From assembly GCA_900315075.1 (NCBI GenBank), contig OMXV01000006.1, positions 1-64,000 on the forward strand: a stretch of 64,000 nucleotides of DNA, written 5' to 3'. The position numbers and the translations under genes are program-made. This DNA comes from an uncultured Prevotellaceae bacterium (GTDB taxonomy: Bacteria > Bacteroidota > Bacteroidia > Bacteroidales > Bacteroidaceae). Positions 1-64,000 of the stretch are shown one piece after another. Under the pieces are notes generated by a model. The model was not told the DNA's origin. It searched no databases and saw only the letters and a program-made list of their open reading frames with translations. Each line of letters begins with the position of its first letter. Position 1 is the first letter of the stretch.

Positions 1-98
1 TAATTTATGTTAAATAATTTTATCATGTAAATAACTGAAATTCAGTTACTTAAATAATGGTTTTGTAATCTATTTTTATTTCTTAACGGAGTGTTGAA

Positions 99-1283
99 AT
101 GAGAGATTTTAATTATTATGCACCCACTGAAATCGTGTTCGGTAGGGAGTCGGAAGAGAAGACAGGAAAACTCATCCGGCAATATGGTGGAAAGAAAGTA
201 CTTGTGCATTATGGTGGCCAAAGCGCACGGCGCTCCGGACTGCTCGACAAGTTGTTTGGAATACTAAAGCAGGAGGGAATAGAGTATGTAGAGCTGGGTG
301 GGGTGGTTCCCAATCCACGTTTGTCGCTTGTGAAAAAAGGTATCCAACTATGCCGTGACGAACAAGTGGATTTCATCCTCGCAGTAGGAGGGGGGAGTGT
401 AATCGACTCTGCCAAGGCCATCGCATACGGCTTCTATTATGATGGTGAGCCATGGGATTTCTGGACAGCGAAAGCCACACCTCAGAATGCACTTCCCATA
501 GGTGCTGTGCTGACTATTCCTGCCGCCGGTTCGGAGATGAGCAACAGCTGCGTCATTACCAACGATGACAATAACGACAAACGAGGCTTTAACAACAACC
601 TCTGCCGCTGTCGTTTCTGCGTGATGAATCCTGAGCGGACTTTTACTTTGCCTCCTTATCAGACGGCCGCTGGTGCTACAGATATCATGATGCACACCAT
701 GGAACGTTATTTCACCGATGTGGAAGATATGACTCTCACAGACGCCCTTGCCGAGGCACTCATGCGCACCGTGAAAGACAGTGCCATCGAGGTATTGCGC
801 AATCCAGAGGACTATCGCAACCGAGCCCAGATTATGTGGGCTGGAAGCCTCTCGCATAACGACCTCATGGAGTGTGGTTCATGCAAAGATTTCGCCACAC
901 ACAAACTGGAACATGAACTTAGCGCGATGTTTGATGTGACTCATGGCGCAGGACTTGCAGCCATTTGGGCAAGTTGGGCACGCTACGTGCTGCCAGGCCA
1001 TGAGGCGCGCTTTGCTCGTTTTGCCGTCAATGTGATGGGCGTGGAGAACGATTTTACCTCACCATTGCGCACGGCAGAGAAAGGCATTGAGGCGATGGAG
1101 GCATTCTACCGCCAGATAGGTATGCCCACTAATATCCGTGAATTACTTGGAAGGGAGATTACCGAGGAGGAGATACAAGAGATGGCACGCCGTGCCAGCC
1201 ATGACGACCAACTAACCTTCGGAAGCATCCGCAAGATGAAACGAGAAGACATGATTGCCGTTTATCACATGGCAAATCTTTAG
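99..1283 (+). CDS. Iron-containing alcohol dehydrogenase (butanol dehydrogenase/YqhD type)
   Basis: A cytoplasmic oxidoreductase expected to reduce aldehydes or oxidise alcohols with NAD(P)H. The 394 residues match the usual family length. The nucleotide-binding GGGS motif is near residues 97-100. The expected iron ligands are visible as D195 and H199 (in ATDIMMHTMERY), H268 (in THKLEH) and H282 (in DVTHGAG). The start ATG at 99 follows AACGGAG, a plausible ribosome site. The next gene begins 25 bases after the stop, so the two may be co-transcribed. The physiological substrate cannot be read from the sequence; YqhD-like broad aldehyde reduction is the family expectation. Confidence 0.93.
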   Translation: MRDFNYYAPTEIVFGRESEEKTGKLIRQYGGKKVLVHYGGQSARRSGLLDKLFGILKQEGIEYVELGGVVPNPRLSLVKKGIQLCRDEQVDFILAVGGGSVIDSAKAIAYGFYYDGEPWDFWTAKATPQNALPIGAVLTIPAAGSEMSNSCVITNDDNNDKRGFNNNLCRCRFCVMNPERTFTLPPYQTAAGATDIMMHTMERYFTDVEDMTLTDALAEALMRTVKDSAIEVLRNPEDYRNRAQIMWAGSLSHNDLMECGSCKDFATHKLEHELSAMFDVTHGAGLAAIWASWARYVLPGHEARFARFAVNVMGVENDFTSPLRTAEKGIEAMEAFYRQIGMPTNIRELLGREITEEEIQEMARRASHDDQLTFGSIRKMKREDMIAVYHMANL

Positions 1284-1308
1284 TGGTGAGTGGTAAGAGG
1301 TAAGAGTA

Positions 1309-2610
1309 ATGCCCACAAACGACCGGCAGATTCTTCGTTTAGCCATACCGTCTATCGTGTCTAACATCACCGTGCCGCTGTTGGGCATGGTGGATGTGGC
1401 GATTGTGGGGCACCTCGGCGATGCGTCGTATATCGGCGCCATCGCCGTGGGTGCCATGATTTTCAATGTCATCTATTGGATTTTTGGCTTCCTGAGGATG
1501 GGGACGAGCGGAATGACCGCTCAGGCTCTTGGTGCTCGCCAGTTGACCGATGTCGTGCAGTTGCTCATGCGCTCATTCTCGGTGGGATTGATGGTGGCGT
1601 TAACGATTATTGTTTTTCAAACGCCTATTAAACAACTGGCACTTGCCATTGTTGCCCCAGAACAACAGATTCGGTCGCTTGTCTCCACCTATTTCTATAT
1701 TTGTGTGTGGGGAGCTCCTGCCATGTTGGCGATGTATGGATTGACGGGATGGTATATCGGTATGCAGAATACCCGTTTCCCCATGGTGATTTCCATTGTG
1801 CAGAATGTCGTGAACATTGTAGCGAGCCTGCTGATGGTGTTTGTCTTCAGAATGGGCATTCGGGGAGTGGCTTTTGGCACCGTAGTGGCACAGTATGCCG
1901 GACTGATTCTTTCGCTTTCATTGCTTTGGTCATATTATCGCAGATGGTGGAAATATATGCAGTGGAAAGGTCTGTATGACAAGTTAAAGATGTTAAGATT
2001 TTTTAAAGTTAATTCAGACATTTTTATCCGCACGCTTTTTCTTGTCGCAGTCAATTTCTACTTTCTCGCCGCTGGTTCACGACAGGGGGCAGTGGTGCTG
2101 GCCGTAAATACACTGTTGATGCAACTCTTTATCCTTTTCTCATACGTGATGGATGGTTTCGCCTTTGCAGGGGAGGCCCTTTGTGGAAAGTATTTTGGAG
2201 CTGAAAATCATAGCGCTTTTCAAGCTGTGCTGAAGAGATTGTTTGTATGGGGCGGGATAGTTGTCGTAGCCTTTACAATTTTGTATCTCGTTGGAGGACA
2301 ATCATTTTTGTCGTTGTTTACCGACGATGAGGCGGTTTTAAATGCTGCTACGGAATATTTCCCGTGGGCAATTGTCATTCCTGTGGCAGGAGTGGCAGCT
2401 TTCATCTGGGACGGTGTGTTTATTGGAATTACCGAAACTCGTGGCATGCTATACTCATCGGTCATTGCCACCATTATCTTTTTTTTGGTTTATATCATCC
2501 TCCGCCCTGTTTGGCATAACCACGCACTCTGGTTGGCCTTTATTCTTTACCTTATCTCAAGGGGCGTGATACAATCTATTATATTTAGGTATTGTAAGAA
2601 AGTTTCGTAG
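1309..2610 (+). CDS. MATE family efflux transporter
   Basis: A polytopic inner-membrane antiporter of the multidrug and toxin extrusion family (DinF/NorM-like), expected to export organic cations using a sodium or proton gradient. The 433 residues form about twelve hydrophobic segments in two halves. The N-terminus (IPSIVSNITVPLLGMVDVAI) is the classic first-helix pattern of DinF-like members. The ATG follows GTGGTGAGTGGTAAGAGGTAAGAGTA, a purine-rich stretch with a short repeated character. It probably shares a transcript with the upstream dehydrogenase. Substrate is unknown. Confidence 0.93.
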   Translation: MPTNDRQILRLAIPSIVSNITVPLLGMVDVAIVGHLGDASYIGAIAVGAMIFNVIYWIFGFLRMGTSGMTAQALGARQLTDVVQLLMRSFSVGLMVALTIIVFQTPIKQLALAIVAPEQQIRSLVSTYFYICVWGAPAMLAMYGLTGWYIGMQNTRFPMVISIVQNVVNIVASLLMVFVFRMGIRGVAFGTVVAQYAGLILSLSLLWSYYRRWWKYMQWKGLYDKLKMLRFFKVNSDIFIRTLFLVAVNFYFLAAGSRQGAVVLAVNTLLMQLFILFSYVMDGFAFAGEALCGKYFGAENHSAFQAVLKRLFVWGGIVVVAFTILYLVGGQSFLSLFTDDEAVLNAATEYFPWAIVIPVAGVAAFIWDGVFIGITETRGMLYSSVIATIIFFLVYIILRPVWHNHALWLAFILYLISRGVIQSIIFRYCKKVS

Positions 2611-2624
2611 TCTTTTTTTTAGTT

Positions 2625-2815
2625 AGGAGTTAGGAGTTAGAAGTTAGAAGTAATACCGGCAGAGCATACCTCACCTCATAACCTACAAGCGAAGCGACCT
2701 TACAACCTCACAACCTGCAAGCGAAGCGACCTCATAACCTGCAAGCGAAGCGACCTAACAACCTGTAAGCGAAGCGACCTAACAACCTGTAAGCGAAGCG
2801 ACCTCAAAACCTCTT
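2625..2815. repeat. Intergenic tandem repeats (GTTAGGA heptads and a 24-base AAGCGAAGCGACCT unit)
   Basis: This fills most of the 308-base gap between the MATE gene and the macroglobulin gene. The first part (about 2625-2652) is a run of GTTAGGA/GTTAGAA heptads. The second part holds five copies of AAGCGAAGCGACCT starting at 2687, 2719, 2743, 2767 and 2791. The last four are exactly 24 bases apart and are joined by AACCTGC/AACCTGT words. No ORF or clear hairpin explains it. A diverged copy in opposite orientation lies near 18580-18617. Confidence 0.85.
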
Positions 2816-2860
2816 ATCTATTAAAAAATATTATTTATATAGAATTTTGGTTGCTTTTGC

Positions 2861-2891
2861 TTGATATTTTGCAGAAAAAAACCTAATTTTG
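2861..2891 (+). promoter_or_regulatory. Bacteroidetes-type promoter for the macroglobulin gene
   Basis: TAATTTTG at 2884-2891 matches the Bacteroidetes -7 consensus TAnnTTTG. A TTG at 2861-2863 lies about 20 bases upstream as a weak -33 element. The start codon follows 27 bases later. Confidence 0.55.
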
Positions 2892-2918
2892 TAGCCAAAT
2901 AACCAAATCGATGTGATT

Positions 2919-5900
2919 ATGAGGAAATGTATTTGGATTTTATTAATAACATCTTTGATACCAATGCATGTTTTTTCGCAAACATATAATGAACTTTGGA
3001 AGCAGTATGACGAGGCTGTGACCAAGGATTATCCTAAGACACAAACAAGTGTTTTGGATAAGATTATCAGAAAGGCTACCAATGAAAATGCCTACGGGCA
3101 ATTGATGAAAGCCGAACTACGTCATGTGGCTTCTGTCACATCGGTTACTCCCGACTCGCTTCAGGCAGAAGTGGATAAAATTGCAGAGCATGCTAAGCAG
3201 GTGGAGGGCAATCCCGTGTTATCTGCTATTTATAATTCTGTTCTTGGCGAGGTGTATAGCAGAAACCGACAGCTCACAAGGTATAAATCTGTTCTTGGCG
3301 AGGTGTATAGCAGCAACCGACAGCTCCCAATGGAGAGCGATGTCAACCCGAGTGATTTCTTTAAGAAGTCATTAGAGCATCCCGACCTTCTGGCAGCCCA
3401 GAAAGTGAAAGATTTCGACCCCTTGTTTGAGTTGGGCGAAGACAGCAAATGGTTTGACAACGACCTCTTGCATGTGCTCGGATACAGGGCTGGAGAATTT
3501 CAGCTTTTACACGACTATTACGATGCTCATGGCAATCGCAACGCCGCCTGCCTCACAGCGGCAGTTCTTGCAAGACGAGAGGCCGATGCCATTGGCGCCA
3601 AAGCCACCATTGCCCGTGTGGATTCACTAATGAACGTCTATGCCGATACGGAGGTGGTTGGTGAGTTGGCCATCATCAAGTATGAGCAGATGTGTGAGTT
3701 GACCAAATACACCACCGAGGACAAAATCAAGTACATTGATGATGCTGTGGCAAAATTTGGCAATTGGAAGCGCATCAACCAACTGAAAAATGCTCGTCAG
3801 TCGATGATCGAGCCACGCTGGCACTTGGACTTTGGTCAGAAGGTCATTCTCCCCGGACAGCCGCGCATGGTTATATTCGACAACGTCCGTCACACCGACA
3901 AGATTTCACTGACGATCAACCGTGTGGATGTGCCAGCCACCGAATCTTACTACCTCAACAACGAGAAAGACCTGAAGGAGATAAAGAGTCATATAGTGAA
4001 GAATACCACCGTCAGCCTGACGAAGGAATTCCCTGGAAAGAAGGACTACGAGTGGAGCAAAGACTCTTTGGAAATTCCTGCACTCCCACTTGGCGTGTAT
4101 CTTTGCGAGGTTACCAGCGACGGCTCGGAGCAGATGACCAAGCGTTTCCTTTTCTATGTCAGCGATATCTTTGTGCTCACCCAGCAGCAGCCCAAAGAAC
4201 AGTTGAGGCTTGCTGTGGTGAGTGCCACCACTGGTCAGCCTATTCCAAATGCTAAGGTTAAGATTGATTTCAACAGATATAGCAGCAAGAAGGATGAACT
4301 CATCCTGAAATTAACCTGCGACAATAATGGAGAGGCCATCATCAACCAGAAAAAAGAATACTCTGAGAATCCCAATATCTTCGCCTATACCGACACCGAC
4401 AAATTTTGCCCCGACCAAAATCTATGGGTGGATAGTTACAATGTCACTTCCGGCTCGACACACGATTTGGCCTATATCTATACCGACAGGTCTATCTACC
4501 GCCCGGGACAGACGGTTCATGCAGCCATTTTGATTGGCAGATTGGAAAATAGTTCAAAGACACAGGTCATTGAAGGTAGGAAACTGACCGTTAGTCTGAT
4601 TGATGCCAACTATAAGACTGTCGAGGAAAAAGAAGTGGTGACCGATGCATACGGAAAGGCAAGTGTAGATTTCGTATTACCCAAACAGGGACTTACTGGT
4701 TCATTCAGGATTCAGACGAATAAACCCAATGAGAGCCAGTCGTTTAGAGTAGAAGAGTATAAACGACCCACGTTCCAGGTAGAAATTCCCACTGTCACCG
4801 AGACATACGCCGATGGCGACACCATCGAGGTGAAGGGATATGCCAAGACCTACGCCGGTGTGCCCGTGCAGGGTGCCAAGGTGGCATATAAAGTGGATCG
4901 CCGGCACTCCTGGTGGTGGTGTTGGTTTGATGACCCGAAGGACGACAATCCCGACCTTGCGGAAGAGGAGACGATGACCGATGCCGACGGAATGTTCGTC
5001 ATGCGGGTGCCCATCATCATTCCGAAATACCCTGACGGCGAGGATGCCAAGGCATCGAGTACTCCGCGATTCTACGTTTTTGTGGCTCACGCCAAAGTCA
5101 CCGATGTGGCCGGCGAGACCCATGAGGGTGAGATTTCCCTGCCCCTTGGCACGAAGTCCACAGTGCTCAGTTGTGAGGTGCCCGAGAAGGTGTTGGCCGA
5201 CAGTCTGAAGACCATCCGCTTCAGCCGCAGAAACGCCTCCGGTATCGAGGTTGAAGGCGATGTGCGCTATCGCATCGACAAAGGCAAGGAATACCGTGCC
5301 AAGGCCAATGAAAAGATTAATTTGCCGCAGCGACTTGCCTCTGGCAAGCATACCATCGTCGGTATTTGTGAAAATGATACGGTCAAGGAAGAGTTTATAG
5401 TTTTCACACTTGACGACAAGAAGCCCGCCGCCGAGACCCACGACTGGTTTTACATCACCGATAATGTCTTTCCCGAAGACGGCAGTCCCGTGCGCGTCCA
5501 ACTTGGTTCCTCAGACCCCGATGTGCATGTGTTTTACTCACTCATCGCCGACGACAGAGTGGTCAAGAGCGGAACGCTCGAATTAGACAACTCCAACTAC
5601 AATCTCTCGTTACCATACAACGAAAGTTATGGCGACGGCGTGGTACTTACATTCGCCTGGGTGAAAGAGGGCAAAATGTATGAGCATGTGGAGCAAATCC
5701 GCAAACCGCTGCCCGACAAGCGCATCCTGCTGAAATGGACCACATTCCGCGACCGTCTAACGCCTGGTCAGGAGGAGGAGTGGACACTCACGGCTACACG
5801 TCCTGATGGCACACCTGCCGACGCTCAGTTGATTGCCACACTCTACGACAAGTCGCTCGACCAGATTTACCAGCATCACTGGTCTTTCTACTTGGGCATC

Positions 5901-8498
5901 CAAGCCCTGCTTCCCCATACCGACTGGAATGGCTTCCGATTTGGTGACAATGCTTTCGCTGCCAACAAGGGATACCGCACGTTGGTGGTGCCCTATCTCT
6001 CATACTATCACTACGATGAGGGACTCTTCGACTTCTGGATGCCAAGATACTACAGGCATACCAATGGGCGTACAAGAAGACTGACAAAGGCATTAGAAAG
6101 TGCTGATTATGTGGAAGAAGAGGCGATGTTAGGATCTGCGGCAGGTGCAGTCATGGAGATGAAGGCCGTGGTGGAAGATACTAAAGTCTATAATCTTGCT
6201 GAACTCGGAGCAAAGAAAAAAGACGCCAGGATTGGTGGTGAGGATAATGGTAAAAATGGTTCCGACGAGGTCCAGATCCGTGAGAACCTCGACGAGACGG
6301 CCTTCTTCATGCCAGCCGTCGTCACCGATGCCAATGGAAACCTCTCGTTGAAGTTCCGTTTGCCGGAAAGTGTCACCACCTGGCATTTCATGGGACTCGC
6401 CACCGACCGTCAGATGAATTTCGGACACATCTCGGGTGATGCTGTGGCCAAGAAAGACGTGATGATACAGCCCAATATGCCACGCTTCGTACGTGTGGGA
6501 GATAATGCCAAGCTCACGGCACGTATCATGAACACTTCAGAAAACGACCTCAATGGAACTGCCGTGATGACACTCATCGACCCAGAGACAGAACAAGAGG
6601 TTTATAGCTGCTCACAACAGTTCTCTGTCAAAGCAGGGCAGACCACCAAAGCCGTCTTCGACTATCAGCCACAGGGAAATGGCACCATGCTCATCTGCCG
6701 GATGACTGCCTCCGCCAACGGCTTCAGCGATGGCGAGCAGCATTTCCTGCCCATCCTGCCTAATAAGGAACTTGTCACACGCACTCGTCCTTTCACACAG
6801 CATGGACCGCAATTGACAAGCATCGACCTCAACACCTTGTTCCCACAGGGCTCGACCGATGGCAAACTCACGGTGGAATATACGAATAACCCGGCATGGC
6901 TGATGGTGCAGGCACTGCCCTCGATAGGCATTACCGACTCAGATAATGCTATTTCACAGGCTGCATCATTGTATGCTAACTCTATCGCCAGTTATCTGCT
7001 CCAGCTCTCACCCAATATCAAGACCACTATCGAGGCTTGGAATAAGGAAACCATTGCTGAGAGCAGTCTCATGAGCAGTCTTGCAAAAAATGAGGAACTG
7101 AAAGACCTGTTGCTCAATGAGACACCATGGGTGGGCGATGCCGATAAAGAGGAACAACAGAAACGCGACCTTATCAATCTTTTCGACCAAGATAACTTGG
7201 ACAACCGACTCGATAACGCCATCAATAAACTCAACAACCTGCAGCATAGTGATGGCTCATGGGCTTGGTGTCCGGGTATGAAAGGAAGCGTGTATATCAC
7301 AGCATCGGTAACAGAGATGTTTGTGCGCCTCAACCGCATGATTGGCGAACAGCCTAATACGAAACGTATGCTCGACAAGTCGGTCAAGTATCTTGGCAAG
7401 TATCTCGTCGAGGAGGCCAAAGAAATGAAAAAGGCAGAGAAGAAAGGATACAAGGTGCGCCCGAGCGAGACAGCCGTTGATATCCTTTATACCTTTGCAC
7501 TTGATGGTCGTGAGCAACCCAGGAATGTGCAGGATGCCCAGAAATACATGGTGAATATCTTGGCAAAGAAGACCACCGAGTTTACCATTTATGGTAAGGC
7601 TGTCACAGCCATCATTCTTGCTCACAATGGCAAGAAAGCCAAGGCAGAGGAGTATATGAGAAGTATTAACGAATACTCTGTATATACCGAGGAGATGGGA
7701 CGTTACTATGACACCCGGAAGGCCTATTACTCATGGTTTGACTATGCCATCCCCACCGAGGTGGCAGCCATCGAGGCCATCAAGATGTTGCAGCCAACTG
7801 ATTCAACCACCGTTGAGGAGATGCGCCGCTGGCTGTTGCAGGCCAAGCGCACACAGGCATGGGATACTCCTATCAACAGTGTTAATGCCGTGTATGCCTT
7901 CTTGGAGGGAAATACCGGTACGCTCGACCAACAGGTACTGACAACATTAGCCGTGGATGGTCGCACTATCGATACCTCGGATGCCACAGCAGGTTTGGGC
8001 TATGTCAAGGCTGCCATGAGCAATGACGGACTGCGTGAGTTCACAGCCAAAAAGGAGAGTCAGGGCACATCGTGGGGCGCTGTCTATGCACAGTTTATGC
8101 AACCCGTGACAGAGGTGGAGAACTTCTCGGCTGGAATCACTGTGAAACGAGAAGTGCTGGCACCTGAGACCACACTACATGTGGGCGACCGCGTGACAGT
8201 GCGTATCACCATCAAGGCCGATAGAGACTATGACTTTGTCGAAGTAATCGACCGTAGAGCCGCATGTATGGAACCTGTCAAACAACTGAGCACCTATCAG
8301 TGGGGCTATTACATATCTACTAAGGACTATACCACCAACTACTATTTCGATATGCTCGGAAAGGGAACGCATGTGGTGGAAACAGAATATTACATCGATA
8401 GGGAAGGTACCTACGAGACTGGCACATGCAAGGTGCAATGTGCATACGCTCCAGAGTATAGCGCAACAGGTAAAGCCCTCAAGGTGGAAGTGAAATAA
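2919..8498 (+). CDS. Alpha-2-macroglobulin family protein (large, exported, no thioester cysteine)
   Basis: A very large exported protein of about 1859 residues. Bacterial alpha-2-macroglobulins are thought to trap foreign proteases at the cell envelope. A signal peptide (MRKCIWILLITSLIPMHVFS) precedes a helical N-terminal region. An MG2-type domain with TDRSIYRPGQT lies near residue 520, and the central A2M domain with the PESVTTWHFMGLATD pattern near residue 1145. Where thioester-containing relatives carry a C-x-E-Q motif, near residue 1335, this protein reads ITDSDNAISQAAS. I therefore see no thioester. I prefer ATG 2919 over the in-frame GTG at 2913 because it starts the signal peptide cleanly. 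A 17-residue in-frame duplication lies near residues 107-140. The next gene follows 4 bases after the stop. Confidence 0.92.
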   Translation: MRKCIWILLITSLIPMHVFSQTYNELWKQYDEAVTKDYPKTQTSVLDKIIRKATNENAYGQLMKAELRHVASVTSVTPDSLQAEVDKIAEHAKQVEGNPVLSAIYNSVLGEVYSRNRQLTRYKSVLGEVYSSNRQLPMESDVNPSDFFKKSLEHPDLLAAQKVKDFDPLFELGEDSKWFDNDLLHVLGYRAGEFQLLHDYYDAHGNRNAACLTAAVLARREADAIGAKATIARVDSLMNVYADTEVVGELAIIKYEQMCELTKYTTEDKIKYIDDAVAKFGNWKRINQLKNARQSMIEPRWHLDFGQKVILPGQPRMVIFDNVRHTDKISLTINRVDVPATESYYLNNEKDLKEIKSHIVKNTTVSLTKEFPGKKDYEWSKDSLEIPALPLGVYLCEVTSDGSEQMTKRFLFYVSDIFVLTQQQPKEQLRLAVVSATTGQPIPNAKVKIDFNRYSSKKDELILKLTCDNNGEAIINQKKEYSENPNIFAYTDTDKFCPDQNLWVDSYNVTSGSTHDLAYIYTDRSIYRPGQTVHAAILIGRLENSSKTQVIEGRKLTVSLIDANYKTVEEKEVVTDAYGKASVDFVLPKQGLTGSFRIQTNKPNESQSFRVEEYKRPTFQVEIPTVTETYADGDTIEVKGYAKTYAGVPVQGAKVAYKVDRRHSWWWCWFDDPKDDNPDLAEEETMTDADGMFVMRVPIIIPKYPDGEDAKASSTPRFYVFVAHAKVTDVAGETHEGEISLPLGTKSTVLSCEVPEKVLADSLKTIRFSRRNASGIEVEGDVRYRIDKGKEYRAKANEKINLPQRLASGKHTIVGICENDTVKEEFIVFTLDDKKPAAETHDWFYITDNVFPEDGSPVRVQLGSSDPDVHVFYSLIADDRVVKSGTLELDNSNYNLSLPYNESYGDGVVLTFAWVKEGKMYEHVEQIRKPLPDKRILLKWTTFRDRLTPGQEEEWTLTATRPDGTPADAQLIATLYDKSLDQIYQHHWSFYLGIQALLPHTDWNGFRFGDNAFAANKGYRTLVVPYLSYYHYDEGLFDFWMPRYYRHTNGRTRRLTKALESADYVEEEAMLGSAAGAVMEMKAVVEDTKVYNLAELGAKKKDARIGGEDNGKNGSDEVQIRENLDETAFFMPAVVTDANGNLSLKFRLPESVTTWHFMGLATDRQMNFGHISGDAVAKKDVMIQPNMPRFVRVGDNAKLTARIMNTSENDLNGTAVMTLIDPETEQEVYSCSQQFSVKAGQTTKAVFDYQPQGNGTMLICRMTASANGFSDGEQHFLPILPNKELVTRTRPFTQHGPQLTSIDLNTLFPQGSTDGKLTVEYTNNPAWLMVQALPSIGITDSDNAISQAASLYANSIASYLLQLSPNIKTTIEAWNKETIAESSLMSSLAKNEELKDLLLNETPWVGDADKEEQQKRDLINLFDQDNLDNRLDNAINKLNNLQHSDGSWAWCPGMKGSVYITASVTEMFVRLNRMIGEQPNTKRMLDKSVKYLGKYLVEEAKEMKKAEKKGYKVRPSETAVDILYTFALDGREQPRNVQDAQKYMVNILAKKTTEFTIYGKAVTAIILAHNGKKAKAEEYMRSINEYSVYTEEMGRYYDTRKAYYSWFDYAIPTEVAAIEAIKMLQPTDSTTVEEMRRWLLQAKRTQAWDTPINSVNAVYAFLEGNTGTLDQQVLTTLAVDGRTIDTSDATAGLGYVKAAMSNDGLREFTAKKESQGTSWGAVYAQFMQPVTEVENFSAGITVKREVLAPETTLHVGDRVTVRITIKADRDYDFVEVIDRRAACMEPVKQLSTYQWGYYISTKDYTTNYYFDMLGKGTHVVETEYYIDREGTYETGTCKVQCAYAPEYSATGKALKVEVK
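3237..3329 (+). repeat. 51-base in-frame tandem duplication inside the macroglobulin gene
   Basis: The word TCTGTTCTTGGCGAGGTGTA occurs at 3237 and again at 3288, exactly 51 bases (17 codons) apart. Both copies continue through AGCAGnAACCGACAGCTC. The protein therefore reads SVLGEVYSRNRQL and then SVLGEVYSSNRQL. The near identity indicates a recent duplication. Confidence 0.9.
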
Positions 8499-8502
8499 TA
8501 TA

Positions 8503-9597
8503 ATGACTAAACAAAGAAATAGGAATTGCCTATATAGCATCATAGCAGCCATGGCTCTCGCCATGATGACAACCCTCAACGCCTTGGCGCAGACTATCAC
8601 CACCAAATCGCCGGTGATAGACTGCGGACAGGTGATTTATAGAAATCCCGTCACGGCACAGTTTGAACTGGTGAACGAGGGGGGGGGAAGTTTCATGATC
8701 AAAGGCGTGGAAACCAGTTGCGGATGCACGAAAGTGAATTATCCAAAGGGACCCATCTCGGAAAACAAACCCTTCATTATCTCCGTCACCTATGATGCGA
8801 GGATGATGGGGCATTTCGAGAAATATATCGACGTATATACCTCTGGAGCCTCGTTGCCCTACACGCTAACCCTCAAGGGTGTGGTAGTGGAACAAATACA
8901 AGGCTACCAAGGAGAATACAAATATATGTTGGGCAAGTTGAAGGCCGACAAAAACGAAATACTGTTTGACGACGTGAACATGGGCGACAATCCCACCGAT
9001 GAGATTCATGTAGTGAACAGTACCGGTGATATGGCAACGCCAGTCTTGGCTCAATTGCCTGAGTATCTGCAAGTGGAAGTGTCGCCATCGTCGATAGCCC
9101 CTGGAGGTACCGGCGTGATTAAATTCACGCTTGAGTCACGGAAATTGCAGGAATATGGGTTGCAGCAGGCATCAATATACCTGCTGCAGAGGCCAGGCGA
9201 CCGAATTGGCCGTGAGAAGGAAATCAGGATGGAGGCCATCCTGCTGCCGTCGTTCCAGAAGATGTCGGAACAGCAGTTGGTCTATGCACCCAAGCTCAAG
9301 GTTTCAGACACAGTACTCGACTTAGGTGCTTTCGAGGGTAAGAAAAAGAAGAAAGGAACTATCCTGCTTGAAAATGTGGGAAGAAGGGAATTGGAGATTT
9401 CGACCATACAAATGTTCACCCCAGGTATCACAGTGGAACTGCCCAATACCAAAATACCTCCGGGTGAATCGGTGAAACTCAAGATCACCGCCGACAAGAA
9501 GGAATTGAAGGGCATTCGTCAGCAACCAAAGATACTGATGATTACCAACGACCCAAGAAGTCCTAAGGTGATTATTACAGTTGACATCAGGGAGTAA
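8503..9597 (+). CDS. DUF1573 domain-containing exported protein
   Basis: A secreted or periplasmic protein of 364 residues with a signal peptide ending near ALAQ (residue 30). Residues about 35-125 carry the DUF1573 pattern: a beta-rich, immunoglobulin-like fold with the hallmark TSCGCTKV near residue 70. A second, similar beta module follows toward the C-terminus (LKVSDTVLDLGAFEGKKKKK onward). DUF1573 proteins are common in Bacteroidetes and have no agreed biochemical role. The gene starts 4 bases after the macroglobulin stop, so it is almost certainly co-transcribed. A run of nine G residues lies in its coding sequence at 8679-8687. Confidence 0.88.
   Translation: MTKQRNRNCLYSIIAAMALAMMTTLNALAQTITTKSPVIDCGQVIYRNPVTAQFELVNEGGGSFMIKGVETSCGCTKVNYPKGPISENKPFIISVTYDARMMGHFEKYIDVYTSGASLPYTLTLKGVVVEQIQGYQGEYKYMLGKLKADKNEILFDDVNMGDNPTDEIHVVNSTGDMATPVLAQLPEYLQVEVSPSSIAPGGTGVIKFTLESRKLQEYGLQQASIYLLQRPGDRIGREKEIRMEAILLPSFQKMSEQQLVYAPKLKVSDTVLDLGAFEGKKKKKGTILLENVGRRELEISTIQMFTPGITVELPNTKIPPGESVKLKITADKKELKGIRQQPKILMITNDPRSPKVIITVDIRE
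8679..8687 (+). repeat. Nine-G homopolymer inside the DUF1573 gene
   Basis: Nine consecutive G bases encode part of NEGGGSF near residue 62 of the DUF1573 protein. A one-base slip would truncate the protein early. This is the longest G tract I noticed in the window. Confidence 0.9.
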
Positions 9598-9621
9598 TCC
9601 CGGCAAAAACTAAAAAGAGAC

Positions 9622-10725
9622 ATGGAACATCCAGAAAATAGCGAAGAGTATAAGGGACTGACCGTCAATTCGGGCGTAGAACAGCCTTCTATCATCAACC
9701 CGTATCTGCGACGCGACAGATTCCGCCGGAAAGTATATACGGCCAGTGAAATGGTCGAAGGTATCATCAAGGGTGATGTTACTATCCTGAGTCAGGCTGT
9801 CACTCTCGTCGAGAGTGTCAACCCCGAGCATCAGGCCAAGGCACAGGAAGTGATTGAGAAATGCCTGCCATATAGTGGTAAGTCCATCCGTGTGGGTATC
9901 AGTGGTGTACCCGGTGCCGGCAAGAGTACTTCTATCGACATGTTTGGCTGTCATGTGCTCGACACCAAGGGCGGCAAACTCGCAGTGCTGGCCATCGACC
10001 CCAGTAGCGAGCGTTCCAAGGGAAGTATCCTTGGCGACAAGACACGTATGGAAAAACTCTCACTACGGCCAGAGGCTTTCATACGCCCCAGTCCGACGGC
10101 TGGTTCTTTGGGAGGCGTGGCACGTAAGACACGCGAGACCATCATTCTCTGCGAAGCTGCCGGCTACGACAAAATCTTCGTCGAGACCGTGGGTGTGGGA
10201 CAGAGCGAGACTGCCTGTCATTCCATGGTGGATTTCTTCCTGCTTATCCAACTGGCTGGTACAGGTGACGAACTGCAGGGTATCAAGCGGGGAATCATGG
10301 AAATCTCTGATGGCATCGTCATTAACAAATGCGACGGCAACAATGTGGATAAGTGCCATATGGCAGCGACAAATTTCCGCAACGCCTTGCATTTCTTCCC
10401 CAAACCCGAAAGCGGATGGCTGCCTAAGGTGATGTGCTACAGCGGATTCTATGGCATGGGTATCAAGGAGATATGGGATATGATTTACGAGTATCTCGAT
10501 TTCGTGAAGCAAAATGGCTATTTCGAATACCGCAGAAATGAGCAGAGCAAGTATTGGATGTATGAGACCATCAATGAACAACTGCGCAACAGTTTCTACA
10601 ACAGAAAGGATATCCAGGAGAAACTTGTTGATGCTGAGCGTAGAGTGCTCAATGGAGTACAGACATCATTCGCTGCTGCAGGCGACTTGTTGAATCTCTA
10701 TTATGAGAAGTTAAGAACAGAATGA
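9622..10725 (+). CDS. meaB: MeaB/ArgK G3E-family GTPase, methylmalonyl-CoA mutase chaperone
   Basis: A cytoplasmic GTPase that loads and protects adenosylcobalamin in methylmalonyl-CoA mutase, part of the succinate-propionate route. The Walker A motif GVPGAGKST lies near residues 94-102. VETVGVGQSE is the conserved Walker B/switch region, and NKCDG is the guanine-specificity motif. The 367 residues match the longer Bacteroidetes form. The mutase subunits are not in this window. The last four bases overlap the start of ispH (ATGA), implying translational coupling. Confidence 0.95.
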   Translation: MEHPENSEEYKGLTVNSGVEQPSIINPYLRRDRFRRKVYTASEMVEGIIKGDVTILSQAVTLVESVNPEHQAKAQEVIEKCLPYSGKSIRVGISGVPGAGKSTSIDMFGCHVLDTKGGKLAVLAIDPSSERSKGSILGDKTRMEKLSLRPEAFIRPSPTAGSLGGVARKTRETIILCEAAGYDKIFVETVGVGQSETACHSMVDFFLLIQLAGTGDELQGIKRGIMEISDGIVINKCDGNNVDKCHMAATNFRNALHFFPKPESGWLPKVMCYSGFYGMGIKEIWDMIYEYLDFVKQNGYFEYRRNEQSKYWMYETINEQLRNSFYNRKDIQEKLVDAERRVLNGVQTSFAAAGDLLNLYYEKLRTE

Positions 10726-11591
10726 TACAAATTGAAATTGACAAAGGAAGTGGTTTTTGCTTTGGTGTGACCACGGCCATCAATAAGGCTGAGGAGGAAC
10801 TTGCCAACGACCGTACGCTCTATTGCTTAGGCGATATCGTGCACAATGGCATCGAATGTGAGCGCCTACGTCAGATGGGGCTCGTCACCATCAACCACCA
10901 CGACCTCTATAATTTGAAGCATGTGAAGGTGTTGCTAAGGGCCCATGGCGAGCCACCGCAGACCTATCAGATTGCAAAAAACAACAATATAGAAATCATC
11001 GACACCACATGCCCCGTGGTGCTACAACTGCAGAAAAGAATCAAAAAGCAGTACGACAACTGTCCGGATGCGCAGATTGTGATTTTCGGGAAAAACGGCC
11101 ACGCCGAAGTGCTGGGGCTTGTGGGGCAGACAAACAACCAGGCCATCGTGGTGGAAAATATAGAGGATGTATGCCGCTTGGATTTCTCGCGCGACATCTA
11201 CCTCTACTCACAGACCACCAAATCGCTCGACGAGCTACATCGGATTATTGAATACATCCAGGAGCATATCACACCGGGAGCTACATTCAAGAGTTTCGAT
11301 ACCATCTGCCGTCAAGTTTCCAATCGTATGGCCAATATCGCCGCATTTGCCGCTCGGCACGATTTGATACTTTTTGTGTCGGGAGGGAAGAGCAGTAATG
11401 GCAAAGTGCTGTATAATGAGTGCCTGAGGGTGAATCCCAACAGCAAACAGATAGAAAGTTCGGAACAAATAGATATGGCATGGCTTCAAGACATCAACAC
11501 TGTGGGTATCTGCGGTGCCACAAGCACACCAAAATGGCTTATGGAGGAATGTCGCGATGTCATCATGAAGAGAATAAATGAGAAAGAATAA
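10722..11591 (+). CDS. ispH: 4-hydroxy-3-methylbut-2-enyl diphosphate reductase
   Basis: The last enzyme of the MEP isoprenoid pathway. It makes IPP and DMAPP with a [4Fe-4S] cluster. The three cluster cysteines are visible as C13 (GSGFCFG), C97 (DTTCPVV) and C196 (TICRQVSN). Substrate-binding histidines are at H41, H75 and H127, followed by catalytic E129 (GHAEV). The 289 residues are normal. The start overlaps the meaB stop by 4 bases. The cmk and porQ genes lie just beyond the next gene. My recollection is that ispH, cmk and porQ cluster in other Bacteroidales, here split by the C10 peptidase gene. Confidence 0.96.
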   Translation: MIQIEIDKGSGFCFGVTTAINKAEEELANDRTLYCLGDIVHNGIECERLRQMGLVTINHHDLYNLKHVKVLLRAHGEPPQTYQIAKNNNIEIIDTTCPVVLQLQKRIKKQYDNCPDAQIVIFGKNGHAEVLGLVGQTNNQAIVVENIEDVCRLDFSRDIYLYSQTTKSLDELHRIIEYIQEHITPGATFKSFDTICRQVSNRMANIAAFAARHDLILFVSGGKSSNGKVLYNECLRVNPNSKQIESSEQIDMAWLQDINTVGICGATSTPKWLMEECRDVIMKRINEKE

Positions 11592-11617
11592 AAATAAATA
11601 TAATAACAAGTAATCTT

Positions 11618-14600
11618 ATGAAGAAAAAAGTATTGTTTGTATTGGCCGTTTTCAGTGTCTTGATTGCTGAAATGTCGGCAGCACCTGTTACCAGGGCCGA
11701 GGCTCAGGCTAAAGCCCAGGTTTTCATGCAGTCGAGAGGGATTGTCCTGAAAGGTGAAATGTCGGCAGTGAACGGACCAAGAAGGGTTGGAAATGCACAA
11801 AATGGGGAAACATCCAGTTATTATGTTTTCAACAACGGACAAAACGGTGGTTTTGTTATCATCTCTGGCGATTCCCGAACAAGAGAAGTGCTGGCATATT
11901 CAGACAAAGGGTCGTTGGATCTTGACGATATGCCGCCTGCTCTTGCAGATTTGTTGGAATGTTATGCCCACGACATCAATTTGTTGGGTGAAGACGATTC
12001 CAGCGCGCTGAGCCACAGTCCAATGTATTCACCTGGTGCCCAGACCACGACACCTGTCTTGCCATTGCTGACGTCTGAGTGGAATCAAAACCCACCTTTC
12101 AACTCGAGTTGTCCGCTCAGTGGAAAAACAAGGACATACGTGGGGTGTGTGGCTGTGGCAATGTCTCAGATTCTCTATTATTATAGGAACAGGATGCCTT
12201 CAAAAACGCAGGTGGCTATCCCAGGATACTCTAACTTAGCTACCGTCAAGGCCGGAACAGCATTCAACTGGTCGTTAATGTTTGACAAATATACGTATGA
12301 CAAGACTTCCGAACAGGTGAAGGCAGTGGCCAATCTGATGCTCTATGCAGGTCAGTCAATTTCAAGCAGTTATGGCGTATCGGAGACAAGCGCATCGTGC
12401 AACAGTGTCCCTGGGGCTATGGCTACGTATTTTGGGTTCAGTAGCAACGCCAAAATGGTCAACCGTACTTCCTACACCTATTCTCAATGGGAAGATTTGC
12501 TGATTAATGAATTGATGAATGCAAGACCAGTCTTCTTCAATGGCGTGAGTTATTATCTCAATCATGCCTTTGTGGTGGATGGATACGATGGTATGGGATA
12601 TTTCCATGCCAACCTTGGATGGGGAGGCCGTTCGGATGGATACTATTCCCTCAATATTTTTAATACTCAGTCGGATAAACAAGAAGATGGCGCGGTAGAT
12701 GGCGATGCTTTCCTTGTCAAGCAGCAGGCGATCCTCGATTTGCAGCCAGTGAATGGATATTTTGATACTCCCGATAATCCTGAGCTCACATCTACGATCA
12801 ATAGTGCCAAGAATTCGGCTGTCACGGTAACATATAAAAATGGCACCAATACCACAGCAACGTTTAAATGTGGCTTAGGATATGCTGATGCCGATGGTAT
12901 TCCCCAATTACTCAAGGAATGGGATGACGGAAAGGTGGTAATACCTGCCAATACTTCGCTTGGCGCCGTGGCATTCACACTTACCAAGAACGACTTCTCA
13001 GCCAAGAAGCTGAAGACAGGCACATACGAGGTGTTCCCCATCTATTTGGTGGATGGAGCTGAAGATTGGGAGAGGTGTCCCAATACTACGTCGAATTATA
13101 TTTCGGTTACCTATTCTTCGTCTTCCGTCGTCGCTACCTTGGGCACCTACACTTATTCCCTGAAAGCAAGTGATTTCTATTTTTCTGGATGTAAATTGAA
13201 ATCTTACACTCAGCCAGTGTACTTCAAACTGACCAATGAGGGTGACAAAGACTTCTTTGGCACGGTATATCTTTTTGTAAGTACTACTTCGACTCCAGGC
13301 TCATACAGTAGCAAGACACCTGTGATGCTCGGCCCAGGTCAGAGTGTGGATGTGATGTTGACATTCAAGCCAGGCTATGCCAAAACCTACAATGTCTGGA
13401 TAGCACGCGACACAGGCTGTAAATATGTTCTTGGTTCATCCTCTGTGGCCATCTCCTCAGGTACTTATAAAAGAGCTCTGAAGGTAACAAATGTCACAAT
13501 AGAGAACTCCAATCCTAATAAGCCCAAGCAAATCTTCTCCAACAAGGTAAAAGGTACGGCAAAGATTACAAACACAGGACCGAGCACCTATTCAGACAAA
13601 ATTATGGTGTTCTTCTTCAGAAAGAAACCTGGCACATCTGCCTATGACTTGTTCCTTGAGGACGTGAAAAATGTCACTATACCAGCTGGTGACACCATCA
13701 CTGTGAATTATGACTTTGGAGAGTTGCCTACCAACTATTATTATAATGTCTCATTATACTATCAGGTTGACTGGGCTCTCATGACAAATGGTATTTGGAA
13801 GGATTATTATCTCACTCCATGTGTTCGCGCCTACGACAGCAAAGGAAATCTCACTGGCATAGAGGCAGCCGCCACAGTTACGATTCCATCTACTGCCGCA
13901 GCTGTTGACCTGAGCGACGTTATGTCAACTGTCACCAAGGTAGTGCCAAATTCCAACCCCAATACATTATATTATATAGGTGCCAACGACACAGCGCCCA
14001 GTGGACTCTCTGGAAAGAATATCATCAAGGGTGATAATTCCACGAGCATTGCGCTTACCGACGGAAATCCATTCTATGCTCCCAAGGCATTCACGGCAAA
14101 GAAAGCAACCTATTCGCGTACATCCAAAATTGGCACAGATGGCAACGGCGGATGGGAAATCCTTGTCATGCCTTTCGCTGCGACGAAGATTACCTGCAAC
14201 TCCACGGAGCTGAAGTGGTTTAAGTCTGACGATGAGTCGGGTAAGAACCTTTGGATCAAGGAGTTCTCGTCTGTTCAGGGATATAGCACCGTATGCTTCG
14301 ACTATGCTCAGGAGATTGTTGCCAACAAGCCTTACATTATGGCGGTGCCTGGAACAAAATGGGGCGATACCTATAATCTCGTGGGTAAGAAATTAGTATT
14401 CTCAGCAGATAATACGAAGATTGCTCCAACCAAGTTCGTGGTGACTGGCTCGGATGCTTACAATTTCCATGGCTCGTTTGAGGCAAAGCACAAAGTGGCG
14501 TCCTATGTGTTGGATAGTACAGGTAAGAACTTTGTGTTCAAGAATGCTGAAATTACTCCTTTCCGTGGCTATTTCATCTCTACCGCCAGTGATGACTATC

Positions 14601-14803
14601 ATTTCTCTAACCTGAATATCGCTTCGGAGACAGGTATTGAAGAGGTGACAATGATGCCTTTTGCTGCTGAGGGTGAGATGGTGGACGTCTATAACCTCAA
14701 TGGCGTGAAAGTGGCCACCGTGCGTGTCAACAACGGCAGCATCAACCTCGATGGCTTACAGAAGGGCATCTATATCATCAACGGACATAAATTGATTAAA
14801 TAA
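11618..14803 (+). CDS. Secreted C10-family cysteine peptidase (streptopain/interpain-like) with sorting-type C-terminus
   Basis: A 1061-residue secreted papain-fold protease. It has a signal peptide (residues 1-22), then a Spi-type propeptide (about 23-140, with YYVFNNGQNGGFVIISGD). In the catalytic domain the nucleophile is C177 in YVGCVAVAMSQ, the catalytic histidine is about H316 in NHAFVVDGYDG, and LGWGG follows. Residues about 390-1000 are beta-rich repeats. The C-terminal 60 or so residues (DVYNLNGVKVATVRV, then GIYIINGHKLIK at the very end) resemble type IX secretion sorting domains. The nearby porQ supports that route. Interpain A of Prevotella intermedia is the closest named relative I know. 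Its hosts or substrates cannot be inferred. Confidence 0.92.
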   Translation: MKKKVLFVLAVFSVLIAEMSAAPVTRAEAQAKAQVFMQSRGIVLKGEMSAVNGPRRVGNAQNGETSSYYVFNNGQNGGFVIISGDSRTREVLAYSDKGSLDLDDMPPALADLLECYAHDINLLGEDDSSALSHSPMYSPGAQTTTPVLPLLTSEWNQNPPFNSSCPLSGKTRTYVGCVAVAMSQILYYYRNRMPSKTQVAIPGYSNLATVKAGTAFNWSLMFDKYTYDKTSEQVKAVANLMLYAGQSISSSYGVSETSASCNSVPGAMATYFGFSSNAKMVNRTSYTYSQWEDLLINELMNARPVFFNGVSYYLNHAFVVDGYDGMGYFHANLGWGGRSDGYYSLNIFNTQSDKQEDGAVDGDAFLVKQQAILDLQPVNGYFDTPDNPELTSTINSAKNSAVTVTYKNGTNTTATFKCGLGYADADGIPQLLKEWDDGKVVIPANTSLGAVAFTLTKNDFSAKKLKTGTYEVFPIYLVDGAEDWERCPNTTSNYISVTYSSSSVVATLGTYTYSLKASDFYFSGCKLKSYTQPVYFKLTNEGDKDFFGTVYLFVSTTSTPGSYSSKTPVMLGPGQSVDVMLTFKPGYAKTYNVWIARDTGCKYVLGSSSVAISSGTYKRALKVTNVTIENSNPNKPKQIFSNKVKGTAKITNTGPSTYSDKIMVFFFRKKPGTSAYDLFLEDVKNVTIPAGDTITVNYDFGELPTNYYYNVSLYYQVDWALMTNGIWKDYYLTPCVRAYDSKGNLTGIEAAATVTIPSTAAAVDLSDVMSTVTKVVPNSNPNTLYYIGANDTAPSGLSGKNIIKGDNSTSIALTDGNPFYAPKAFTAKKATYSRTSKIGTDGNGGWEILVMPFAATKITCNSTELKWFKSDDESGKNLWIKEFSSVQGYSTVCFDYAQEIVANKPYIMAVPGTKWGDTYNLVGKKLVFSADNTKIAPTKFVVTGSDAYNFHGSFEAKHKVASYVLDSTGKNFVFKNAEITPFRGYFISTASDDYHFSNLNIASETGIEEVTMMPFAAEGEMVDVYNLNGVKVATVRVNNGSINLDGLQKGIYIINGHKLIK

Positions 14804-14822
14804 GTTTGTGAGGTTATAAGAA

Positions 14823-14862
14823 CAATGAGGGTGGAACCATTGATGGTTCCACCCAATTGTTT
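14823..14862. terminator. Bidirectional terminator between the C10 peptidase and cmk
   Basis: A perfect stem, GGGTGGAACCA at 14829-14839 and its complement at 14844-14854, has a 4-base loop. It is flanked by ACAAT on the left and ATTGT followed by T-rich sequence on the right. It sits between convergent genes and can serve both strands. Confidence 0.85.
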
Positions 14863-14888
14863 TATAGCATGATATCGTTAGTGATTTG

Positions 14889-15581
14889 TCAGCAAACTTC
14901 GATTTTCTCCATTGCTAAGCGTAGCAGCCATTCGTTCTGCTCAGGGATGGTCATGTGGCTATTGTCGAGTTCGATGGCATCATCGGCCATACGTAGTGGT
15001 CCCACTTCACGGTGGCTGTCTAAATAGTCGCGCTCCTTGACATTGGCAAGCACTTCTTCGTAGTCGGCAGCCTCGCCTTTGCTAAGCAGTTCGTCGTAGC
15101 GGCGCTGTGCACGTATCTCTGCCGTGGCAGTGACAAACACTTTTAGTTCGGCATCAGGAAATACCACTGTGCCGATGTCGCGGCCGTCCATCACGACACC
15201 TTTGTCCTGTCCCATGCGTTGTTGCTGTGCGACAAGGGCTTCACGGACGAAGGGGATGGCGGAGATGCGGCTCACATTGTTGGATACTTCCATTCCTCGG
15301 ATTTCTCCCTCCACGCATTCACCATTAAGATAGGTATCGGGGCGGCCCGTTTCCTCGTTCAGGGCGAACGAGATGTGAATGTCGTCCATGCTGGTTTGCA
15401 AGGTGTCGGTATCAATGGATTCATCGGTGATCATGCCCTTGCGGAGTGCATAGAGCGTCACGGCACGGTACATGGCGCCAGTATCAACATAAATATATCC
15501 TAAAGCCTTGGCCAAAGCTTTGGCCATCGTGCTCTTGCCACAGGAGGAGTGGCCATCTATTGCAATAGTTATCTTTTTCAT
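14889..15581 (-). CDS. cmk: (d)CMP kinase
   Basis: Cytidylate kinase phosphorylates CMP and dCMP for nucleotide synthesis. The P-loop GHSSCGKST is at residues 8-16. [16 protein letters not shown] and the [14 protein letters not shown] motif are diagnostic for the family. The 230 residues are normal. It is downstream of porQ on the minus strand, with 92 bases between them that contain short TTAACTACTTT repeats. It shares a terminator with the converging C10 peptidase gene. Confidence 0.96.
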
Positions 15582-15610
15582 GATTATGTGTTTTGATGTT
15601 TTCTGATCTC

Positions 15611-15670
15611 AAATCATTTGTCCCTTTAACTACTTTTTAACTACCTTTTTCTACTCTTTAACTACTTTGT
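15611..15670. repeat. Intergenic AGTTAAAGGG-type repeat between porQ and cmk
   Basis: Read on the minus strand, the gap contains GTAGTTAAAGAGTAG and GTAGTTAAAGGGACAAATGA. The same word family recurs near 16751-16795, 48500-48540 and 54905-54950. Confidence 0.8.
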
Positions 15671-15673
15671 CAA

Positions 15674-16618
15674 CTAAATACTCACTGCCACATTTGCGAG
15701 TATCGAGGAGGAGGACACATGGTATTTACCCCAGGAGAGGTTGATTTTGAACCGCTCCAACTGCACACCGGCTCCTAATGTAAGGCCTGCACCATGGCTG
15801 CTCTCGTTGTCGCCACTGCCAATCTTCATATCGTTGGCCAACCGGAAATGATAACCGGCACCCACCCAAATCTGTTGTGATAGCGTCACATCGGCACCCA
15901 CAGAGAGGTGGTTGATGAATTTGTAATCCCAGTTTGTCAGGTCGGTGAGTGTAGCCGACAATCGGAGTGGCGCTCCCCGCAGTTTTTTGCTTACTCCGGC
16001 ACAGAGGTCGAAAGGCAGGTGTTCGTATGTGTCGTCATAAGCACTGAGTTGACCACCGAGGTTGCGAGCCACGGCAGAGACCGAGAGCCCGTTGTCATCG
16101 TTGTAGTAATTGAGTCCTAAGTCCACGCACATAGCAGTGCTATTATATTTGCCGATGTAGGAAGCGATGAATTTGGCCGTGATGCCACCAACGAGTTTGT
16201 TGCTCAGATTATAACTCAGGTAGGCTCCGATGGAAATGTCGCGACAGGAAAAATCGCCCGTTTGGATGTTGTTGGCATCCATTTCCCGCATTTTGCCATA
16301 GTCCATTAGCTGACCACTTGCCGCCACGGTGGCCCGTTCGCCGAGAAGCCAGTTGTAGGAGGCGCTGACAGTATTCACTCCCGACATGTAGTTCATGTAG
16401 TTGAAACCCAAGGTGCGGTCGCTAACAGATGACAAGAGGGCAGGATTGGAGAAAATCAGCGAGGGATCGTCCTCGATGATGGTGATATTGTCGCCCCCTA
16501 ATGCACTGGCATGGGCACTCACGGGCAGACGCAGGAAATTATATACAGTCTGGCTCTCTTGTCCCTTAGCAGACATAACGAGAAGGGAAAACAAAAGCGC
16601 AAAAACAACTTTTTTCAT
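15674..16618 (-). CDS. porQ: Type IX secretion system protein PorQ
   Basis: An outer-membrane beta-barrel protein of the PorV/PorQ family, needed for type IX secretion of proteins with C-terminal sorting signals. The 314 residues start with a signal peptide ending near AKGQ. A pattern typical of the family follows: NFLRLPVSAHASALGG, then a segment with SNPALLS. Alternating strands run to the end. It is upstream of cmk in the same orientation. Its likely -7 element is at 16639-16646. The nearby C10 peptidase is a plausible type IX cargo. Other type IX genes are not in this window. Confidence 0.9.
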   Translation of the reverse strand: MKKVVFALLFSLLVMSAKGQESQTVYNFLRLPVSAHASALGGDNITIIEDDPSLIFSNPALLSSVSDRTLGFNYMNYMSGVNTVSASYNWLLGERATVAASGQLMDYGKMREMDANNIQTGDFSCRDISIGAYLSYNLSNKLVGGITAKFIASYIGKYNSTAMCVDLGLNYYNDDNGLSVSAVARNLGGQLSAYDDTYEHLPFDLCAGVSKKLRGAPLRLSATLTDLTNWDYKFINHLSVGADVTLSQQIWVGAGYHFRLANDMKIGSGDNESSHGAGLTLGAGVQLERFKINLSWGKYHVSSSSILANVAVSI

Positions 16619-16638
16619 TTATTTAATATATTTATCCG

Positions 16639-16646
16639 CAAAGATA
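16639..16646 (-). promoter_or_regulatory. -7 element of the porQ promoter
   Basis: On the minus strand the sequence is TATCTTTG followed by C, matching TAnnTTTG. I see no convincing -33 element at the usual 19-base distance. Confidence 0.45.
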
Positions 16647-16750
16647 CACCTTTTTTCCAAATTTCTGAGTTATTTTTGTAGTCTCAAACTGCATCATGCG
16701 TATTTTTCTATGAAAATAACGCATTTTTACGGTGATTATTGCATCTTATT

Positions 16751-16795
16751 TAAAGGGAGTTAAAAGGGGAGTTAAAGGGACAAATGATTCATTTG
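16751..16795. repeat. AGTTAAAGGG repeat with a CAAATGA palindrome upstream of tonB
   Basis: GGGAGTTAAAAGGGGAGTTA and then AAGGGACAAATGATT belong to the same repeat family as 15611-15670. It ends in a 15-base palindrome, CAAATGATTCATTTG, at 16781-16795. It lies in the 235-base gap between divergent porQ and the TonB gene. Confidence 0.75.
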
Positions 16796-16853
16796 TTGAT
16801 AAGTTAACAAGTTGACAAGTTGTTTGAAAAAGGGAATAGAAAACTCTTTCACG

Positions 16854-17567
16854 ATGGAACAGAAAAAGACATTGACTGCCGATTTAGAGCATAGCCGTCA
16901 TACCCGGTGGCTATTGGGGTTGGTGTTGGCACTGGCCATCGTGGTGGCAGCACTTGAATTTACAAGTTCCAACACAGAAGGGTCGCTTGACGACTTGTTG
17001 TCAGAGGAAATTCCCGAGGATATGGAGTTTGTGCCAAACGTGGAAAACGACGAGCAGTTGGAAGCATTGCAGCCGCAGGCACCCGTTTTAGCAGAAGAAC
17101 TTGTAGAGGTGACCGATGCCCAAACCGATGTCAACAACCAGGAGGTCGTTTCTCCACCGCCGTTGGACATCGCGGTTGAAATCGACCCTTCGATAGACGA
17201 CCTCGTGCTGGCAGATACACCTGTAGAGGTGGAGCAGAATGACAGTGAGGAACCTCTGCCTATGCGAGTGGTAGAGCAACTGCCACAATTCCCTGGTGGC
17301 ACGCCTCTGTTCATAAAATGGCTCACCAAAAACCTGAAATATCCTGAATCCGCGAAAAGGCAGAACATTCAGGGACGTGTGATGGTCTCGTTTGTTGTTA
17401 ATGCCGATGGAACTACGACAGACGAGAAGATTATCACCTCGGTTGATCCTATGCTCGACCGTGAGACTTTGCGGGTAATCAGGATGATGCCCCGCTGGGA
17501 GCCTGGTATCTACAATGGCCAGCCCTGTCGGACTTTGGTTTATCTGCCTGTAGTGTTTAAGATTTGA
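16854..17567 (+). CDS. Energy transducer TonB
   Basis: A TonB-type protein of 237 residues that couples the proton-motive force to outer-membrane receptors. One transmembrane helix lies near residues 20-40 (WLLGLVLALAIVVAALEF). An acidic, proline-containing periplasmic spacer follows. The C-terminal TonB domain (about 155-237) has LKYPESAKRQNIQGRVMVSF and ends LPVVFKI. I chose ATG 16854 because the MEQKKT start gives the usual short cytoplasmic tail; an upstream in-frame ATG at 16812 would add 14 residues encoded by repeat-like DNA. It is divergent from porQ and followed closely by the prenyl synthase gene. Confidence 0.9.
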   Translation: MEQKKTLTADLEHSRHTRWLLGLVLALAIVVAALEFTSSNTEGSLDDLLSEEIPEDMEFVPNVENDEQLEALQPQAPVLAEELVEVTDAQTDVNNQEVVSPPPLDIAVEIDPSIDDLVLADTPVEVEQNDSEEPLPMRVVEQLPQFPGGTPLFIKWLTKNLKYPESAKRQNIQGRVMVSFVVNADGTTTDEKIITSVDPMLDRETLRVIRMMPRWEPGIYNGQPCRTLVYLPVVFKI

Positions 17568-17593
17568 AATCATCATATTATTATCATAAAGTT

Positions 17594-18568
17594 ATGCTAA
17601 ACTCAAACGAATTGTTGAAAATCATCAACGACCAGCTCACCACCGTAGCTGTTGACCGCCAACCCAACGGATTGTACGAGCCCATAAGATATGTGCTGTC
17701 ATTAGGGGGGAAGAGAATACGGCCTATGCTGATGATGCTGGCATATAATATGTTTCGCGACGATCCCCAAAGCATCCTGCATCCTGCCTGTGGCATAGAA
17801 ATCTACCACAATTATACGCTCTTGCACGACGACCTGATGGACAATGCCGATATCAGGCGTGGACACATGACCGTACACAAACGCTGGAATCCAAACACAG
17901 CCATACTCTCTGGCGATTCAATGCTTGTGCTCGCCTATGAATATATGGCAAAGTGCAAAGAGGAAAAACTCGCCGAGGTGATGCGGCTGTTCACTAAGAC
18001 TGCACTCGAAATAGGGGAGGGGCAGCAGTTGGACATGGACTTTGAGAGTCGTAATGATGTCTCCGAGGAGGAATATATCGAGATGATCAGGCTTAAGACC
18101 AGTGTGCTGTTAGCATGTGCCATGAAATTGGGAGCCATATTAGCAGGTGCTCCCAAAGAGGATGCCGAAAACCTCTATCGGTTTGGTGAAAAAGTAGGGT
18201 TGGCATTCCAACTTCAGGATGACTTCTTAGACGTCTATGGTGATACCAAAGTGTTTGGGAAAGCCATCGGAGGCGACATCATATCCAATAAGAAGACTTA
18301 TATGCTTATCAATGCCTTGGCGCTGGCCGACCAAAAGCAGAAGGAAAATCTGATGGACTGGATCAACCAACTCAATCCCGACCCACAGGAAAAAATAGCT
18401 GCCATCACGGAGATTTATAATGAGATAGGCATCAACCAACTGGCACAGGAGAAAATTAACTTTTTCTTCCATGAGAGCCGAAAATACATCGATGCAGTCC
18501 AATTGCCAGATGAGAGAAAACAAGAGGTCCTGGCCTATACAGAAGAAATGATGAAGAGAGAATATTAA
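17594..18568 (+). CDS. Polyprenyl (trans-isoprenyl) diphosphate synthase
   Basis: A chain-elongating prenyltransferase using IPP, downstream of the MEP pathway (ispH is in this window). The first aspartate motif is HDDLMD (D79, D80, D83) and the second is FQLQDDFLD near residue 210. An aromatic residue, Y75, lies five positions before the first motif and there is no insertion in it. In characterised enzymes this combination favours short products (C15-C20), but the product cannot be settled from sequence. I take ATG 17594 (MLNSNELLKI); the longer ORF from 17564 overlaps the TonB stop and adds an unlikely SSYYYHK segment. The 324 residues are normal. Confidence 0.9.
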   Translation: MLNSNELLKIINDQLTTVAVDRQPNGLYEPIRYVLSLGGKRIRPMLMMLAYNMFRDDPQSILHPACGIEIYHNYTLLHDDLMDNADIRRGHMTVHKRWNPNTAILSGDSMLVLAYEYMAKCKEEKLAEVMRLFTKTALEIGEGQQLDMDFESRNDVSEEEYIEMIRLKTSVLLACAMKLGAILAGAPKEDAENLYRFGEKVGLAFQLQDDFLDVYGDTKVFGKAIGGDIISNKKTYMLINALALADQKQKENLMDWINQLNPDPQEKIAAITEIYNEIGINQLAQEKINFFFHESRKYIDAVQLPDERKQEVLAYTEEMMKREY

Positions 18569-18579
18569 TTTAGGTCGCA

Positions 18580-18617
18580 AGGTTATGAGGTCGCTACGCT
18601 CGTAGGTCTTAAGGTGA
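18580..18617 (-). repeat. Diverged copy of the 24-base AAGCGAAGCGACCT repeat
   Basis: On the minus strand the sequence reads CCTACGAGCGTAGCGACC, then TCATAACCTTGCGACCT. This corresponds to the repeat unit at 2687-2804 with a few substitutions. It lies just after the prenyl synthase stop. Confidence 0.65.
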
Positions 18618-18688
18618 GGTGTGATTGTGTAGCATCAGCATATTTCACTTTTTAACCATATAACCTAAAAACCTGAAAACCTATCAGA

Positions 18689-19381
18689 ATGCCTTATCGA
18701 CGATTGCCAAAGACCGATGCAGCCAGATTGAAAGCACTGCGTGCCGTCACCGAAAATAATGTGGTATATACAGTGGAGGGGCGATTCCTCAACTCTGAAG
18801 ACCTTGCACAAGCAAGAAAATTGTATCAGGAGTTGGAAACAGCCTCTGACCAATATAGCATTTGCATGCGCACACAGGTAAGATATTCCAAGAGAATTTC
18901 CACACTGCAGCACAATGTGATGATGTATCTCAGCCATTTCCTGCAGGTGCTATTCTTGGCAATAGAGAGAGGGGAGATCGAAAAAGAAAAACTCTCACTT
19001 TATGGACTCGAGGAGATGATGGTGCCTTACCTGAAAACACCAGACGCTATCATGAAATGGGCACCAAAGATCATTGAAGGCGAGAAAAACAGGCTGAAGA
19101 GAAAGGGAAAGCCTATCCTCTCGCCGCCAATAGGTGCTGTGGTGACTCATTTTGATGTCTTTAAGTCTATGTACGACTCACAACGTCAGTATCAGGTGCG
19201 CACCAAGGCGGCTTTGGAACAGATAACACGTTTGCGAGGGCAGATTGACGACGTAATTCTTCGCCTGTGGAACCAAGTTGAGCAACAGTATGCCAATGAG
19301 CCACCAGAGCGCAGGTTCGCCAAATGCCGGCAGTTTGGAGTGATATACTACTATCGCCGGCATGAAGAGAGGGTTTATTAA
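18689..19381 (+). CDS. Conserved-looking protein of unknown function
   Basis: I do not recognise this 230-residue protein. It has no signal peptide or membrane segment and is rich in basic residues and predicted helix. It opens PYRRLPKTDAARLKALRAV and ends with an aromatic/basic stretch, VIYYYRRHEER. The middle (about 60-150) is amphipathic helix, with a proline-rich KGKPILSPPIG loop. Good codon structure and its position between housekeeping genes argue that it is real. Its stop abuts ATTGAAG repeats that run up to the tatD start, so the two probably share a transcript. Confidence 0.75.
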   Translation: MPYRRLPKTDAARLKALRAVTENNVVYTVEGRFLNSEDLAQARKLYQELETASDQYSICMRTQVRYSKRISTLQHNVMMYLSHFLQVLFLAIERGEIEKEKLSLYGLEEMMVPYLKTPDAIMKWAPKIIEGEKNRLKRKGKPILSPPIGAVVTHFDVFKSMYDSQRQYQVRTKAALEQITRLRGQIDDVILRLWNQVEQQYANEPPERRFAKCRQFGVIYYYRRHEERVY

Positions 19382-19425
19382 TTGAAGATTGAAGATTGAA
19401 GATTGAAGATTGAAGATTGAAAATG
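19382..19425 (+). repeat. ATTGAAG heptad repeat abutting the tatD start codon
   Basis: Five to six copies of ATTGAAG fill the whole gap between the previous stop and tatD. The last, altered unit (ATTGAAAATG) supplies the ATG start codon at 19423. Related arrays occur at 27896-27930, 36873-36901 and 37240-37258. Confidence 0.9.
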
Positions 19426-20190
19426 GAATTTATCGATACTCATATACATATTGACGGGACGGAATTTGACGACGACCGTCGGGATGTTATCCAACGGGCA
19501 AGAGAGGCTGGGGGCAAGGCAATGCTTGTACCTGCTATTGACTTGCAAACTTCTCTCAAAATAAAGACGCTCTGTCAGGAATATCCTGGATATCTCTATC
19601 CCATGATAGGCTTGCATCCCGAAGAGGTGAAAGCCGACTATATTACAGTGATTGAGCAGATGCGTGAAATGCCTCTCGATCACTGCGTGGCTATCGGTGA
19701 GGTAGGTCTCGACTTCTATTGGAGCAGAGAATTTGAAAAGGAACAGCTCGATGCTTTTGAGCGACAAGTGCAATGGGCGTGCGAGGTGCAATTGCCACTG
19801 ATGATCCATTGTCGGAAAGCACAAAATGAGATGGTAAAAATCATGAGGAAATACCGTGACAAGCTTTATGGGGGTGTCTTCCACTGCTTTACTGGAAATG
19901 AGCACGAGGCAAGGGAATTGCTTGACTTCGATGGATTCGCCTTAGGTATCGGAGGGGTACTCACATTCAAGAAAAGCAACTTACCAGAACTATTACCCAA
20001 ATTGCCTCTTGAACGTATTGTGCTCGAAACCGATGCACCCTATATGGCACCTGTACCTATGCGTGGAAAACGCAACGAGAGCGCCTTCCTCACCTATGTC
20101 ATCCAAAAAATGGCGGCAAGTTACAGTCTTGCACCCGAGACAGTAGCAGAGATAACAACCAAAAACGTTAACAGAATTTTCCGATTATAA
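19423..20190 (+). CDS. TatD family metal-dependent hydrolase
   Basis: A TIM-barrel metal hydrolase of the TatD DNase family, 255 residues. Metal-binding residues are seen as the N-terminal DTHIHIDG, the glutamate in AIGEVGLDFYW, the histidines in MIHCRKAQ and FHCFTGN, and the aspartate in LETDAPYMAP. Members are reported to have 3'-5' exonuclease or D-aminoacyl-tRNA deacylase activity; which applies here is not shown. The start at ATG 19423 is embedded in the heptad repeat; an in-frame TTG two codons earlier is less likely. Confidence 0.93.
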   Translation: MEFIDTHIHIDGTEFDDDRRDVIQRAREAGGKAMLVPAIDLQTSLKIKTLCQEYPGYLYPMIGLHPEEVKADYITVIEQMREMPLDHCVAIGEVGLDFYWSREFEKEQLDAFERQVQWACEVQLPLMIHCRKAQNEMVKIMRKYRDKLYGGVFHCFTGNEHEARELLDFDGFALGIGGVLTFKKSNLPELLPKLPLERIVLETDAPYMAPVPMRGKRNESAFLTYVIQKMAASYSLAPETVAEITTKNVNRIFRL

Positions 20191-20229
20191 TTAATGGCTG
20201 ATTTATAGCTTTTCAAAGACAAATAGAAA

Positions 20230-21492
20230 ATGAAACCATTTTTACAGAAATACCTGATAATACTCATAATGCTGTGTGCTGCTACCATCACTCGTGCCTC
20301 CGACAACGACTCCATTATCCACTGGGGTGGGAGCGTCTATGTGAATCCCGGACGAGCATTGGTAATGGATAATGTACAGAAAAAATACCAAGTCAATAAA
20401 AACAATTTCTCATTTGGTGCCGAACTACACCATGCCGACTTGCCACAAGACAGTGACGCTTTTGCCTCTGACTACGGCTATCCTACACTTAGTTTCGGGG
20501 TGAAATACAGCATCAATCATGGTATCACTATGCACCGAAGACCAGACGTGGATGCATGGCCAGGTTTGAAAGAGGTGGACTACGACTCCCATCTCGGCAA
20601 TACCGTGTCTTTCTATGGCTCATTCACAAGACCATTCTTTAGAACCAACAGATGGGAGGCAGACTATGTCATTAATGCAGGTGTGGGGTACAGCCATACG
20701 AAATACGATAAAAACAAGAATGTGGACAATGAACTAATTGGTGCGAGATGGCTCATTTATTTCGGTGGAAGATTGCAACTCTCCTATCAGATGACAAGAG
20801 ACTGGGGACTGCGGGCAGGACTGGAATATTGGCATTTGAGCAATGGCGCCCTCAACCGTCCCAATAAGGGGCTCAATGTGGTGGGGCCATCCATCGCATT
20901 GGTCTATCAGCCTTATTATAAGGATATTATCCATGGTAAGGCTTCAAAAATCAAGGAACATTTTGAAAAACAACTCTACCTGAACGTTACAGCAGGCGTA
21001 GGAGCTAAAGCCCTCTTGGAGGACTGGAACTATACGCAATATGATGCCAAAGAGGGAGATCCTGACTACAGAACCGACCATTTTAAAAAATATTTGGCAT
21101 ACACAGTGCAAACCGACTTAATGTATAGATATGCCCGTCGGTGGGCATCAGGTGCGGGCATCGACGTGTGCTATGGCACTTATTCCGACCGTGTCGAGGA
21201 GATAGACAAGGCGAAAGGTGTTGACGTGCCTCATAGTCCATGGTCGTTAGGTGCCTCGGTAAAACACCAGGTGTTCTACCACAACCTTTGCCTTGCCGTT
21301 TCCTTGGGGTATTATTTCTATCGTGAAATGGGAGAGCATGCCAAGGCCGTAGATAAACCATACTATGAGAAAATCGGTATTCAGTATATGATCCCGAAGT
21401 TAGGTGTTGCTGTTGGAGCAATGGTAAAGGCACATTATTCAAAAGCCGACCTCACTGAACTCGTCGTCTCTGTGCCCATCCGACTAAGATAA
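20230..21492 (+). CDS. PagL-type acyloxyacyl hydrolase / lipid A 3-O-deacylase
   Basis: An outer-membrane beta-barrel enzyme expected to remove an acyl chain from lipid A. A signal peptide covers residues 1-23. The family motif is present as YWHLSNGALNRPNKGLN, with the catalytic pair H202 and S204. The 420 residues are much longer than Pseudomonas PagL (about 150 mature residues). The extra sequence lies mainly N-terminal to the motif and in a C-terminal segment of about 200 residues that also looks like amphipathic strands. It lies 39 bases after tatD. Activity is inferred from the motif only. Confidence 0.78.
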   Translation: MKPFLQKYLIILIMLCAATITRASDNDSIIHWGGSVYVNPGRALVMDNVQKKYQVNKNNFSFGAELHHADLPQDSDAFASDYGYPTLSFGVKYSINHGITMHRRPDVDAWPGLKEVDYDSHLGNTVSFYGSFTRPFFRTNRWEADYVINAGVGYSHTKYDKNKNVDNELIGARWLIYFGGRLQLSYQMTRDWGLRAGLEYWHLSNGALNRPNKGLNVVGPSIALVYQPYYKDIIHGKASKIKEHFEKQLYLNVTAGVGAKALLEDWNYTQYDAKEGDPDYRTDHFKKYLAYTVQTDLMYRYARRWASGAGIDVCYGTYSDRVEEIDKAKGVDVPHSPWSLGASVKHQVFYHNLCLAVSLGYYFYREMGEHAKAVDKPYYEKIGIQYMIPKLGVAVGAMVKAHYSKADLTELVVSVPIRLR

Positions 21493-21514
21493 TTCACTAA
21501 AATTTCAAAATAAT

Positions 21515-21545
21515 TTTGATTTCAGATAAAAAAATACTAACTTTG
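21515..21545 (+). promoter_or_regulatory. Bacteroidetes-type promoter for the MFS gene
   Basis: TTTG at 21515-21518, a 19-base spacer, then TAACTTTG at 21538-21545 followed by C. This is a full match to the -33/-7 consensus. The leader to the ATG is about 60 bases. Confidence 0.8.
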
Positions 21546-21605
21546 CGGAATGTAACCATTCATTAGAAAAACCAAAAATCAAAATAAACAAAATCTTAAA
21601 AACAA

Positions 21606-23411
21606 ATGAGTCCTATTAAAACTACAAAAATGACCAACTATCGTTGGGTGATTTGCGCAATGCTTTTCTTTGCTACCACTGTCAACTATATGGACAGACA
21701 GGTGCTCTCTTTGACATGGAAAGACTTTATCTCACCTGAATTTGAATGGAGTGATGCGGATTATGGTAAAATTACGGCTTATTTTTCCATCTTCTATGCT
21801 ATTTTCATGCTCTTCGCAGGTAAATTTGTCGACTGGATGGGAACAAGGAAAGGATATCTTTGGGCTATCTTTATTTGGTCTACAGGTGCGGTGATGCATG
21901 CATTTTGCGGCATCATAACCAGTGGTATCACAGATGGAGCATGGCTCGTGGGATTTGAGGGTGCCAAAGAGCATATACAGCATGCGGCTGCCATCGGAGC
22001 GGCTGTCTCAACGATTTCAGTATGGCTCTTCCTCGCATGCCGTGTCGTACTGGCAATGGGTGAGGCAGGTAACTTCCCAGCTGCCATCAAGGTGACTGCA
22101 GAGTATTTCCCAAAGAAAGACCGCGCTTATGCCACTGCCATATTCAATAACGGTGCGTCTGTAGGAGCACTTGTTGCGCCACTTACCATACCAATCCTGG
22201 CAAAGTTTTGGGGATGGGAAATGGCTTTCATCCTTATTGGTGCTTTGGGTTATATTTGGATGCTTTTCTGGATTTTCTTGTATAAGAAACCAAACAAGAA
22301 CCCGAAAGTTAATGCAGCGGAACTCACATACATCAATCAGGATGCCGAAACCGAGAGTGATCCCAAAGATGCTAATGATGAAGGTCCTGCAATCAACTTC
22401 TTCAAGTGTTTTACATTCAAGCAGACATGGGCTTTTATCGTGGGTAAATTCATGACAGATGGCGTGTGGTGGTTCTTCCTTTTCTGGACACCAGCGTATA
22501 TCTCTGATGTTTATGGCTATTCTTCTGATTCAGGAACGGGTATGGCACTTATCTTTGTGCTTTATCTAATTACCATGCTGTCAATTTTCGGAGGTAAACT
22601 ACCTACATACTTTATCAATCGTGGTATGAATCCGTATGCCGGACGTATGCGTGCCATGCTGATTTTCGCATTCTTCCCATTGGGAGGCTTGCTGGCTCAG
22701 CCTCTTGGCAGTATTTCACCATGGTTGCCTATTATTCTCATTGGTATTCTCGGCGCTGCTCACCAGTCATGGTCGGCTAATATTTTCTCTACAGTGGGAG
22801 ATATGTTCCCCAAATCGACTATTGCAACTGTCACTGGTATAGGTGGCATGGCCGGAGGTGTCGGCTCGTATATCATCAACTTGTGCTCAGGTTTGCTCTT
22901 TACTTTCGCTGCTGGTACATTTGTTTTGCAGGATGGTCCAGCCAAAGAACTCTTTATGAAAGAGGGAAAACCTGTTAATACAGAGATGAGCATTAAGAAT
23001 TATAAGAAAATATTGCAGGCAGAACTTATTGCTAAAGGTGATGCCGCTGTGAATGATGCCTTTAATTCCCTGCCAGACAAGAAAGAAGCAGATGAGACTG
23101 TTGAGAAATTGATGAAGCGCAACAAGAACAAAGTGAATAAGAATGAGTATAATGAAACCATGGCTAAGGCTGAGGTTTATTATGACAAGCAGAATTTCAC
23201 TGACCTTGCTTTGGATGGAGAAGCCTTGAAGGCAGAGATGGAAAAACATGGCTGCGTAATATCTCAAGGTCCGTTACATGCGCTTGGCTTTGTGGGCAAA
23301 CCCGCTGGCTACATGATTATCTTCTGTATCTGTGCCGTGGCCTATCTCATAGGCTGGATTATCATGAAGATGCTTGTGCCTAAGTACAAGCCTGTCGTTG
23401 TTGAGGAATAA
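21606..23411 (+). CDS. MFS transporter, hexuronate/anion-cation symporter type, with a large soluble insertion
   Basis: A major facilitator of the ExuT/ACS type, probably importing a sugar acid or similar anion. The first helices read TVNYMDRQVLSL, the hallmark of this subfamily. At 601 residues it is far longer than usual (about 430-500). The excess is a hydrophilic, lysine/glutamate-rich segment of roughly 110-120 residues between the last two helices, about residues 440-560. The final helix (YMIIFCICAVAYLIGWII) follows it. A second ATG at 21630 is possible. The kinase gene begins 31 bases downstream and could be co-transcribed. Substrate is not resolvable. Confidence 0.88.
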   Translation: MSPIKTTKMTNYRWVICAMLFFATTVNYMDRQVLSLTWKDFISPEFEWSDADYGKITAYFSIFYAIFMLFAGKFVDWMGTRKGYLWAIFIWSTGAVMHAFCGIITSGITDGAWLVGFEGAKEHIQHAAAIGAAVSTISVWLFLACRVVLAMGEAGNFPAAIKVTAEYFPKKDRAYATAIFNNGASVGALVAPLTIPILAKFWGWEMAFILIGALGYIWMLFWIFLYKKPNKNPKVNAAELTYINQDAETESDPKDANDEGPAINFFKCFTFKQTWAFIVGKFMTDGVWWFFLFWTPAYISDVYGYSSDSGTGMALIFVLYLITMLSIFGGKLPTYFINRGMNPYAGRMRAMLIFAFFPLGGLLAQPLGSISPWLPIILIGILGAAHQSWSANIFSTVGDMFPKSTIATVTGIGGMAGGVGSYIINLCSGLLFTFAAGTFVLQDGPAKELFMKEGKPVNTEMSIKNYKKILQAELIAKGDAAVNDAFNSLPDKKEADETVEKLMKRNKNKVNKNEYNETMAKAEVYYDKQNFTDLALDGEALKAEMEKHGCVISQGPLHALGFVGKPAGYMIIFCICAVAYLIGWIIMKMLVPKYKPVVVEE

Positions 23412-23442
23412 TCAGGTTTGCAACAAACTTAACCCATACATC

Positions 23443-24936
23443 ATGTCGTATTTAAGTGCTGGAACTCTTTTAAGAAACGGAAAATACAGGATAGAGAAAG
23501 TTCTCGGTAAGGGAAGTTTCGGTATCACCTACTTGGCAGCTACTCCGATGAAAATGAAAGGTTCATTGGGAGAGATGACGGTAGATCTGTATGTCACTAT
23601 CAAAGAGTTTTTCATGGCGGAGATGAACACACGTTCTGCCGATGGTACCAGGGTGGAAGGGTCGAGCGTTACGCTTGTTACCAACTATAAGCGTAAATTC
23701 ATGCGTGAGGCCGAGAACCTTTCCCATCTGAACCATGAAAATATTATAAAAGTGCTTGAAGTCTTTGAGGAGAACAACACTGCTTATTACGTGATGGAGT
23801 ATGTGGACGGTGGTAGCATCGACGAACTGATTACTCGTCATGGTAGCCTGAATCCGGCCCAGACTATTACACTTGTCCGCCAGATTTGCAAGGCTTTGGA
23901 GTATATGCATGCAAACTTTATGTTGCACTTGGACTTGAAACCCAAGAATATAATGATAAGCTCCAAAAACCAGGTGAAACTGATAGACTTTGGTCTTTCC
24001 AAACAATATTCTGAGAGTGGCCAGCCTGAGGAAAGCACTTCCATTGGGCTGGGCACACCGGGGTATGCTCCCGTGGAGCAGTCGCAATTTCGGCAGGATG
24101 GTACATTGCCGGTGACGTTGGATGTGTATGCACTTGGAGCCACGATGTTTAAGATGCTCACTGGGACAGTGCCTCCTGAGTCGTCCTATATTCTCAATAA
24201 TGACACATTCTTGTATGATTCGCTGAGTAAAACGAGAATTCCCCTCCCCTTGGTCAATGTCGTGTGCAAGGCAATGGCACCGCTGAAGAAAAACAGGTAT
24301 CAGTCGGTGCTTGAAATTGACAATGAACTCAGCAAGATGAATGTCGATGAGCGCGCGGCTCTACAGTCTTTGAACGTTGTCAGCGATAATGTCAATGGTG
24401 GTTTTCAAAACACTCCATACACGTCGGGTACACCATATGGAAGAAGGGCTCCAGCAGGTACTCCACCTACACCGCCACCCTACAAAGGACATACCCCGAC
24501 GGGTACGCCGCATACACCACCACCATACCAGAGACCTACTCCTATGGGTAAGCCACAAACTCCACCTCCGCCTCCGCCTTCAAGTGGTGGACAAGGACCT
24601 AAGATTTCACGACTGGTAAGTGGGGGCGCTCAGCAAAAACCACCCTTGAAAGGGGACGGTGACAAAAATCCCAAGAAAAAAAGTAAAATCAAATGGGTTA
24701 TTCTCGCCGTAGTTCTTGCTTTGTTGGTCGGAGTGGCTGTCTTAATCGTGATGAATATTTCTTCCAAGCCTCAGACTCATTTTATTGAAACAGGTGGAGA
24801 TAGCTATTACAATGATGATGATGGCTACGACTATGCTGTTGAAGAAGAAGGGTATGAAGAAGACGAAGAGTATGACGATGACTATGCAGCTGAGGACGAA
24901 GAGTATGATGATGATTATGGCTATAGTGAAAAATGA
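23443..24936 (+). CDS. Membrane-anchored Hanks-type serine/threonine protein kinase
   Basis: A eukaryotic-like kinase of 497 residues. Its parts are the glycine loop GKGSFG (22-27), catalytic lysine K54, helix C glutamate E89, catalytic loop HLDLKPKN (162-169, leucine in place of the HRD arginine), D182FG, and GTPGYAPVEQ as the activation-segment end. A Thr/Pro-rich linker with repeated TPPPY words follows (about 330-395). One transmembrane helix lies near 410-435. The short extracytoplasmic tail is almost wholly Asp, Glu and Tyr. The MSYLSAGTLL start at 23443 fits the family; an upstream ATG at 23374 lies inside the MFS gene. It is the first gene of a kinase, phosphatase and FHA cluster. Confidence 0.93.
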   Translation: MSYLSAGTLLRNGKYRIEKVLGKGSFGITYLAATPMKMKGSLGEMTVDLYVTIKEFFMAEMNTRSADGTRVEGSSVTLVTNYKRKFMREAENLSHLNHENIIKVLEVFEENNTAYYVMEYVDGGSIDELITRHGSLNPAQTITLVRQICKALEYMHANFMLHLDLKPKNIMISSKNQVKLIDFGLSKQYSESGQPEESTSIGLGTPGYAPVEQSQFRQDGTLPVTLDVYALGATMFKMLTGTVPPESSYILNNDTFLYDSLSKTRIPLPLVNVVCKAMAPLKKNRYQSVLEIDNELSKMNVDERAALQSLNVVSDNVNGGFQNTPYTSGTPYGRRAPAGTPPTPPPYKGHTPTGTPHTPPPYQRPTPMGKPQTPPPPPPSSGGQGPKISRLVSGGAQQKPPLKGDGDKNPKKKSKIKWVILAVVLALLVGVAVLIVMNISSKPQTHFIETGGDSYYNDDDGYDYAVEEEGYEEDEEYDDDYAAEDEEYDDDYGYSEK

Positions 24937-25022
24937 TGATTCTGATTATTAAGAATTGTTGAGTCTATATGATGAGATGATATAAGTTTATACTATTTAC
25001 AATCAAATAAATCTTTACGAAT

Positions 25023-25931
25023 ATGTCTTTACTAAGAGCTCAGTGCCCTAATTGTAAACAATGGCTTTCTGTGAATTACACGCCAGAAATGGAAGAATTA
25101 ATGGTCGCCTGTCCTTATTGTAGGGTAAAAACACCTTTTGTGAATTGGAATAAAAAAGATGAAAGACGTAATGCAGAGGAGGAGCAGAAAAGAAAAGACG
25201 AGGAGGAGCGGAAAAGATTAGAAGCTGAAGCGGAACGAAAGAGACAGGAGGAGGAGAACCGCAGAAGACAGGAGGAAGAGAACCGCAGAAGACAGGAGGA
25301 GGAGAACCGCAGAAGACAGGAGGAGGAGAACCGTAGAAGACAGGAGGAGGAGAACCGTAGAAGACAGGAGGAGGAGAACCGTAGAAGACAGGAGGAGGAG
25401 AACCGTAGAAGACAGGAGGAGGAGAACCGCAGAAGACAGGAAGAAGAGAACCGCAGAAGACAGGAGGAAGAGATTCAACGACAAAGAGCAGAGCAAGAGC
25501 GTCTTTATCGTGAGGAGCAAGAACGCTTAAGAAGGGAGGAAGAAGAACGAAATAGATGGCAGAGTTCCACCATTGGGACGCTTTTCGCACTGAATTGCGG
25601 AAATACTTATTCACTCTTCCCTGGTAGAAACGTTGTGGGACGTATGGCCAATTCCTCTACTGCCGACATCCAAATTCCTGATTTGACAGGTCAGCGCAGG
25701 ATGAGTCGCTCGCATCTTGTAATCAATGTGCTCAAGGAAAATGGTCGGTTTGTACATTATGCATCACTGAATAGTCCGAGCGTAAACAGGACATGTGTGA
25801 ATAATATGCCTCTCATCTATGGGCAGCAAGTGTTGTTACACTCTGGCGACATCATCGACTTGCCAGATGAAAGTATAAGGTTTGATGCCATAGAGAAAAA
25901 TCAAGAGGAAACTGAATTGGGGTTTATTTGA
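25023..25931 (+). CDS. Zinc-ribbon/FHA protein with a nine-fold charged coiled-coil repeat
   Basis: A 302-residue cytoplasmic protein in three parts. The N-terminus has a CxxC...CxxC ribbon (CPNCKQW and CPYCRVK, residues 9-37). The middle (about 55-175) is a long Arg/Glu helix with nine EEENRRRQ repeats, surely a coiled coil or single alpha helix. The C-terminus (about 185-295) is an FHA domain, with VVGR, then RMSRSHLVI as the phosphothreonine-binding signature. The last residues are EETELGFI. FHA domains bind phosphothreonine, and the neighbouring kinase is the obvious partner. It is the first of three paralogues here. Confidence 0.88.
   Translation: MSLLRAQCPNCKQWLSVNYTPEMEELMVACPYCRVKTPFVNWNKKDERRNAEEEQKRKDEEERKRLEAEAERKRQEEENRRRQEEENRRRQEEENRRRQEEENRRRQEEENRRRQEEENRRRQEEENRRRQEEENRRRQEEENRRRQEEEIQRQRAEQERLYREEQERLRREEEERNRWQSSTIGTLFALNCGNTYSLFPGRNVVGRMANSSTADIQIPDLTGQRRMSRSHLVINVLKENGRFVHYASLNSPSVNRTCVNNMPLIYGQQVLLHSGDIIDLPDESIRFDAIEKNQEETELGFI
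25257..25472 (+). repeat. Nine 24-base tandem repeats encoding EEENRRRQ
   Basis: AACCG begins a unit at 25257 and then every 24 bases to 25449. Units differ only at synonymous positions (CGC/CGT, GAG/GAA). A degenerate partial unit precedes them. Length variation between strains would be expected. Confidence 0.93.
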
Positions 25932-26078
25932 AAAAGTTGAAGAGTTGACAAGTTATTGATCTTCTTCATTTCAAGAGCGTCAAAAGCATTGTCCTTTTAA
26001 TTTCTTTTCGGTACCAAATTCATAACTTTTTACATCAACTCTCACACTTAAAAAAACTTCTAATTAATAAAAATATTT

Positions 26079-27176
26079 ATGCGCTACAAAATAGAAGTAT
26101 ATAACATCTGGGAATTGGGTAAACGTGCCAATCAGGAAGACAGTCTCTTTCCTGGGTTTAATCAGCAAACACCTGCCGACCGCCTGTTTATCCTTTGTGA
26201 TGGCATGGGTGGGCATGCATCAGGTGAAGTAGCAAGCTCTACGGTATGCCAAGCAATGAGCCAATCGATTATGAGCATGTGCCCTGATCCAGAGGGAGCC
26301 TTCACTGACGAAATCCTTCAGCAGGCCATTAGCGATGCTTTTGGCGCATTGGATGCAGTGGATCCAAACGATGGTTCGCTGAAAAAAATGGGTACAACCA
26401 TGACCTTTTTGAAACTGCATGACAATGGTGCCACAATTGCACACATGGGTGACAGCAGGGTATATCATGTGAGACCAGGACAGACCGCTGAGGACACACA
26501 GATACTCTTTGTGACAGAAGACCACTCCTTGGTGAACGATTTGGTGAAAATTGGCGAACTTACCCCCGAGGAGGCTCGAACATCACGACAGAAGAATGTC
26601 ATCACCCGTGCTATGCAGCCCCACATGGAGCGAAGGCCACGTGCCGACATTTATCATACCGTTGATATCCAGCCCGGTGATTATTTCTTTATGTGCTCTG
26701 ATGGTATCCTTGAAAGGTGGGAAGATTACGACGTGAGACGTTGCTTCTCATATTCTTATGGAGACGATTATACCAGGGTGCAAAATATTATCAACGAAAC
26801 CATCGACAATTCTGACAACCACACAGCCATGATTGTGAAGATTTTGGACGTGGAAGGTGTCGCACAAATGCCGGTGGACGACAGAAGACAGACCAATATG
26901 TATGGTCAACAGTCAAACTATGAGGCTACTATGGTGCCAGAGTATCCTGCCTCTAATCCTACTGTAGGTCCCTCTGTAGGTCAGGCTGTTGATGGAAGTA
27001 TTCCCATGTCACCAACGACAATGTCATACGAGAAAACCATACCCCCAGGTTATCAAGGAACTCGTCGTGCTGCCACTGCAGGCACAAAGAAAGAGAGCCT
27101 CCTTTGGTTTTGGGCGTTGTTGGCTTGTATAGCGGCTCTCATAGTGGTTTTCCTTTTTATGTTGTTCCGTAGCTAA
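26079..27176 (+). CDS. PP2C-family serine/threonine phosphatase, membrane-anchored
   Basis: A PPM/PP2C metal-dependent phosphatase that should reverse the adjacent kinase. The N-terminal catalytic domain (about 1-245) has KRANQED, LCDGMGGHASGE, a MGDSRVY motif and MCSDGILE. A linker of about 90 residues contains two similar words, YEATMVPEY and YEKTIPPGY. A C-terminal transmembrane helix (WFWALLACIAALIVVFLFML) ends at the last few residues, so nearly all of the protein is cytoplasmic. The 365 residues are longer than soluble PP2Cs because of this tail. It lies between the first and second FHA genes, in the same direction. Confidence 0.92.
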   Translation: MRYKIEVYNIWELGKRANQEDSLFPGFNQQTPADRLFILCDGMGGHASGEVASSTVCQAMSQSIMSMCPDPEGAFTDEILQQAISDAFGALDAVDPNDGSLKKMGTTMTFLKLHDNGATIAHMGDSRVYHVRPGQTAEDTQILFVTEDHSLVNDLVKIGELTPEEARTSRQKNVITRAMQPHMERRPRADIYHTVDIQPGDYFFMCSDGILERWEDYDVRRCFSYSYGDDYTRVQNIINETIDNSDNHTAMIVKILDVEGVAQMPVDDRRQTNMYGQQSNYEATMVPEYPASNPTVGPSVGQAVDGSIPMSPTTMSYEKTIPPGYQGTRRAATAGTKKESLLWFWALLACIAALIVVFLFMLFRS

Positions 27177-27218
27177 TACCTGTCCCTCTATCTGTCGCGT
27201 TTTTATTCAGCTTTCGTT

Positions 27219-27833
27219 ATGCCGGAAAAACTAATCATAAAATGTCCCAACCCCGCTTGTGGTAGGGAACAGTCGGTGGACTATAATCCCAGGATGGAAA
27301 AACATAGTGCCACTTGTCCATGCTGTAAGAAAAGGTATAAATTCAACGAATGGATAAAAGTGACACCAACTAAACCAGCACAGTTAAACACACCTGTGCA
27401 GCCAAATATTCCACCCCAATCAAATATTCCGCCCCAATCAAATATTCCACCCCAATCAAATATTCCAATTGAGCCTAATATTCCTATATCTCAAAGATTC
27501 CCACTCCAATCGGGTGCCCGTGTGGTTGTAGAATCAACGGGTGATGTATTTCGACTAAAGGTGGGGGTAAATGTTTTGGGAAGACAGTCGCCAAAATCTA
27601 AGGCTGAAATACAAATCCCGAATGTGTCTGGAAAGAAACTCACAAGCAAAGAGCATTTAGTGATTATAGGAGATAAGAAGGATAATGGAATGCATTTTTC
27701 TGCCTCACTATATAAAGCTGATGCCAATCCAACGTTTGTTGGTGATATGCAGCTCCTTTATGGGCAATGGCTGAAATTGAACCCTGGCGACATCATTTAT
27801 CTGCCCGATGAGACTTTAAGGTTCGAAATTTGA
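27219..27833 (+). CDS. Zinc-ribbon/FHA protein with NIPPQS repeats
   Basis: The second paralogue, 204 residues. It has an N-terminal ribbon (CPNPACGRE and CPCCKKR, residues 8-38). A linker with four NIPPQS/NIPIEP-type hexapeptides follows (about 62-92), encoded by 18-base repeats around 27404-27485. The C-terminal FHA domain (about 95-204) has VLGRQ, QIPNVSGKKL and TSKEHLVI. It lacks the EETELxF tail of its two paralogues. It starts 42 bases after the phosphatase stop. Binding specificity is not predictable. Confidence 0.85.
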   Translation: MPEKLIIKCPNPACGREQSVDYNPRMEKHSATCPCCKKRYKFNEWIKVTPTKPAQLNTPVQPNIPPQSNIPPQSNIPPQSNIPIEPNIPISQRFPLQSGARVVVESTGDVFRLKVGVNVLGRQSPKSKAEIQIPNVSGKKLTSKEHLVIIGDKKDNGMHFSASLYKADANPTFVGDMQLLYGQWLKLNPGDIIYLPDETLRFEI

Positions 27834-27895
27834 AGTGGTAGACAGAAAAATGTATTATAAGAGGTAATAGAAAACAGCATAGCCTGGCTCTATAT

Positions 27896-27930
27896 ATGAA
27901 GATTGACAATTGAAGATTGACAATTGAAAA
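27896..27930 (+). repeat. ATTGAAG/ATTGACA heptad array
   Basis: GAAGATTGACAATTGAAGATTGACAATTGAAAA is another member of the heptad family seen upstream of tatD and folB. It sits directly before the MITE-like element. Confidence 0.75.
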
Positions 27931-27939
27931 TAAAGAATT

Positions 27940-28246
27940 CAACTTTCGCAAGTGAATATGCAATTATAATAATCTGTATTTATGATGGTTATAGAATGTA
28001 AAGCCAATTTTGGGGGCAAGGACGGCCTGCAAGGCCAGAAGATATCAGCCCAGGGCAACGCCCTTGGTAATCATAACCGATGGGTGGTTGGCACGGTAAG
28101 GGCAAAAGAGTCATCATATTTATAAAGCTTTTGCCCCTTTGGGGCGAATTTTCCCTTTCACACTATAAACCCAGGGCGTTGCCCAGGGCTGATTGCTCAT
28201 TGGCCTTACAGGCCGTCTGAGTATAAATGCACTTGCGAAACTTAAG
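27940..28246. mobile_element. MITE-like element with nested inverted repeats and a candidate 9-base target duplication
   Basis: About 307 bases without coding potential. Its ends are AACTTTCGCAAGTG (27941-27954) and CACTTGCGAAACTT (28230-28243), complementary at 13 of 14 positions. Inside, arms at 28021-28063 and 28174-28217 are near-perfect complements, containing GACGGCCTG and CAGCCCAGGGCAACGCCC. Smaller hairpins lie at 28100-28136 and 28133-28145. TAAAGAATT occurs directly outside both ends (27931-27939 and 28247-28255), which looks like a target duplication. No transposase is present, so movement would depend on one elsewhere. It occupies most of the 442-base gap between two FHA genes. 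Confidence 0.75.
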
Positions 28247-28275
28247 TAAAGAATTGAAAATAAATCGCTTTGAAT

Positions 28276-28926
28276 ATGCCTTTAATTAGAATAAAATGTC
28301 CTAACCCCCAGTGTAAAGTGGAGATCTCTATAGATTTCACACCATCCATAATATATAAGGATGTTTTTTGTCCCTACTGTAAACAGACTGCTCCATATTG
28401 GAAATGGGCTGGATGGAAATGGCCTGCACCAGAGGGATGGACTTGGGAGGGATATCCCAACCCACCTATAGAAGGCCCAAAGAATGGTGGTGACCCACCT
28501 CCACCACCACCTCCTCCACCTCCTCCTCCACCACCAACTCCTGTAAAGTCTGTTGCTCGACTTGTTCGCTTACGTTCAAGCGAGGTTTATGAGCTTGATG
28601 ACTCTAAGGCAAGTGTTGTGGTAGGTCGTGAAGCCAAATCTTCAACAGCAGACATCCAAATTCCTGATGTGACGCATTCATGCCGTATGAGTCGTTCTCA
28701 TCTTGTCATCGAAAAGAGAATGGAATATGGTCAGAAGGTGTATTATGCCTCTTTGTATGAGACAGATCCAATGAAGAGAGTGAATCCTACGTTTGTGAAT
28801 AATTATCGGATGATGGTTGGAGAGACTGTGATGTTGAATTCTGGTGATATTATCAATATGCCCAACGAGTTGTTGAGATTTGAAATTATAAAAAGTGACA
28901 CCGAAGAGACAGAGTTAGCTTTTTAG
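28276..28926 (+). CDS. Zinc-ribbon/FHA protein with a 14-proline linker
   Basis: The third paralogue, 216 residues from ATG 28276 (an in-frame TTG lies two codons earlier). It has an N-terminal ribbon (CPNPQCKVE and CPYCKQT, residues 8-40). A Trp-rich stretch follows (WKWAGWKWPAPEGWTWEGY). A run of 14 prolines lies near residues 74-87. The FHA domain (about 92-205) has VVGR and CRMSRSHLVI. It ends EETELAF, nearly the same as the first paralogue. Its leader contains the MITE-like element. It converges on the hlyD-like gene with only 3 bases between stops. Confidence 0.87.
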   Translation: MPLIRIKCPNPQCKVEISIDFTPSIIYKDVFCPYCKQTAPYWKWAGWKWPAPEGWTWEGYPNPPIEGPKNGGDPPPPPPPPPPPPPPTPVKSVARLVRLRSSEVYELDDSKASVVVGREAKSSTADIQIPDVTHSCRMSRSHLVIEKRMEYGQKVYYASLYETDPMKRVNPTFVNNYRMMVGETVMLNSGDIINMPNELLRFEIIKSDTEETELAF

Positions 28927-28929
28927 TTA

Positions 28930-30039
28930 TTACTCACTTATGTCTTCCACGATTTTAGGACCGCGTATGCGGTCCTTTGTCGTTATACCGCTTTTGATTT
29001 GGATGTTGATGCCATCGCTTAGCCCTGTTTTCACTTCACGGCGCTCGTAGGTTTTTTCATCTCCGCTACCTTTTATAATATACACATAGCTGGTGCCATT
29101 TTCAAATTCTATGGCGCTTTCGGGAAGCGTGATGACCTCTTTTGCACTTTGCAGTTCTATCTCAGCATTGGCGCTGTAGCCAGAACGGATGCGACTTTCG
29201 AGAGGCACATGCACGGCAGCTTTGATTTCAAATTGGTTGGCTCCATTGTTTTCCACGGCTTTGGGGGAGATGTATTCTAAGCGTGCATCGAACTCTAAGT
29301 CCTGCATGGCACCAATGGTGATGCGCATGGGCATGCCTACTTGGAGCTGTCCTACTTCTGTCTCGTCGATATTGCCTCGGAAAATCAGGTCCGACATGTT
29401 GGCAACAGTGGCGATGGTAGTGCCGTCGTTGAAAGTGTTGCTGTTGATAACGGAATTACCTACTTTGACAGGAATGTCGAGGATGATGCCACTAATAGTT
29501 GAACGGATGAGTGTGCTGCTGGCATTGGCATTGCTCTGTGAGAAACCTTCGCGCACCACATCGAGGTTGTCCTCGGCGGCACGTACCTCTTCACGTGCTT
29601 GGTTGTAGGTCTGTGTAATCTTCTCGTATTCTTCCCTGCTTACTAGCCCTTTGTCATAGAGCACTTTTTCGCGCTCATAGTCCGTCTTTGCCTGGTCGGC
29701 ATTGATTTTTGCCAGACGCACGCGGGCCTCAGCACTGCTCAGCTGGTTCATGTCAGGGATAACCTTCACCTTGGCAATTACTTCGCCTTGCGTCACATTG
29801 TCGCCAGCCTCTTTCAGAATCTCGGAGATAATGCCCGAGATTTGGGGCTTCACGCTTACTTCATTACGAGGCTCGATTTTTCCCGTCACGATGGTGGATT
29901 TACTGATGTTGCCCATCTGGGGGGTAAATTCATCATATACCACGGGTTGTGGCTGGGATTTCTTCCACAGGAAGATAAACATTCCGACAAAGATAAAGAG
30001 TATCAGTGCCGCAAAAAACAATTTCAAGTATTTTTTCAT
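28930..30039 (-). CDS. HlyD/MacA-type periplasmic adaptor of an ABC exporter
   Basis: A membrane-fusion protein of 369 residues that links the inner-membrane exporter to an outer-membrane channel. An N-terminal membrane anchor (residues 5-25) is followed by a lipoyl-like half (KPQISGIISEILKEAGDNV), a helical hairpin rich in Ala/Glu/Lys, and beta-barrel domains (PVKVGNSVI onward). It is the last gene of a minus-strand operon, 21 bases after the upstream permease. With two separate MacB-like permeases and an ATPase it forms a complete exporter apart from the outer-membrane factor. Substrate is unknown. Confidence 0.92.
   Translation of the reverse strand: MKKYLKLFFAALILFIFVGMFIFLWKKSQPQPVVYDEFTPQMGNISKSTIVTGKIEPRNEVSVKPQISGIISEILKEAGDNVTQGEVIAKVKVIPDMNQLSSAEARVRLAKINADQAKTDYEREKVLYDKGLVSREEYEKITQTYNQAREEVRAAEDNLDVVREGFSQSNANASSTLIRSTISGIILDIPVKVGNSVINSNTFNDGTTIATVANMSDLIFRGNIDETEVGQLQVGMPMRITIGAMQDLEFDARLEYISPKAVENNGANQFEIKAAVHVPLESRIRSGYSANAEIELQSAKEVITLPESAIEFENGTSYVYIIKGSGDEKTYERREVKTGLSDGINIQIKSGITTKDRIRGPKIVEDISE
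28957..28976 (+). terminator. Possible terminator hairpin overlapping the hlyD-like 3' end
   Basis: AGGACCGC (28957-28964) and GCGGTCCT (28969-28976) form a perfect 8-base stem with a GTAT loop. TTGTCGTT follows on the plus strand. It lies inside the converging coding sequence, 30 bases after the FHA stop. The T-run is weak. Confidence 0.4.
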
Positions 30040-30060
30040 ATTTGAAGTTTATGAGTTTTC

Positions 30061-31305
30061 TCATTCATCTCTCATGGCATCAACAGGCTTGATAGCCATG
30101 GCGCGGGCTGCTGGTGCTAATCCGGCGAGCACTCCTAAGATGCTAAGCATCACCATCGCTCCTATGGCAGTCCAGAAACGCACCTGGAAATGTGCAGTTT
30201 GTATGCCATCGGTGGTATTGCTTATGTCGAGCATTTCCAGTATCAGCACACCCAACAAGATGCCACTCATTCCCGCAACGGCAGTGAGTATTACACTCTC
30301 GGTGATGATTTGACCCAGGATGTTGGAGGGCGTTGCGCCAATAGCCCTACGGATGCCTATTTCTGTGGTACGTTCACGTACCGTCACCATCATGATGTTT
30401 GATACACCGATAGCTCCGGCGAGCAAAGTACCAATGCCAACTAACCAGATAAGGAAATTGACACCGCCGAAAAGGCTGTCTAAGAGTCCGAACATCACCT
30501 CTGTATTGAACACCATCACGCCTTTCTCGTCTGTCGGGTCCACATGGTGAGCACGGGCTACCACACTGCGCATCTTATCGGTAATGTCGCTCATTTTCAC
30601 GCCTTGCCGTGCTGTTACACATATCAAGTGTACGCTATCGCCTAAGTTGTAGGTCTGTTGCATCACAGTAAGTGGTACGCTCACACTTTCGTCGGAACTA
30701 CCGTTGATACTCATGTTGCCAGCACTGTAATCCACCCCGATGACGCGATAATAGCTGTTGTGGATACGTATCATCTCGCCGCAGGGGTCGCCACCTTGTG
30801 GAAAAAGGTCTTTATAGACTCGTTTTCCTATGACGCACACCTTTCGGCGTTGTTGCATGTCCATGTCGTTGATATAGCGCCCATAATAGAGCTTTGGCGC
30901 TTCTACTTGCGTGTAGGCAGGCATGAGTCCTTGCATTGTGCAAGTGTTTTTCTTGTCGCCCTTGACAGCTGTCTGTCCCCATCGTGATACCATGGGGGTG
31001 ACAACATCGAGCTCGGGCACCTGTTCTTGCAGTCGTTTCACATCCTCATAGTTCATGCACCATGTACGTCCTTTTCGGAATCCATCGTAGGGTTTTGTAG
31101 TAGGCTGTGCCCAGACGATGGCACTATTGGTGGCAAATCCCTCGAAGTTGTTGGAAAGCATCTCTTTCATCCCTTGCCCTCCGCCGATGAGCGTCACCAG
31201 CATGAACACACCCCAGAATACGCCGAAGCCTGTCAGCAGCGTGCGGCTCTTATTTCTGGAGAGTGTGTCGAGTATCTCGTGGTAACGGTCGATGTCTATA
31301 CGCAT
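30061..31305 (-). CDS. ABC transporter permease (MacB/FtsX type)
   Basis: A 414-residue permease with one N-terminal helix (residues about 20-40), a large periplasmic MacB-type domain, and three C-terminal helices. The FtsX region contains SNIMMVTVRERTTEIGIRRA, the coupling-helix signature. It is paralogous to the upstream permease gene and lies 30 bases after it. Two such permeases probably form a heterodimer with the ATPase at 32597-33316. Confidence 0.93.
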   Translation of the reverse strand: MRIDIDRYHEILDTLSRNKSRTLLTGFGVFWGVFMLVTLIGGGQGMKEMLSNNFEGFATNSAIVWAQPTTKPYDGFRKGRTWCMNYEDVKRLQEQVPELDVVTPMVSRWGQTAVKGDKKNTCTMQGLMPAYTQVEAPKLYYGRYINDMDMQQRRKVCVIGKRVYKDLFPQGGDPCGEMIRIHNSYYRVIGVDYSAGNMSINGSSDESVSVPLTVMQQTYNLGDSVHLICVTARQGVKMSDITDKMRSVVARAHHVDPTDEKGVMVFNTEVMFGLLDSLFGGVNFLIWLVGIGTLLAGAIGVSNIMMVTVRERTTEIGIRRAIGATPSNILGQIITESVILTAVAGMSGILLGVLILEMLDISNTTDGIQTAHFQVRFWTAIGAMVMLSILGVLAGLAPAARAMAIKPVDAMRDE

Positions 31306-31335
31306 AATTTAAGATGCATGGATGTTTCTAAATTG

Positions 31336-32595
31336 TCATTCTGCACGGAGGGCTTCAATAGGTCGAGTATGGGCTGCTTTACGGGCAGGTATAAGTCCGG
31401 CGAGTGTGCCGGCAATCACCATCACAATTGTAGCCTCGATACATACATCGAGCCCCACGGTGGGGTTGACGAACATCGTGGCCTCAAAGAGTCCTGAGTT
31501 CACTTTCATCTGTCCCATGGTGGAGTCCATGTATTGATTTGCAGCGATACCTCCCAACATGCCGATATAGCCAAAGAAGGTGGTGATGATGACACTCTCG
31601 ATGATAATCAATCTTAAGATGGAGAAGGGTGTGGCTCCAATGGCTTTTCTGATGCCAAACTCACGTGTGCGCTCCTTGACGGTGATGAGCATGATGTTGC
31701 TTACGCCAACGATGCCGCTGAGCAATGTGAAGATACCTATAACCCAAAGAGCTGTGCGTACAATGCCGATGCCCTTGTTCATTTGCATGTTCTCGGTGAA
31801 ATGGTTCCATATCCAGATGGCACTCTCATCATCGGCGGCAGCTTGGTGATTACTGTTGATGCGTGCGCGGTAGCGTTCTTCGAAAGCTTCGTTAGCTTCC
31901 TCCGTCTCAAGACCATGAAATGTGAAGGAGATGTTATTGACACGGTCGCCCAGATTATACATCGTGCGCAGGGTGGTGAAAGGACAATAGACATGGCTGC
32001 GGAAACGGCTCTTGTCACCCTTGTAGATACCTACCACACGAAAGGCAAGGCTACCCACGTTGACATATTTGCCCATGAGCGACGGATAGTCGTGCGGACA
32101 TAATTCGCGGGCCTGGGTATCATCTAATACGAGGTATTTGCGCTGCATATCTACATCGGTTTGGTTGATAAACCGGCCATATAGCATCTCTATCTTGCTG
32201 GTGACAGCTTCATTGGGATACACCCCTCGTAGGCTGCCACTCATATAGTTCTCACCATTGCTGATGACCACACCTTGTTTTTCCACTTGGGCCCCCACAC
32301 CATCCACATGGTCGCTGAACTCTGTCGAGGTGGAACGAATATCACGGTCGGCAAGGTGGATGTGCCGTCCTTCCTGGAGTCCAGCATGTGCCTTGGAAGT
32401 GTACCCGCCACCTACGGTCATCGAATTGTCGAGGAAACGGTTCATGTTTTTTTGTGAGGCATTGATGAGCCCGTTGCCACAGCCGAGCAGGAAAATGAGC
32501 ATGAAAATACCCCACGCAACGGCAAAGCCGGTGAGTGCGGTACGCAACTTGTTGCGTCGCGCCGTGCTCCATATCTCTGTCAGAATGTCACGCAT
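31336..32595 (-). CDS. ABC transporter permease (MacB/FtsX type)
   Basis: A 419-residue paralogue of the next gene, with the same layout: N-terminal helix, periplasmic MacB-type domain, and three C-terminal helices with [20 protein letters not shown]. It starts one base after the ATPase stop, so translation is coupled. The pair of permeases on separate genes is typical of Bacteroidetes exporters. Confidence 0.93.
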
Positions 32596-32596
32596 A

Positions 32597-33316
32597 TTAT
32601 TTCATTGTGCCGTCCATGCCGAATGGCGAGGAGGTATGGCTGTTGTTGGTCTCAATTTTGCCTATTAGGCCATCTTTGATGTGGATGATTTTGTTGGTGG
32701 CGTTGGCTACTCCGCTCTCATGTGTCACCACCACGATGGTCATGCCGTCGTCACGGTTGAGTCGTTGCAATAGTTGCATGACCTCTACACTGGTTTTTGA
32801 GTCGAGGGCACCGGTGGGTTCGTCGGCGAGAATAATCTGTGGGTGGGTAATAAGTGCACGGGCGATGGCCACACGTTGTTTCTGTCCGCCAGATAGTTCG
32901 TTGGGGTAATGTCCTGCCCATTGGTCCAGGCCAAGTCTCTCCAAGTATTCCATTGCCGCCCGATGGCGCTTCCGGCGGCTTACACCCTGGTAAAAAAGTG
33001 GGAGTTCCACGTTCTCAACGGCGGTCTTAAATGATATGAGATTGAACGACTGGAAAATGAAGCCAATCATTCGGTTGCGGTATTCGGCGGCTCGGCGTTC
33101 CGACAGGTTCTTGATGAGTGTGCCGGCAAGGGTGTATTCTCCTTCGTCGTAATTATCGAGGATACCTAAGATGTTCAGTAGTGTTGACTTACCAGAGCCG
33201 GATGCACCCATGATGGACACAAACTCGCCCTTCTCTATGTCGAGGTCGATGCCTTTCAATACATGAAGCGGCTGTGCTCCTTGGTATGTCTTGTGGATGT
33301 TGCTCAGATGGATCAT
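32597..33316 (-). CDS. ABC transporter ATP-binding protein (MacB/LolD type)
   Basis: The 239-residue ATPase of the exporter. Walker A is GASGSGKST (about 36-44), the signature is [15 protein letters not shown], and Walker B is [12 protein letters not shown], followed by the switch histidine in VVTHE. It lies between the nitroreductase gene (5 bases upstream) and the first permease (1 base downstream). This arrangement shows a tight operon. Confidence 0.95.
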
Positions 33317-33321
33317 TGCGA

Positions 33322-34074
33322 TTATGGTTCGTCAGGTGAGAGGAAACCTTGCTTGCGTAACACCTCTATCAGTCCTTTCGACATGGCAATGTTGTCGCGG
33401 CGGGTGTAACGACAGTCGGTGAACACCTGGGCAAGTGTCTCCTTGCCATTGATGCGTACAAATTCCTGATTCTCTGGAAGTGATTCCTTTTCCATGTAAA
33501 ATTTATCTATCCTCTCTGGAGTGTAGTCTTGGTAGGTTTCATCGTGGATGAAAGCTTCTACACTGAGACGGTCGGAGAGGGGAGGGCACTCATCTGGCCA
33601 ACCCACAGTAATGGTGGCTATGGGTATGACTAATTCGGGCAATTTCAGTATGTCGATAATCATCTGCGGCATATAGACCGTGGTGCCAAGGTAGCAGCAG
33701 CCAAGGCCTGCTTCTTCAGCTAAGTTGCAGAAAGTTTGGGTAAATAGCAGGGCATCGCTGGCAGCGTTGATGAATGATAGGAAATTGTTGTAACCCGGGT
33801 CGGCCTGCCGATTTTTGCACCAAAGTGTGGTGCGACGGAAGTCGGCGCAGATAGTAAGCACCACGGGCGCTTCCTTTACCATGGGCTGGTTGAAGTGTGC
33901 AGGTGAGAGTTTTCGCTTCATTTCTTCATCACGCGTCACGATTACGCTATATAATTGCAAGTTGCCCATCGTTTGTGTTCGTGAGGCATCGCTGAGCAAT
34001 TGGTTTAGCAAATCCTCAGTGACAACATCTGTTTTGTATTTGCGAATTGTTCTCCTTGTGCGAATGTTACTCAT
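33322..34074 (-). CDS. Nitroreductase family protein (FMN-dependent)
   Basis: A 250-residue flavin oxidoreductase of the NfsA/FRP-like nitroreductase group. It opens with TRRTIRKYKTDVVTEDLLNQ, the FMN-binding start. GLGCCYLGTTVYMP and ITVGWPDECPP are typical core motifs. The last 50 residues form a helical tail. It heads the ABC exporter operon, 5 bases before the ATPase. Its promoter at 34104-34134 is nearly identical to that of kdsB. Its natural substrate is not evident. Confidence 0.88.
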   Translation of the reverse strand: MSNIRTRRTIRKYKTDVVTEDLLNQLLSDASRTQTMGNLQLYSVIVTRDEEMKRKLSPAHFNQPMVKEAPVVLTICADFRRTTLWCKNRQADPGYNNFLSFINAASDALLFTQTFCNLAEEAGLGCCYLGTTVYMPQMIIDILKLPELVIPIATITVGWPDECPPLSDRLSVEAFIHDETYQDYTPERIDKFYMEKESLPENQEFVRINGKETLAQVFTDCRYTRRDNIAMSKGLIEVLRKQGFLSPDEP

Positions 34075-34103
34075 TATTTTGGTTTGTTTGTGTAATTTGA
34101 ACG

Positions 34104-34134
34104 CAAAATTAATGAAAAGTGAGCGTAAATCAAA
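34104..34134 (-). promoter_or_regulatory. Promoter of the nitroreductase-exporter operon
   Basis: On the minus strand TTTG (34131-34134), a 19-base spacer, then TAATTTTG (34104-34111) followed by C. The whole region, including the spacer, is nearly the same as the kdsB promoter at 55866-55896. Confidence 0.82.
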
Positions 34135-34225
34135 AGAAAATACATTTTTTTACTTAGCAAGACTACCATTATCTTTCCTTAATCATAAATTTTATTAATC
34201 TTTTCGGTATCTCATAAAATATTTG

Positions 34226-34233
34226 TAGTTTTG
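34226..34233 (+). promoter_or_regulatory. -7 element of the ribonucleotide reductase promoter
   Basis: TAGTTTTG followed by C matches TAnnTTTG. The -33 position holds TTTTCGG, a weak match. About 84 bases separate it from the preferred ATG at 34317. I see no cobalamin riboswitch in this leader. Confidence 0.55.
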
Positions 34234-34316
34234 CAAAATCAAATGGAAGACCGCGGCGAATTATTGGAAATGTGTATATGCAGCCGTGGTCTAAATCATT
34301 GAATTACAAAACACTC

Positions 34317-36872
34317 ATGGAGAATCAAAAGACATTTTCTTACGACGAGGCTTTCCAAGCCTCGCTCAATTACTTTGATGGTGATGAACTCGCAGCTCGT
34401 GTGTGGGTAAATAAATATGCCATGAAAGACAGTTATGGCAATATCTACGAGGCATCACCCAAAGATATGCATTGGAGAATAGCCAACGAACTGTCAAGAA
34501 TCGAGAAAAACTATCCCAATCCTCTCAGTGCAGAGGAGATATTTGATATGCTTGACCATTTCAAATATGTTATACCGGCAGGAAGCCCAATGACGGGAAT
34601 CGGTAACAATTATCAGGTAGCTTCCCTATCTAATTGCTTTGTTATCGGACTTGAGGGCGATGCCGACTCCTATGGCGCCATCCTCCGTATCGATGAGGAA
34701 CAAGTGCAATTGATGAAGCGCAGAGGTGGGGTAGGACACGACCTGACACACATCCGTCCCAAAGGTTCACCAGTGAACAATTCTGCACTCACAAGCACCG
34801 GACTGGTGCCCTTTATGGAGCGATACAGCAACTCAACCCGTGAGGTGGCACAGGATGGCCGTCGCGGAGCTCTTATGTTGACCGTGAGTATTAAACATCC
34901 TGACAGCGAGGGCTTTATCGATGCTAAAATGACCGAAGGTAAGGTCACCGGGGCAAATGTTTCCGTGCGTATCGACGATGAGTTTATGAATGCTGTGGTG
35001 CTGGATGCCGATTATCAGCAGCAATTCCCTGTCGATAGCCAGCAGCCTGTGTTCCGGAAAACCATCAAGGCAAAGGCACTATGGCAGAAAATTGTACACA
35101 ACGCATGGAAAAGCGCGGAACCAGGTGTGCTCTTCTGGGATACCATCATCCGAGAGAGTCTCCCTGACTGCTATGCCGACTTGGGATTCCGTACCATCTC
35201 TACAAACCCATGCGGTGAGATTCCACTATGTCCATACGACTCCTGTCGTCTGCTCTCTATCAACCTTTACTCATACGTGGATAATCCTTTCACCGACCAT
35301 CCTACCTTTGATTTCGAAAAATTCCAAAAACATGTTGCCATCGCACAAAGGCTCATGGATGATATCGTGGATTTGGAATTGGAGAAAATACACCAAATTA
35401 TCGAGAAAATCGACCAAGACCCACAGAATGAAGAGGTTAAAGGGGCTGAACGGCACCTCTGGGAGAAAATCCTCAACAAAAGCGCTAAAGGTAGGCGTAC
35501 AGGCGTTGGTATCACTGCCGAGGGCGACATGATAGCAGCTATGGGACTGACCTACGGCACACAAGAGGCTCTGGAATTCTCTGTAAAGGTACATAGGACA
35601 TTGGCATTAGCAGCATATGGCTCTTCTGTGACAATGGCCAAGGAGAGAGGGGCTTTCTCGATTTTTGATGCTGAGAGGGAAAAGGCCAATCCATTTATGA
35701 TGCGTATCAAGGAGGCCGCACCAGCTCTCTATGAGGATATGGTGAAATATGGCAGACGCAACATCGCATGCCTCACGATAGCACCCACAGGCACCACAAG
35801 TATTCTGACGCAGACCACAAGCGGTATCGAACCTGTCTTTATGCCGGTATACAAGAGACGCCGCAAAGTGAACCCAGGAGATGCCAACGCACATGTAGAT
35901 TTCGTAGATGAGGTGGGCGACTCCTTTGAGGAATATATTGTCTATCATCCCAAATTCCTCCAGTGGATGAAAGTACAGGGTATTGATACCGACATTAAAT
36001 ATAGTCAGGAGGAAATCGATAGTTTGGTTGAACGCTCACCCTACAACAAGGCTACTGCCAATGATGTGGATTGGCTTATGAAAGTGAAAATGCAGGGAGC
36101 TATCCAGAAATGGGTCGATCACTCCATCAGTGTAACTGTCAACCTACCCAATAGCGTAGATGAGGAACTCGTCAACAAATTGTATATTGAGGCATGGCGT
36201 TCAGGATGCAAAGGATGCACCATCTACAGAGATGGTAGTAGGGCAGGAGTGATGCTCTCCGTCGAAAAGAAGAAAAAGAATGAAAACGAAGAGCCTGAAA
36301 AACCTGTATGTAAACATCCGGAGGTGACGGAAGTGAGGCCGCAGATATTGGAGTGTGACGTGGTGAGGTTCCAGAACAATAAAGAGAAGTGGGTGGCCTT
36401 TGTCGGACTGCTCAATGGCTATCCCTATGAGATATTTACTGGTCTGCAAGACGACGACGAGGGTATTGTGCTTCCTAAGACGGTGACAAAGGGTAAAATC
36501 ATCAAGCAAACCAATGACGACGGCACACACCGCTATGATTTCCAGTTTGAAAACAAACGTGGCTATAAGACCACAGTCGAAGGACTTAGTGAAAAATTCA
36601 ATCCTGAGTACTGGAATTATGCCAAACTCATTTCGGGTGTACTCAGATATCGTATGCCAATCGACCATGTCATCAAATTAGTAGGGTCTTTGCAACTGAA
36701 GAGCGAGAACATCAACACATGGAAGAATGGTGTGGAAAGAGCACTTAAAAAATATGTTGTGGATGGCACTTTAGCAGAGGGCAAGAAATGTCCACAATGC
36801 GGACAAGAAACACTCGTCTATCAGGAAGGTTGTCTCATCTGTAAGAACTGCGGAACATCCAGATGTGGGTGA
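34317..36872 (+). CDS. nrdJ: Adenosylcobalamin-dependent (class II) ribonucleotide reductase
   Basis: This enzyme makes deoxyribonucleotides without oxygen, using coenzyme B12 as the radical source. The catalytic core includes STNPCGEIPLCPYDSC with an active-site cysteine region, and CLTIAPTGTTSILTQTTSG. A second cysteine-rich segment, WRSGCKGCTIYRDGS, lies near residue 640. The C-terminus ends in a CPQCGQE...CKNCGTSRCG zinc-ribbon/redox tail. I take ATG 34317 (MENQKTFSYDEAF), giving 851 residues; ATG 34278 and GTG 34272 add sequence not typical of the family. It is separated from folB by 26 bases of heptad repeats. Confidence 0.94.
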   Translation: MENQKTFSYDEAFQASLNYFDGDELAARVWVNKYAMKDSYGNIYEASPKDMHWRIANELSRIEKNYPNPLSAEEIFDMLDHFKYVIPAGSPMTGIGNNYQVASLSNCFVIGLEGDADSYGAILRIDEEQVQLMKRRGGVGHDLTHIRPKGSPVNNSALTSTGLVPFMERYSNSTREVAQDGRRGALMLTVSIKHPDSEGFIDAKMTEGKVTGANVSVRIDDEFMNAVVLDADYQQQFPVDSQQPVFRKTIKAKALWQKIVHNAWKSAEPGVLFWDTIIRESLPDCYADLGFRTISTNPCGEIPLCPYDSCRLLSINLYSYVDNPFTDHPTFDFEKFQKHVAIAQRLMDDIVDLELEKIHQIIEKIDQDPQNEEVKGAERHLWEKILNKSAKGRRTGVGITAEGDMIAAMGLTYGTQEALEFSVKVHRTLALAAYGSSVTMAKERGAFSIFDAEREKANPFMMRIKEAAPALYEDMVKYGRRNIACLTIAPTGTTSILTQTTSGIEPVFMPVYKRRRKVNPGDANAHVDFVDEVGDSFEEYIVYHPKFLQWMKVQGIDTDIKYSQEEIDSLVERSPYNKATANDVDWLMKVKMQGAIQKWVDHSISVTVNLPNSVDEELVNKLYIEAWRSGCKGCTIYRDGSRAGVMLSVEKKKKNENEEPEKPVCKHPEVTEVRPQILECDVVRFQNNKEKWVAFVGLLNGYPYEIFTGLQDDDEGIVLPKTVTKGKIIKQTNDDGTHRYDFQFENKRGYKTTVEGLSEKFNPEYWNYAKLISGVLRYRMPIDHVIKLVGSLQLKSENINTWKNGVERALKKYVVDGTLAEGKKCPQCGQETLVYQEGCLICKNCGTSRCG

Positions 36873-36901
36873 TGAAGATTGAAGATTGAAAATTGAAAAT
36901 G
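36873..36901 (+). repeat. ATTGAAG heptads filling the nrdJ-folB gap
   Basis: TGAAGATTGAAGATTGAAA and ATTGAAAATG occupy the entire gap and supply the folB start codon, just as at tatD. Confidence 0.88.
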
Positions 36902-37258
36902 CAATCCAGCATACATATTCGCAATCTCCGGCTTTATGCCTATCATGGTGTGATGCCTCAGGAACAACAGGTGGGTGGTGAATATTCCGTCAGCCTTGAG
37001 GTGTGGTTGCCATTGGATAAGGCAGCAAAAAGTGACCAGTTGGGGGATACTGTCAGTTATGCCGAACTCTATCAAGTCATTGTCCGTGAGATGAAACAAC
37101 CCTCAAAACTCCTTGAGAATGTTGCGTGGAGAATAGGTAAGGCTATCATGAGTGAGTATGCTGAAATCTCTGCAGTGGAAGTGCGGCTCACTAAACTAAA
37201 TCCACCCATGGGGGCGCAATGTGATGGTGCTGGAGTCTGTATAAAGATTGAAAATTGA
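36899..37258 (+). CDS. folB: Dihydroneopterin aldolase
   Basis: A folate pathway enzyme that converts dihydroneopterin to 6-hydroxymethyl-dihydropterin. The 119 residues are normal. Motifs: NLRLYAYHGVMPQEQQVGGEY at the N-terminus, SYAELY, LLENVAWRI and LTKLNPPMG. The ATG at 36899 lies in the heptad repeat; a TTG two codons earlier is unlikely. The last four residues (KIEN) and the stop are also encoded by a heptad-like unit, AAGATTGAAAATTGA. Confidence 0.93.
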   Translation: MQSSIHIRNLRLYAYHGVMPQEQQVGGEYSVSLEVWLPLDKAAKSDQLGDTVSYAELYQVIVREMKQPSKLLENVAWRIGKAIMSEYAEISAVEVRLTKLNPPMGAQCDGAGVCIKIEN

Positions 37259-37287
37259 ACCTTACCTCATCACCCTCTTAAATATAA

Positions 37288-39102
37288 ATGTATATGTTTA
37301 AAAAATACTTTCTTACAATAATAGTTCTTGTCTTGTCTGTCGTTTGTTCGCTTGCGGCCGACAGGAAATTTGTACTTGTCATCGATGCTGGTCATGGCGG
37401 CCATGACCCAGGGGCTATAGGTTCTGTGGCAAAAGAAAAAAACATCAACCTTGGCGTAGCATTGGCTTTCGGCAAATATGTGGAACTAAATTGCCGCGAT
37501 GTCAAGGTGGTTTACACACGTACAACAGATGTTTTTGTTCCTTTGCAGGAAAGGGCGCAAATTGCTAACCGTAACAAGGCCGACCTCTTCATCTCCATTC
37601 ATACCAATGCCTTGGAAGGTGGGAAAATTTCAAGGGGTATGGAAACTTACACCTTGGGTATGCACCGTGCTGCAGATAACCTCAATGTAGCAAAACGCGA
37701 AAACTCTGTTATTCTCATTGAGAAAAATTATAAACAGACCTATGCAGGTTTTGACCCCAAATCATCAGAAAGCTATATCTTGTTTGAATTGATGCAAGAC
37801 AAGTATATGGCCAACAGTGTGGAGTTAGCAAAGCTTATTCAAAGCGAGACTTGTTCTCATGCTGGAAGGGTGAACAAAGGTGTGCATCAAGCTGGATTCT
37901 TAGTGCTTCGAGAGACTTCTATGCCAAGTTGCTTGGTCGAATTGGGCTTTATCACAACACCCGACGAGGAGACATTCCTCAATTCTACTGAGGGGCAGGA
38001 TAAGATGGCGAAGGGTATTTACAATGCCTTTGTGAAATACAAAAATAGATACGGACTTTCGGATAATACCTCACCTTCATCATCCGACGATCAAGCTAAT
38101 CCAGCCACACCCCCTCAGAATACTGCTGCTAAACCTACTAAACATAACAGGGAGGTCGATTCTCCTTCCAATAGTAAGACATCACTGGCAGAGGCATCTA
38201 AAACTTTTGAAGGCCAAGATGCTCCTCTCACAGAGAATGTCCCACCTGTAGTGGTTGATGATACCTTGTTGATGGCACAGGTAGAATATGCTGATCCCCA
38301 ACCTGTAAGGTCGCAGATTAGAGCCAATAGTGCACCAAGCACACGTAGTGAATCTACGACTCCAGTCTCTCAGCCGAATCCTCAACCCACACCTCAGCCG
38401 CCACAGTCTTTTCCCCAACCTGAAGCAAAACCCGCTCCCCAACCTGAGGCAAAACCGACTCCCCAGCCTGAGGCAAAACCGACCCCCCAACCTGAAGCAA
38501 AACCCGTTCCTCAGCCTGAGCCAAAACCGACTCCCCAACCTGAGGCAAAACCGACTCCCCAGCCTGAGGCAAAACCGACTCCCCAACCTGAGGTAAAACC
38601 GACTCCCCAGCCTGAGCCAAAACCGACTCCCCAGCCTGAACCAAAACCGACTCCCCAGCCTGAACCAAAACCGACTCCCCAACCTGAGGTAAAAACCACT
38701 CCCCAGCCTGAGCCAAAACCTAATCCCCAGCCTGAAGCAAAACCGACTCCCCAACCTGAAGCAAAACCGACTCTTCAGCCTGAAGCAAAACCCACTCCTC
38801 AGCCTCAGCAGGAGCAAGAGGCTGGAGGACGCCCTATCTTTAAGGTGCAAATTGCTGCCACCAGTCAACAACTCCCCGTAGATGCTCCTCAATTCATGAA
38901 TGTGAAAGACATCTCTTTCTATGTTGAGAACGACATGTATAAATACACAGTAGGCGCATCACCAGATTTCGACGCTATTTCCAGTCTGAAAAACGAACTC
39001 CAGGTCAAATTCCCACAGGCTTTTATCATTGCATTTCGCGATGGCGTAAAAATAAACACTGGTGAGGCCATTAGGGAATTCAAGAAAAATAAACAAAAAT
39101 GA
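37288..39102 (+). CDS. N-acetylmuramoyl-L-alanine amidase with a 16-fold PQPEAKPT-type linker
   Basis: A cell-wall hydrolase of the Amidase_3 family, cleaving the amide between MurNAc and the stem peptide. After a signal peptide (about 1-24), the zinc site appears in VIDAGHGGHDPG, the following KEKNINLG glutamate, the SIHTNA histidine and the LVELGFITT glutamate. Residues about 375-510 are 16 imperfect eight-residue PQPE[APV]KPT units. The C-terminal 85 residues (PIFKVQIAATSQQ onward) look like a SPOR-type peptidoglycan-binding domain. The 604 residues are long because of the linker. ATG 37294 is an alternative start. The MCE gene follows 68 bases later. Confidence 0.92.
   Translation: MYMFKKYFLTIIVLVLSVVCSLAADRKFVLVIDAGHGGHDPGAIGSVAKEKNINLGVALAFGKYVELNCRDVKVVYTRTTDVFVPLQERAQIANRNKADLFISIHTNALEGGKISRGMETYTLGMHRAADNLNVAKRENSVILIEKNYKQTYAGFDPKSSESYILFELMQDKYMANSVELAKLIQSETCSHAGRVNKGVHQAGFLVLRETSMPSCLVELGFITTPDEETFLNSTEGQDKMAKGIYNAFVKYKNRYGLSDNTSPSSSDDQANPATPPQNTAAKPTKHNREVDSPSNSKTSLAEASKTFEGQDAPLTENVPPVVVDDTLLMAQVEYADPQPVRSQIRANSAPSTRSESTTPVSQPNPQPTPQPPQSFPQPEAKPAPQPEAKPTPQPEAKPTPQPEAKPVPQPEPKPTPQPEAKPTPQPEAKPTPQPEVKPTPQPEPKPTPQPEPKPTPQPEPKPTPQPEVKTTPQPEPKPNPQPEAKPTPQPEAKPTLQPEAKPTPQPQQEQEAGGRPIFKVQIAATSQQLPVDAPQFMNVKDISFYVENDMYKYTVGASPDFDAISSLKNELQVKFPQAFIIAFRDGVKINTGEAIREFKKNKQK
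38412..38805 (+). repeat. Sixteen 24-base repeats encoding PQPE[APV]KPT
   Basis: CCCCAACCTGAAGCAAAACC and variants recur every 24 bases. Substitutions change A to P or V and T to A, V or N. It encodes a stiff proline-rich spacer between the amidase and the SPOR-like domain. Confidence 0.9.
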
Positions 39103-39150
39103 TTTGATTTCTGATTGCTCTGATTATTCTGATTACTCCTAAATCTTTTA
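39103..39150 (+). repeat. GATTACTCT-type short repeat after the amidase
   Basis: Units resembling GATTGCTCT, GATTATTCT and GATTACTCC follow the amidase stop. The same words make up the inverted repeat at 45843-45893 and appear after the kinase stop near 24937. Confidence 0.65.
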
Positions 39151-39170
39151 TCCCCTTTATCCTATAGAAA

Positions 39171-40091
39171 ATGAAAGTCACAAAAGAAATAAAAATTGCG
39201 CTTGTCGCTATTATAGGAATTTTCCTGCTCTTTTTCGGTATGAATTTCCTGAAAGGTGTAAGGCTGTTTGCATCCGACAACACCTATTATATAACTTTTG
39301 ACAACGTGAAAGGGCTTACTGGGTCAAGTCCTGTCTTGGATAATGGATACAAGGTAGGAGTGGTGAAATCCATCAATTACGACTATAACAACCGTGGTAA
39401 GATAATAGTGGCTGTGGGTATAGATAAAGATGTCAAGATTCCCGTCGGAACAACGGCACAAATCAGCAGTGATCTGTTGGGAAATGTCCAAATCGACCTG
39501 CTGATGGGGCAGGGAGGTGATGGGATTGTCTCACCAGAAGGTACCATCAACGGTATGATTAATGATGGAGCTTTAGGTCAGGTGAAAGAAATGATTCCAC
39601 AATTACAGGAAATGCTACCCAAGGTGAATTCTATTTTGGAAAATGTCAATACCTTGCTTGCTGACCCTGCTATTCATGGCACGATGCACAATGTGGAGCA
39701 ATTGACCCAAAAACTCAACACCACAGCCAATGAACTGAATGCAATGATTGCACAGGTTGACAAACAAATGCCTGGACTGATGGGAAAGGCAGGCACAGTG
39801 CTCGATAATGCCAATAATACTATGGGGAAAGCTGCCACTGCTGTTGACAATCTGGCTAACCTCAACCTTGAGGGTTCGCTTGCAGAACTTGAACAGACAC
39901 TCAATAATTTGAAAACTTTTACCGATAAACTCAATGGCAATGATGGGGCTTTGTCTGCTCTGCTTAATGACAGAACACTCTATGACAACCTCAATTCTAC
40001 CATTGCCCATGCCGACTCCTTGATGGTCAACTTGAGGGAAAATCCCAAAAGATATGTGCATTTTTCTGTTTTCGGGAAAAAGAACAAATAA
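39171..40091 (+). CDS. MlaD/MCE family lipid-transport protein
   Basis: A membrane-anchored periplasmic substrate-binding component of an Mla-like phospholipid transporter. One N-terminal helix (IALVAIIGIFLLFFGMNFL, residues about 8-27) is followed by the MCE domain (about 38-118), with YYITFDNVKGLTGSSPV and ISSDLLGNVQIDL. A long helical region with many Asn/Leu/Thr residues completes the 306 residues. The Mla permease and ATPase are not in this window. Confidence 0.92.
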   Translation: MKVTKEIKIALVAIIGIFLLFFGMNFLKGVRLFASDNTYYITFDNVKGLTGSSPVLDNGYKVGVVKSINYDYNNRGKIIVAVGIDKDVKIPVGTTAQISSDLLGNVQIDLLMGQGGDGIVSPEGTINGMINDGALGQVKEMIPQLQEMLPKVNSILENVNTLLADPAIHGTMHNVEQLTQKLNTTANELNAMIAQVDKQMPGLMGKAGTVLDNANNTMGKAATAVDNLANLNLEGSLAELEQTLNNLKTFTDKLNGNDGALSALLNDRTLYDNLNSTIAHADSLMVNLRENPKRYVHFSVFGKKNK

Positions 40092-40485
40092 ATCGTAATT
40101 TAAATTTTGTCTAAATAAGTAGGTGCTAATTTATTGGTTTAATTAATTATTATAAATCGCATAATTTAAATAAGTTATAAAAGTTCATACAGTGAGGTGT
40201 GGTGTGTCTGTAAACAATTGACAAAAATCTACAACTGCCAATAAACCAAAGACTTGGAAAAATGCAAATGTAAAGATTTTTTCATTTTTACATCCCCTAT
40301 ACTAAAATGCGATGATAAAGCATTTTACACCGTTTCGCTCATGAAGACGTAAAATTGGGATTTGTATATCCCAAAAAATATTACGATATTTGCATTCGAT
40401 TTTAGAAGTTATCTAATAAGATTTGAAGTATAAGCCTTAATAGTAGAAGACCTAATCGCTTCGATACAGTCGCAGATACTAAACA
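40092..40485 (+). promoter_or_regulatory. AT-rich dnaA leader with hairpins
   Basis: A 394-base gap with no ORF. One hairpin is TAAAATGC...GCATTTTA (40303-40327). A second is TTGGGAT...ATCCCAA (40355-40374). The second covers a candidate -33 TTTG (40361-40364), 20 bases before GATATTTG (40385-40392), a near match to the -7 consensus. A short palindrome, AAATAT...ATATTT, overlaps that -7. I see no clear TTATCCACA DnaA boxes, so I do not call an origin. Autoregulation is only a suggestion. Confidence 0.45.
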
Positions 40486-41898
40486 ATGAAAGTAAGTCCA
40501 CAACAACTCTGGGAGCATAGCCTGCAATTAATCAAGGCAAATGTGACAGAGCAGCAATATCAAACATGGTTCAAGCCCATCGTGTTTGAGTCGTACTCAC
40601 CGGCGACTCTCACGTTGTTGGTACAGGTACCCAGCCCCTTCGTGTATGAGTACTTGGAGGAAAACTTTGTGGACTTAATTAGTAAGGTGTTGACAAGATG
40701 TTTTGGGGCAAATGTCAGATTGGCTTATAGAGTCATTACCGATAAGACAAATAATAAGGATATGGTGCTGCAGTCGGATCCTTCGGTGGAGCAAATCGAC
40801 AAGCCGCAACCCCAGACTGCTGCCAACCAGCCATATGGTATTCTCGACGCGGCCAAGCCACAACAAATTGACCCACAACTCAATCCCCACCAAACTTTTG
40901 AGAATTTTATTGAGGGCGACAGTAACAAACTGCCACGCGCAGTGGGCTTGTCTATTGCTGAGCATCCTTCCACCACACAGTTCAATCCCATGTTTATATA
41001 TGGACCCTCTGGATGTGGAAAGACACACCTTATTAATGCTATAGGTGTGAGAGTGAAAAAACTCTACCATGAGAAGCGCGTGCTCTATATAAGTGCAAGG
41101 CTTTTCCAGGTACAATTCTCAAATGCTGTCCTAAACAATACGCTCAACGACTTTATTCATTTCTATCAGACCATCGATGTACTGATTGTAGATGATATTC
41201 AGGAATGGATTACTGCTCGCAAGACGCAGGACACGTTCTTCCATATCTTTGATCACCTTTATAGAATCGGGAAGAGAATCATATTGGCATGCGACCGCCC
41301 GCCAGTGGATTTGAAAGGGATGAACGAGCGACTGCTCACAAGATTCAGCTGTGGACTCATAGCCGAACTTGAACGCCCCAATGTGCAATTATGCATAGAT
41401 ATCCTACATGCAAAGATTCGTCGAGACGGTCTGCATATCCCTGAGGATGTGGTTACTTTTATAGCCAATACTGCCAATGGTAGTGTGAGAGATCTTGAGG
41501 GTGTGGTCAATTCATTGATGGCTTATTCTGTGGTGTACAACCGCAATATTGATATCACCTTGGCTGAGACTGTGATGCGCAGGGCTGTCAATGTGGATAA
41601 TAAACCGCTGACTGTGGATGATATCTTAGAGCGTGTCTGTGAGCATTATCATGTGAATACAGAGGAAGTAAGTGGAAAGAGTCGTAAGCGCAGCCTTGTG
41701 GTGGCAAGACAAGTTTCCATGTATCTTGCACAGAAGCACACTAAGATGCCGGCTTCACGTATTGGCAAACTTATCGCTGGTCGCGACCACAGCACCGTGA
41801 TTCATAGTTGTGAGAAAGTGGAGGAACGCATGAAAATCGACTCCAGTTTCTGTGATGAAATCACCACCATCGAAAATTCATTTCGACTGAAAAGTTAA
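40486..41898 (+). CDS. dnaA: Chromosomal replication initiator protein DnaA
   Basis: The 470-residue AAA+ initiator. Domain I (about 1-85) opens with SPQQLWEHSLQLIK. A Gln/Pro-rich linker follows. The AAA+ region has Walker A GPSGCGKTH, Walker B VLIVDDIQ and a sensor motif LACDRPP. The C-terminal DNA-binding domain ends with the signature LIAGRDHSTVIHS. It has its own leader and a strong terminator directly after the stop. dnaN and recF are not adjacent; in Bacteroidetes dnaA often stands alone. Confidence 0.97.
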   Translation: MKVSPQQLWEHSLQLIKANVTEQQYQTWFKPIVFESYSPATLTLLVQVPSPFVYEYLEENFVDLISKVLTRCFGANVRLAYRVITDKTNNKDMVLQSDPSVEQIDKPQPQTAANQPYGILDAAKPQQIDPQLNPHQTFENFIEGDSNKLPRAVGLSIAEHPSTTQFNPMFIYGPSGCGKTHLINAIGVRVKKLYHEKRVLYISARLFQVQFSNAVLNNTLNDFIHFYQTIDVLIVDDIQEWITARKTQDTFFHIFDHLYRIGKRIILACDRPPVDLKGMNERLLTRFSCGLIAELERPNVQLCIDILHAKIRRDGLHIPEDVVTFIANTANGSVRDLEGVVNSLMAYSVVYNRNIDITLAETVMRRAVNVDNKPLTVDDILERVCEHYHVNTEEVSGKSRKRSLVVARQVSMYLAQKHTKMPASRIGKLIAGRDHSTVIHSCEKVEERMKIDSSFCDEITTIENSFRLKS

Positions 41899-41928
41899 TG
41901 CCTTGACATATTCAAGGCATTTTTTTTT
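41899..41928 (+). terminator. Rho-independent terminator after dnaA
   Basis: TGCCTTGA (41899-41906), a 5-base loop and TCAAGGCA (41912-41919) form a perfect stem followed by nine T. It starts one base after the dnaA stop. Confidence 0.95.
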
Positions 41929-41999
41929 GCATATACTCGGTGATAATTTTTTTTTCAATTTATGACTATATTATCAACGTAACCTAAAATATAAGAATA

Positions 42000-42542
42000 A
42001 TGAAGAAACCAATCCTTTATTTCGACATGGACAATGTCCTTGTTAATTTCAAGAGTGGCATCGATGCCACAAACACCGACGTGTTGGCACAATATGCAGA
42101 TGATGGAAAAGGGAACCCCCATTATGACGATATACCTGGCATATTTGCCAAGATGCTGCCTGTGGATGGTGCTGTAGATGCTGTCAAAGCATTGTACGAA
42201 TATTTCGACTGCTACATCCTTTCTACGTCTCCATGGAAAAATCCGACAGCGCTGAACGAGAAGTTGGACTGGGTGAAACGCTATTTCGATAACACTGTGC
42301 CTGTCATACAACTGAAGCCAGGAGAAACCAACTGCGGCAATCCCTTCTACAAGAAGGTCATCTTTACACACAACAAAGACCTCTGCCTTCAAGAGGGGGC
42401 ATGGCTCATTGACGACCGTATTAAAAACGGTGCATCTGAGTTTGGTGAGCGACACATCCTTTTCCTGTCGGAAAAATTCCCAGACTGGCAATCGGTTGTT
42501 GACTATTTTATGAAGATGATTAAGTCTGAAAAAAATAAATAA
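42000..42542 (+). CDS. 5'(3')-deoxyribonucleotidase-type HAD phosphatase (NT5C family)
   Basis: A 180-residue HAD-fold phosphatase. Motif I is YFDMDNVLVNF (nucleophile D9, with D11), motif II is ILSTSPW, and motif III/IV is the LIDDRIKNG region. This pattern is that of the 5' nucleotidase, deoxy (pyrimidine), C-type family. It should dephosphorylate (deoxy)nucleoside monophosphates. It stands alone between the dnaA terminator and the converging thiamine operon. Confidence 0.87.
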   Translation: MKKPILYFDMDNVLVNFKSGIDATNTDVLAQYADDGKGNPHYDDIPGIFAKMLPVDGAVDAVKALYEYFDCYILSTSPWKNPTALNEKLDWVKRYFDNTVPVIQLKPGETNCGNPFYKKVIFTHNKDLCLQEGAWLIDDRIKNGASEFGERHILFLSEKFPDWQSVVDYFMKMIKSEKNK

Positions 42543-42561
42543 TCTACATAAATGCACGTCT

Positions 42562-43161
42562 CTACATTTTCATTTGCCGCTTCCACTTCAGATATCCTAT
42601 AATGGCGATGACGACATAGAGGGCGTAGAGGGAGGCTTTGAAGGGGATGTCTTTGTAGAAATAGAGGACAGTGGTCACCACATCTACAACAATCCAGATG
42701 AGCCATTGCTCTAAATATTTCCGTGCTAATGCCCAGATGCCGACAAATGAGAGGGCGGTGGTGAAAGAATCGGCCAATGGTACCTTTGAGTCGGTGAAGG
42801 TGATGAGAAACCAATATAGTGTGCCCCATGCAACCAAGGTGATGGCAGTCCAGAGCAAAGCGAGTCGTTTGGGAAAGTGGGTGATGGCATCATAGCGACG
42901 CTCTTCCTTTTTCTCTTTCTTGCTTTGACGATTTTTTCTCACCCAATGGAAGTAACCATAGACAGTCATTGTAAGATAGTAGAACTCCATGCCACAGTCG
43001 GCATAGAGTCCTTTTTGATAGTATAGTATGATTCCAAGGCTCTGCATGAGGAATCCCACAGCCCAGAGCCAGATACTTGCACGATACTCGAGCAGGATAT
43101 ATGCCAGCCCGAGTATCGTGGTAAGTATGTCTAACCAATGGTCAGAAAGAAAAGCTATCAT
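42562..43161 (-). CDS. pnuT: PnuC-family transporter, probably thiamine-specific (PnuT)
   Basis: An inner-membrane facilitator of the PnuC family, 199 residues with about seven hydrophobic segments (for example WLDILTTILGLAYILLEY and FYYLTMTVYGYFHWV). PnuC itself carries nicotinamide riboside. A PnuC-like gene next to a TonB receptor under a TPP riboswitch has been described as a thiamine transporter, PnuT, in Bacteroidetes. The receptor gene ends 7 bases upstream, so both share the riboswitch at 45667-45737. The assignment to thiamine rests on this context rather than on residues I can check. Confidence 0.85.
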   Translation of the reverse strand: MIAFLSDHWLDILTTILGLAYILLEYRASIWLWAVGFLMQSLGIILYYQKGLYADCGMEFYYLTMTVYGYFHWVRKNRQSKKEKKEERRYDAITHFPKRLALLWTAITLVAWGTLYWFLITFTDSKVPLADSFTTALSFVGIWALARKYLEQWLIWIVVDVVTTVLYFYKDIPFKASLYALYVVIAIIGYLKWKRQMKM

Positions 43162-43168
43162 AATATAC

Positions 43169-45601
43169 TTAGAAGCGTAATGTGATGCTCGACATGACAG
43201 TCGTGCCGCTCATGGGGATGAAGCCTATCTGATAGTAGCGGTTGTCGTTGGTGTGTCCATAACTTTCGGCAATGGCAGAATACACCCAGCCTGCAGCTGC
43301 GTAGTGGCGGTTGAAGATATTGTTGACGCTCAATCCGAGGACTACTTCTTTCAGTGGGCATACTTTTGTCACTTTCGATGTATAGTTCAGTTGCAGGTTC
43401 GATGTACTGTAGCTGGGAAGTGAACGTTCTTTGTTTTCAGTGTTGTCAAGATACTGACGACTCACATAATTGGTGTGCCACACGGCTTGCCATCCATTGT
43501 GGTGCAGGGTGATGAAACCATTGAGGATGGTTGAGGGTGAGTAGGCGAGGGTGGAGTTGTCGTAGTGGAATTCGCGCAGTTCATCACCATTGCCGTCGCA
43601 GTGATATTTGGCTGCATCGGTATTTCCTGCCCAGTCGTCCCAGTCTTCTACGAATTCAGTGAAGTCCTTGATTTTATTCTGACTGATAGCTGCATTACCC
43701 TCGATGGTCAGCCATGGTGTGAGGTTGATGCCAGCGGCGATTTCCACGCCCATGCGGTAGGAGTCCTTGATATTGGAGGTCAACGATTCTCCGATATCAC
43801 TTTTGGCACCTGTCTGCACAAACTGGTCGGTGTAGTCCATATAATAGAAGTTGGCGTCGAAATGCCAGTTGTTTCCCATATATTGATAGCCAGCCTCATA
43901 GTCGAGAACCTGCTCTGCTTTTGGTGCGGGGTAGTTGCCGTTGTCGGTAAAGTTATTGCGTTCTGGCTCACGGTGACTTATTGCTGCGGAGGCATATAGG
44001 CGGTGATTGCCAAATTTGTAATTGAGACCAGCTTTCGGGTTCAGGAAATTGTATGTTTCATCGATGTCGAGGTATTGTTTGCCGTAGGTGCCGTCGCCGT
44101 TGTCGATGAATTTGTCGTTGTAGCCGTCGGTTTTGTATCCTACGTGGCGGTATTGTACATCGCCGAAAACGGTCAGGTTAGAGGTGATTTTATAGGCAGC
44201 CTTGAAATAGCCGCTATAGTCATCTTTATTCGCGCCGGAGTCGTAGTATTGGTATTTGCCATCTGAGAGCAGATGGCGGCTCAGTTCTGGATGAGCAACA
44301 TAGGTGAGGTAGCCGAAGTGGTTGCCGTCGAACCGCTGCAGGGAGACACCGCCCATGATGTCCCAGTTCTCACTCTTGTAATTGGCATTCCATACCAGTC
44401 CGTAGGTGTCTTGCTCCAGTCCCTTTTTCCTGACGAAGTCGGTCTTTTTCACGGTCTTCCCTTCGGATGTTGTATAATTTGAAAGTCCGAATTTCTTCAG
44501 TTTGTTGTTGTATCTGAATTCATTGTAGTAGCCATAGCCGTGAGTATAATGGAGGGACGCTGTGGTACTTAAATGATCGCTCACCTGCCATGTGGCAGAG
44601 AGGATGTTATGGCTCTGCCAGAAGTTGTCGGTGGCCTGGCGCCACAGACGGCCGTCGTTCAGCATATATCGCTCGGTGAGGTAATTGCCGTGGGCATCCT
44701 TGGCGAAGGAGCCGTTGACATCATACATCATCGTTTCATAGAGGGTGTTGTATTTACCCAAACCAGCATTGTAGAGGTCTTTGTAGGTGCGTATGCCTGT
44801 ATGCTCACCGTATGTACCATCCATAATCGAGAGGTCGTTGTCGCCGGCGGTCACGCCATTCCATGCTTGACCGGTCTTCTCAAAGTTGCCAAAATTGTTA
44901 TACCTGAGGATGAACTTGTCTGTCATGTAACGGATACTGCCATAGTAGCTTCCGGAGCGTCCTGCTGTGCCATGGATGAAGCCGTCGGTATTGGTTTCAT
45001 GGTAGGCGATGTCGGCAACAACGTGGTTCCAGAGCAGACCTGTGGAAAAGTTTCCTCCCACATTGAAGGTGTTGTAGGAACCATAACTGGCACTCAGCTC
45101 TCCTGTGGGACTTAGTGGCGCTGCTTTAGACGAAAGTGAGATACTGCCACCGAAGGCACCGTCGCCATTGGTCGATGATCCCACACCTCGTTGCACCTGT
45201 ACGCTTCCGAGCAGTGAACCATAACTGTTCATATTGGCCCAGAACACACATTGGTCCTCGGGGGAATTGAGGGGAACACCGTCGAGGGTGACATTGATAC
45301 GGGAGTCGCCAGCTCCGCGAATACGCATGTAGGTGGTTCCAGTTCCAAGACCGTTTTCACTCCATGCCAATACGCCGGGAGTCTGTGAGAATAGGAACGG
45401 AAGTTCTTTGCCTGTCTTTGAAAATTCCTGTAGCTCGGCTTTTTTGAGTTGTGTCACGGCGTATGGGGCATCTTGCTGTGCGCGTACGCCTTTTACCACT
45501 ACCTCGTTCAGTTTTTCCAACTGCAAAGAATCTACGTCCTGTGCCTGTGCTACCGTCAGGGTCAGCAGGCAAATCATTGTTAAGTAAAATCGGTTTGTCA
45601 T
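43169..45601 (-). CDS. TonB-dependent outer-membrane receptor for thiamine (OMR1-like)
   Basis: An 810-residue TonB-dependent receptor. A signal peptide ends near TVAQAQ. The plug domain starts LNEVVVKGVRA and includes the TPGVLAWSENGLGTGTTYMRI and RINVTLDGVPLNSPEDQ motifs. The beta barrel runs from about residue 170 to the end. The TPP riboswitch in its leader indicates a thiamine-related ligand. No SusD partner is present, which fits a vitamin rather than a glycan receptor. The TonB protein at 16854 could energise it. Confidence 0.92.
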   Translation of the reverse strand: MTNRFYLTMICLLTLTVAQAQDVDSLQLEKLNEVVVKGVRAQQDAPYAVTQLKKAELQEFSKTGKELPFLFSQTPGVLAWSENGLGTGTTYMRIRGAGDSRINVTLDGVPLNSPEDQCVFWANMNSYGSLLGSVQVQRGVGSSTNGDGAFGGSISLSSKAAPLSPTGELSASYGSYNTFNVGGNFSTGLLWNHVVADIAYHETNTDGFIHGTAGRSGSYYGSIRYMTDKFILRYNNFGNFEKTGQAWNGVTAGDNDLSIMDGTYGEHTGIRTYKDLYNAGLGKYNTLYETMMYDVNGSFAKDAHGNYLTERYMLNDGRLWRQATDNFWQSHNILSATWQVSDHLSTTASLHYTHGYGYYNEFRYNNKLKKFGLSNYTTSEGKTVKKTDFVRKKGLEQDTYGLVWNANYKSENWDIMGGVSLQRFDGNHFGYLTYVAHPELSRHLLSDGKYQYYDSGANKDDYSGYFKAAYKITSNLTVFGDVQYRHVGYKTDGYNDKFIDNGDGTYGKQYLDIDETYNFLNPKAGLNYKFGNHRLYASAAISHREPERNNFTDNGNYPAPKAEQVLDYEAGYQYMGNNWHFDANFYYMDYTDQFVQTGAKSDIGESLTSNIKDSYRMGVEIAAGINLTPWLTIEGNAAISQNKIKDFTEFVEDWDDWAGNTDAAKYHCDGNGDELREFHYDNSTLAYSPSTILNGFITLHHNGWQAVWHTNYVSRQYLDNTENKERSLPSYSTSNLQLNYTSKVTKVCPLKEVVLGLSVNNIFNRHYAAAGWVYSAIAESYGHTNDNRYYQIGFIPMSGTTVMSSITLRF

Positions 45602-45666
45602 ACCTTATTATACGGTTTTTCCGTGGGTTGGCCCACGATGATACAATAAGGGGGTGGAGAGAAAAA

Positions 45667-45737
45667 ATTCCTACGCCGGCATTACCCGGTTCAGGTGTGA
45701 GGGTATCATCTCAGCCCGAAATTTCGAGCACCCCTTA
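45667..45737 (-). promoter_or_regulatory. TPP riboswitch (THI element)
   Basis: On the minus strand the sequence reads AGGGGTGCTCG, then GGGCTGAGATGATACCC, ACCTGAACCGGGTAATGCC and GGCGTAGGAA. These are the conserved parts of the thiamine pyrophosphate aptamer, including CUGAGA and the ACCUGA...GGnUAAUGCC core. A hairpin with CGTGGG/CCCACG stems (about 45620-45640) lies between the aptamer and the receptor start and may be the expression platform. Confidence 0.96.
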
Positions 45738-45760
45738 ACCTACACTCTGTAAGTCGGCTG

Positions 45761-45791
45761 CAAAGGTAGTACAAGGCGGGCAAAATACAAA
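45761..45791 (-). promoter_or_regulatory. Promoter of the thiamine uptake operon
   Basis: On the minus strand TTTG (45788-45791), a 19-base spacer and TACCTTTG (45761-45768) followed by C. The riboswitch begins about 25 bases downstream. Confidence 0.85.
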
Positions 45792-45842
45792 ATAAAATGC
45801 CAAATTTATTTTATTCCCGAGCTGCTTGCTTTATCCAAAAAT

Positions 45843-45893
45843 AATAATCGGAGTAATCGGAATACTCAGAATACTCCGATTACTCCGATTATT
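45843..45893 (-). terminator. Perfect 19-base inverted repeat after the GH3 gene
   Basis: AATAATCGGAGTAATCGGA (45843-45861) is exactly complementary to 45875-45893, with a 13-base loop. The hairpin lies 35 bases past the GH3 stop and upstream of the thiamine promoter. It is built from the GATTACTCC words seen elsewhere in the window. A T-rich run follows on the minus strand. Confidence 0.65.
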
Positions 45894-45927
45894 CCGATCA
45901 CTCAGAAAAACCGCAGTAGAAATATGA

Positions 45928-48495
45928 TTATAGCGTTATTTCTATAGATTTCAAATCTGCATCTTTGCTGGAGCTACCCACCATGATGGTGTATGTGCCG
46001 GGTTTTACGCGCATGGTGTTGGTTGCGGCATCCCAAGTTTCAAAATGTTCGCGTGGAAGTGGAATGGTCACTGTTTCCTTCTTATTTGGTTGGAGGGTGA
46101 CACGCTTGAAAGCTCGTAATGTCTTGATGGGACCGTTGGGGTCGTCATTGGCTTTGATATAGACCTGTACGGTCTCACTGCCAGCGGCCTTTCCGGTGTT
46201 TTTCACCGTCACAGTGACAGCATTGTCTTTATATGTAGGCGCAGAGATGTCGAAGGTGGTGTAGCTCAGTCCAAAGCCAAACGGGAAGAGCGCTTCACCT
46301 TTGAAATAGCGGTAAGTACGCCCCTCCATGCGATAGTCGAGGAAATCGGGCAGGTCATCTACACTGCGGTAGAAAGTGATAGGTAGTTTTCCTGAGGGGT
46401 TGTAATCGCCAAAGAGTACATCGGCCACGGCCTGTCCACCCTTCTCGCCGGGATACCATGCCTGCAGGATGGCATCGGCATTCTCTGTTTCAGGCTCCAG
46501 GGCTATGGCACTACCAGAGCAGTTGATATAGACTACTTTCTTTCCGGCTTTGTGAAGTGCGGCGATAACGTTGCGCTGAGCCTGGGGCAGTTGGATGTCG
46601 GTACGGTCGCCTCCTTTAAACCCTTCGATGTTGACTTTCATTTCCTCACCTTCCAACCGTGGTGAAATGCCACCTACGAACACAACGACATCGTAACCGT
46701 CGGCCTTGCTAACCACCTCGTCCATTGTGGGGGTGCCTTTATGCAGAATGTCGAATTGCATTACACCCATGTCGTTCTGCTGTACATAGTCGATTTTGAT
46801 GTGATAATCCTTGCCGGCTTTTGCCTGGAGGGTATATTGGCCCACTTGGATACGGTCGCGGCCTCTCCATACATTGATGACAGTGTCGCCATCAAGAATG
46901 AGGCGCGCCATATCGTCGAAATGTAGGCTAAGGTTCACCTCCTCATCCTTGATGGGACGATAGACACCCTCGTATGTCGCTGAGAAATGCTCCAAAGGCA
47001 CATTGGGGGCGAAGACTGTCGCTCCACCGTTGCTCAGGTTGATAGGTTCTGTGAGGATATCTGTAGCACAAGGCGTGCCCTCGTGCATAGTGTTAGCGTA
47101 GTATGTGGCAGCCATGCCTTTGCCTCCTTGCGGTGTGTGGAGTTCCGAGAAGCGGCTCTCATTTACCTCATTGAATGCTAAGTCGCAGGCTTGATAATAC
47201 CCTACATTAGCAGCTTTTTCGCGAATGCCCTGGAGGATAGTGATGGTCTGAGTGGGATAACCCGAATAGTTGGCCCATTGCATCACAGAATCGTTGGCAT
47301 TGGGACCCATTACCATGATTTTGCAGGTGCGACTTAACGGCAGTATGTTGTCGCGGTTTTGCAAAAGCGTCATTGTCTCGTGTGCCATATCGAGTGCGAG
47401 TTGTTTGTGCTCCTTGCTGGCAACGACGCTCTCTGGGATGCTTTGCCAATCAACCTTTTCCTCTGGCTCAAAGTCACCCAGTTCGAAACGCGCTTTCAAT
47501 AGACGTTTCAGACTCACGTCGATTTCTTCCTCCGTAATCTCACCATAGGCTACAGCGTCTGTCAGTGTTCTGTAGTCAGAGCCACATTCCACATCCGTTC
47601 CAGCTCGGACGGCTTGGGCAGAGGCCTCATGCTTAGTAGAGGAAAATTCATGATAACCGGGTTTCCAGAAGTCGCTGATGGCCCAGCAGTCGCTAGTCAC
47701 CAATCCGTCAAATCCCCAGTCATTACGAAGAATTTGTTGTAGCAGGCGTGTGTTGCCGCAGCATGGCTCACCGTCTAAACGCTGATAGGCACACATAACT
47801 TCTGCCACTTTGCCTTCTTGTACCAACGATTTAAAGGCTGGAAGATAGGTCTCCCACAGGTCGCGGGCGGGTATGTCCTCGACATTGAACACATGACGGT
47901 TCCATTCCGGACCGCTATGGACGGCGAAGTGCTTGGCACAGGCAAGCAACTTACGATAGCGGTGGTCTTCTGGACCTTGTAGTCCTCTCACCACAGCCAG
48001 CCCCATTTGTGAAGTGAGATAGGGGTCTTCGCCATAGGTTTCCTGTCCTCGTCCCCAGCGGGGGTCGCGGAAAATGTTGATGTTAGGTGTCCAAAAAGAT
48101 AGGCTTTGGTATTGGCGGATGACACCGCTCCGGCGTGCTATGTTGGCTTTGGCGCGCGCTTCATCGCTCACGGCTGTGAAAACCCTGAAGAGCAGGTCGT
48201 CGTCGAAGGAGGCGGCCATGCCGATGGTGGCAGGAAAAACGGTGGCAAAACCGTTACGTGCGACACCATGCAAGGCCTCGCTCCACCAGTTGAACTGTGG
48301 GATGCCTAAGCGTTCGATGGCTGGTGACGTGTGCATCATCAGACTGACTTTCTCTGAGAGTGTGAGCCGGGAGCACAGGTCCTCTGCCCTTTGCTCGGCG
48401 CTGAGATTAGAATCCTGGTAAGGGAGCAATTCTTGTCCCATAGCCATGTTGAATATGGCTATCAAGAGTGTAATTGTCAGAAATAATTTTTTCAT
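45928..48495 (-). CDS. Glycoside hydrolase family 3 (beta-glucosidase/beta-xylosidase) with PA14 domain
   Basis: An exported glycosidase of 855 residues with a signal peptide ending near MAMGQ. The first GH3 domain includes FNWWSEALHGVARNG, and its likely nucleophile is the aspartate in LVTSDCWAI. The second domain is interrupted by a PA14-like insertion (about residues 440-590, with GMAATYYANT). A fibronectin-III-like domain ends the protein (SETVQVYIKANDDP). The NWWSEALHG pattern is common in beta-xylosidases, but specificity is not certain. It lies downstream of addB, with 83 bases of repeat-rich DNA between them. Confidence 0.92.
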   Translation of the reverse strand: MKKLFLTITLLIAIFNMAMGQELLPYQDSNLSAEQRAEDLCSRLTLSEKVSLMMHTSPAIERLGIPQFNWWSEALHGVARNGFATVFPATIGMAASFDDDLLFRVFTAVSDEARAKANIARRSGVIRQYQSLSFWTPNINIFRDPRWGRGQETYGEDPYLTSQMGLAVVRGLQGPEDHRYRKLLACAKHFAVHSGPEWNRHVFNVEDIPARDLWETYLPAFKSLVQEGKVAEVMCAYQRLDGEPCCGNTRLLQQILRNDWGFDGLVTSDCWAISDFWKPGYHEFSSTKHEASAQAVRAGTDVECGSDYRTLTDAVAYGEITEEEIDVSLKRLLKARFELGDFEPEEKVDWQSIPESVVASKEHKQLALDMAHETMTLLQNRDNILPLSRTCKIMVMGPNANDSVMQWANYSGYPTQTITILQGIREKAANVGYYQACDLAFNEVNESRFSELHTPQGGKGMAATYYANTMHEGTPCATDILTEPINLSNGGATVFAPNVPLEHFSATYEGVYRPIKDEEVNLSLHFDDMARLILDGDTVINVWRGRDRIQVGQYTLQAKAGKDYHIKIDYVQQNDMGVMQFDILHKGTPTMDEVVSKADGYDVVVFVGGISPRLEGEEMKVNIEGFKGGDRTDIQLPQAQRNVIAALHKAGKKVVYINCSGSAIALEPETENADAILQAWYPGEKGGQAVADVLFGDYNPSGKLPITFYRSVDDLPDFLDYRMEGRTYRYFKGEALFPFGFGLSYTTFDISAPTYKDNAVTVTVKNTGKAAGSETVQVYIKANDDPNGPIKTLRAFKRVTLQPNKKETVTIPLPREHFETWDAATNTMRVKPGTYTIMVGSSSKDADLKSIEITL

Positions 48496-48560
48496 TTTGA
48501 AGGGTTGTTAAAGGGTAGTTAAAGAGTAGTTAAAGGGACATTACTATTTGAGATTGAAGA
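48496..48560. repeat. GTAGTTAAAG and ATTGAAGATG repeats between addB and the GH3 gene
   Basis: GGTAGTTAAAGAGTAGTTAA and then AGGGACATT belong to the same family as 15611-15670 and 16751-16795. A GATTGAAGATG word of the heptad family follows. Confidence 0.75.
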
Positions 48561-48578
48561 TGTGAGGATGAAGGGTAC

Positions 48579-51500
48579 TTACGTCTCATTTCTATACTCC
48601 TCATGATTGCTTTGTCCACAAAGATGTTTGTAGGTGCATGTTTTGCACGTCGCCTTATCTTTTGTCGGTTCGAAGTTGGAGTTTGGCTCCATCATCTGGG
48701 TGATGATGCTACGCAGATGGCTATTAAAAGAGTCGTTCCACTTAGACATGTCGGAAATCTGTTCACTTCCGATTTTCAATATCGGATTGTATTCTTTTGC
48801 ACCTGCGCGCTGGATAAACAGCAATGCAGGACTTACAGGTAACCCATGGGGATTGATGTCTTTGGAACAACTGACAATCATGGAATAAAGCATGGCTTGG
48901 AGATAGTTGTCGCTGTGTCCATTTATTTTTTCGTGGGAGAAAATATCATCCATGCTATTCATCTTAACTGGGCTTGTATGACCAGTTTTGTAGTCAACCA
49001 CCCGGATACAATGATTGTTGTTGTCGATGTCGATTTCATCCATGCGGTCAATAATGCCGCCGATAACCACATGACGCTTACCTTGGCTTGTGTTGATAGT
49101 CATTGTAGTGGAAACCTTCCCTTCCATACCACGGATGATGAATGGGGCAAGTTGCATATCAACTTTCAGCATTTGCCGTAGGTAGAGTAGGATTACCTCT
49201 CGGTTGATGAGTTGGAGACCGTTGTATTCGGGTTTGTCTTTTTGGATGTTGCCTTTGAAGAAGTCATTCATGAAGACTTGATCGACAATACGCTCTAAAG
49301 TTCCTTTTGTCTGCAAGATGTTTTCTATTTGTTTTCGCTCTACCCGTACACCCTGCCTTAAGAATCGTTGGTCTTTAGGTATGTCGTGGCTGATGCCCGT
49401 GATTGTCTCATATATTATTTCTGAGGCATTATGGTAGATAGTGCCGAAAGTCCGGTAGTCGATTTCGTCTTCCTCTGGGTCAGGTTCTTTGATACCTGCT
49501 ACATAATTGTAGAAAAAGATGAGGGGGCATTTGATATAGCGGTTGATGGCTGTAGGAGAGAGGTAGCTCATCGAATTGAGACGTTGCATTACCTCTGGTG
49601 TTTTTATGATGGCTTTAGGCTCGCGGATGGTGGGCGTGTGTCCTGCAATGAGGTTTTTGCGCACGATAGTATGTCCACTCTCGATAAGTAGTTGTAGCAT
49701 GAACCGGCTCATTTCGCCTGTCTGCTTTTCGTCGGCTGTATTACGGTACATGATGGTGACGTCGCTGGCACGTTGGAGCAGACGGTAGAAATAATAGGCG
49801 TAGATAGCTGCCTTATGGTCTGAGGTGGGCAATCCAAATGCCTCGCGAAGAGAGTAGGGAATAAACGACGAGTCTTCAGCACCACGTGGCATATTGCTGT
49901 CGTTGCAAGATAGCAACAGCAGGTGGTCGAAGTCGAGGTTACGCGTCTCGAGCACGCCCATGATTTGAAGACCACGCGCAGGTTCACCGTGGAAGGGCAC
50001 TTTCACCATGTCTATCAGTTGTAGCAGTAGTCGCTGATAGGTGATGAAGTCGATGTGGAGATCACCGCTGTCCATCAGTCCGTTTACACGGTTGATGAGG
50101 GTGTACATCCTGAATGTTGATTCTTCGAACAATGGGTCGGAAGACGTGTTGCCGTCTTTTGTCGGTTCGTGTGTGTTGTCGATAGCTTCACTGTTTAGCT
50201 GTCGCGATTTGATGGCTATTCGTTTCAGTATGTCTGCTATCCATCTGCCCACCACTTGGTTGCGGTCAAGGGACTGAGTACCTGCTGCCGGAGTGAGGTC
50301 ATTCAAATCTCTGAAGAGCATCGACAACCCCACGTCGAGGGTCAACTCCTCGCGTTTGGGGAAGTTACGGTGGTTGACGTTGAGTGTTTTGAGCAAGTTG
50401 GTGCTTTCTTCAGAAATCAGATGAGCATAGGGATGACGTAGGATGGGCGCTATGAATTTCAGCCGGTATTTGTCGCCGTTAACACCATAATGTGAGAGTT
50501 CCAGCAGACGGCGAACGAGCGAAGTAATTGTTGCCTGACTGAGTGGGAATCCAGTGGTCACATTCAGAAATTCCACTTCTGGTGTGATACTATGCAATAG
50601 GGTGGGGAGTAAACTCTCGTCGCACATTACGATAGCAGAACGATTGCCTGCATCTACACGCTCCTTTTCTTGAAGCCAAGTATAGGCATAGCGTGCTTGC
50701 ATATTGCCTGTAGGCGAACCGATGAATTCTATCCGCTTTTGGTGGCATAAATTGTTGTAGATGGCTTCGTCGTCTTTGTCCAACTCGTTGGGGAAGAGGG
50801 TAAGCATTTCAGGGATGAAGGTGCCGGCTTCCTTGATAGTGGCCGATGCCGCATCGGCATAGTATTTGTCGAAATCCCAATAGAAATAGGCATTGCTTTG
50901 ACGTTTGATTTTCTGAAACAACTCCTTCTCCACTTTCTGAAGGGCATTAAATCCTACAAAAATGTAAGTATCACTGTCGAGCTCAAGTTCTTCCTTCTCG
51001 GTGACTTCACGATAGAGGGCACCCTCGTAGGTGAGTCCTTGACTTCTCAAACGCTGATTGTAGTCGTCGTAAATGGCACTGAATCTACACCAAAGATTGT
51101 GGAATTTCTCTCGCAACTTGCTCTCCTGATTGTCGTCGAAGTCTTTGAAATATCGTTGTAATACTTCTTTCTGTGCTTCGGTCAGATAGCCCACAGTGTC
51201 GAAAGAATGAATGTCGCGTAGGTTGGAGAGAAGCCCATGTGCATTTGCCTTGCTTTTGTCGATGTCGTTGAAGTCGTTGAGCAGCACGACACCCCATCCT
51301 AAGAATTTGTCGAGTGTCTCGATGGATTGGGTGCACTTGATGTAACTCTGATAGAGGTCGCAGACCAGTTTGATGTCGTCAGCCACCTCAAGACTTGACT
51401 GACTTCGGAAAAGGTCGCTGATGGTGTGGTACCGAGGGCTCCAGATGGGGCGTCCGGCAATGTTTATAAGACATTCATTGAGAAAAATCGATGCACGCTT

Positions 51501-51602
51501 ATTGGGAAACACCACCGTCGTGTGCGAGAGGTCGGTACCGTGCTTATGGAGAATGTCTTCCGCCACATGGTGTAGAAATGACTTTGTTGGCTCTATCATC
51601 AT
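48579..51602 (-). CDS. addB: AddB-like PD-(D/E)XK nuclease of the double-strand break repair complex
   Basis: The 1007-residue partner of AddA in resecting double-strand DNA breaks before recombination. The N-terminal half is a degenerate helicase (for example TTVVFPNKRASIFLNEC near the start). The C-terminal nuclease has IGGIIDRMDEID and VVDYKTGH, the catalytic D...DxK residues. An iron-sulphur site is suggested by the cysteine in NRYIKCPLIFFYNYV and the CKTCTYKHLCG cluster near the end. It starts 2 bases after the addA stop. MM at the N-terminus leaves the exact start open by one codon. Confidence 0.88.
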   Translation of the reverse strand: MMIEPTKSFLHHVAEDILHKHGTDLSHTTVVFPNKRASIFLNECLINIAGRPIWSPRYHTISDLFRSQSSLEVADDIKLVCDLYQSYIKCTQSIETLDKFLGWGVVLLNDFNDIDKSKANAHGLLSNLRDIHSFDTVGYLTEAQKEVLQRYFKDFDDNQESKLREKFHNLWCRFSAIYDDYNQRLRSQGLTYEGALYREVTEKEELELDSDTYIFVGFNALQKVEKELFQKIKRQSNAYFYWDFDKYYADAASATIKEAGTFIPEMLTLFPNELDKDDEAIYNNLCHQKRIEFIGSPTGNMQARYAYTWLQEKERVDAGNRSAIVMCDESLLPTLLHSITPEVEFLNVTTGFPLSQATITSLVRRLLELSHYGVNGDKYRLKFIAPILRHPYAHLISEESTNLLKTLNVNHRNFPKREELTLDVGLSMLFRDLNDLTPAAGTQSLDRNQVVGRWIADILKRIAIKSRQLNSEAIDNTHEPTKDGNTSSDPLFEESTFRMYTLINRVNGLMDSGDLHIDFITYQRLLLQLIDMVKVPFHGEPARGLQIMGVLETRNLDFDHLLLLSCNDSNMPRGAEDSSFIPYSLREAFGLPTSDHKAAIYAYYFYRLLQRASDVTIMYRNTADEKQTGEMSRFMLQLLIESGHTIVRKNLIAGHTPTIREPKAIIKTPEVMQRLNSMSYLSPTAINRYIKCPLIFFYNYVAGIKEPDPEEDEIDYRTFGTIYHNASEIIYETITGISHDIPKDQRFLRQGVRVERKQIENILQTKGTLERIVDQVFMNDFFKGNIQKDKPEYNGLQLINREVILLYLRQMLKVDMQLAPFIIRGMEGKVSTTMTINTSQGKRHVVIGGIIDRMDEIDIDNNNHCIRVVDYKTGHTSPVKMNSMDDIFSHEKINGHSDNYLQAMLYSMIVSCSKDINPHGLPVSPALLFIQRAGAKEYNPILKIGSEQISDMSKWNDSFNSHLRSIITQMMEPNSNFEPTKDKATCKTCTYKHLCGQSNHEEYRNET

Positions 51603-51604
51603 AT

Positions 51605-54600
51605 TTATATTTTTACTACTTTTTGCTGAGAAACGTACCAGAGATAGCCTTTCACTGTCCGTGAATCCATCTGGCGGAATTTCTCCATATATAGTTGCAC
51701 TTGTGACCGATGGTCTTTCTGTGGTTTTCCAAATTTGAAATCGATGACGATAATCTGGTTGTCGTCACTGATAACACGGTCGGGTCTGCGTTCCACCACC
51801 GTATTTGTGTCGGGGTCGTGGAATAAAATGGCACACTCATTATGTACCTCCCACTTGGGTGAGAACCATGAGCGCACCTGTTCATCGCTTAGGGCTTGTT
51901 GGAGCATGTCTTGCAATTCATTTGGGGAAATCTCGTCATAGAGCACGCCTTCCATCTTCAGTTGCTCAAGAACGCGGTTGATGTCGTTGATATCATGCAG
52001 ACGTGAAAAGATGCTATGGAGCAAGGTGCCGCGCACGATGTATTGCCTACGGTCACTAATTTCTTCGTCATTCGTGAACGCCTTGCTGGCATTACTTTGC
52101 AGGAATTGGGCCTTAGAAAGATTCGAATTGATGGTGAAAAACTGTTCTTGTTCTTTTTGCAAGAAGACATTCTCTGTCGGCTTCTTTTCTTCTTGCTCCT
52201 TTATGTTGATATTGTCAGGCGAACCGTATTCCAACACGATCGTGCCGTTGTCGAGGGTTTGTAATGTACTGCCAGATAATTGCTCATTCACCTCGGAAAG
52301 GCATTGCCTAATTAATTCGCTGCGTGTGATGTGAACAAGTTTTTCGGATGACTCCGACTCATTATTCTTAGCCCCTTTATCCTTCTTGTTGGACGCATCT
52401 TCCTTGTTGGGCTTTTTTTGTTGTCCCATGATGAAAAGACTGTTTTTTGCTCGGGTAAAGGCCACATAAAGCAGGTTTAGGTTGTCAACACTGTTTTGTA
52501 GGTGTTCGTATTTGAAGTCATCTTCATAGTACGTACCTTCCAAGGAATTGTTGTAGTCAACAGGCAGTATGGGAAGTTTATTAAAGGGCTTTTTATCAGA
52601 GTCACACCAGATGATATTGTTTCGTTTTATTTCCAATTTCCAGTTACAGAACGGCAGAATCACATGGTCGAATTCCAGACCTTTGCTCTTGTGTATGGTT
52701 ACCATTCGTATGCCGTCCACTTGTGCTCCTTGTATATCTTTCTCACCAATGTTTTCATCCCATTCTTTCAGGAAGGTTTCCACATCGTTGGTGTTGTCGC
52801 TAAGAAAACTATTCAACTTGTCGTAGAATGCAGAAATGTAAGCCGCTTGTGACTCTATACGCTCCAATTGGAATATCTCATACAATGTCTCGAAAAGCTC
52901 ATTCAGAGGAAGCGATAGCAGTCTTTGTCGGTTGGCATCTCCAATGAATGTTTCGGGCAACCATGCATCGAGTAGTTTTACCCCCCTGTCATGTAGTTGT
53001 GATAATAGCGAGTCGCTGATATCTTTTTTTAAGACCACGTTTTGGTAGTTTTTTGCCAGGGTGGCTCTGCTGAGTTGGTCGTCGGGATTGCACAGTACGC
53101 GCAGGCTTGTGATAAGAATATCTATGGCTATAGACGAATCCAGATGGAAGGCTTCATCGGAGACGATATGTATCTCAGGCTCGTTCTCATGAAAATACAT
53201 GGTGGTGTTGTTGATGTCATCTCTTGTGCGCGCCAAAATAGCAATTTTGTTTTGATCCACACCGCTATCCAGGATAGTATGGATAGTTTGTGAGATATGC
53301 TCCATGACCGACGTGTGGTATTCTTCGTAGGGAAGCAACTCTACTTTCACGTAGCCATCATAACTCTTTTTGGGTGAAATATCCTGTTTCACATCGTTGT
53401 AGGCAGTATGCAATTCTTTAGCATCCTCCCCAAGGTATTTTTCCAGACGTTCATATTCTTTTTTTTCTGCTGTCTGAAAAAAAACATTGTTGAATGTGAT
53501 GACGTGGCGACTGGAACGAAAATTGGTTCTTAGTTTAGTGACCTTCAGTTGGCCTGGATTAAATTGTTTCTCAATGCCATTCAGGAGACGCCAGTCTCCA
53601 GAGCGCCAGCGATAGATGCTTTGTTTCACGTCGCCAACTATCAGGCTACTCATGCCTTGGTCTATACAGTTGCGAAGAAGTATCTTGAAATTTTTCCACT
53701 GCAAACGTCCCGTATCTTGAAATTCATCAATCATGATATGGTGCAGTGTAGTTCCGATCTTCTCAAAGATAAAGGGTGTGTCGTTATCGCCAATCAGTTC
53801 GCGAAGCAATCCTTGGGTGTCGCTAAGTAGAAATTGATTGAATTCCTGATTGATTACTCTTACTTTTTCCTCAATACTGATAAGTAGGCGTAATTGGTAA
53901 AGATTCTTCAGTACGACATTGATGGTTTTTATGAGCACCGCATTGTGACTTCTGACTTTCTCGATGGTCTTTAGAAGATCTATTAGGATGCTGCAGGCCA
54001 AAGCATTGATAGCAGAATAATGTGGACTTTCTTTATGTCCCCAGATGGACGAGCTGTCCATAAAAGACTTAACGGTATTACTTGGTTCCTTGAAGATTTC
54101 ACCTTTCTTCAGTCTTTCAAAAAAACTATAGGCACTATTTTTCTTTTTGTAAAAATCATCAATGGTATAGTCTTTTGTAATATCGAAGAATTGTTGGGCA
54201 TATTGTTCTATTTCTTGCTCGCTTTGTGTCTTCAAGGCATACAGTTCGCCACTGAAATCCTCAAAAAAATTTTGCTTTGACATGATGTCATTCATGTCGG
54301 CTTGGTGCTGCTTGTATTTGTCGTTGAAGATGTTCTTTCCAAAATCCTTGATATTTCCTATCACATTCCACGACTTGTTTGTGCTGATGTTATTCTGAAT
54401 GTATTTCATAAGCCATTTCATCACAGGGTCGTTGCCTTTTAATTCGTTTATCAACATGTCGACAGCAAGTTGCTCTATATGTTTCTCGTCAAGTTCTATG
54501 CGCAGGTTGGCAGTGAGGTCTAATTCGTGGGCAAGGTTACGGAGTACACGTTGAAAGAATTTGTCGATAGTCTCTACACGGAAGTAATGGTAGTGATGGA

Positions 54601-54898
54601 TAATGAAGGTGAGTGCCTTTTGTGCCCTTTCGCGGACGAAATCCTTATCTTTCCCTAATTCGTTGCAGATTTTTTCTAAGTAGTCGTTGGAATCTTCATA
54701 TCCATTGGCAAGGCTGTTGAGCTGGCTGAGGATTCTCATCTTCATTTCCTCTGTGGCTTTGTTGGTGAAGGTGACGGCAAGGATATGCCGATAGGAAGAA
54801 GGGTCTTCTATCAGCAGTTTGAGGTATTCTACTGCCAAAGTGAAGGTCTTGCCGCTGCCGGCACTTGCTTTATAGACTGTCAGTGGTGTTTCTTGCAT
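51605..54898 (-). CDS. addA: AddA-like UvrD-family helicase-nuclease
   Basis: The 1097-residue helicase-nuclease subunit of the recombination complex. Walker A is KASAGSGKTFT (residues about 9-19), motif II is IMIDEFQDTGRLQW, motif III is VGDVKQSIYRWRSGD, motif V is IHKSKGLEFDHVILPF and motif VI is LLYVAFTRAKNSL. The C-terminal nuclease has ERRPDRVISDDNQIIVIDFKFG. Lengths and the tandem order with addB fit AddAB/RecB-type systems in Bacteroidetes. It lies 125 bases downstream of kdsB. Confidence 0.92.
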   Translation of the reverse strand: MQETPLTVYKASAGSGKTFTLAVEYLKLLIEDPSSYRHILAVTFTNKATEEMKMRILSQLNSLANGYEDSNDYLEKICNELGKDKDFVRERAQKALTFIIHHYHYFRVETIDKFFQRVLRNLAHELDLTANLRIELDEKHIEQLAVDMLINELKGNDPVMKWLMKYIQNNISTNKSWNVIGNIKDFGKNIFNDKYKQHQADMNDIMSKQNFFEDFSGELYALKTQSEQEIEQYAQQFFDITKDYTIDDFYKKKNSAYSFFERLKKGEIFKEPSNTVKSFMDSSSIWGHKESPHYSAINALACSILIDLLKTIEKVRSHNAVLIKTINVVLKNLYQLRLLISIEEKVRVINQEFNQFLLSDTQGLLRELIGDNDTPFIFEKIGTTLHHIMIDEFQDTGRLQWKNFKILLRNCIDQGMSSLIVGDVKQSIYRWRSGDWRLLNGIEKQFNPGQLKVTKLRTNFRSSRHVITFNNVFFQTAEKKEYERLEKYLGEDAKELHTAYNDVKQDISPKKSYDGYVKVELLPYEEYHTSVMEHISQTIHTILDSGVDQNKIAILARTRDDINNTTMYFHENEPEIHIVSDEAFHLDSSIAIDILITSLRVLCNPDDQLSRATLAKNYQNVVLKKDISDSLLSQLHDRGVKLLDAWLPETFIGDANRQRLLSLPLNELFETLYEIFQLERIESQAAYISAFYDKLNSFLSDNTNDVETFLKEWDENIGEKDIQGAQVDGIRMVTIHKSKGLEFDHVILPFCNWKLEIKRNNIIWCDSDKKPFNKLPILPVDYNNSLEGTYYEDDFKYEHLQNSVDNLNLLYVAFTRAKNSLFIMGQQKKPNKEDASNKKDKGAKNNESESSEKLVHITRSELIRQCLSEVNEQLSGSTLQTLDNGTIVLEYGSPDNINIKEQEEKKPTENVFLQKEQEQFFTINSNLSKAQFLQSNASKAFTNDEEISDRRQYIVRGTLLHSIFSRLHDINDINRVLEQLKMEGVLYDEISPNELQDMLQQALSDEQVRSWFSPKWEVHNECAILFHDPDTNTVVERRPDRVISDDNQIIVIDFKFGKPQKDHRSQVQLYMEKFRQMDSRTVKGYLWYVSQQKVVKI

Positions 54899-54904
54899 TC
54901 TGGA

Positions 54905-54955
54905 AAAAAAGGTAAAAGGTGGTTAAAGAGTAGTTTAAGAGTATTTAAAAGGTTG
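54905..54955. repeat. GTGGTTAAAGAGTAGTTTAAG repeat between kdsB and addA
   Basis: Degenerate units of the GTAGTTAAAG family lie directly upstream of addA. The rest of the 125-base gap shows no feature. Confidence 0.6.
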
Positions 54956-55023
54956 ATGAAGGGACGTATACTTTATCTAAATGTATCGTCTGTCACAATA
55001 ATGCACCCCGACAGTAGAAAGAG

Positions 55024-55770
55024 TTATTCATTTATCTGGTTAAGGAACTTCTCGGCTCGTTCAAGGTCTTCGGGTGTGTCGATGCCTACTGTTTCTTGTT
55101 CGGTGATGGCCACACGGATACGATAGCCATTTTGCAGCCACCGTAGTTGTTCCAAACTCTCGGCAATCTCCAAGGAGGATTGGGGCAGACGGGTAATTTC
55201 AGACAATACGGCTCGGCGATAGGCATAGAGTCCTAAATGTTTTAGGAATGGGTATGCCAGAAGCCAGTCTTGCTTTTCTTTTCCTCTGACAAAGGGTATG
55301 ATGCTTCGGCTGAAATAGAGGGCAAAACCGTTGTTGTCTGTCACGATTTTGGGGGAGTTGGGATTTTCCACGGCCTCTATGCTTTCGAAGGGTTTGCCGA
55401 GGGTGGCTATTTGAGTGGTGGTGTCGGAGAAACAAGCGCAGAGAGCTTCAATCTGCTCTCGACGCACAAATGGCTCATCACCCTGAATATTGACCACTAC
55501 GTCGTAGTCGCCGCCAATTTTCTGCATGGCTTCCTCGATGCGGTCGGTGCCACTCTTATGATTTGGAGAAGTCATGATGGCTTGGCCGCCGAACTGCGTG
55601 ACAGCCTCATAAATGCGGTTGTCATCGGTAGCTACATAAGTGGCGCTCAGAAGTGGTGCCACTTGCTCATAGACCCGCTGTATCACGGGCTTTCCCCCTA
55701 GTAAAGCTAATGGTTTGCCCGGGAAACGCGTCGAAGCGTAACGGGCAGGAATAATTCCGATATATTTCAT
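55024..55770 (-). CDS. kdsB: 3-deoxy-manno-octulosonate cytidylyltransferase
   Basis: This enzyme activates KDO as CMP-KDO for lipopolysaccharide core synthesis. The 248 residues include GIIPARYASTRFPGKPLALL at the N-terminus, VVNIQGDEPFV and a C-terminal VGIDTPEDLERAE. All are diagnostic. Its promoter at 55866-55896 closely matches that of the nitroreductase-exporter operon. addA and addB follow in the same direction. Confidence 0.96.
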   Translation of the reverse strand: MKYIGIIPARYASTRFPGKPLALLGGKPVIQRVYEQVAPLLSATYVATDDNRIYEAVTQFGGQAIMTSPNHKSGTDRIEEAMQKIGGDYDVVVNIQGDEPFVRREQIEALCACFSDTTTQIATLGKPFESIEAVENPNSPKIVTDNNGFALYFSRSIIPFVRGKEKQDWLLAYPFLKHLGLYAYRRAVLSEITRLPQSSLEIAESLEQLRWLQNGYRIRVAITEQETVGIDTPEDLERAEKFLNQINE

Positions 55771-55865
55771 TCGTTATGTAATTGTCGTAGTTTTGTTATT
55801 TTAGTATTCGAATTTTTTGATTCTCATTCTGTTTTGATGCTTTTGCTTTTCATGTATTCTGAACG

Positions 55866-55896
55866 CAAAATTAATGAAAAAAGAGCGTAGGGCAAA
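55866..55896 (-). promoter_or_regulatory. Promoter of kdsB
   Basis: On the minus strand TTTG (55893-55896), a 19-base spacer, and TAATTTTG (55866-55873) followed by C. The spacer and flanks match the promoter at 34104-34134 at nearly all positions. Confidence 0.82.
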
Positions 55897-55923
55897 AGAA
55901 AAGAAGAACTTTTTCACTCCCTT

Positions 55924-58827
55924 CTATTTTTTCCTCAAGTCTTTTTCCTGCAACTCAATAATTCTGCCGTATTTTGATAGTTCGTTTAAGTTGAGTTTCT
56001 TCTTGTTGCCAACAACTATCAATACACGATGTTGCTCATTGTGTTGGATATTGGTCTCATAGAAACGGAGGATGTCGTTCAACGTCGTTTTGTTGTAGGT
56101 CTCAGCCCATCCTGTGCTGCTGTCGGCAGTGTAGCCAAGGCGTCGTTGGTTGCCTATTGTCATGCCGATGTTGCGGAAGGAAGGGAAGTTGGTGTAGATG
56201 CCGTTGATGCAATGCTGACGAGCACTCTCGAAATTGTTTTCCGACAGAGGCATGTGGCGAAGTAATGAATCGACGAGGGCGATGGCCTGCATCGACTTAT
56301 CGCTTTGTGTGCCCACTACAGCTCCAAATGCCAAGGGCGAGTTGCCGGCGATGATACGCGGACGGCTGCGAGTGAATGACGAAGCAGAATAGGCCATGGA
56401 GCGAAATTCACGAACTTCCTGGAAGAGTATCGACGACATTCCGCCTCCGAAATACTCGCTGAACAACTGTAGTGGTACACGTTCTTCAATGGTGGGCAAA
56501 GGTTTTATGCTTTCGTAGGTGGCGAAAAGTGTCTGGCGCGACTTAGGTAAATCGTACAGATATACCAATGGCTCGGAATAATGTTGTACGTTGCGGCTGT
56601 AGTCTATGTATGGGTGTGTGCAACGGTCGTAAGGCAGATGTTGTTTTAATGTCGATGCAACCTCGCCATTTGGCAGTGTACCGCTATAACTGATGACACA
56701 TTCATGGGTGAGCAAGTCGTTGAAATCTGATAGCAGTTCTTCTCCAGTCAGATTCTTGATGTCTTTTTTGCCTAATTGATTCAGATAGATGGATGCATCT
56801 CCATAGCTAACTTTCTCTATCATGGCGCGGAGCACCTCGCGGTTTTCTTCGTCGAATCCCTTGAGGGCTGTTTTCATCATGTCACGTAATTGTTTCATCG
56901 ATTTCTTGTCGGATTGAGCATGGCGCATCAGATGTCCTAATAAGCTCACCGTGGCATTGAAATGGCGGTCGATACCTGTCAATTCTATTGTGAAATTGTC
57001 ACTGCTCACACCAAATGAAAGAGTGGCACTCAATTGTTGAAGTGAAGCTCCTATTTGTTGGCGCGACAGTGAGTCGGTTCCAACAAGGTCGAGCAGATTG
57101 GAAAGTGCCTCTAAGCGTGGGGAGGTTAATATGCCTTTGTTGTAGGAAAGAGTGAGACTAAATAAGTCGTTGAACGTATTATCTGTAGTGTAGAGTGTGC
57201 AGAACTGGCCCAAAGCTGTGGTGGTGACGTCGTTGTCGAAGTCGAGCAGGCGAGGAGGGTAGTCGGCTGCAGGAACGGTTTTCAACCTCTGAGCGTATTT
57301 CGACTCTGCGTCTTTGTGCTTTGGAATGATGGGACGGTAGCCCGGTTGGCTCACTTTATCTTTGGGATAGCGACCCATTTTCTTCTTGAATCGTACAAAG
57401 GGTGCGTTCAGATAGCGGTTGGCGGCAGCGCTCACATCTTGCTTGGTAAGTTGCCCTATGGCGCTCACTTTGTCGAGATATTCCTGCCAACTGTGTCCTG
57501 TGGACATGACCATTACCATCTGCATCGAACGGCTGTCGATGGTTTCCAAAGCCTGTTCGGCTGTAAGTTTAGCCTCGGTTTTTGCGCTGTTGAAAACATC
57601 GTCGCTGAAATCACCAGTACATAAACGATGAATCTGAGCAAGGCAGGCCTTTTCTGCCTTCTTGGTCGAACTAAAGAGTTTTGGAATGACAATCACGCCA
57701 CAAATGCCGGCATCGTTTAGACTCTCGGTAATGGCCATCGACTGCATCACCACACCTTCGTTGTTGAGTGAGTCGAGCATTCCGGCTTTCTCGTTGTAGA
57801 GCAACGACATAGCTAAGTCCATGGCGTTGGCATCAGGTTCAAATGTTGTGGGTGCTTTATAGACCAATGCCTCGGCATGGATAATGGGGATGGGAATTTT
57901 GATTTCAACTGTCCGTTCCTTGGTGATGTCGGGTAGGAGAGAAGGTGTGCGGGTGGGTTTGACACCTTGGCGAATCCTGCCAAATGTGCGCTCTAACAGT
58001 GGAACGACCTGCCCACTGTTGAAATCACCGCAGAGTACAAGGCCCATGTTGTTGGCGACATAGTATTTCTCGTAGAATGCTTTCATCTCCGACTGCCGGG
58101 GATTTTTCAGGTTCTCGGTGCTGCCAATGACAGGGTAGGCATAGGGTCGTGTGCCGAACATTTCCTTGAGAATTTTTTCCAAGGCTGTATTCAGCATGTC
58201 GTCGGCATACATGTTTTTCTCTTCATAGACGGTTTCCAATTCACCCTGGAAAAGACGGAAGACAGGATTAATCAGTCGGTCGCTGTTGAGAAGACACCAT
58301 TGCTCAAGATACTGTGGTGTAAATGAATTATGATAATAGGTGAAATCCCAGCTTGTACCAGCATTGAGTCCCGTGCCACCATAACGGGAAATGAGACGGT
58401 TGAACTCATTAGGGATGGCATAGTCGCCTGCTTTTTGACTCAGACGGTTGATGTCTTGCTGGATGCGCTGCCTCATGGCTGCATCACGGGTGGTGGCCAA
58501 CTGGTCGTAGTATGCAGAGATGGAGTCGAGCCATGGTTTCTCGGCTGCATAATCTACCGTGCCAATTTCATCGGTGCCCTTAAAAAGAATGTGCTCAAAA
58601 TAGTGGGCGATACCTGTGTCGGGGCAGTCCTTGGCACCGGCATTCACCACTACAGCGCCAAAAACCTTGGGTTGAGAATGGTCTTCGTTGAGCCATACTT
58701 TCATGCCGTTGCTAAGGGTCAGCTCTTGCACATTCAATGCATTGTTGACTTGTGCATAGGCACCTAAATGAAGTGCTGCCGCCATACATAGCGACAGCAC
58801 TTTATTCCTAAAATTCATTGAATTCAT
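55924..58827 (-). CDS. M16 family zinc metallopeptidase (pitrilysin/insulinase-like)
   Basis: An exported peptidase of 967 residues with a signal peptide ending near AYAQ. The inverted zinc motif HxxEH is HYFEH (about residues 80-84, in GIAHYFEHILFKG). The second zinc glutamate is likely in LETVYEEKNMYAD. The C-terminal half repeats the M16 fold without the motif, as in two-domain family members. It probably degrades peptides in the periplasm. The lipoprotein gene lies 13 bases upstream. A second ATG at 58818 is possible. Confidence 0.92.
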   Translation of the reverse strand: MNSMNFRNKVLSLCMAAALHLGAYAQVNNALNVQELTLSNGMKVWLNEDHSQPKVFGAVVVNAGAKDCPDTGIAHYFEHILFKGTDEIGTVDYAAEKPWLDSISAYYDQLATTRDAAMRQRIQQDINRLSQKAGDYAIPNEFNRLISRYGGTGLNAGTSWDFTYYHNSFTPQYLEQWCLLNSDRLINPVFRLFQGELETVYEEKNMYADDMLNTALEKILKEMFGTRPYAYPVIGSTENLKNPRQSEMKAFYEKYYVANNMGLVLCGDFNSGQVVPLLERTFGRIRQGVKPTRTPSLLPDITKERTVEIKIPIPIIHAEALVYKAPTTFEPDANAMDLAMSLLYNEKAGMLDSLNNEGVVMQSMAITESLNDAGICGVIVIPKLFSSTKKAEKACLAQIHRLCTGDFSDDVFNSAKTEAKLTAEQALETIDSRSMQMVMVMSTGHSWQEYLDKVSAIGQLTKQDVSAAANRYLNAPFVRFKKKMGRYPKDKVSQPGYRPIIPKHKDAESKYAQRLKTVPAADYPPRLLDFDNDVTTTALGQFCTLYTTDNTFNDLFSLTLSYNKGILTSPRLEALSNLLDLVGTDSLSRQQIGASLQQLSATLSFGVSSDNFTIELTGIDRHFNATVSLLGHLMRHAQSDKKSMKQLRDMMKTALKGFDEENREVLRAMIEKVSYGDASIYLNQLGKKDIKNLTGEELLSDFNDLLTHECVISYSGTLPNGEVASTLKQHLPYDRCTHPYIDYSRNVQHYSEPLVYLYDLPKSRQTLFATYESIKPLPTIEERVPLQLFSEYFGGGMSSILFQEVREFRSMAYSASSFTRSRPRIIAGNSPLAFGAVVGTQSDKSMQAIALVDSLLRHMPLSENNFESARQHCINGIYTNFPSFRNIGMTIGNQRRLGYTADSSTGWAETYNKTTLNDILRFYETNIQHNEQHRVLIVVGNKKKLNLNELSKYGRIIELQEKDLRKK

Positions 58828-58840
58828 AGTCGAATGTCAA

Positions 58841-59599
58841 TTATATATCATTCTCTGGTGTTTCCACTGAGGTGTATTTAAATTCAGCACCATCCCAGTG
58901 GTCAAAGAAATATGATTTGACATTGTCCTTCTCTTTCATATACTTCACTCTTAAACCGCCATCTTTGGGGAATACCACGTCTTTGAAACCAGCTCTTCCG
59001 GCAAGGTCGATGTGGTGATTGATGTTTTGGGCGTGGGTGAAGTTGCTCTCGAGCGCCTTTTTAGTAATGGTGAAATCGTAGAAATGCACAAGATATGTGC
59101 CATCTATTTCATAAAGCACACCAATAAGGTCCTTGTCATTGGTGTATTTCCATCTATAATAGGAAACTGAGCAAGAGCTGTTTTCTTTCGACTCTGCTTT
59201 TTCTTTTTCATCTTTTTCTTCAGGTGCAGTTCCTATCTTGATATATTCATTCTCGTTAATGTCCTCAACTACAAACTTCTCCTTAGCGGCATCATAACCT
59301 TTCTCGTCAGCCAAATAGCGTAGTAGTTGGTAATTAGCCTTGAATTGAGGGTGCTGGGCGCAGATGACAGCAACAAACTGCTTAAAGTTAGGCTCGGCGA
59401 TGTCAATTGGGAAGGATTCGTTCCCCCAAATCGAATCGATAGTCAGGATGTCCAGGGTGTCAGCTATTTGTGCTTCCTTTACTTTCTCTAATGCCTCTTT
59501 GGCAATTTGTGCACCGTCTTTGACAGGCTCTTCTTTTGTGCAAGACCAAAAACTGATTGCAGCGATGGCAAGAATTCCAAAAAATAATGCTTTCTTCAT
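58841..59599 (-). CDS. Predicted lipoprotein of unknown function
   Basis: I do not recognise a named family. The 252-residue product starts MKKALFFGILAIAAISFWSC, a lipoprotein signal with cysteine at residue 20. The mature part is charged and includes an acidic/basic segment (EEKDEKEKAESKENS) near the middle, with no further membrane helix. I place the start at 59599 because a longer ORF to 59668 would bury the signal peptide. A consensus promoter at 59639-59669 supports this. It is followed by the M16 gene 13 bases later, so the two likely form an operon. Confidence 0.8.
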   Translation of the reverse strand: MKKALFFGILAIAAISFWSCTKEEPVKDGAQIAKEALEKVKEAQIADTLDILTIDSIWGNESFPIDIAEPNFKQFVAVICAQHPQFKANYQLLRYLADEKGYDAAKEKFVVEDINENEYIKIGTAPEEKDEKEKAESKENSSCSVSYYRWKYTNDKDLIGVLYEIDGTYLVHFYDFTITKKALESNFTHAQNINHHIDLAGRAGFKDVVFPKDGGLRVKYMKEKDNVKSYFFDHWDGAEFKYTSVETPENDI

Positions 59600-59638
59600 T
59601 TTTGATATTTGTTTAGTGAGTAATTCATTTTCAAAGCA

Positions 59639-59669
59639 CAAAAATAGCCAAACAGTAACAATTTTCAAA
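59639..59669 (-). promoter_or_regulatory. Promoter of the lipoprotein-M16 operon
   Basis: On the minus strand TTTG (59666-59669), a 19-base spacer and TATTTTTG (59639-59646). This gives a leader of about 40 bases to the ATG at 59599. Confidence 0.82.
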
Positions 59670-59818
59670 ATAATTCTACAATTATTTTATCTTTTCAAAT
59701 CTTTTTTAACAACTATATGAAGTGGAGAAACTTGGAGCAATGGGTAGTCCTATTCCTCAAAGATATCCATTAGCTGCTTGTGGTAAAGTTAAATTCTTTT
59801 TGTGCATAGTATTATAAT

Positions 59819-60211
59819 TCATGAACCAAAAAGAAAATAAATAAAAGCGATTACTAAAGGAGCCAGAACGTCAAAGGGTTCAGGAACACCAAGTACAAAA
59901 TGGCAAATTGCAGATAAAAACAAATACAACCCTATGGAAACCAAACAACCAGTTTTTTTTGAACTGTCGTTTGATTTTGAAGAAGGGATGTGATTGTTGT
60001 CGCTTTCAGAACTTTGTGAGCTAATTCTTTCTTCGGTTTGTCTCTCGTTCTGTATGTTGTTTTGGGGAGTAGTAAGACGTTTTTTTAATTCATCAATTTT
60101 CGGATTGTTGATTTTACTATTGTCTCCACTTTTGATAGATTCTTTTTGTGGTTTTCTTACAATAGTACCATCTTCTTTAATAATGAAATTTTGATTATCA
60201 AATTCACTCAT
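59819..60211 (-). CDS. Small membrane protein with an N-terminal DGTIVR motif
   Basis: Unknown protein of 130 residues from ATG 60211. Residues about 9-20 read NFIIKEDGTIVR, a motif shared with three upstream neighbours. A polar, serine-rich linker follows (about 25-80). The C-terminus has two hydrophobic helices (GCLVSIGLYLFLSAICHFVL and PFDVLAPLVIAFIYFLF). It is the last gene of the minus-strand cluster. ATG 60232 would add seven residues. No function can be assigned. Confidence 0.75.
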   Translation of the reverse strand: MSEFDNQNFIIKEDGTIVRKPQKESIKSGDNSKINNPKIDELKKRLTTPQNNIQNERQTEERISSQSSESDNNHIPSSKSNDSSKKTGCLVSIGLYLFLSAICHFVLGVPEPFDVLAPLVIAFIYFLFGS

Positions 60212-60279
60212 ATTATTATCTATTTTGAACACCGAATATAAAATTTTTTACAGCAATATCGTTTACTAAGCTATATATG

Positions 60280-61242
60280 TTATATTCCTATAATAAAGTC
60301 ACCAATTTCAACCTCTTTTGATAAAACTCCTCTAAGAAGTACACGTACATTATCTCCTGGGATTCCTTTGTTTCCATGAGGCTCCTTGATCTCCATGGAC
60401 GTGATTTCTATTGCTACAATTACAGATTGTTTCTTCTTGTTTTTTTTTATTTGAGATGGTAACAAGTTCATGAGCTCTATACTTGCGTTTTTATCAACAA
60501 GATAGACACAATCTCCAACTTGAATGCTGCCACGCTTAATCCTTCCTGTTATCCTTGCACCTTGATTTGTACTTATTGCATAATCAATTTGCATTAATAG
60601 TCGTTCTGAGGACCATTTTTTCAATTCTTTCAATCGATTAATTTTATTGAGTGGGTAATCAGTGTATTTGTTCCCATGAACAGCAGACCTGCGGTACATC
60701 TCTTCTGCTTTTGAATAGTTGACTTCTATGCCAAGATAACCATTCATATAGATGTCACCCATTGTCTCTTCTGCCTTAGCGTTGCATTGATCAACCCCAT
60801 TAGCATAGATTTCAAGCGCTGCACCAACGTCCTCTGGCATTCCGTTCTCACCGTAGCTTAGCATGTGCGCAAGCCGAAGTTTTGCATCCATACCTCCTAC
60901 ATCCACAGCTCTTTGATACCATCTTCTCGCTTCAGATAAATCGTGCCTCGTCTTAAACATGAATATTCCTGCTTCGAAACAGTCATTTGCATCCATTAAA
61001 GACTGTACATCGGGACGGTAGAAAATCGCCATCGCCTCATCTTCCCTGTCGGAACTGTTATAATATAGTCTTCGTGCTTTTTCCAGTAGCTGATTAGGAG
61101 TTGGATTATTACTGCTTTTATTACTGTTTATTCTTTGTCTCAGCTTTTCTATCTTTTCTTTTCTGGGTCTTTCATCAGGACTAAACCTAATAATAGTACC
61201 GTCATCGTTAATAATGTAATCCTTATGATCAATTTTCCCCAT
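60280..61242 (-). CDS. Sel1-repeat protein with an EF-Tu domain 2-like beta barrel
   Basis: An unusual 320-residue cytoplasmic protein. Residues about 7-18 carry the shared DYIINDDGTIIR motif. Residues about 60-195 contain Sel1/TPR-like repeats (EARRWYQRAVDVGGMDAKLR and KAEEMYRRSAVHGN). The last 105 residues match domain 2 of translation GTPases, with ARITGRIKRGSIQVGDCVYL, IPGDNVRVLLRG and VEIGDFIIG. There is no G domain. In EF-Tu that barrel contacts aminoacyl-tRNA and the ribosome; what it does here is unknown. Confidence 0.8.
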   Translation of the reverse strand: MGKIDHKDYIINDDGTIIRFSPDERPRKEKIEKLRQRINSNKSSNNPTPNQLLEKARRLYYNSSDREDEAMAIFYRPDVQSLMDANDCFEAGIFMFKTRHDLSEARRWYQRAVDVGGMDAKLRLAHMLSYGENGMPEDVGAALEIYANGVDQCNAKAEETMGDIYMNGYLGIEVNYSKAEEMYRRSAVHGNKYTDYPLNKINRLKELKKWSSERLLMQIDYAISTNQGARITGRIKRGSIQVGDCVYLVDKNASIELMNLLPSQIKKNKKKQSVIVAIEITSMEIKEPHGNKGIPGDNVRVLLRGVLSKEVEIGDFIIGI

Positions 61243-61293
61243 CTTTTTTGCAAGTTTTTTTGTTCTGATAGATAAGTACTATAAAAAGTAAAT

Positions 61294-61947
61294 TTAGTTG
61301 TTCCCTGTCATGTTGTTATCGTTTATGTATTTGCTTACCCGATAATCCAAAAACTTGGCAATAGTAACAAAGAAAATATAGCCAAGAGCCCCTAAAACAA
61401 ATTCTTGAGATCCAATGAATAACATTAGAAAAAAAATGCCCCAAATTCCTAACCAGATCTTAAACTTATCCGATTTTGTGTCGGTAAAGTGATTCTCATG
61501 GTTCTCAGTTAGGTAATAAAATTTCCCATAAGAACCAATGGCGTGAAGAAGTACCAATATGATAGCGATAATGTATACAAGAATCGAAACACCACCTACA
61601 CCAAAATGATCGAGAAAGAAAGGTGACCAAGCAGATGGGAGTATTGTAATAGATAATGCCGCTCCCAAATATGCAAGAAGAATATATTTTACCAGTTTCC
61701 AAACATGAGCTTTCTTCTCAGCGACTGTGACAAATTGTGCCAATGTACGTACCGTATCAGTCAAATCATCATCATTATTAGAAGAAGAATTGCCTTGTTG
61801 CTGGTTGTTTTCATTCCTGATAATTTCTCCAAACTCATTAATATAATACTCTTGTTGTGGTTGTACTTTCTCTTGCTTTCCAACCAGTCTTTCTTTTAAC
61901 TCACGACGCTTCTTTGCAGCAGCGTCTTCTTCGAATGTCATTCCCAT
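61294..61947 (-). CDS. Multi-pass membrane protein with a degenerate DGTIIR-like motif
   Basis: Unknown protein of 217 residues. A charged N-terminus (KKRRELKERL) precedes YYINEFGEIIRNE near residues 36-48, a weaker form of the motif in its neighbours. An Asn/Gln/Ser-rich linker follows. Then about four hydrophobic segments run from residue 85 to 205 (for example GVSILVYIIAIILVLLHAI and IWGIFFLMLFIGSQ). It lies between the small membrane protein gene and the Sel1 gene, with gaps of about 50-60 bases. Confidence 0.72.
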   Translation of the reverse strand: MGMTFEEDAAAKKRRELKERLVGKQEKVQPQQEYYINEFGEIIRNENNQQQGNSSSNNDDDLTDTVRTLAQFVTVAEKKAHVWKLVKYILLAYLGAALSITILPSAWSPFFLDHFGVGGVSILVYIIAIILVLLHAIGSYGKFYYLTENHENHFTDTKSDKFKIWLGIWGIFFLMLFIGSQEFVLGALGYIFFVTIAKFLDYRVSKYINDNNMTGNN

Positions 61948-62006
61948 AGTTGACTTTTTGTTTTTTTGTAATTATAAATACCTACTTGTGAACTCTGTCA
62001 TAAGAG

Positions 62007-62285
62007 TTAATCCCTTATGATTGTTCCGTCTTCTGCTATTTTGAAACTCTCCTTATTGATGCTATTCCCGGATTTTGATAGTTTCTTTTTCATGGCATCC
62101 ATGCGTTTTTCCAGAGTTGGATCCTTGCTTTTTATTCTATTATTATCGGTACTGGTCTGCTTATCGTTGTAGTATGTCCTAATTTTAGTCTCTCGTTGTC
62201 GTTTTTTCACTATAGCGAGGATTACCAGGAAGGACATGATTACAGCTAAAATTATCAATAATAAAATCATTGCTAATATATGCAT
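62007..62285 (-). CDS. Small single-pass membrane protein ending in DGTIIRD
   Basis: Unknown protein of 92 residues from ATG 62285 (TTG 62303 would add six and overlap the ThiF gene). The first 25 or so residues are one hydrophobic helix, followed by KKRQRE, so the rest is probably cytoplasmic. The motif FKIAEDGTIIRD is at the very C-terminus, unlike in the neighbouring proteins. A peptide at the end of a protein beside an E1-like gene invites comparison with ubiquitin-like tails, but it does not end in Gly-Gly. It begins 10 bases after the ThiF stop. Confidence 0.7.
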   Translation of the reverse strand: MHILAMILLLIILAVIMSFLVILAIVKKRQRETKIRTYYNDKQTSTDNNRIKSKDPTLEKRMDAMKKKLSKSGNSINKESFKIAEDGTIIRD

Positions 62286-62295
62286 TTGCAAATTA

Positions 62296-63441
62296 TTACT
62301 CAATATCTTTTTTCTTCACTTTCTCATCCTTTGGTGCATAAGGTACTTCTATACTTGTGGTATGTTGTAGTGGATATGAGAATATCTCAGCCATTTCGCC
62401 ACCAATTTTAGGATTGTTGGTGTTGCATATTAGGGTGTACTGTGTCAAATGTCCCAACAAACGAGGCGTATAGTTAGGGTTATTGCGATTCAACAGGTCT
62501 ATAGCCAATTTCATGGCAATGATTGTCACGAAGTCTATATCGACAGATATACCGGGTTCGAAAGTGGCCTTGGCTAAGTCTTCCTCGGCAGTATAGAACT
62601 TGCGGTTCTGATTCACGCGGCCAGACGTGTCGCCTAATGCCCATACAAAATCGGAGTAATCTGGCATTCCCTCAGGCAGACAATAGAAGATTTCGCCGGC
62701 GAAGGCTCGTTCCCACATTCCTAACGACATGAAAGGCATTCCAACTTCTTTAGCTATTTTGTTGGCATAAAGGTCACCCTCACGATTGTCGGCACCACCA
62801 ATAACGATGGTGTTTTTGTCGCAGAAGTCATCAAATACCGACAAGGGCACATCCTGTACCTGCATATTCTGCATCACGACCTTCGCCGTGGGGTTGATTT
62901 GGAGAATACGTTCTTTTAGAGCTTGGGTTTTGTATTTACCAACGTCTTTTACCCCACACTGATGGCGGCAGAGATTATGATAGCCAAGGATGTCATTGTC
63001 AATGAGTAGGAAGCGACCAACACCTGCTTTAGCTAATTCCAGCGCTGCCAGACTTCCCACTGACCCGCAGCCGATAAACATAGCCCCTGTCTTGAGCATC
63101 ATATCTGACTCAAGTATTCCTGTATTTCTGGAAAAAACATCCAATTTAAGTGTATAATTCTCAATCTTACACGTTTTTCCCTCAGAATCAAGAAATATTA
63201 GTTTTTCCTTGTCATAATAACCTATAATGTTTTTATCAGGGTTTGTAGTAGGCTTCTCCGCCAAGATATCCCCAATAATGGTAGCATCGGCAAATCCGTC
63301 TCTTGGGGCTGTACCGATGACATTGAAATAGTTGGTGTCCTCTATGATATAGCCATATAGCTTTCCGATATATTTATCATCTTCTAACTCAGCTGGCAGG
63401 CTAATTGTTGTTGTTCTTTTCTTTTTCTTTAGTTTTATCAT
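62296..63441 (-). CDS. E1-like ThiF/HesA/MoeB family adenylyltransferase
   Basis: A 381-residue protein with an E1-type adenylation domain. The nucleotide loop is FIGCGSVGS (122-130). D148 and D150 are in LLIDNDILG, N156 and R159 in NLCRHQ, and K171 and D218 (GGADNR) complete the usual adenylation set. C254 in IFYCLPEG is a possible acceptor cysteine, but the paired-cysteine zinc site of MoeB is not evident. Residues about 20-100 are an extra N-terminal domain that I cannot identify; a degenerate JAB-like fold is a guess. It overlaps the upstream gene by 41 bases, so translation is likely coupled. Substrate unknown. Confidence 0.85.
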   Translation of the reverse strand: MIKLKKKKRTTTISLPAELEDDKYIGKLYGYIIEDTNYFNVIGTAPRDGFADATIIGDILAEKPTTNPDKNIIGYYDKEKLIFLDSEGKTCKIENYTLKLDVFSRNTGILESDMMLKTGAMFIGCGSVGSLAALELAKAGVGRFLLIDNDILGYHNLCRHQCGVKDVGKYKTQALKERILQINPTAKVVMQNMQVQDVPLSVFDDFCDKNTIVIGGADNREGDLYANKIAKEVGMPFMSLGMWERAFAGEIFYCLPEGMPDYSDFVWALGDTSGRVNQNRKFYTAEEDLAKATFEPGISVDIDFVTIIAMKLAIDLLNRNNPNYTPRLLGHLTQYTLICNTNNPKIGGEMAEIFSYPLQHTTSIEVPYAPKDEKVKKKDIE

Positions 63442-64000
63442 TTTTTTCTTTTGTTGGTAGTGTGGATGCCTTTTTTTCTTTTGAGTCTTTATCTTGAGAT
63501 TCTTTATCTTTCTTTATCTCGGTTGTTTGTTGACCATGTGGTACTTCAGACTTTGGCGAAAAAAGCGAGAAAAAAAGATAAATAAGTGTCAATGCACCTA
63601 TTACCATTAGAGTCTTCTCTAATATATGTATTGCTCTTTTTCTATTGTTCGATTTCTCTTTAATATTGACGACCCCATTCTTCGTCGTTGTTTTGGAAGG
63701 ATGCTCTGATGTAGGCACGGTATTTGTCCCTGAGTTTTTTTTTACGTCTTCAGCTTGTATTGAATCTATCTCAGGATGTAGCCCGACTTTTGGATAATGT
63801 CTCAATTCAAAATAAGATTCAGGAATGATATCATCGCCGACTTCGAAATCCACGATATCATACTTCAAGGGATATGCGACATGGCGCATGGTCAAACGAA
63901 ACCTTGGGTCAACATTCACCAATCCAGAAATAGCCCCACAAGGACTGATTGCCGCAAATTTTGCATTTGTTCCATCGTCTGTCCCTGAGAAGTAGTCCAT
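63401..64000 (-). CDS. Partial gene: probable JAMM/JAB domain end, transmembrane helix and charged tail
   Basis: Cut by the window edge; 199 residues are visible, and the first Met may be internal. The start, DYFSGTDDGTNAKF, fits the SxxD part of the JAMM metal motif (H-x-H-x7-S-x2-D), whose histidines would lie outside the window. The next 60 residues could be the C-terminal strands of that fold. A transmembrane helix (LEKTLMVIGALTLIYLFF) lies near residue 135. The tail is Lys/Glu/Asp-rich. Its stop lies 41 bases inside the ThiF gene. A JAMM protein next to an E1-like protein would be a known theme in ubiquitin-like systems. The JAMM call is tentative. Confidence 0.55.
   Translation of the reverse strand: MDYFSGTDDGTNAKFAAISPCGAISGLVNVDPRFRLTMRHVAYPLKYDIVDFEVGDDIIPESYFELRHYPKVGLHPEIDSIQAEDVKKNSGTNTVPTSEHPSKTTTKNGVVNIKEKSNNRKRAIHILEKTLMVIGALTLIYLFFSLFSPKSEVPHGQQTTEIKKDKESQDKDSKEKKASTLPTKEKNDKTKEKEKNNNN

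Follow-up and report, generated by a model that had tools for sequence, protein, structure and literature searches.

A putative ubiquitin-like conjugation cascade encoded in one operon with a WXG100/FtsK gene set in an uncultured Prevotellaceae bacterium

The closest described relatives of the locus considered here are the bacterial groups 6a-6e of Iyer et al. 2006 (PMC1779556), chiefly 6d and 6e, in which E1-like, E2-like and JAB genes occur separately or fused, as they do here, and of which group 6e carries a poly-modifier, joined in certain species to an E2-like domain; the sections of that study devoted to these groups describe no WXG or FtsK partner. A second precedent is CBASS, whose E1/E2 machinery conjugates cGAS, a protein without a beta-grasp fold, by way of a glycine or alanine at its C-terminus, according to the sections on this reaction (PMC10097602). 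WXG100 proteins and FtsK/EccC-type ATPases are found together in the type VII secretion systems T7SSa-T7SSj, for which the relevant sections of the study concerned cover Actinomycetota and Bacillota (PMC11217815), and again in mobile, sporadically distributed WXG systems of Bacteroidetes and other groups, which have a YueA-like ATPase and are described, in the passages that treat them, without E1, E2 or JAMM (Zhang et al. 2012, PMC3482391). The ubiquitin-like protein of type VII systems, YukD/EsaB, is stated in the corresponding part of Iyer et al. 2006 (PMC1779556) not to be conjugated to other proteins.

The window, that is, the whole stretch of 64,000 nucleotides analysed (bases 1-64000 of a 102,451-bp contig), ends in the middle of the locus. 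The operon continues on the same contig to position 70856 and consists of 12 co-directional genes on the minus strand (59819-70856), with intergenic gaps of -41 to +59 nt and all 12 reading frames open. Beyond the window lie the genes for an FtsK/EccC-type ATPase of 1266 aa (67056-70856), two WXG100-like proteins (the first at 66482-66769, the second at 66782-67054), two helical proteins of 280 aa (65634-66476) and 166 aa (65131-65631; WXG-like) and an E2 protein with two N-terminal modifier-like units (64303-65094); these are followed by a JAMM peptidase that straddles the window end, an E1-like enzyme and four small or membrane proteins. The six reading frames that the original prediction had placed in one direction, with overlaps or short gaps, are all present at their coordinates on the minus strand. 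The operon, whose GC content is 39.7% as compared with 45.2 +/- 2.1%, was probably acquired by this genome, and it is rare among bacteria, with a sporadic distribution. No exact empty site was found, six congeners having other genes in the 6.6-15 kb covered beside the FAD oxidase, and a scan for Bacteroidetes-type promoters returned one match, with 0.88 expected by chance, which does not lie upstream of the operon.

The truncated reading frame at the window end, which had been taken for the end of a JAMM protein, is indeed one: the C-terminal two thirds (199 of 296 aa; 63401-64000 of a gene at 63401-64291) lie within the window, and the protein matches PF14464 (E 4.5e-10, above the curated cut-off) as well as the JAB model of PADLOC (E 6.2e-12). 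Its metal and catalytic set, E29, H92, H94, S102 and D105 (pattern E..HxHx7SxxD), is complete; S102 and D105 are within the window, and the HxH whose absence would have spoken against the original prediction is present as H92-R-H94-P-G (64018-64010), its codons 10-18 bases beyond the window end. A borderline transmembrane (TM) segment at residues 221-239 (hydropathy score 1.64) may be spurious, since a stretch inside the E1 scores alike (1.63). The E1-like adenylating enzyme (381 aa, 62296-63441) contains, as had been proposed, an intact adenylation domain, a certain ThiF domain (PF00899, E 9.8e-24), with its ATP-site residues kept and both CxxC zinc pairs lost, the latter being kept in the other five of the six sequences aligned. 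An MccB-like role, as its best PDB sequence match might have implied, is unlikely because E2 and JAMM adjoin this E1.

The original prediction saw no E2-like protein; an E2 adjoins the JAMM gene upstream, just past position 64,000 (PADLOC E2 model, E 1.6e-11), with the conserved His and Cys both present. A Foldseek search with the E2 model gave no match at E <= 0.001, and comparing the profile of the window E2 pair with a distant E2 set gave E 0.0042 at a probability of 8%; the identity of the protein rests on the PADLOC match, the conserved residues and a later structural comparison, in which the E2 domain, taken from a weak model, came closest to the E2 of a CdnG-E2 complex. Matches to BubCD, in structure and in sequence, also appeared. 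In alignments of six E1, six E2 and four JAMM sequences the active-site residues are kept. The proposal of a ubiquitin-like modification locus is hence upheld as regards the complete JAMM and the intact E1 site, and was incomplete in that the E2 and the WXG100/FtsK set lie beyond the window.

Set against the known systems, the E2 keeps its Cys, whereas the E2-like domain of group 6e is described as inactive in the section on that group, whose repeats are moreover ubiquitin-like, while those found here are about 55 residues long, end in GKLA and have a fold left unassigned by a weak model (PMC1779556). With Cap2/Cap3 of CBASS, as characterized in the relevant sections of PMC10097602, the locus shares an E2 fold, a JAMM and an E1 of the same kinds and a Gly/Ala-ended protein for conjugation; it differs in having separate E1 and E2 genes with the JAMM between them, a dedicated small modifier candidate and a WXG100/FtsK partner. 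We reject CBASS because no CD-NTase was found among the 12 operon proteins (Pfam for all, PADLOC for 10 of the 12) and no fused Cap2 (E2-E1).

The original prediction likewise saw no ubiquitin-like protein; a probable modifier is fused to the E2, and the low-pLDDT model does not establish a beta-grasp fold for it. The N-terminus of the E2 consists of two copies of a unit of about 55 residues ending P-x-G-K-L-A (contig positions 64918-65094 and 64768-64917). A Stygiobacter relative (L037) has a single copy fused to its E2, and in two further loci (L083 and L084) the unit is a free protein of 63-65 residues directly before the E2, ending exactly at GKLA; a free unit matches window unit 1 with a blastp E value of 2e-12, and the two free units match no Pfam family at 0.05. 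The tail is the best conserved part, occurring in five of five units from the four of four close relatives that hold this stretch (the window, L037, L083 and L084), with P, G, K, L and A invariant. Because it is either fused to the E2 or free directly before it, the GKLA unit is probably the missing modifier and the best candidate for that part, and the CBASS precedent of a conjugated cGAS without a beta-grasp fold counts in favour of a modifier of this sort. Since units 1 and 2 have one strand in common, a cut after the first GKLA would leave unit 2 without its first strand. The predicted model of the units (pLDDT <50 for residues 31-113) is too poor to name a fold, so the unit could instead be a regulatory or docking domain of the E2, the modifier being another operon protein or a host protein; the 166-aa protein, which ends RRRGGW, would be an example, its positional counterparts in loci without the triad lacking this ending (by eye). 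We regard this alternative as possible rather than probable, given the free units that stop at GKLA immediately before the E2, the invariant tail residues and the fact that no GG-tailed protein was seen in the L083 system.

The ATPase of the partner set is related to the EccC/EssC family, with matches that stay far below the curated cut-offs of 509 and 778 for TIGR03924 (1.5e-24, 86.8 bits) and TIGR03928 (7.9e-19, 66.8 bits). It carries a single Walker A motif, at residue 759, flanked by long stretches to either side, and shows no TM segment over its 1266 aa in a hydropathy scan; among relatives, the same kind of scan places a TM segment in the ATPases of L051, L052 and L054 and none in those of L046 and L053. 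The first WXG100-like protein matches PF06013 at 1.3e-5 (25.8 bits against a cut-off of 27.3) and the second more weakly, and Pfam scans of the 12 proteins detected no EsaB/YukD-like protein or domain, a component of most type VII subtypes. We do not claim membership of the type VII secretion systems, because the ATPase is without a predicted TM segment and a YukD-like protein was not found. The likeness to T7SSa-T7SSj, as set out in the sections concerned (PMC11217815), lies in the combination of an FtsK/EccC-type ATPase with WXG100 proteins and in a ubiquitin-like theme, there EsaB/YukD, whereas here the ATPase has no predicted TM segment, EsaB/YukD was not found and a conjugation cascade stands in its place. 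The mobile WXG systems share the pairing of WXG proteins with an FtsK/HerA-type ATPase and the sporadic spread; their ATPase, in the account given there (PMC3482391), has three FtsK/HerA domains with only the middle one active, and one P-loop was found here.

Loci found through the E1 were L037, L079 and L083. The original prediction made the idea of a system depend on E1 homologues keeping similar neighbours, which was borne out in two of them and not in the third. L079 and L083 have E1 proteins 47% identical to that of the window, with a homologous FtsK beside the E1 (1e-29 and 5e-37, respectively), in a gene order that differs from the window operon; L079 also has a WXG-like gene, whose product is joined to a metallopeptidase-like region (by eye), and its first ORF (193 aa) could not be shown to be a JAMM end, while L083 holds in addition an E2, a JAMM, a WXG-like gene, Sel1 proteins and a TM protein bearing two IGEDGSI hairpins. 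As FtsK stands beside E1 in both, the coupling recurs in two of three testable relatives and was not seen in the third, Stygiobacter, where the 30 kb covered showed no FtsK or WXG and where, elsewhere in the genome, FtsK finds no more than a partial match (7.6e-8, 176 residues) on a different contig; a TM protein adjoining the Stygiobacter E2 is homologous to one in an FtsK/WXG locus from a genome of the window's order (3e-15). Conversely, none of five FtsK/WXG loci from the family or order of the window (L046 and L051-L054; two contigs <9 kb) showed E1, E2 or JAMM, and searching their genomes with the E1 produced at most partial ThiF matches, always on other contigs.

Wider searches returned few further relatives. 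Against genome contigs the single window E1 had no match and a two-row E1 alignment retrieved the Stygiobacter record and two distant matches; against viral contigs single E1, two-row E1 and two-row E2 queries had none, a three-row E1 alignment retrieved L083, a three-row E2 alignment L084 and the L083 contig again, and the JAMM and L083 FtsK queries each matched the L083 contig only. Among plasmids, E2 queries found no match and L083 FtsK none at 1e-60, and four records matched the window FtsK at 1e-20. The window E1 drew 141 plasmid records (20 listed), which all fell below 60% identity and left the query less than 80% covered; two records matched the L079 E1 and none the L079 contig as DNA. 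JAMM matched three records, two from Gloeothece (44-46%), with no E1 or E2 seen in 20 kb, and one from Hymenobacter (29%) next to a ThiF protein. L083 E2 and L083 DNA had no match among phages.

Downstream of the E1 lie four small proteins, of 98 aa (62007-62303; single TM segment), 217 aa (61294-61947; multiple TM segments), 320 aa (60280-61242) and 137 aa (59819-60232; two C-terminal TM segments and no family match in a Pfam scan), three of them predicted membrane proteins by hydropathy. The 320-aa protein carries Sel1 repeats (PF08238, 2.2e-9) and an EF-Tu domain-2-like barrel (PF03144, 1.9e-6, 28.6 bits, below the cut-off of 30.3). The motif that these proteins have in common is real: a hairpin occurs in all four, and in three in the strict form DGTI[IV]R, namely FKIAEDGTIIR at the C-terminus of the 98-aa protein (62014-62039, minus strand; tag IAEDGTIIR), DYIINDDGTIIR in the 320-aa protein (61187-61212, minus strand; tag INDDGTIIR) and NFIIKEDGTIVR in the 137-aa protein (60156-60181, minus strand; tag IKEDGTIVR). 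As a DNA pattern the strict form occurs three times in 4.5 Mb, all inside the operon, as compared with none for a reversed control, and in 0 of 200 other genomes of the family.

On balance we lean slightly towards a private conjugation cascade of modifier, E1, E2 and JAMM built into a WXG100/FtsK machine as one operon. The modifier would be the unit of about 60 residues ending in P-x-G-K-L-A, which this operon encodes as two copies fused to the E2; JAMM may cut after each GKLA and so free it, whereupon E1 would adenylate its terminal alanine and E2 Cys214 would take it and join it to parts or cargo of the machine at the membrane, from which JAMM could later remove it. The four hairpin-bearing proteins might be docking or substrate parts, the three predicted to be membrane proteins placing the soluble ATPase at the membrane. 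More speculatively, and with a good deal less confidence, a GKLA-tailed modifier of non-ubiquitin fold, sometimes produced as a multi-unit E2 fusion, might control assembly or cargo entry of WXG100/FtsK export machines in several distant bacterial groups, with the hairpin as a docking or acceptor signal on membrane parts. With a full E1-E2-JAMM cascade and a candidate modifier next to a WXG100/FtsK set, the locus would allow a direct test of ubiquitin-like conjugation as a regulator of such a machine; it would also add to the cGAS of CBASS another conjugated protein ending in Gly/Ala, maybe without a ubiquitin fold, and a natural modifier-E2 fusion amenable to processing assays in vitro.

The same genes could serve anti-phage or stress defence of the CBASS, Bil or Bub kind, the triad tagging proteins of phage or host, with the FtsK/WXG and membrane proteins acting as sensor or killing effector instead of an export machine. 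E2, JAMM and E1 each match PADLOC defence models, the FtsK ATPase matches mad8 (2e-15 for the window, 1.8e-18 for L083) and SspH (1.5e-17 for L083), the 98-aa protein weakly matches a 2TM effector model (0.023, PADLOC), the locus has a sporadic distribution and a low GC content, and distant plasmid FtsK homologues lie near TerD, or near vWA, kinase and phosphatase genes. However, the mad8 and SspH matches are confined to the ATPase core, no CD-NTase or effector family rises above cut-off in the scans already described, and the WXG-metallopeptidase-like protein of L079 resembles an exported effector (by eye); we rate defence as a plausible but minority reading. A decaying, non-functional copy in this genome, as the loss of both CxxC pairs might suggest, is improbable in view of the 12 open frames and the retained E1 ATP-site residues, E2 Cys and JAMM metal residues. 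Chance adjacency of unrelated FtsK/WXG and E1/E2/JAMM elements, each of which does exist without the other (L046 and L051-L054 versus Stygiobacter), is very improbable for 12 same-strand genes that lie no more than 59 nt apart, and the pairing is seen again, with the genes ordered differently, in L079 and L083, two loci that E1 searches retrieved.

The N-terminus of the 217-aa protein resembles the modifier helix (AAAKKRRELKERL) and is followed by YYINEFGEIIR; in local alignments drawn from 45 pairs compared, it scores 68 against the Stygiobacter unit (shuffle maximum 44; 0 of 300 shuffles) and 47 against the window units (shuffle maximum 40; 0 of 300 shuffles).

Judged by its sequence, the locus is, in the features tested, a bacterial E1/E2/JAMM conjugation operon with a candidate modifier. 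It comprises 12 genes on one strand, running from an FtsK ATPase gene to the gene of a 137-aa protein with intergenic gaps of -41 to +59 nt, on a contig of 102,451 bp of which the window is bases 1-64000; beyond the FtsK ATPase gene lies a FAD-oxidase gene in divergent orientation. All six open reading frames claimed by the original prediction are present, and its guess that the gene cut at 64000 encodes a JAMM protein was right: the complete gene (63401-64291, minus strand) encodes 296 aa matching PF14464 at 4.5e-10, and the HxH sought past 64000 is found as H92-R-H94-P-G, with E29, S102 and D105 also kept. The prediction also proposed looking past 64000 for E2- and ubiquitin-like genes; an E2 gene is there (64303-65094, minus strand, 263 aa), and modifier-like units are fused to the N-terminus of its product. 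As a separate matter, the window E1 (62296-63441) has an intact ATP site and has lost both cysteine pairs kept by the other five aligned E1 proteins, as though its whole zinc site had been dropped at once.

The candidate modifier is what we call the GKLA unit. Residues 1-109 of the E2 are two copies of a unit of about 55 residues, each ending in I-P-x-G-K-L-A (unit 1, residues 1-59, 64918-65094; unit 2, residues 60-109, 64768-64917; both minus strand). A related locus in Stygiobacter (MHAZ01000011.1) has one copy on its E2, and in the relatives L083 (IMGVR_UViG_3300022589_001211) and L084 (IMGVR_UViG_2854222423_000004) the unit is a free protein, of 63 and 65 aa respectively, ending in APEGKLA and encoded 11 bases before E2. 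P-x-G-K-L-A is kept in 5/5 units, from the four close relatives holding the stretch, and the free L084 protein matches window units 1 and 2 at 2e-12 and 8e-10 in single comparisons. Free and E2-fused occurrence, with the last residues best conserved, is the pattern expected of a modifier and its precursor, and the GKLA unit is probably the modifier; a strand common to units 1 and 2 of the window E2 is at odds with simple bead-like processing. CBASS E1/E2 domains are reported to conjugate cGAS, which lacks a beta-grasp fold, via a terminal Gly or Ala (PMC10097602). Distantly related E1/E2 systems perhaps hold a second family of modifiers: in L039 (G486:C47, 3041-4165, minus strand) a small protein between E2 and E1 consists of two near-identical repeats, each ending in ITSIVKDGFA, and a 3-residue extension, a layout like that of a polyubiquitin precursor, and single-copy small proteins stand at the matching place in L040 (86 aa, ending KDGFFM) and L006 (67 aa, ending DYYTLL).

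The four proteins of the small downstream genes have in common a hairpin motif, [FY]xIxxxGxIxR, located at the end of the 98-aa protein, after a helix in the 217-aa protein and near the start of the 320- and 137-aa proteins. Searched as DNA, DGTI[IV]R has three matches in 4.5 Mb, always in the operon (reversed control, 0), and a longer DNA form is absent from 200 other genomes of the family; as the pattern was built from the same three places, its own matches are not evidence and it is the absence elsewhere that counts. A looser protein pattern has one extra match in the window's long open reading frames outside the operon and one in a plasmid FtsK record (L056). As for hairpins like the window's, a transmembrane protein of L083 has two (IGEDGSI) and a MORN protein of Stygiobacter has one. 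The N-terminus of the 217-aa protein resembles the modifier helix, scoring 68 against the Stygiobacter unit (shuffle maximum 44) and 47 against the window units (shuffle maximum 40); 0/300 shuffles reached the score in each comparison, with 45 pairs compared. From these motifs we infer that the hairpins could be docking or acceptor signals. In the 320-aa protein (60280-61242), Sel1 repeats are combined with an EF-Tu domain-2-like barrel, which is unusual.

Upstream of the E2, also on the minus strand, are genes for a helical 166-aa protein (65131-65631), WXG-like by eye and in no Pfam family; a helical 280-aa protein (65634-66476) with a C-terminal cysteine knuckle and no family above cut-off; two WXG100-like proteins, one of 95 aa (66482-66769; WXG100_2 0.0079 and WXG100 0.012, both below cut-off) and one of 90 aa (66782-67054; PF06013 1.3e-5, 25.8 bits against a cut-off of 27.3; TIGR03930 2.4e-4); and an FtsK/SpoIIIE ATPase of 1266 aa (67056-70856; PF01580 1.4e-25, GYF_2 2.5e-10) with a single Walker A at residue 759, whose match to TIGR03924 EccCa, at 1.5e-24, is far under the curated cut-off. 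The RRRGGW tail of the 166-aa protein resembles that of a ubiquitin precursor, which may be chance, and such a tail is absent from its positional counterparts in loci without E1/E2. The operon may work like a type VII secretion system; in contrast to such systems, however, hydropathy reveals no transmembrane segment in the ATPase and Pfam scans of the 12 operon proteins reveal no YukD-like protein, and since these two features are missing we do not assign the operon there. CBASS is ruled out because no CD-NTase was found among the 12 operon proteins. In the titles and abstract starts of the openly available papers covered, neither the pairing of the E1/E2/JAMM triad with FtsK/WXG genes nor a GKLA modifier is described, which is no proof of novelty.

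A search with the E1 in 394 further genomes from the phylum gave a single full-length relative, that of Stygiobacter at 50% identity, and distant matches at E <= 1e-25 in two more genomes. In the family, 44 of 200 other genomes match at E <= 1e-10; among the 50 matches listed, identity does not exceed 36% and each match covers part of the protein. From the Stygiobacter family 78 other genomes, some also counted in the phylum sample, yield no match at 1e-50. Other collections added L079 (MT836827.1, human faeces) and L083, each at 47%, bringing the loci found through E1 besides the window to three. A homologous FtsK ATPase gene starts about 200-300 bases past E1 in two of them (L079, 1e-29; L083, 5e-37), a count that excludes L084, whose contig ends at E2; L079, L083 and L084 were all drawn from virus collections, those being scannable, which biases the sampling. 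A WXG-like gene in L083 matches PF06013 at 0.014, below the cut-off; this locus also has Sel1-repeat proteins resembling the window's 320-aa protein and, on its left side, terminase- and portal-like genes (by eye). In L079 a WXG-like protein, matching only YwqH-like in Pfam (0.007, below cut-off), is joined to a HELGH metallopeptidase-like region (by eye); the record, named Bacteriophage sp. and unannotated, holds a serine recombinase, a tyrosine recombinase, FtsK and E1 (by eye), and its gene content looks more like that of an integrative element than of a phage. No FtsK or WXG gene was seen in 30 kb near the Stygiobacter E1, the genome having one partial FtsK match away from the locus (7.6e-8), and the transmembrane protein adjoining its E2 has a homologue inside the FtsK/WXG locus L053 (30%, 3e-15).

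The operon, probably acquired, has a GC content of 39.7%, where 11-kb windows across the contig give 45.2 +/- 2.1%. Of 19 other genomes in the genus, 7 carry a relative of the neighbouring FAD oxidase at 71-89% identity, so the contig is native; beside this gene, in six of those genomes, the system is absent from the 6.6-15 kb read, and their rearranged flanks leave no exact empty site.

In overlapping samples, the window FtsK has one match at 1e-40 in 200 other family genomes, none in 394 other phylum genomes and four at 1e-25 in 392 other order genomes. The resulting loci of the family or order (L046, L051-L054) contain FtsK and, mostly, WXG-like genes; E1, E2 and JAMM were not seen in what was read of them, two (L051 and L052) being on short contigs. 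When the five genomes were searched with E1, three had partial ThiF matches, located on other contigs, and two had none. FtsK/WXG genes and the triad thus form modules that also occur separately. Partner exchange seems to be common to FtsK sets of this kind, and E1/E2/JAMM would be one such partner. Distant FtsK relatives on plasmids of Rhodococcus, Caballeronia and Helicobacter are accompanied by TerD (L055), Hsp70/GrpE (L056), vWA, WXG100, kinase and phosphatase (L057) or HNH and SMI1/KNR4 (L058). On two Gloeothece plasmids (L080, L081), where the 20 kb read showed neither E1 nor E2, a JAMM protein 44-46% identical to the window's is followed by a large WD40-annotated protein.
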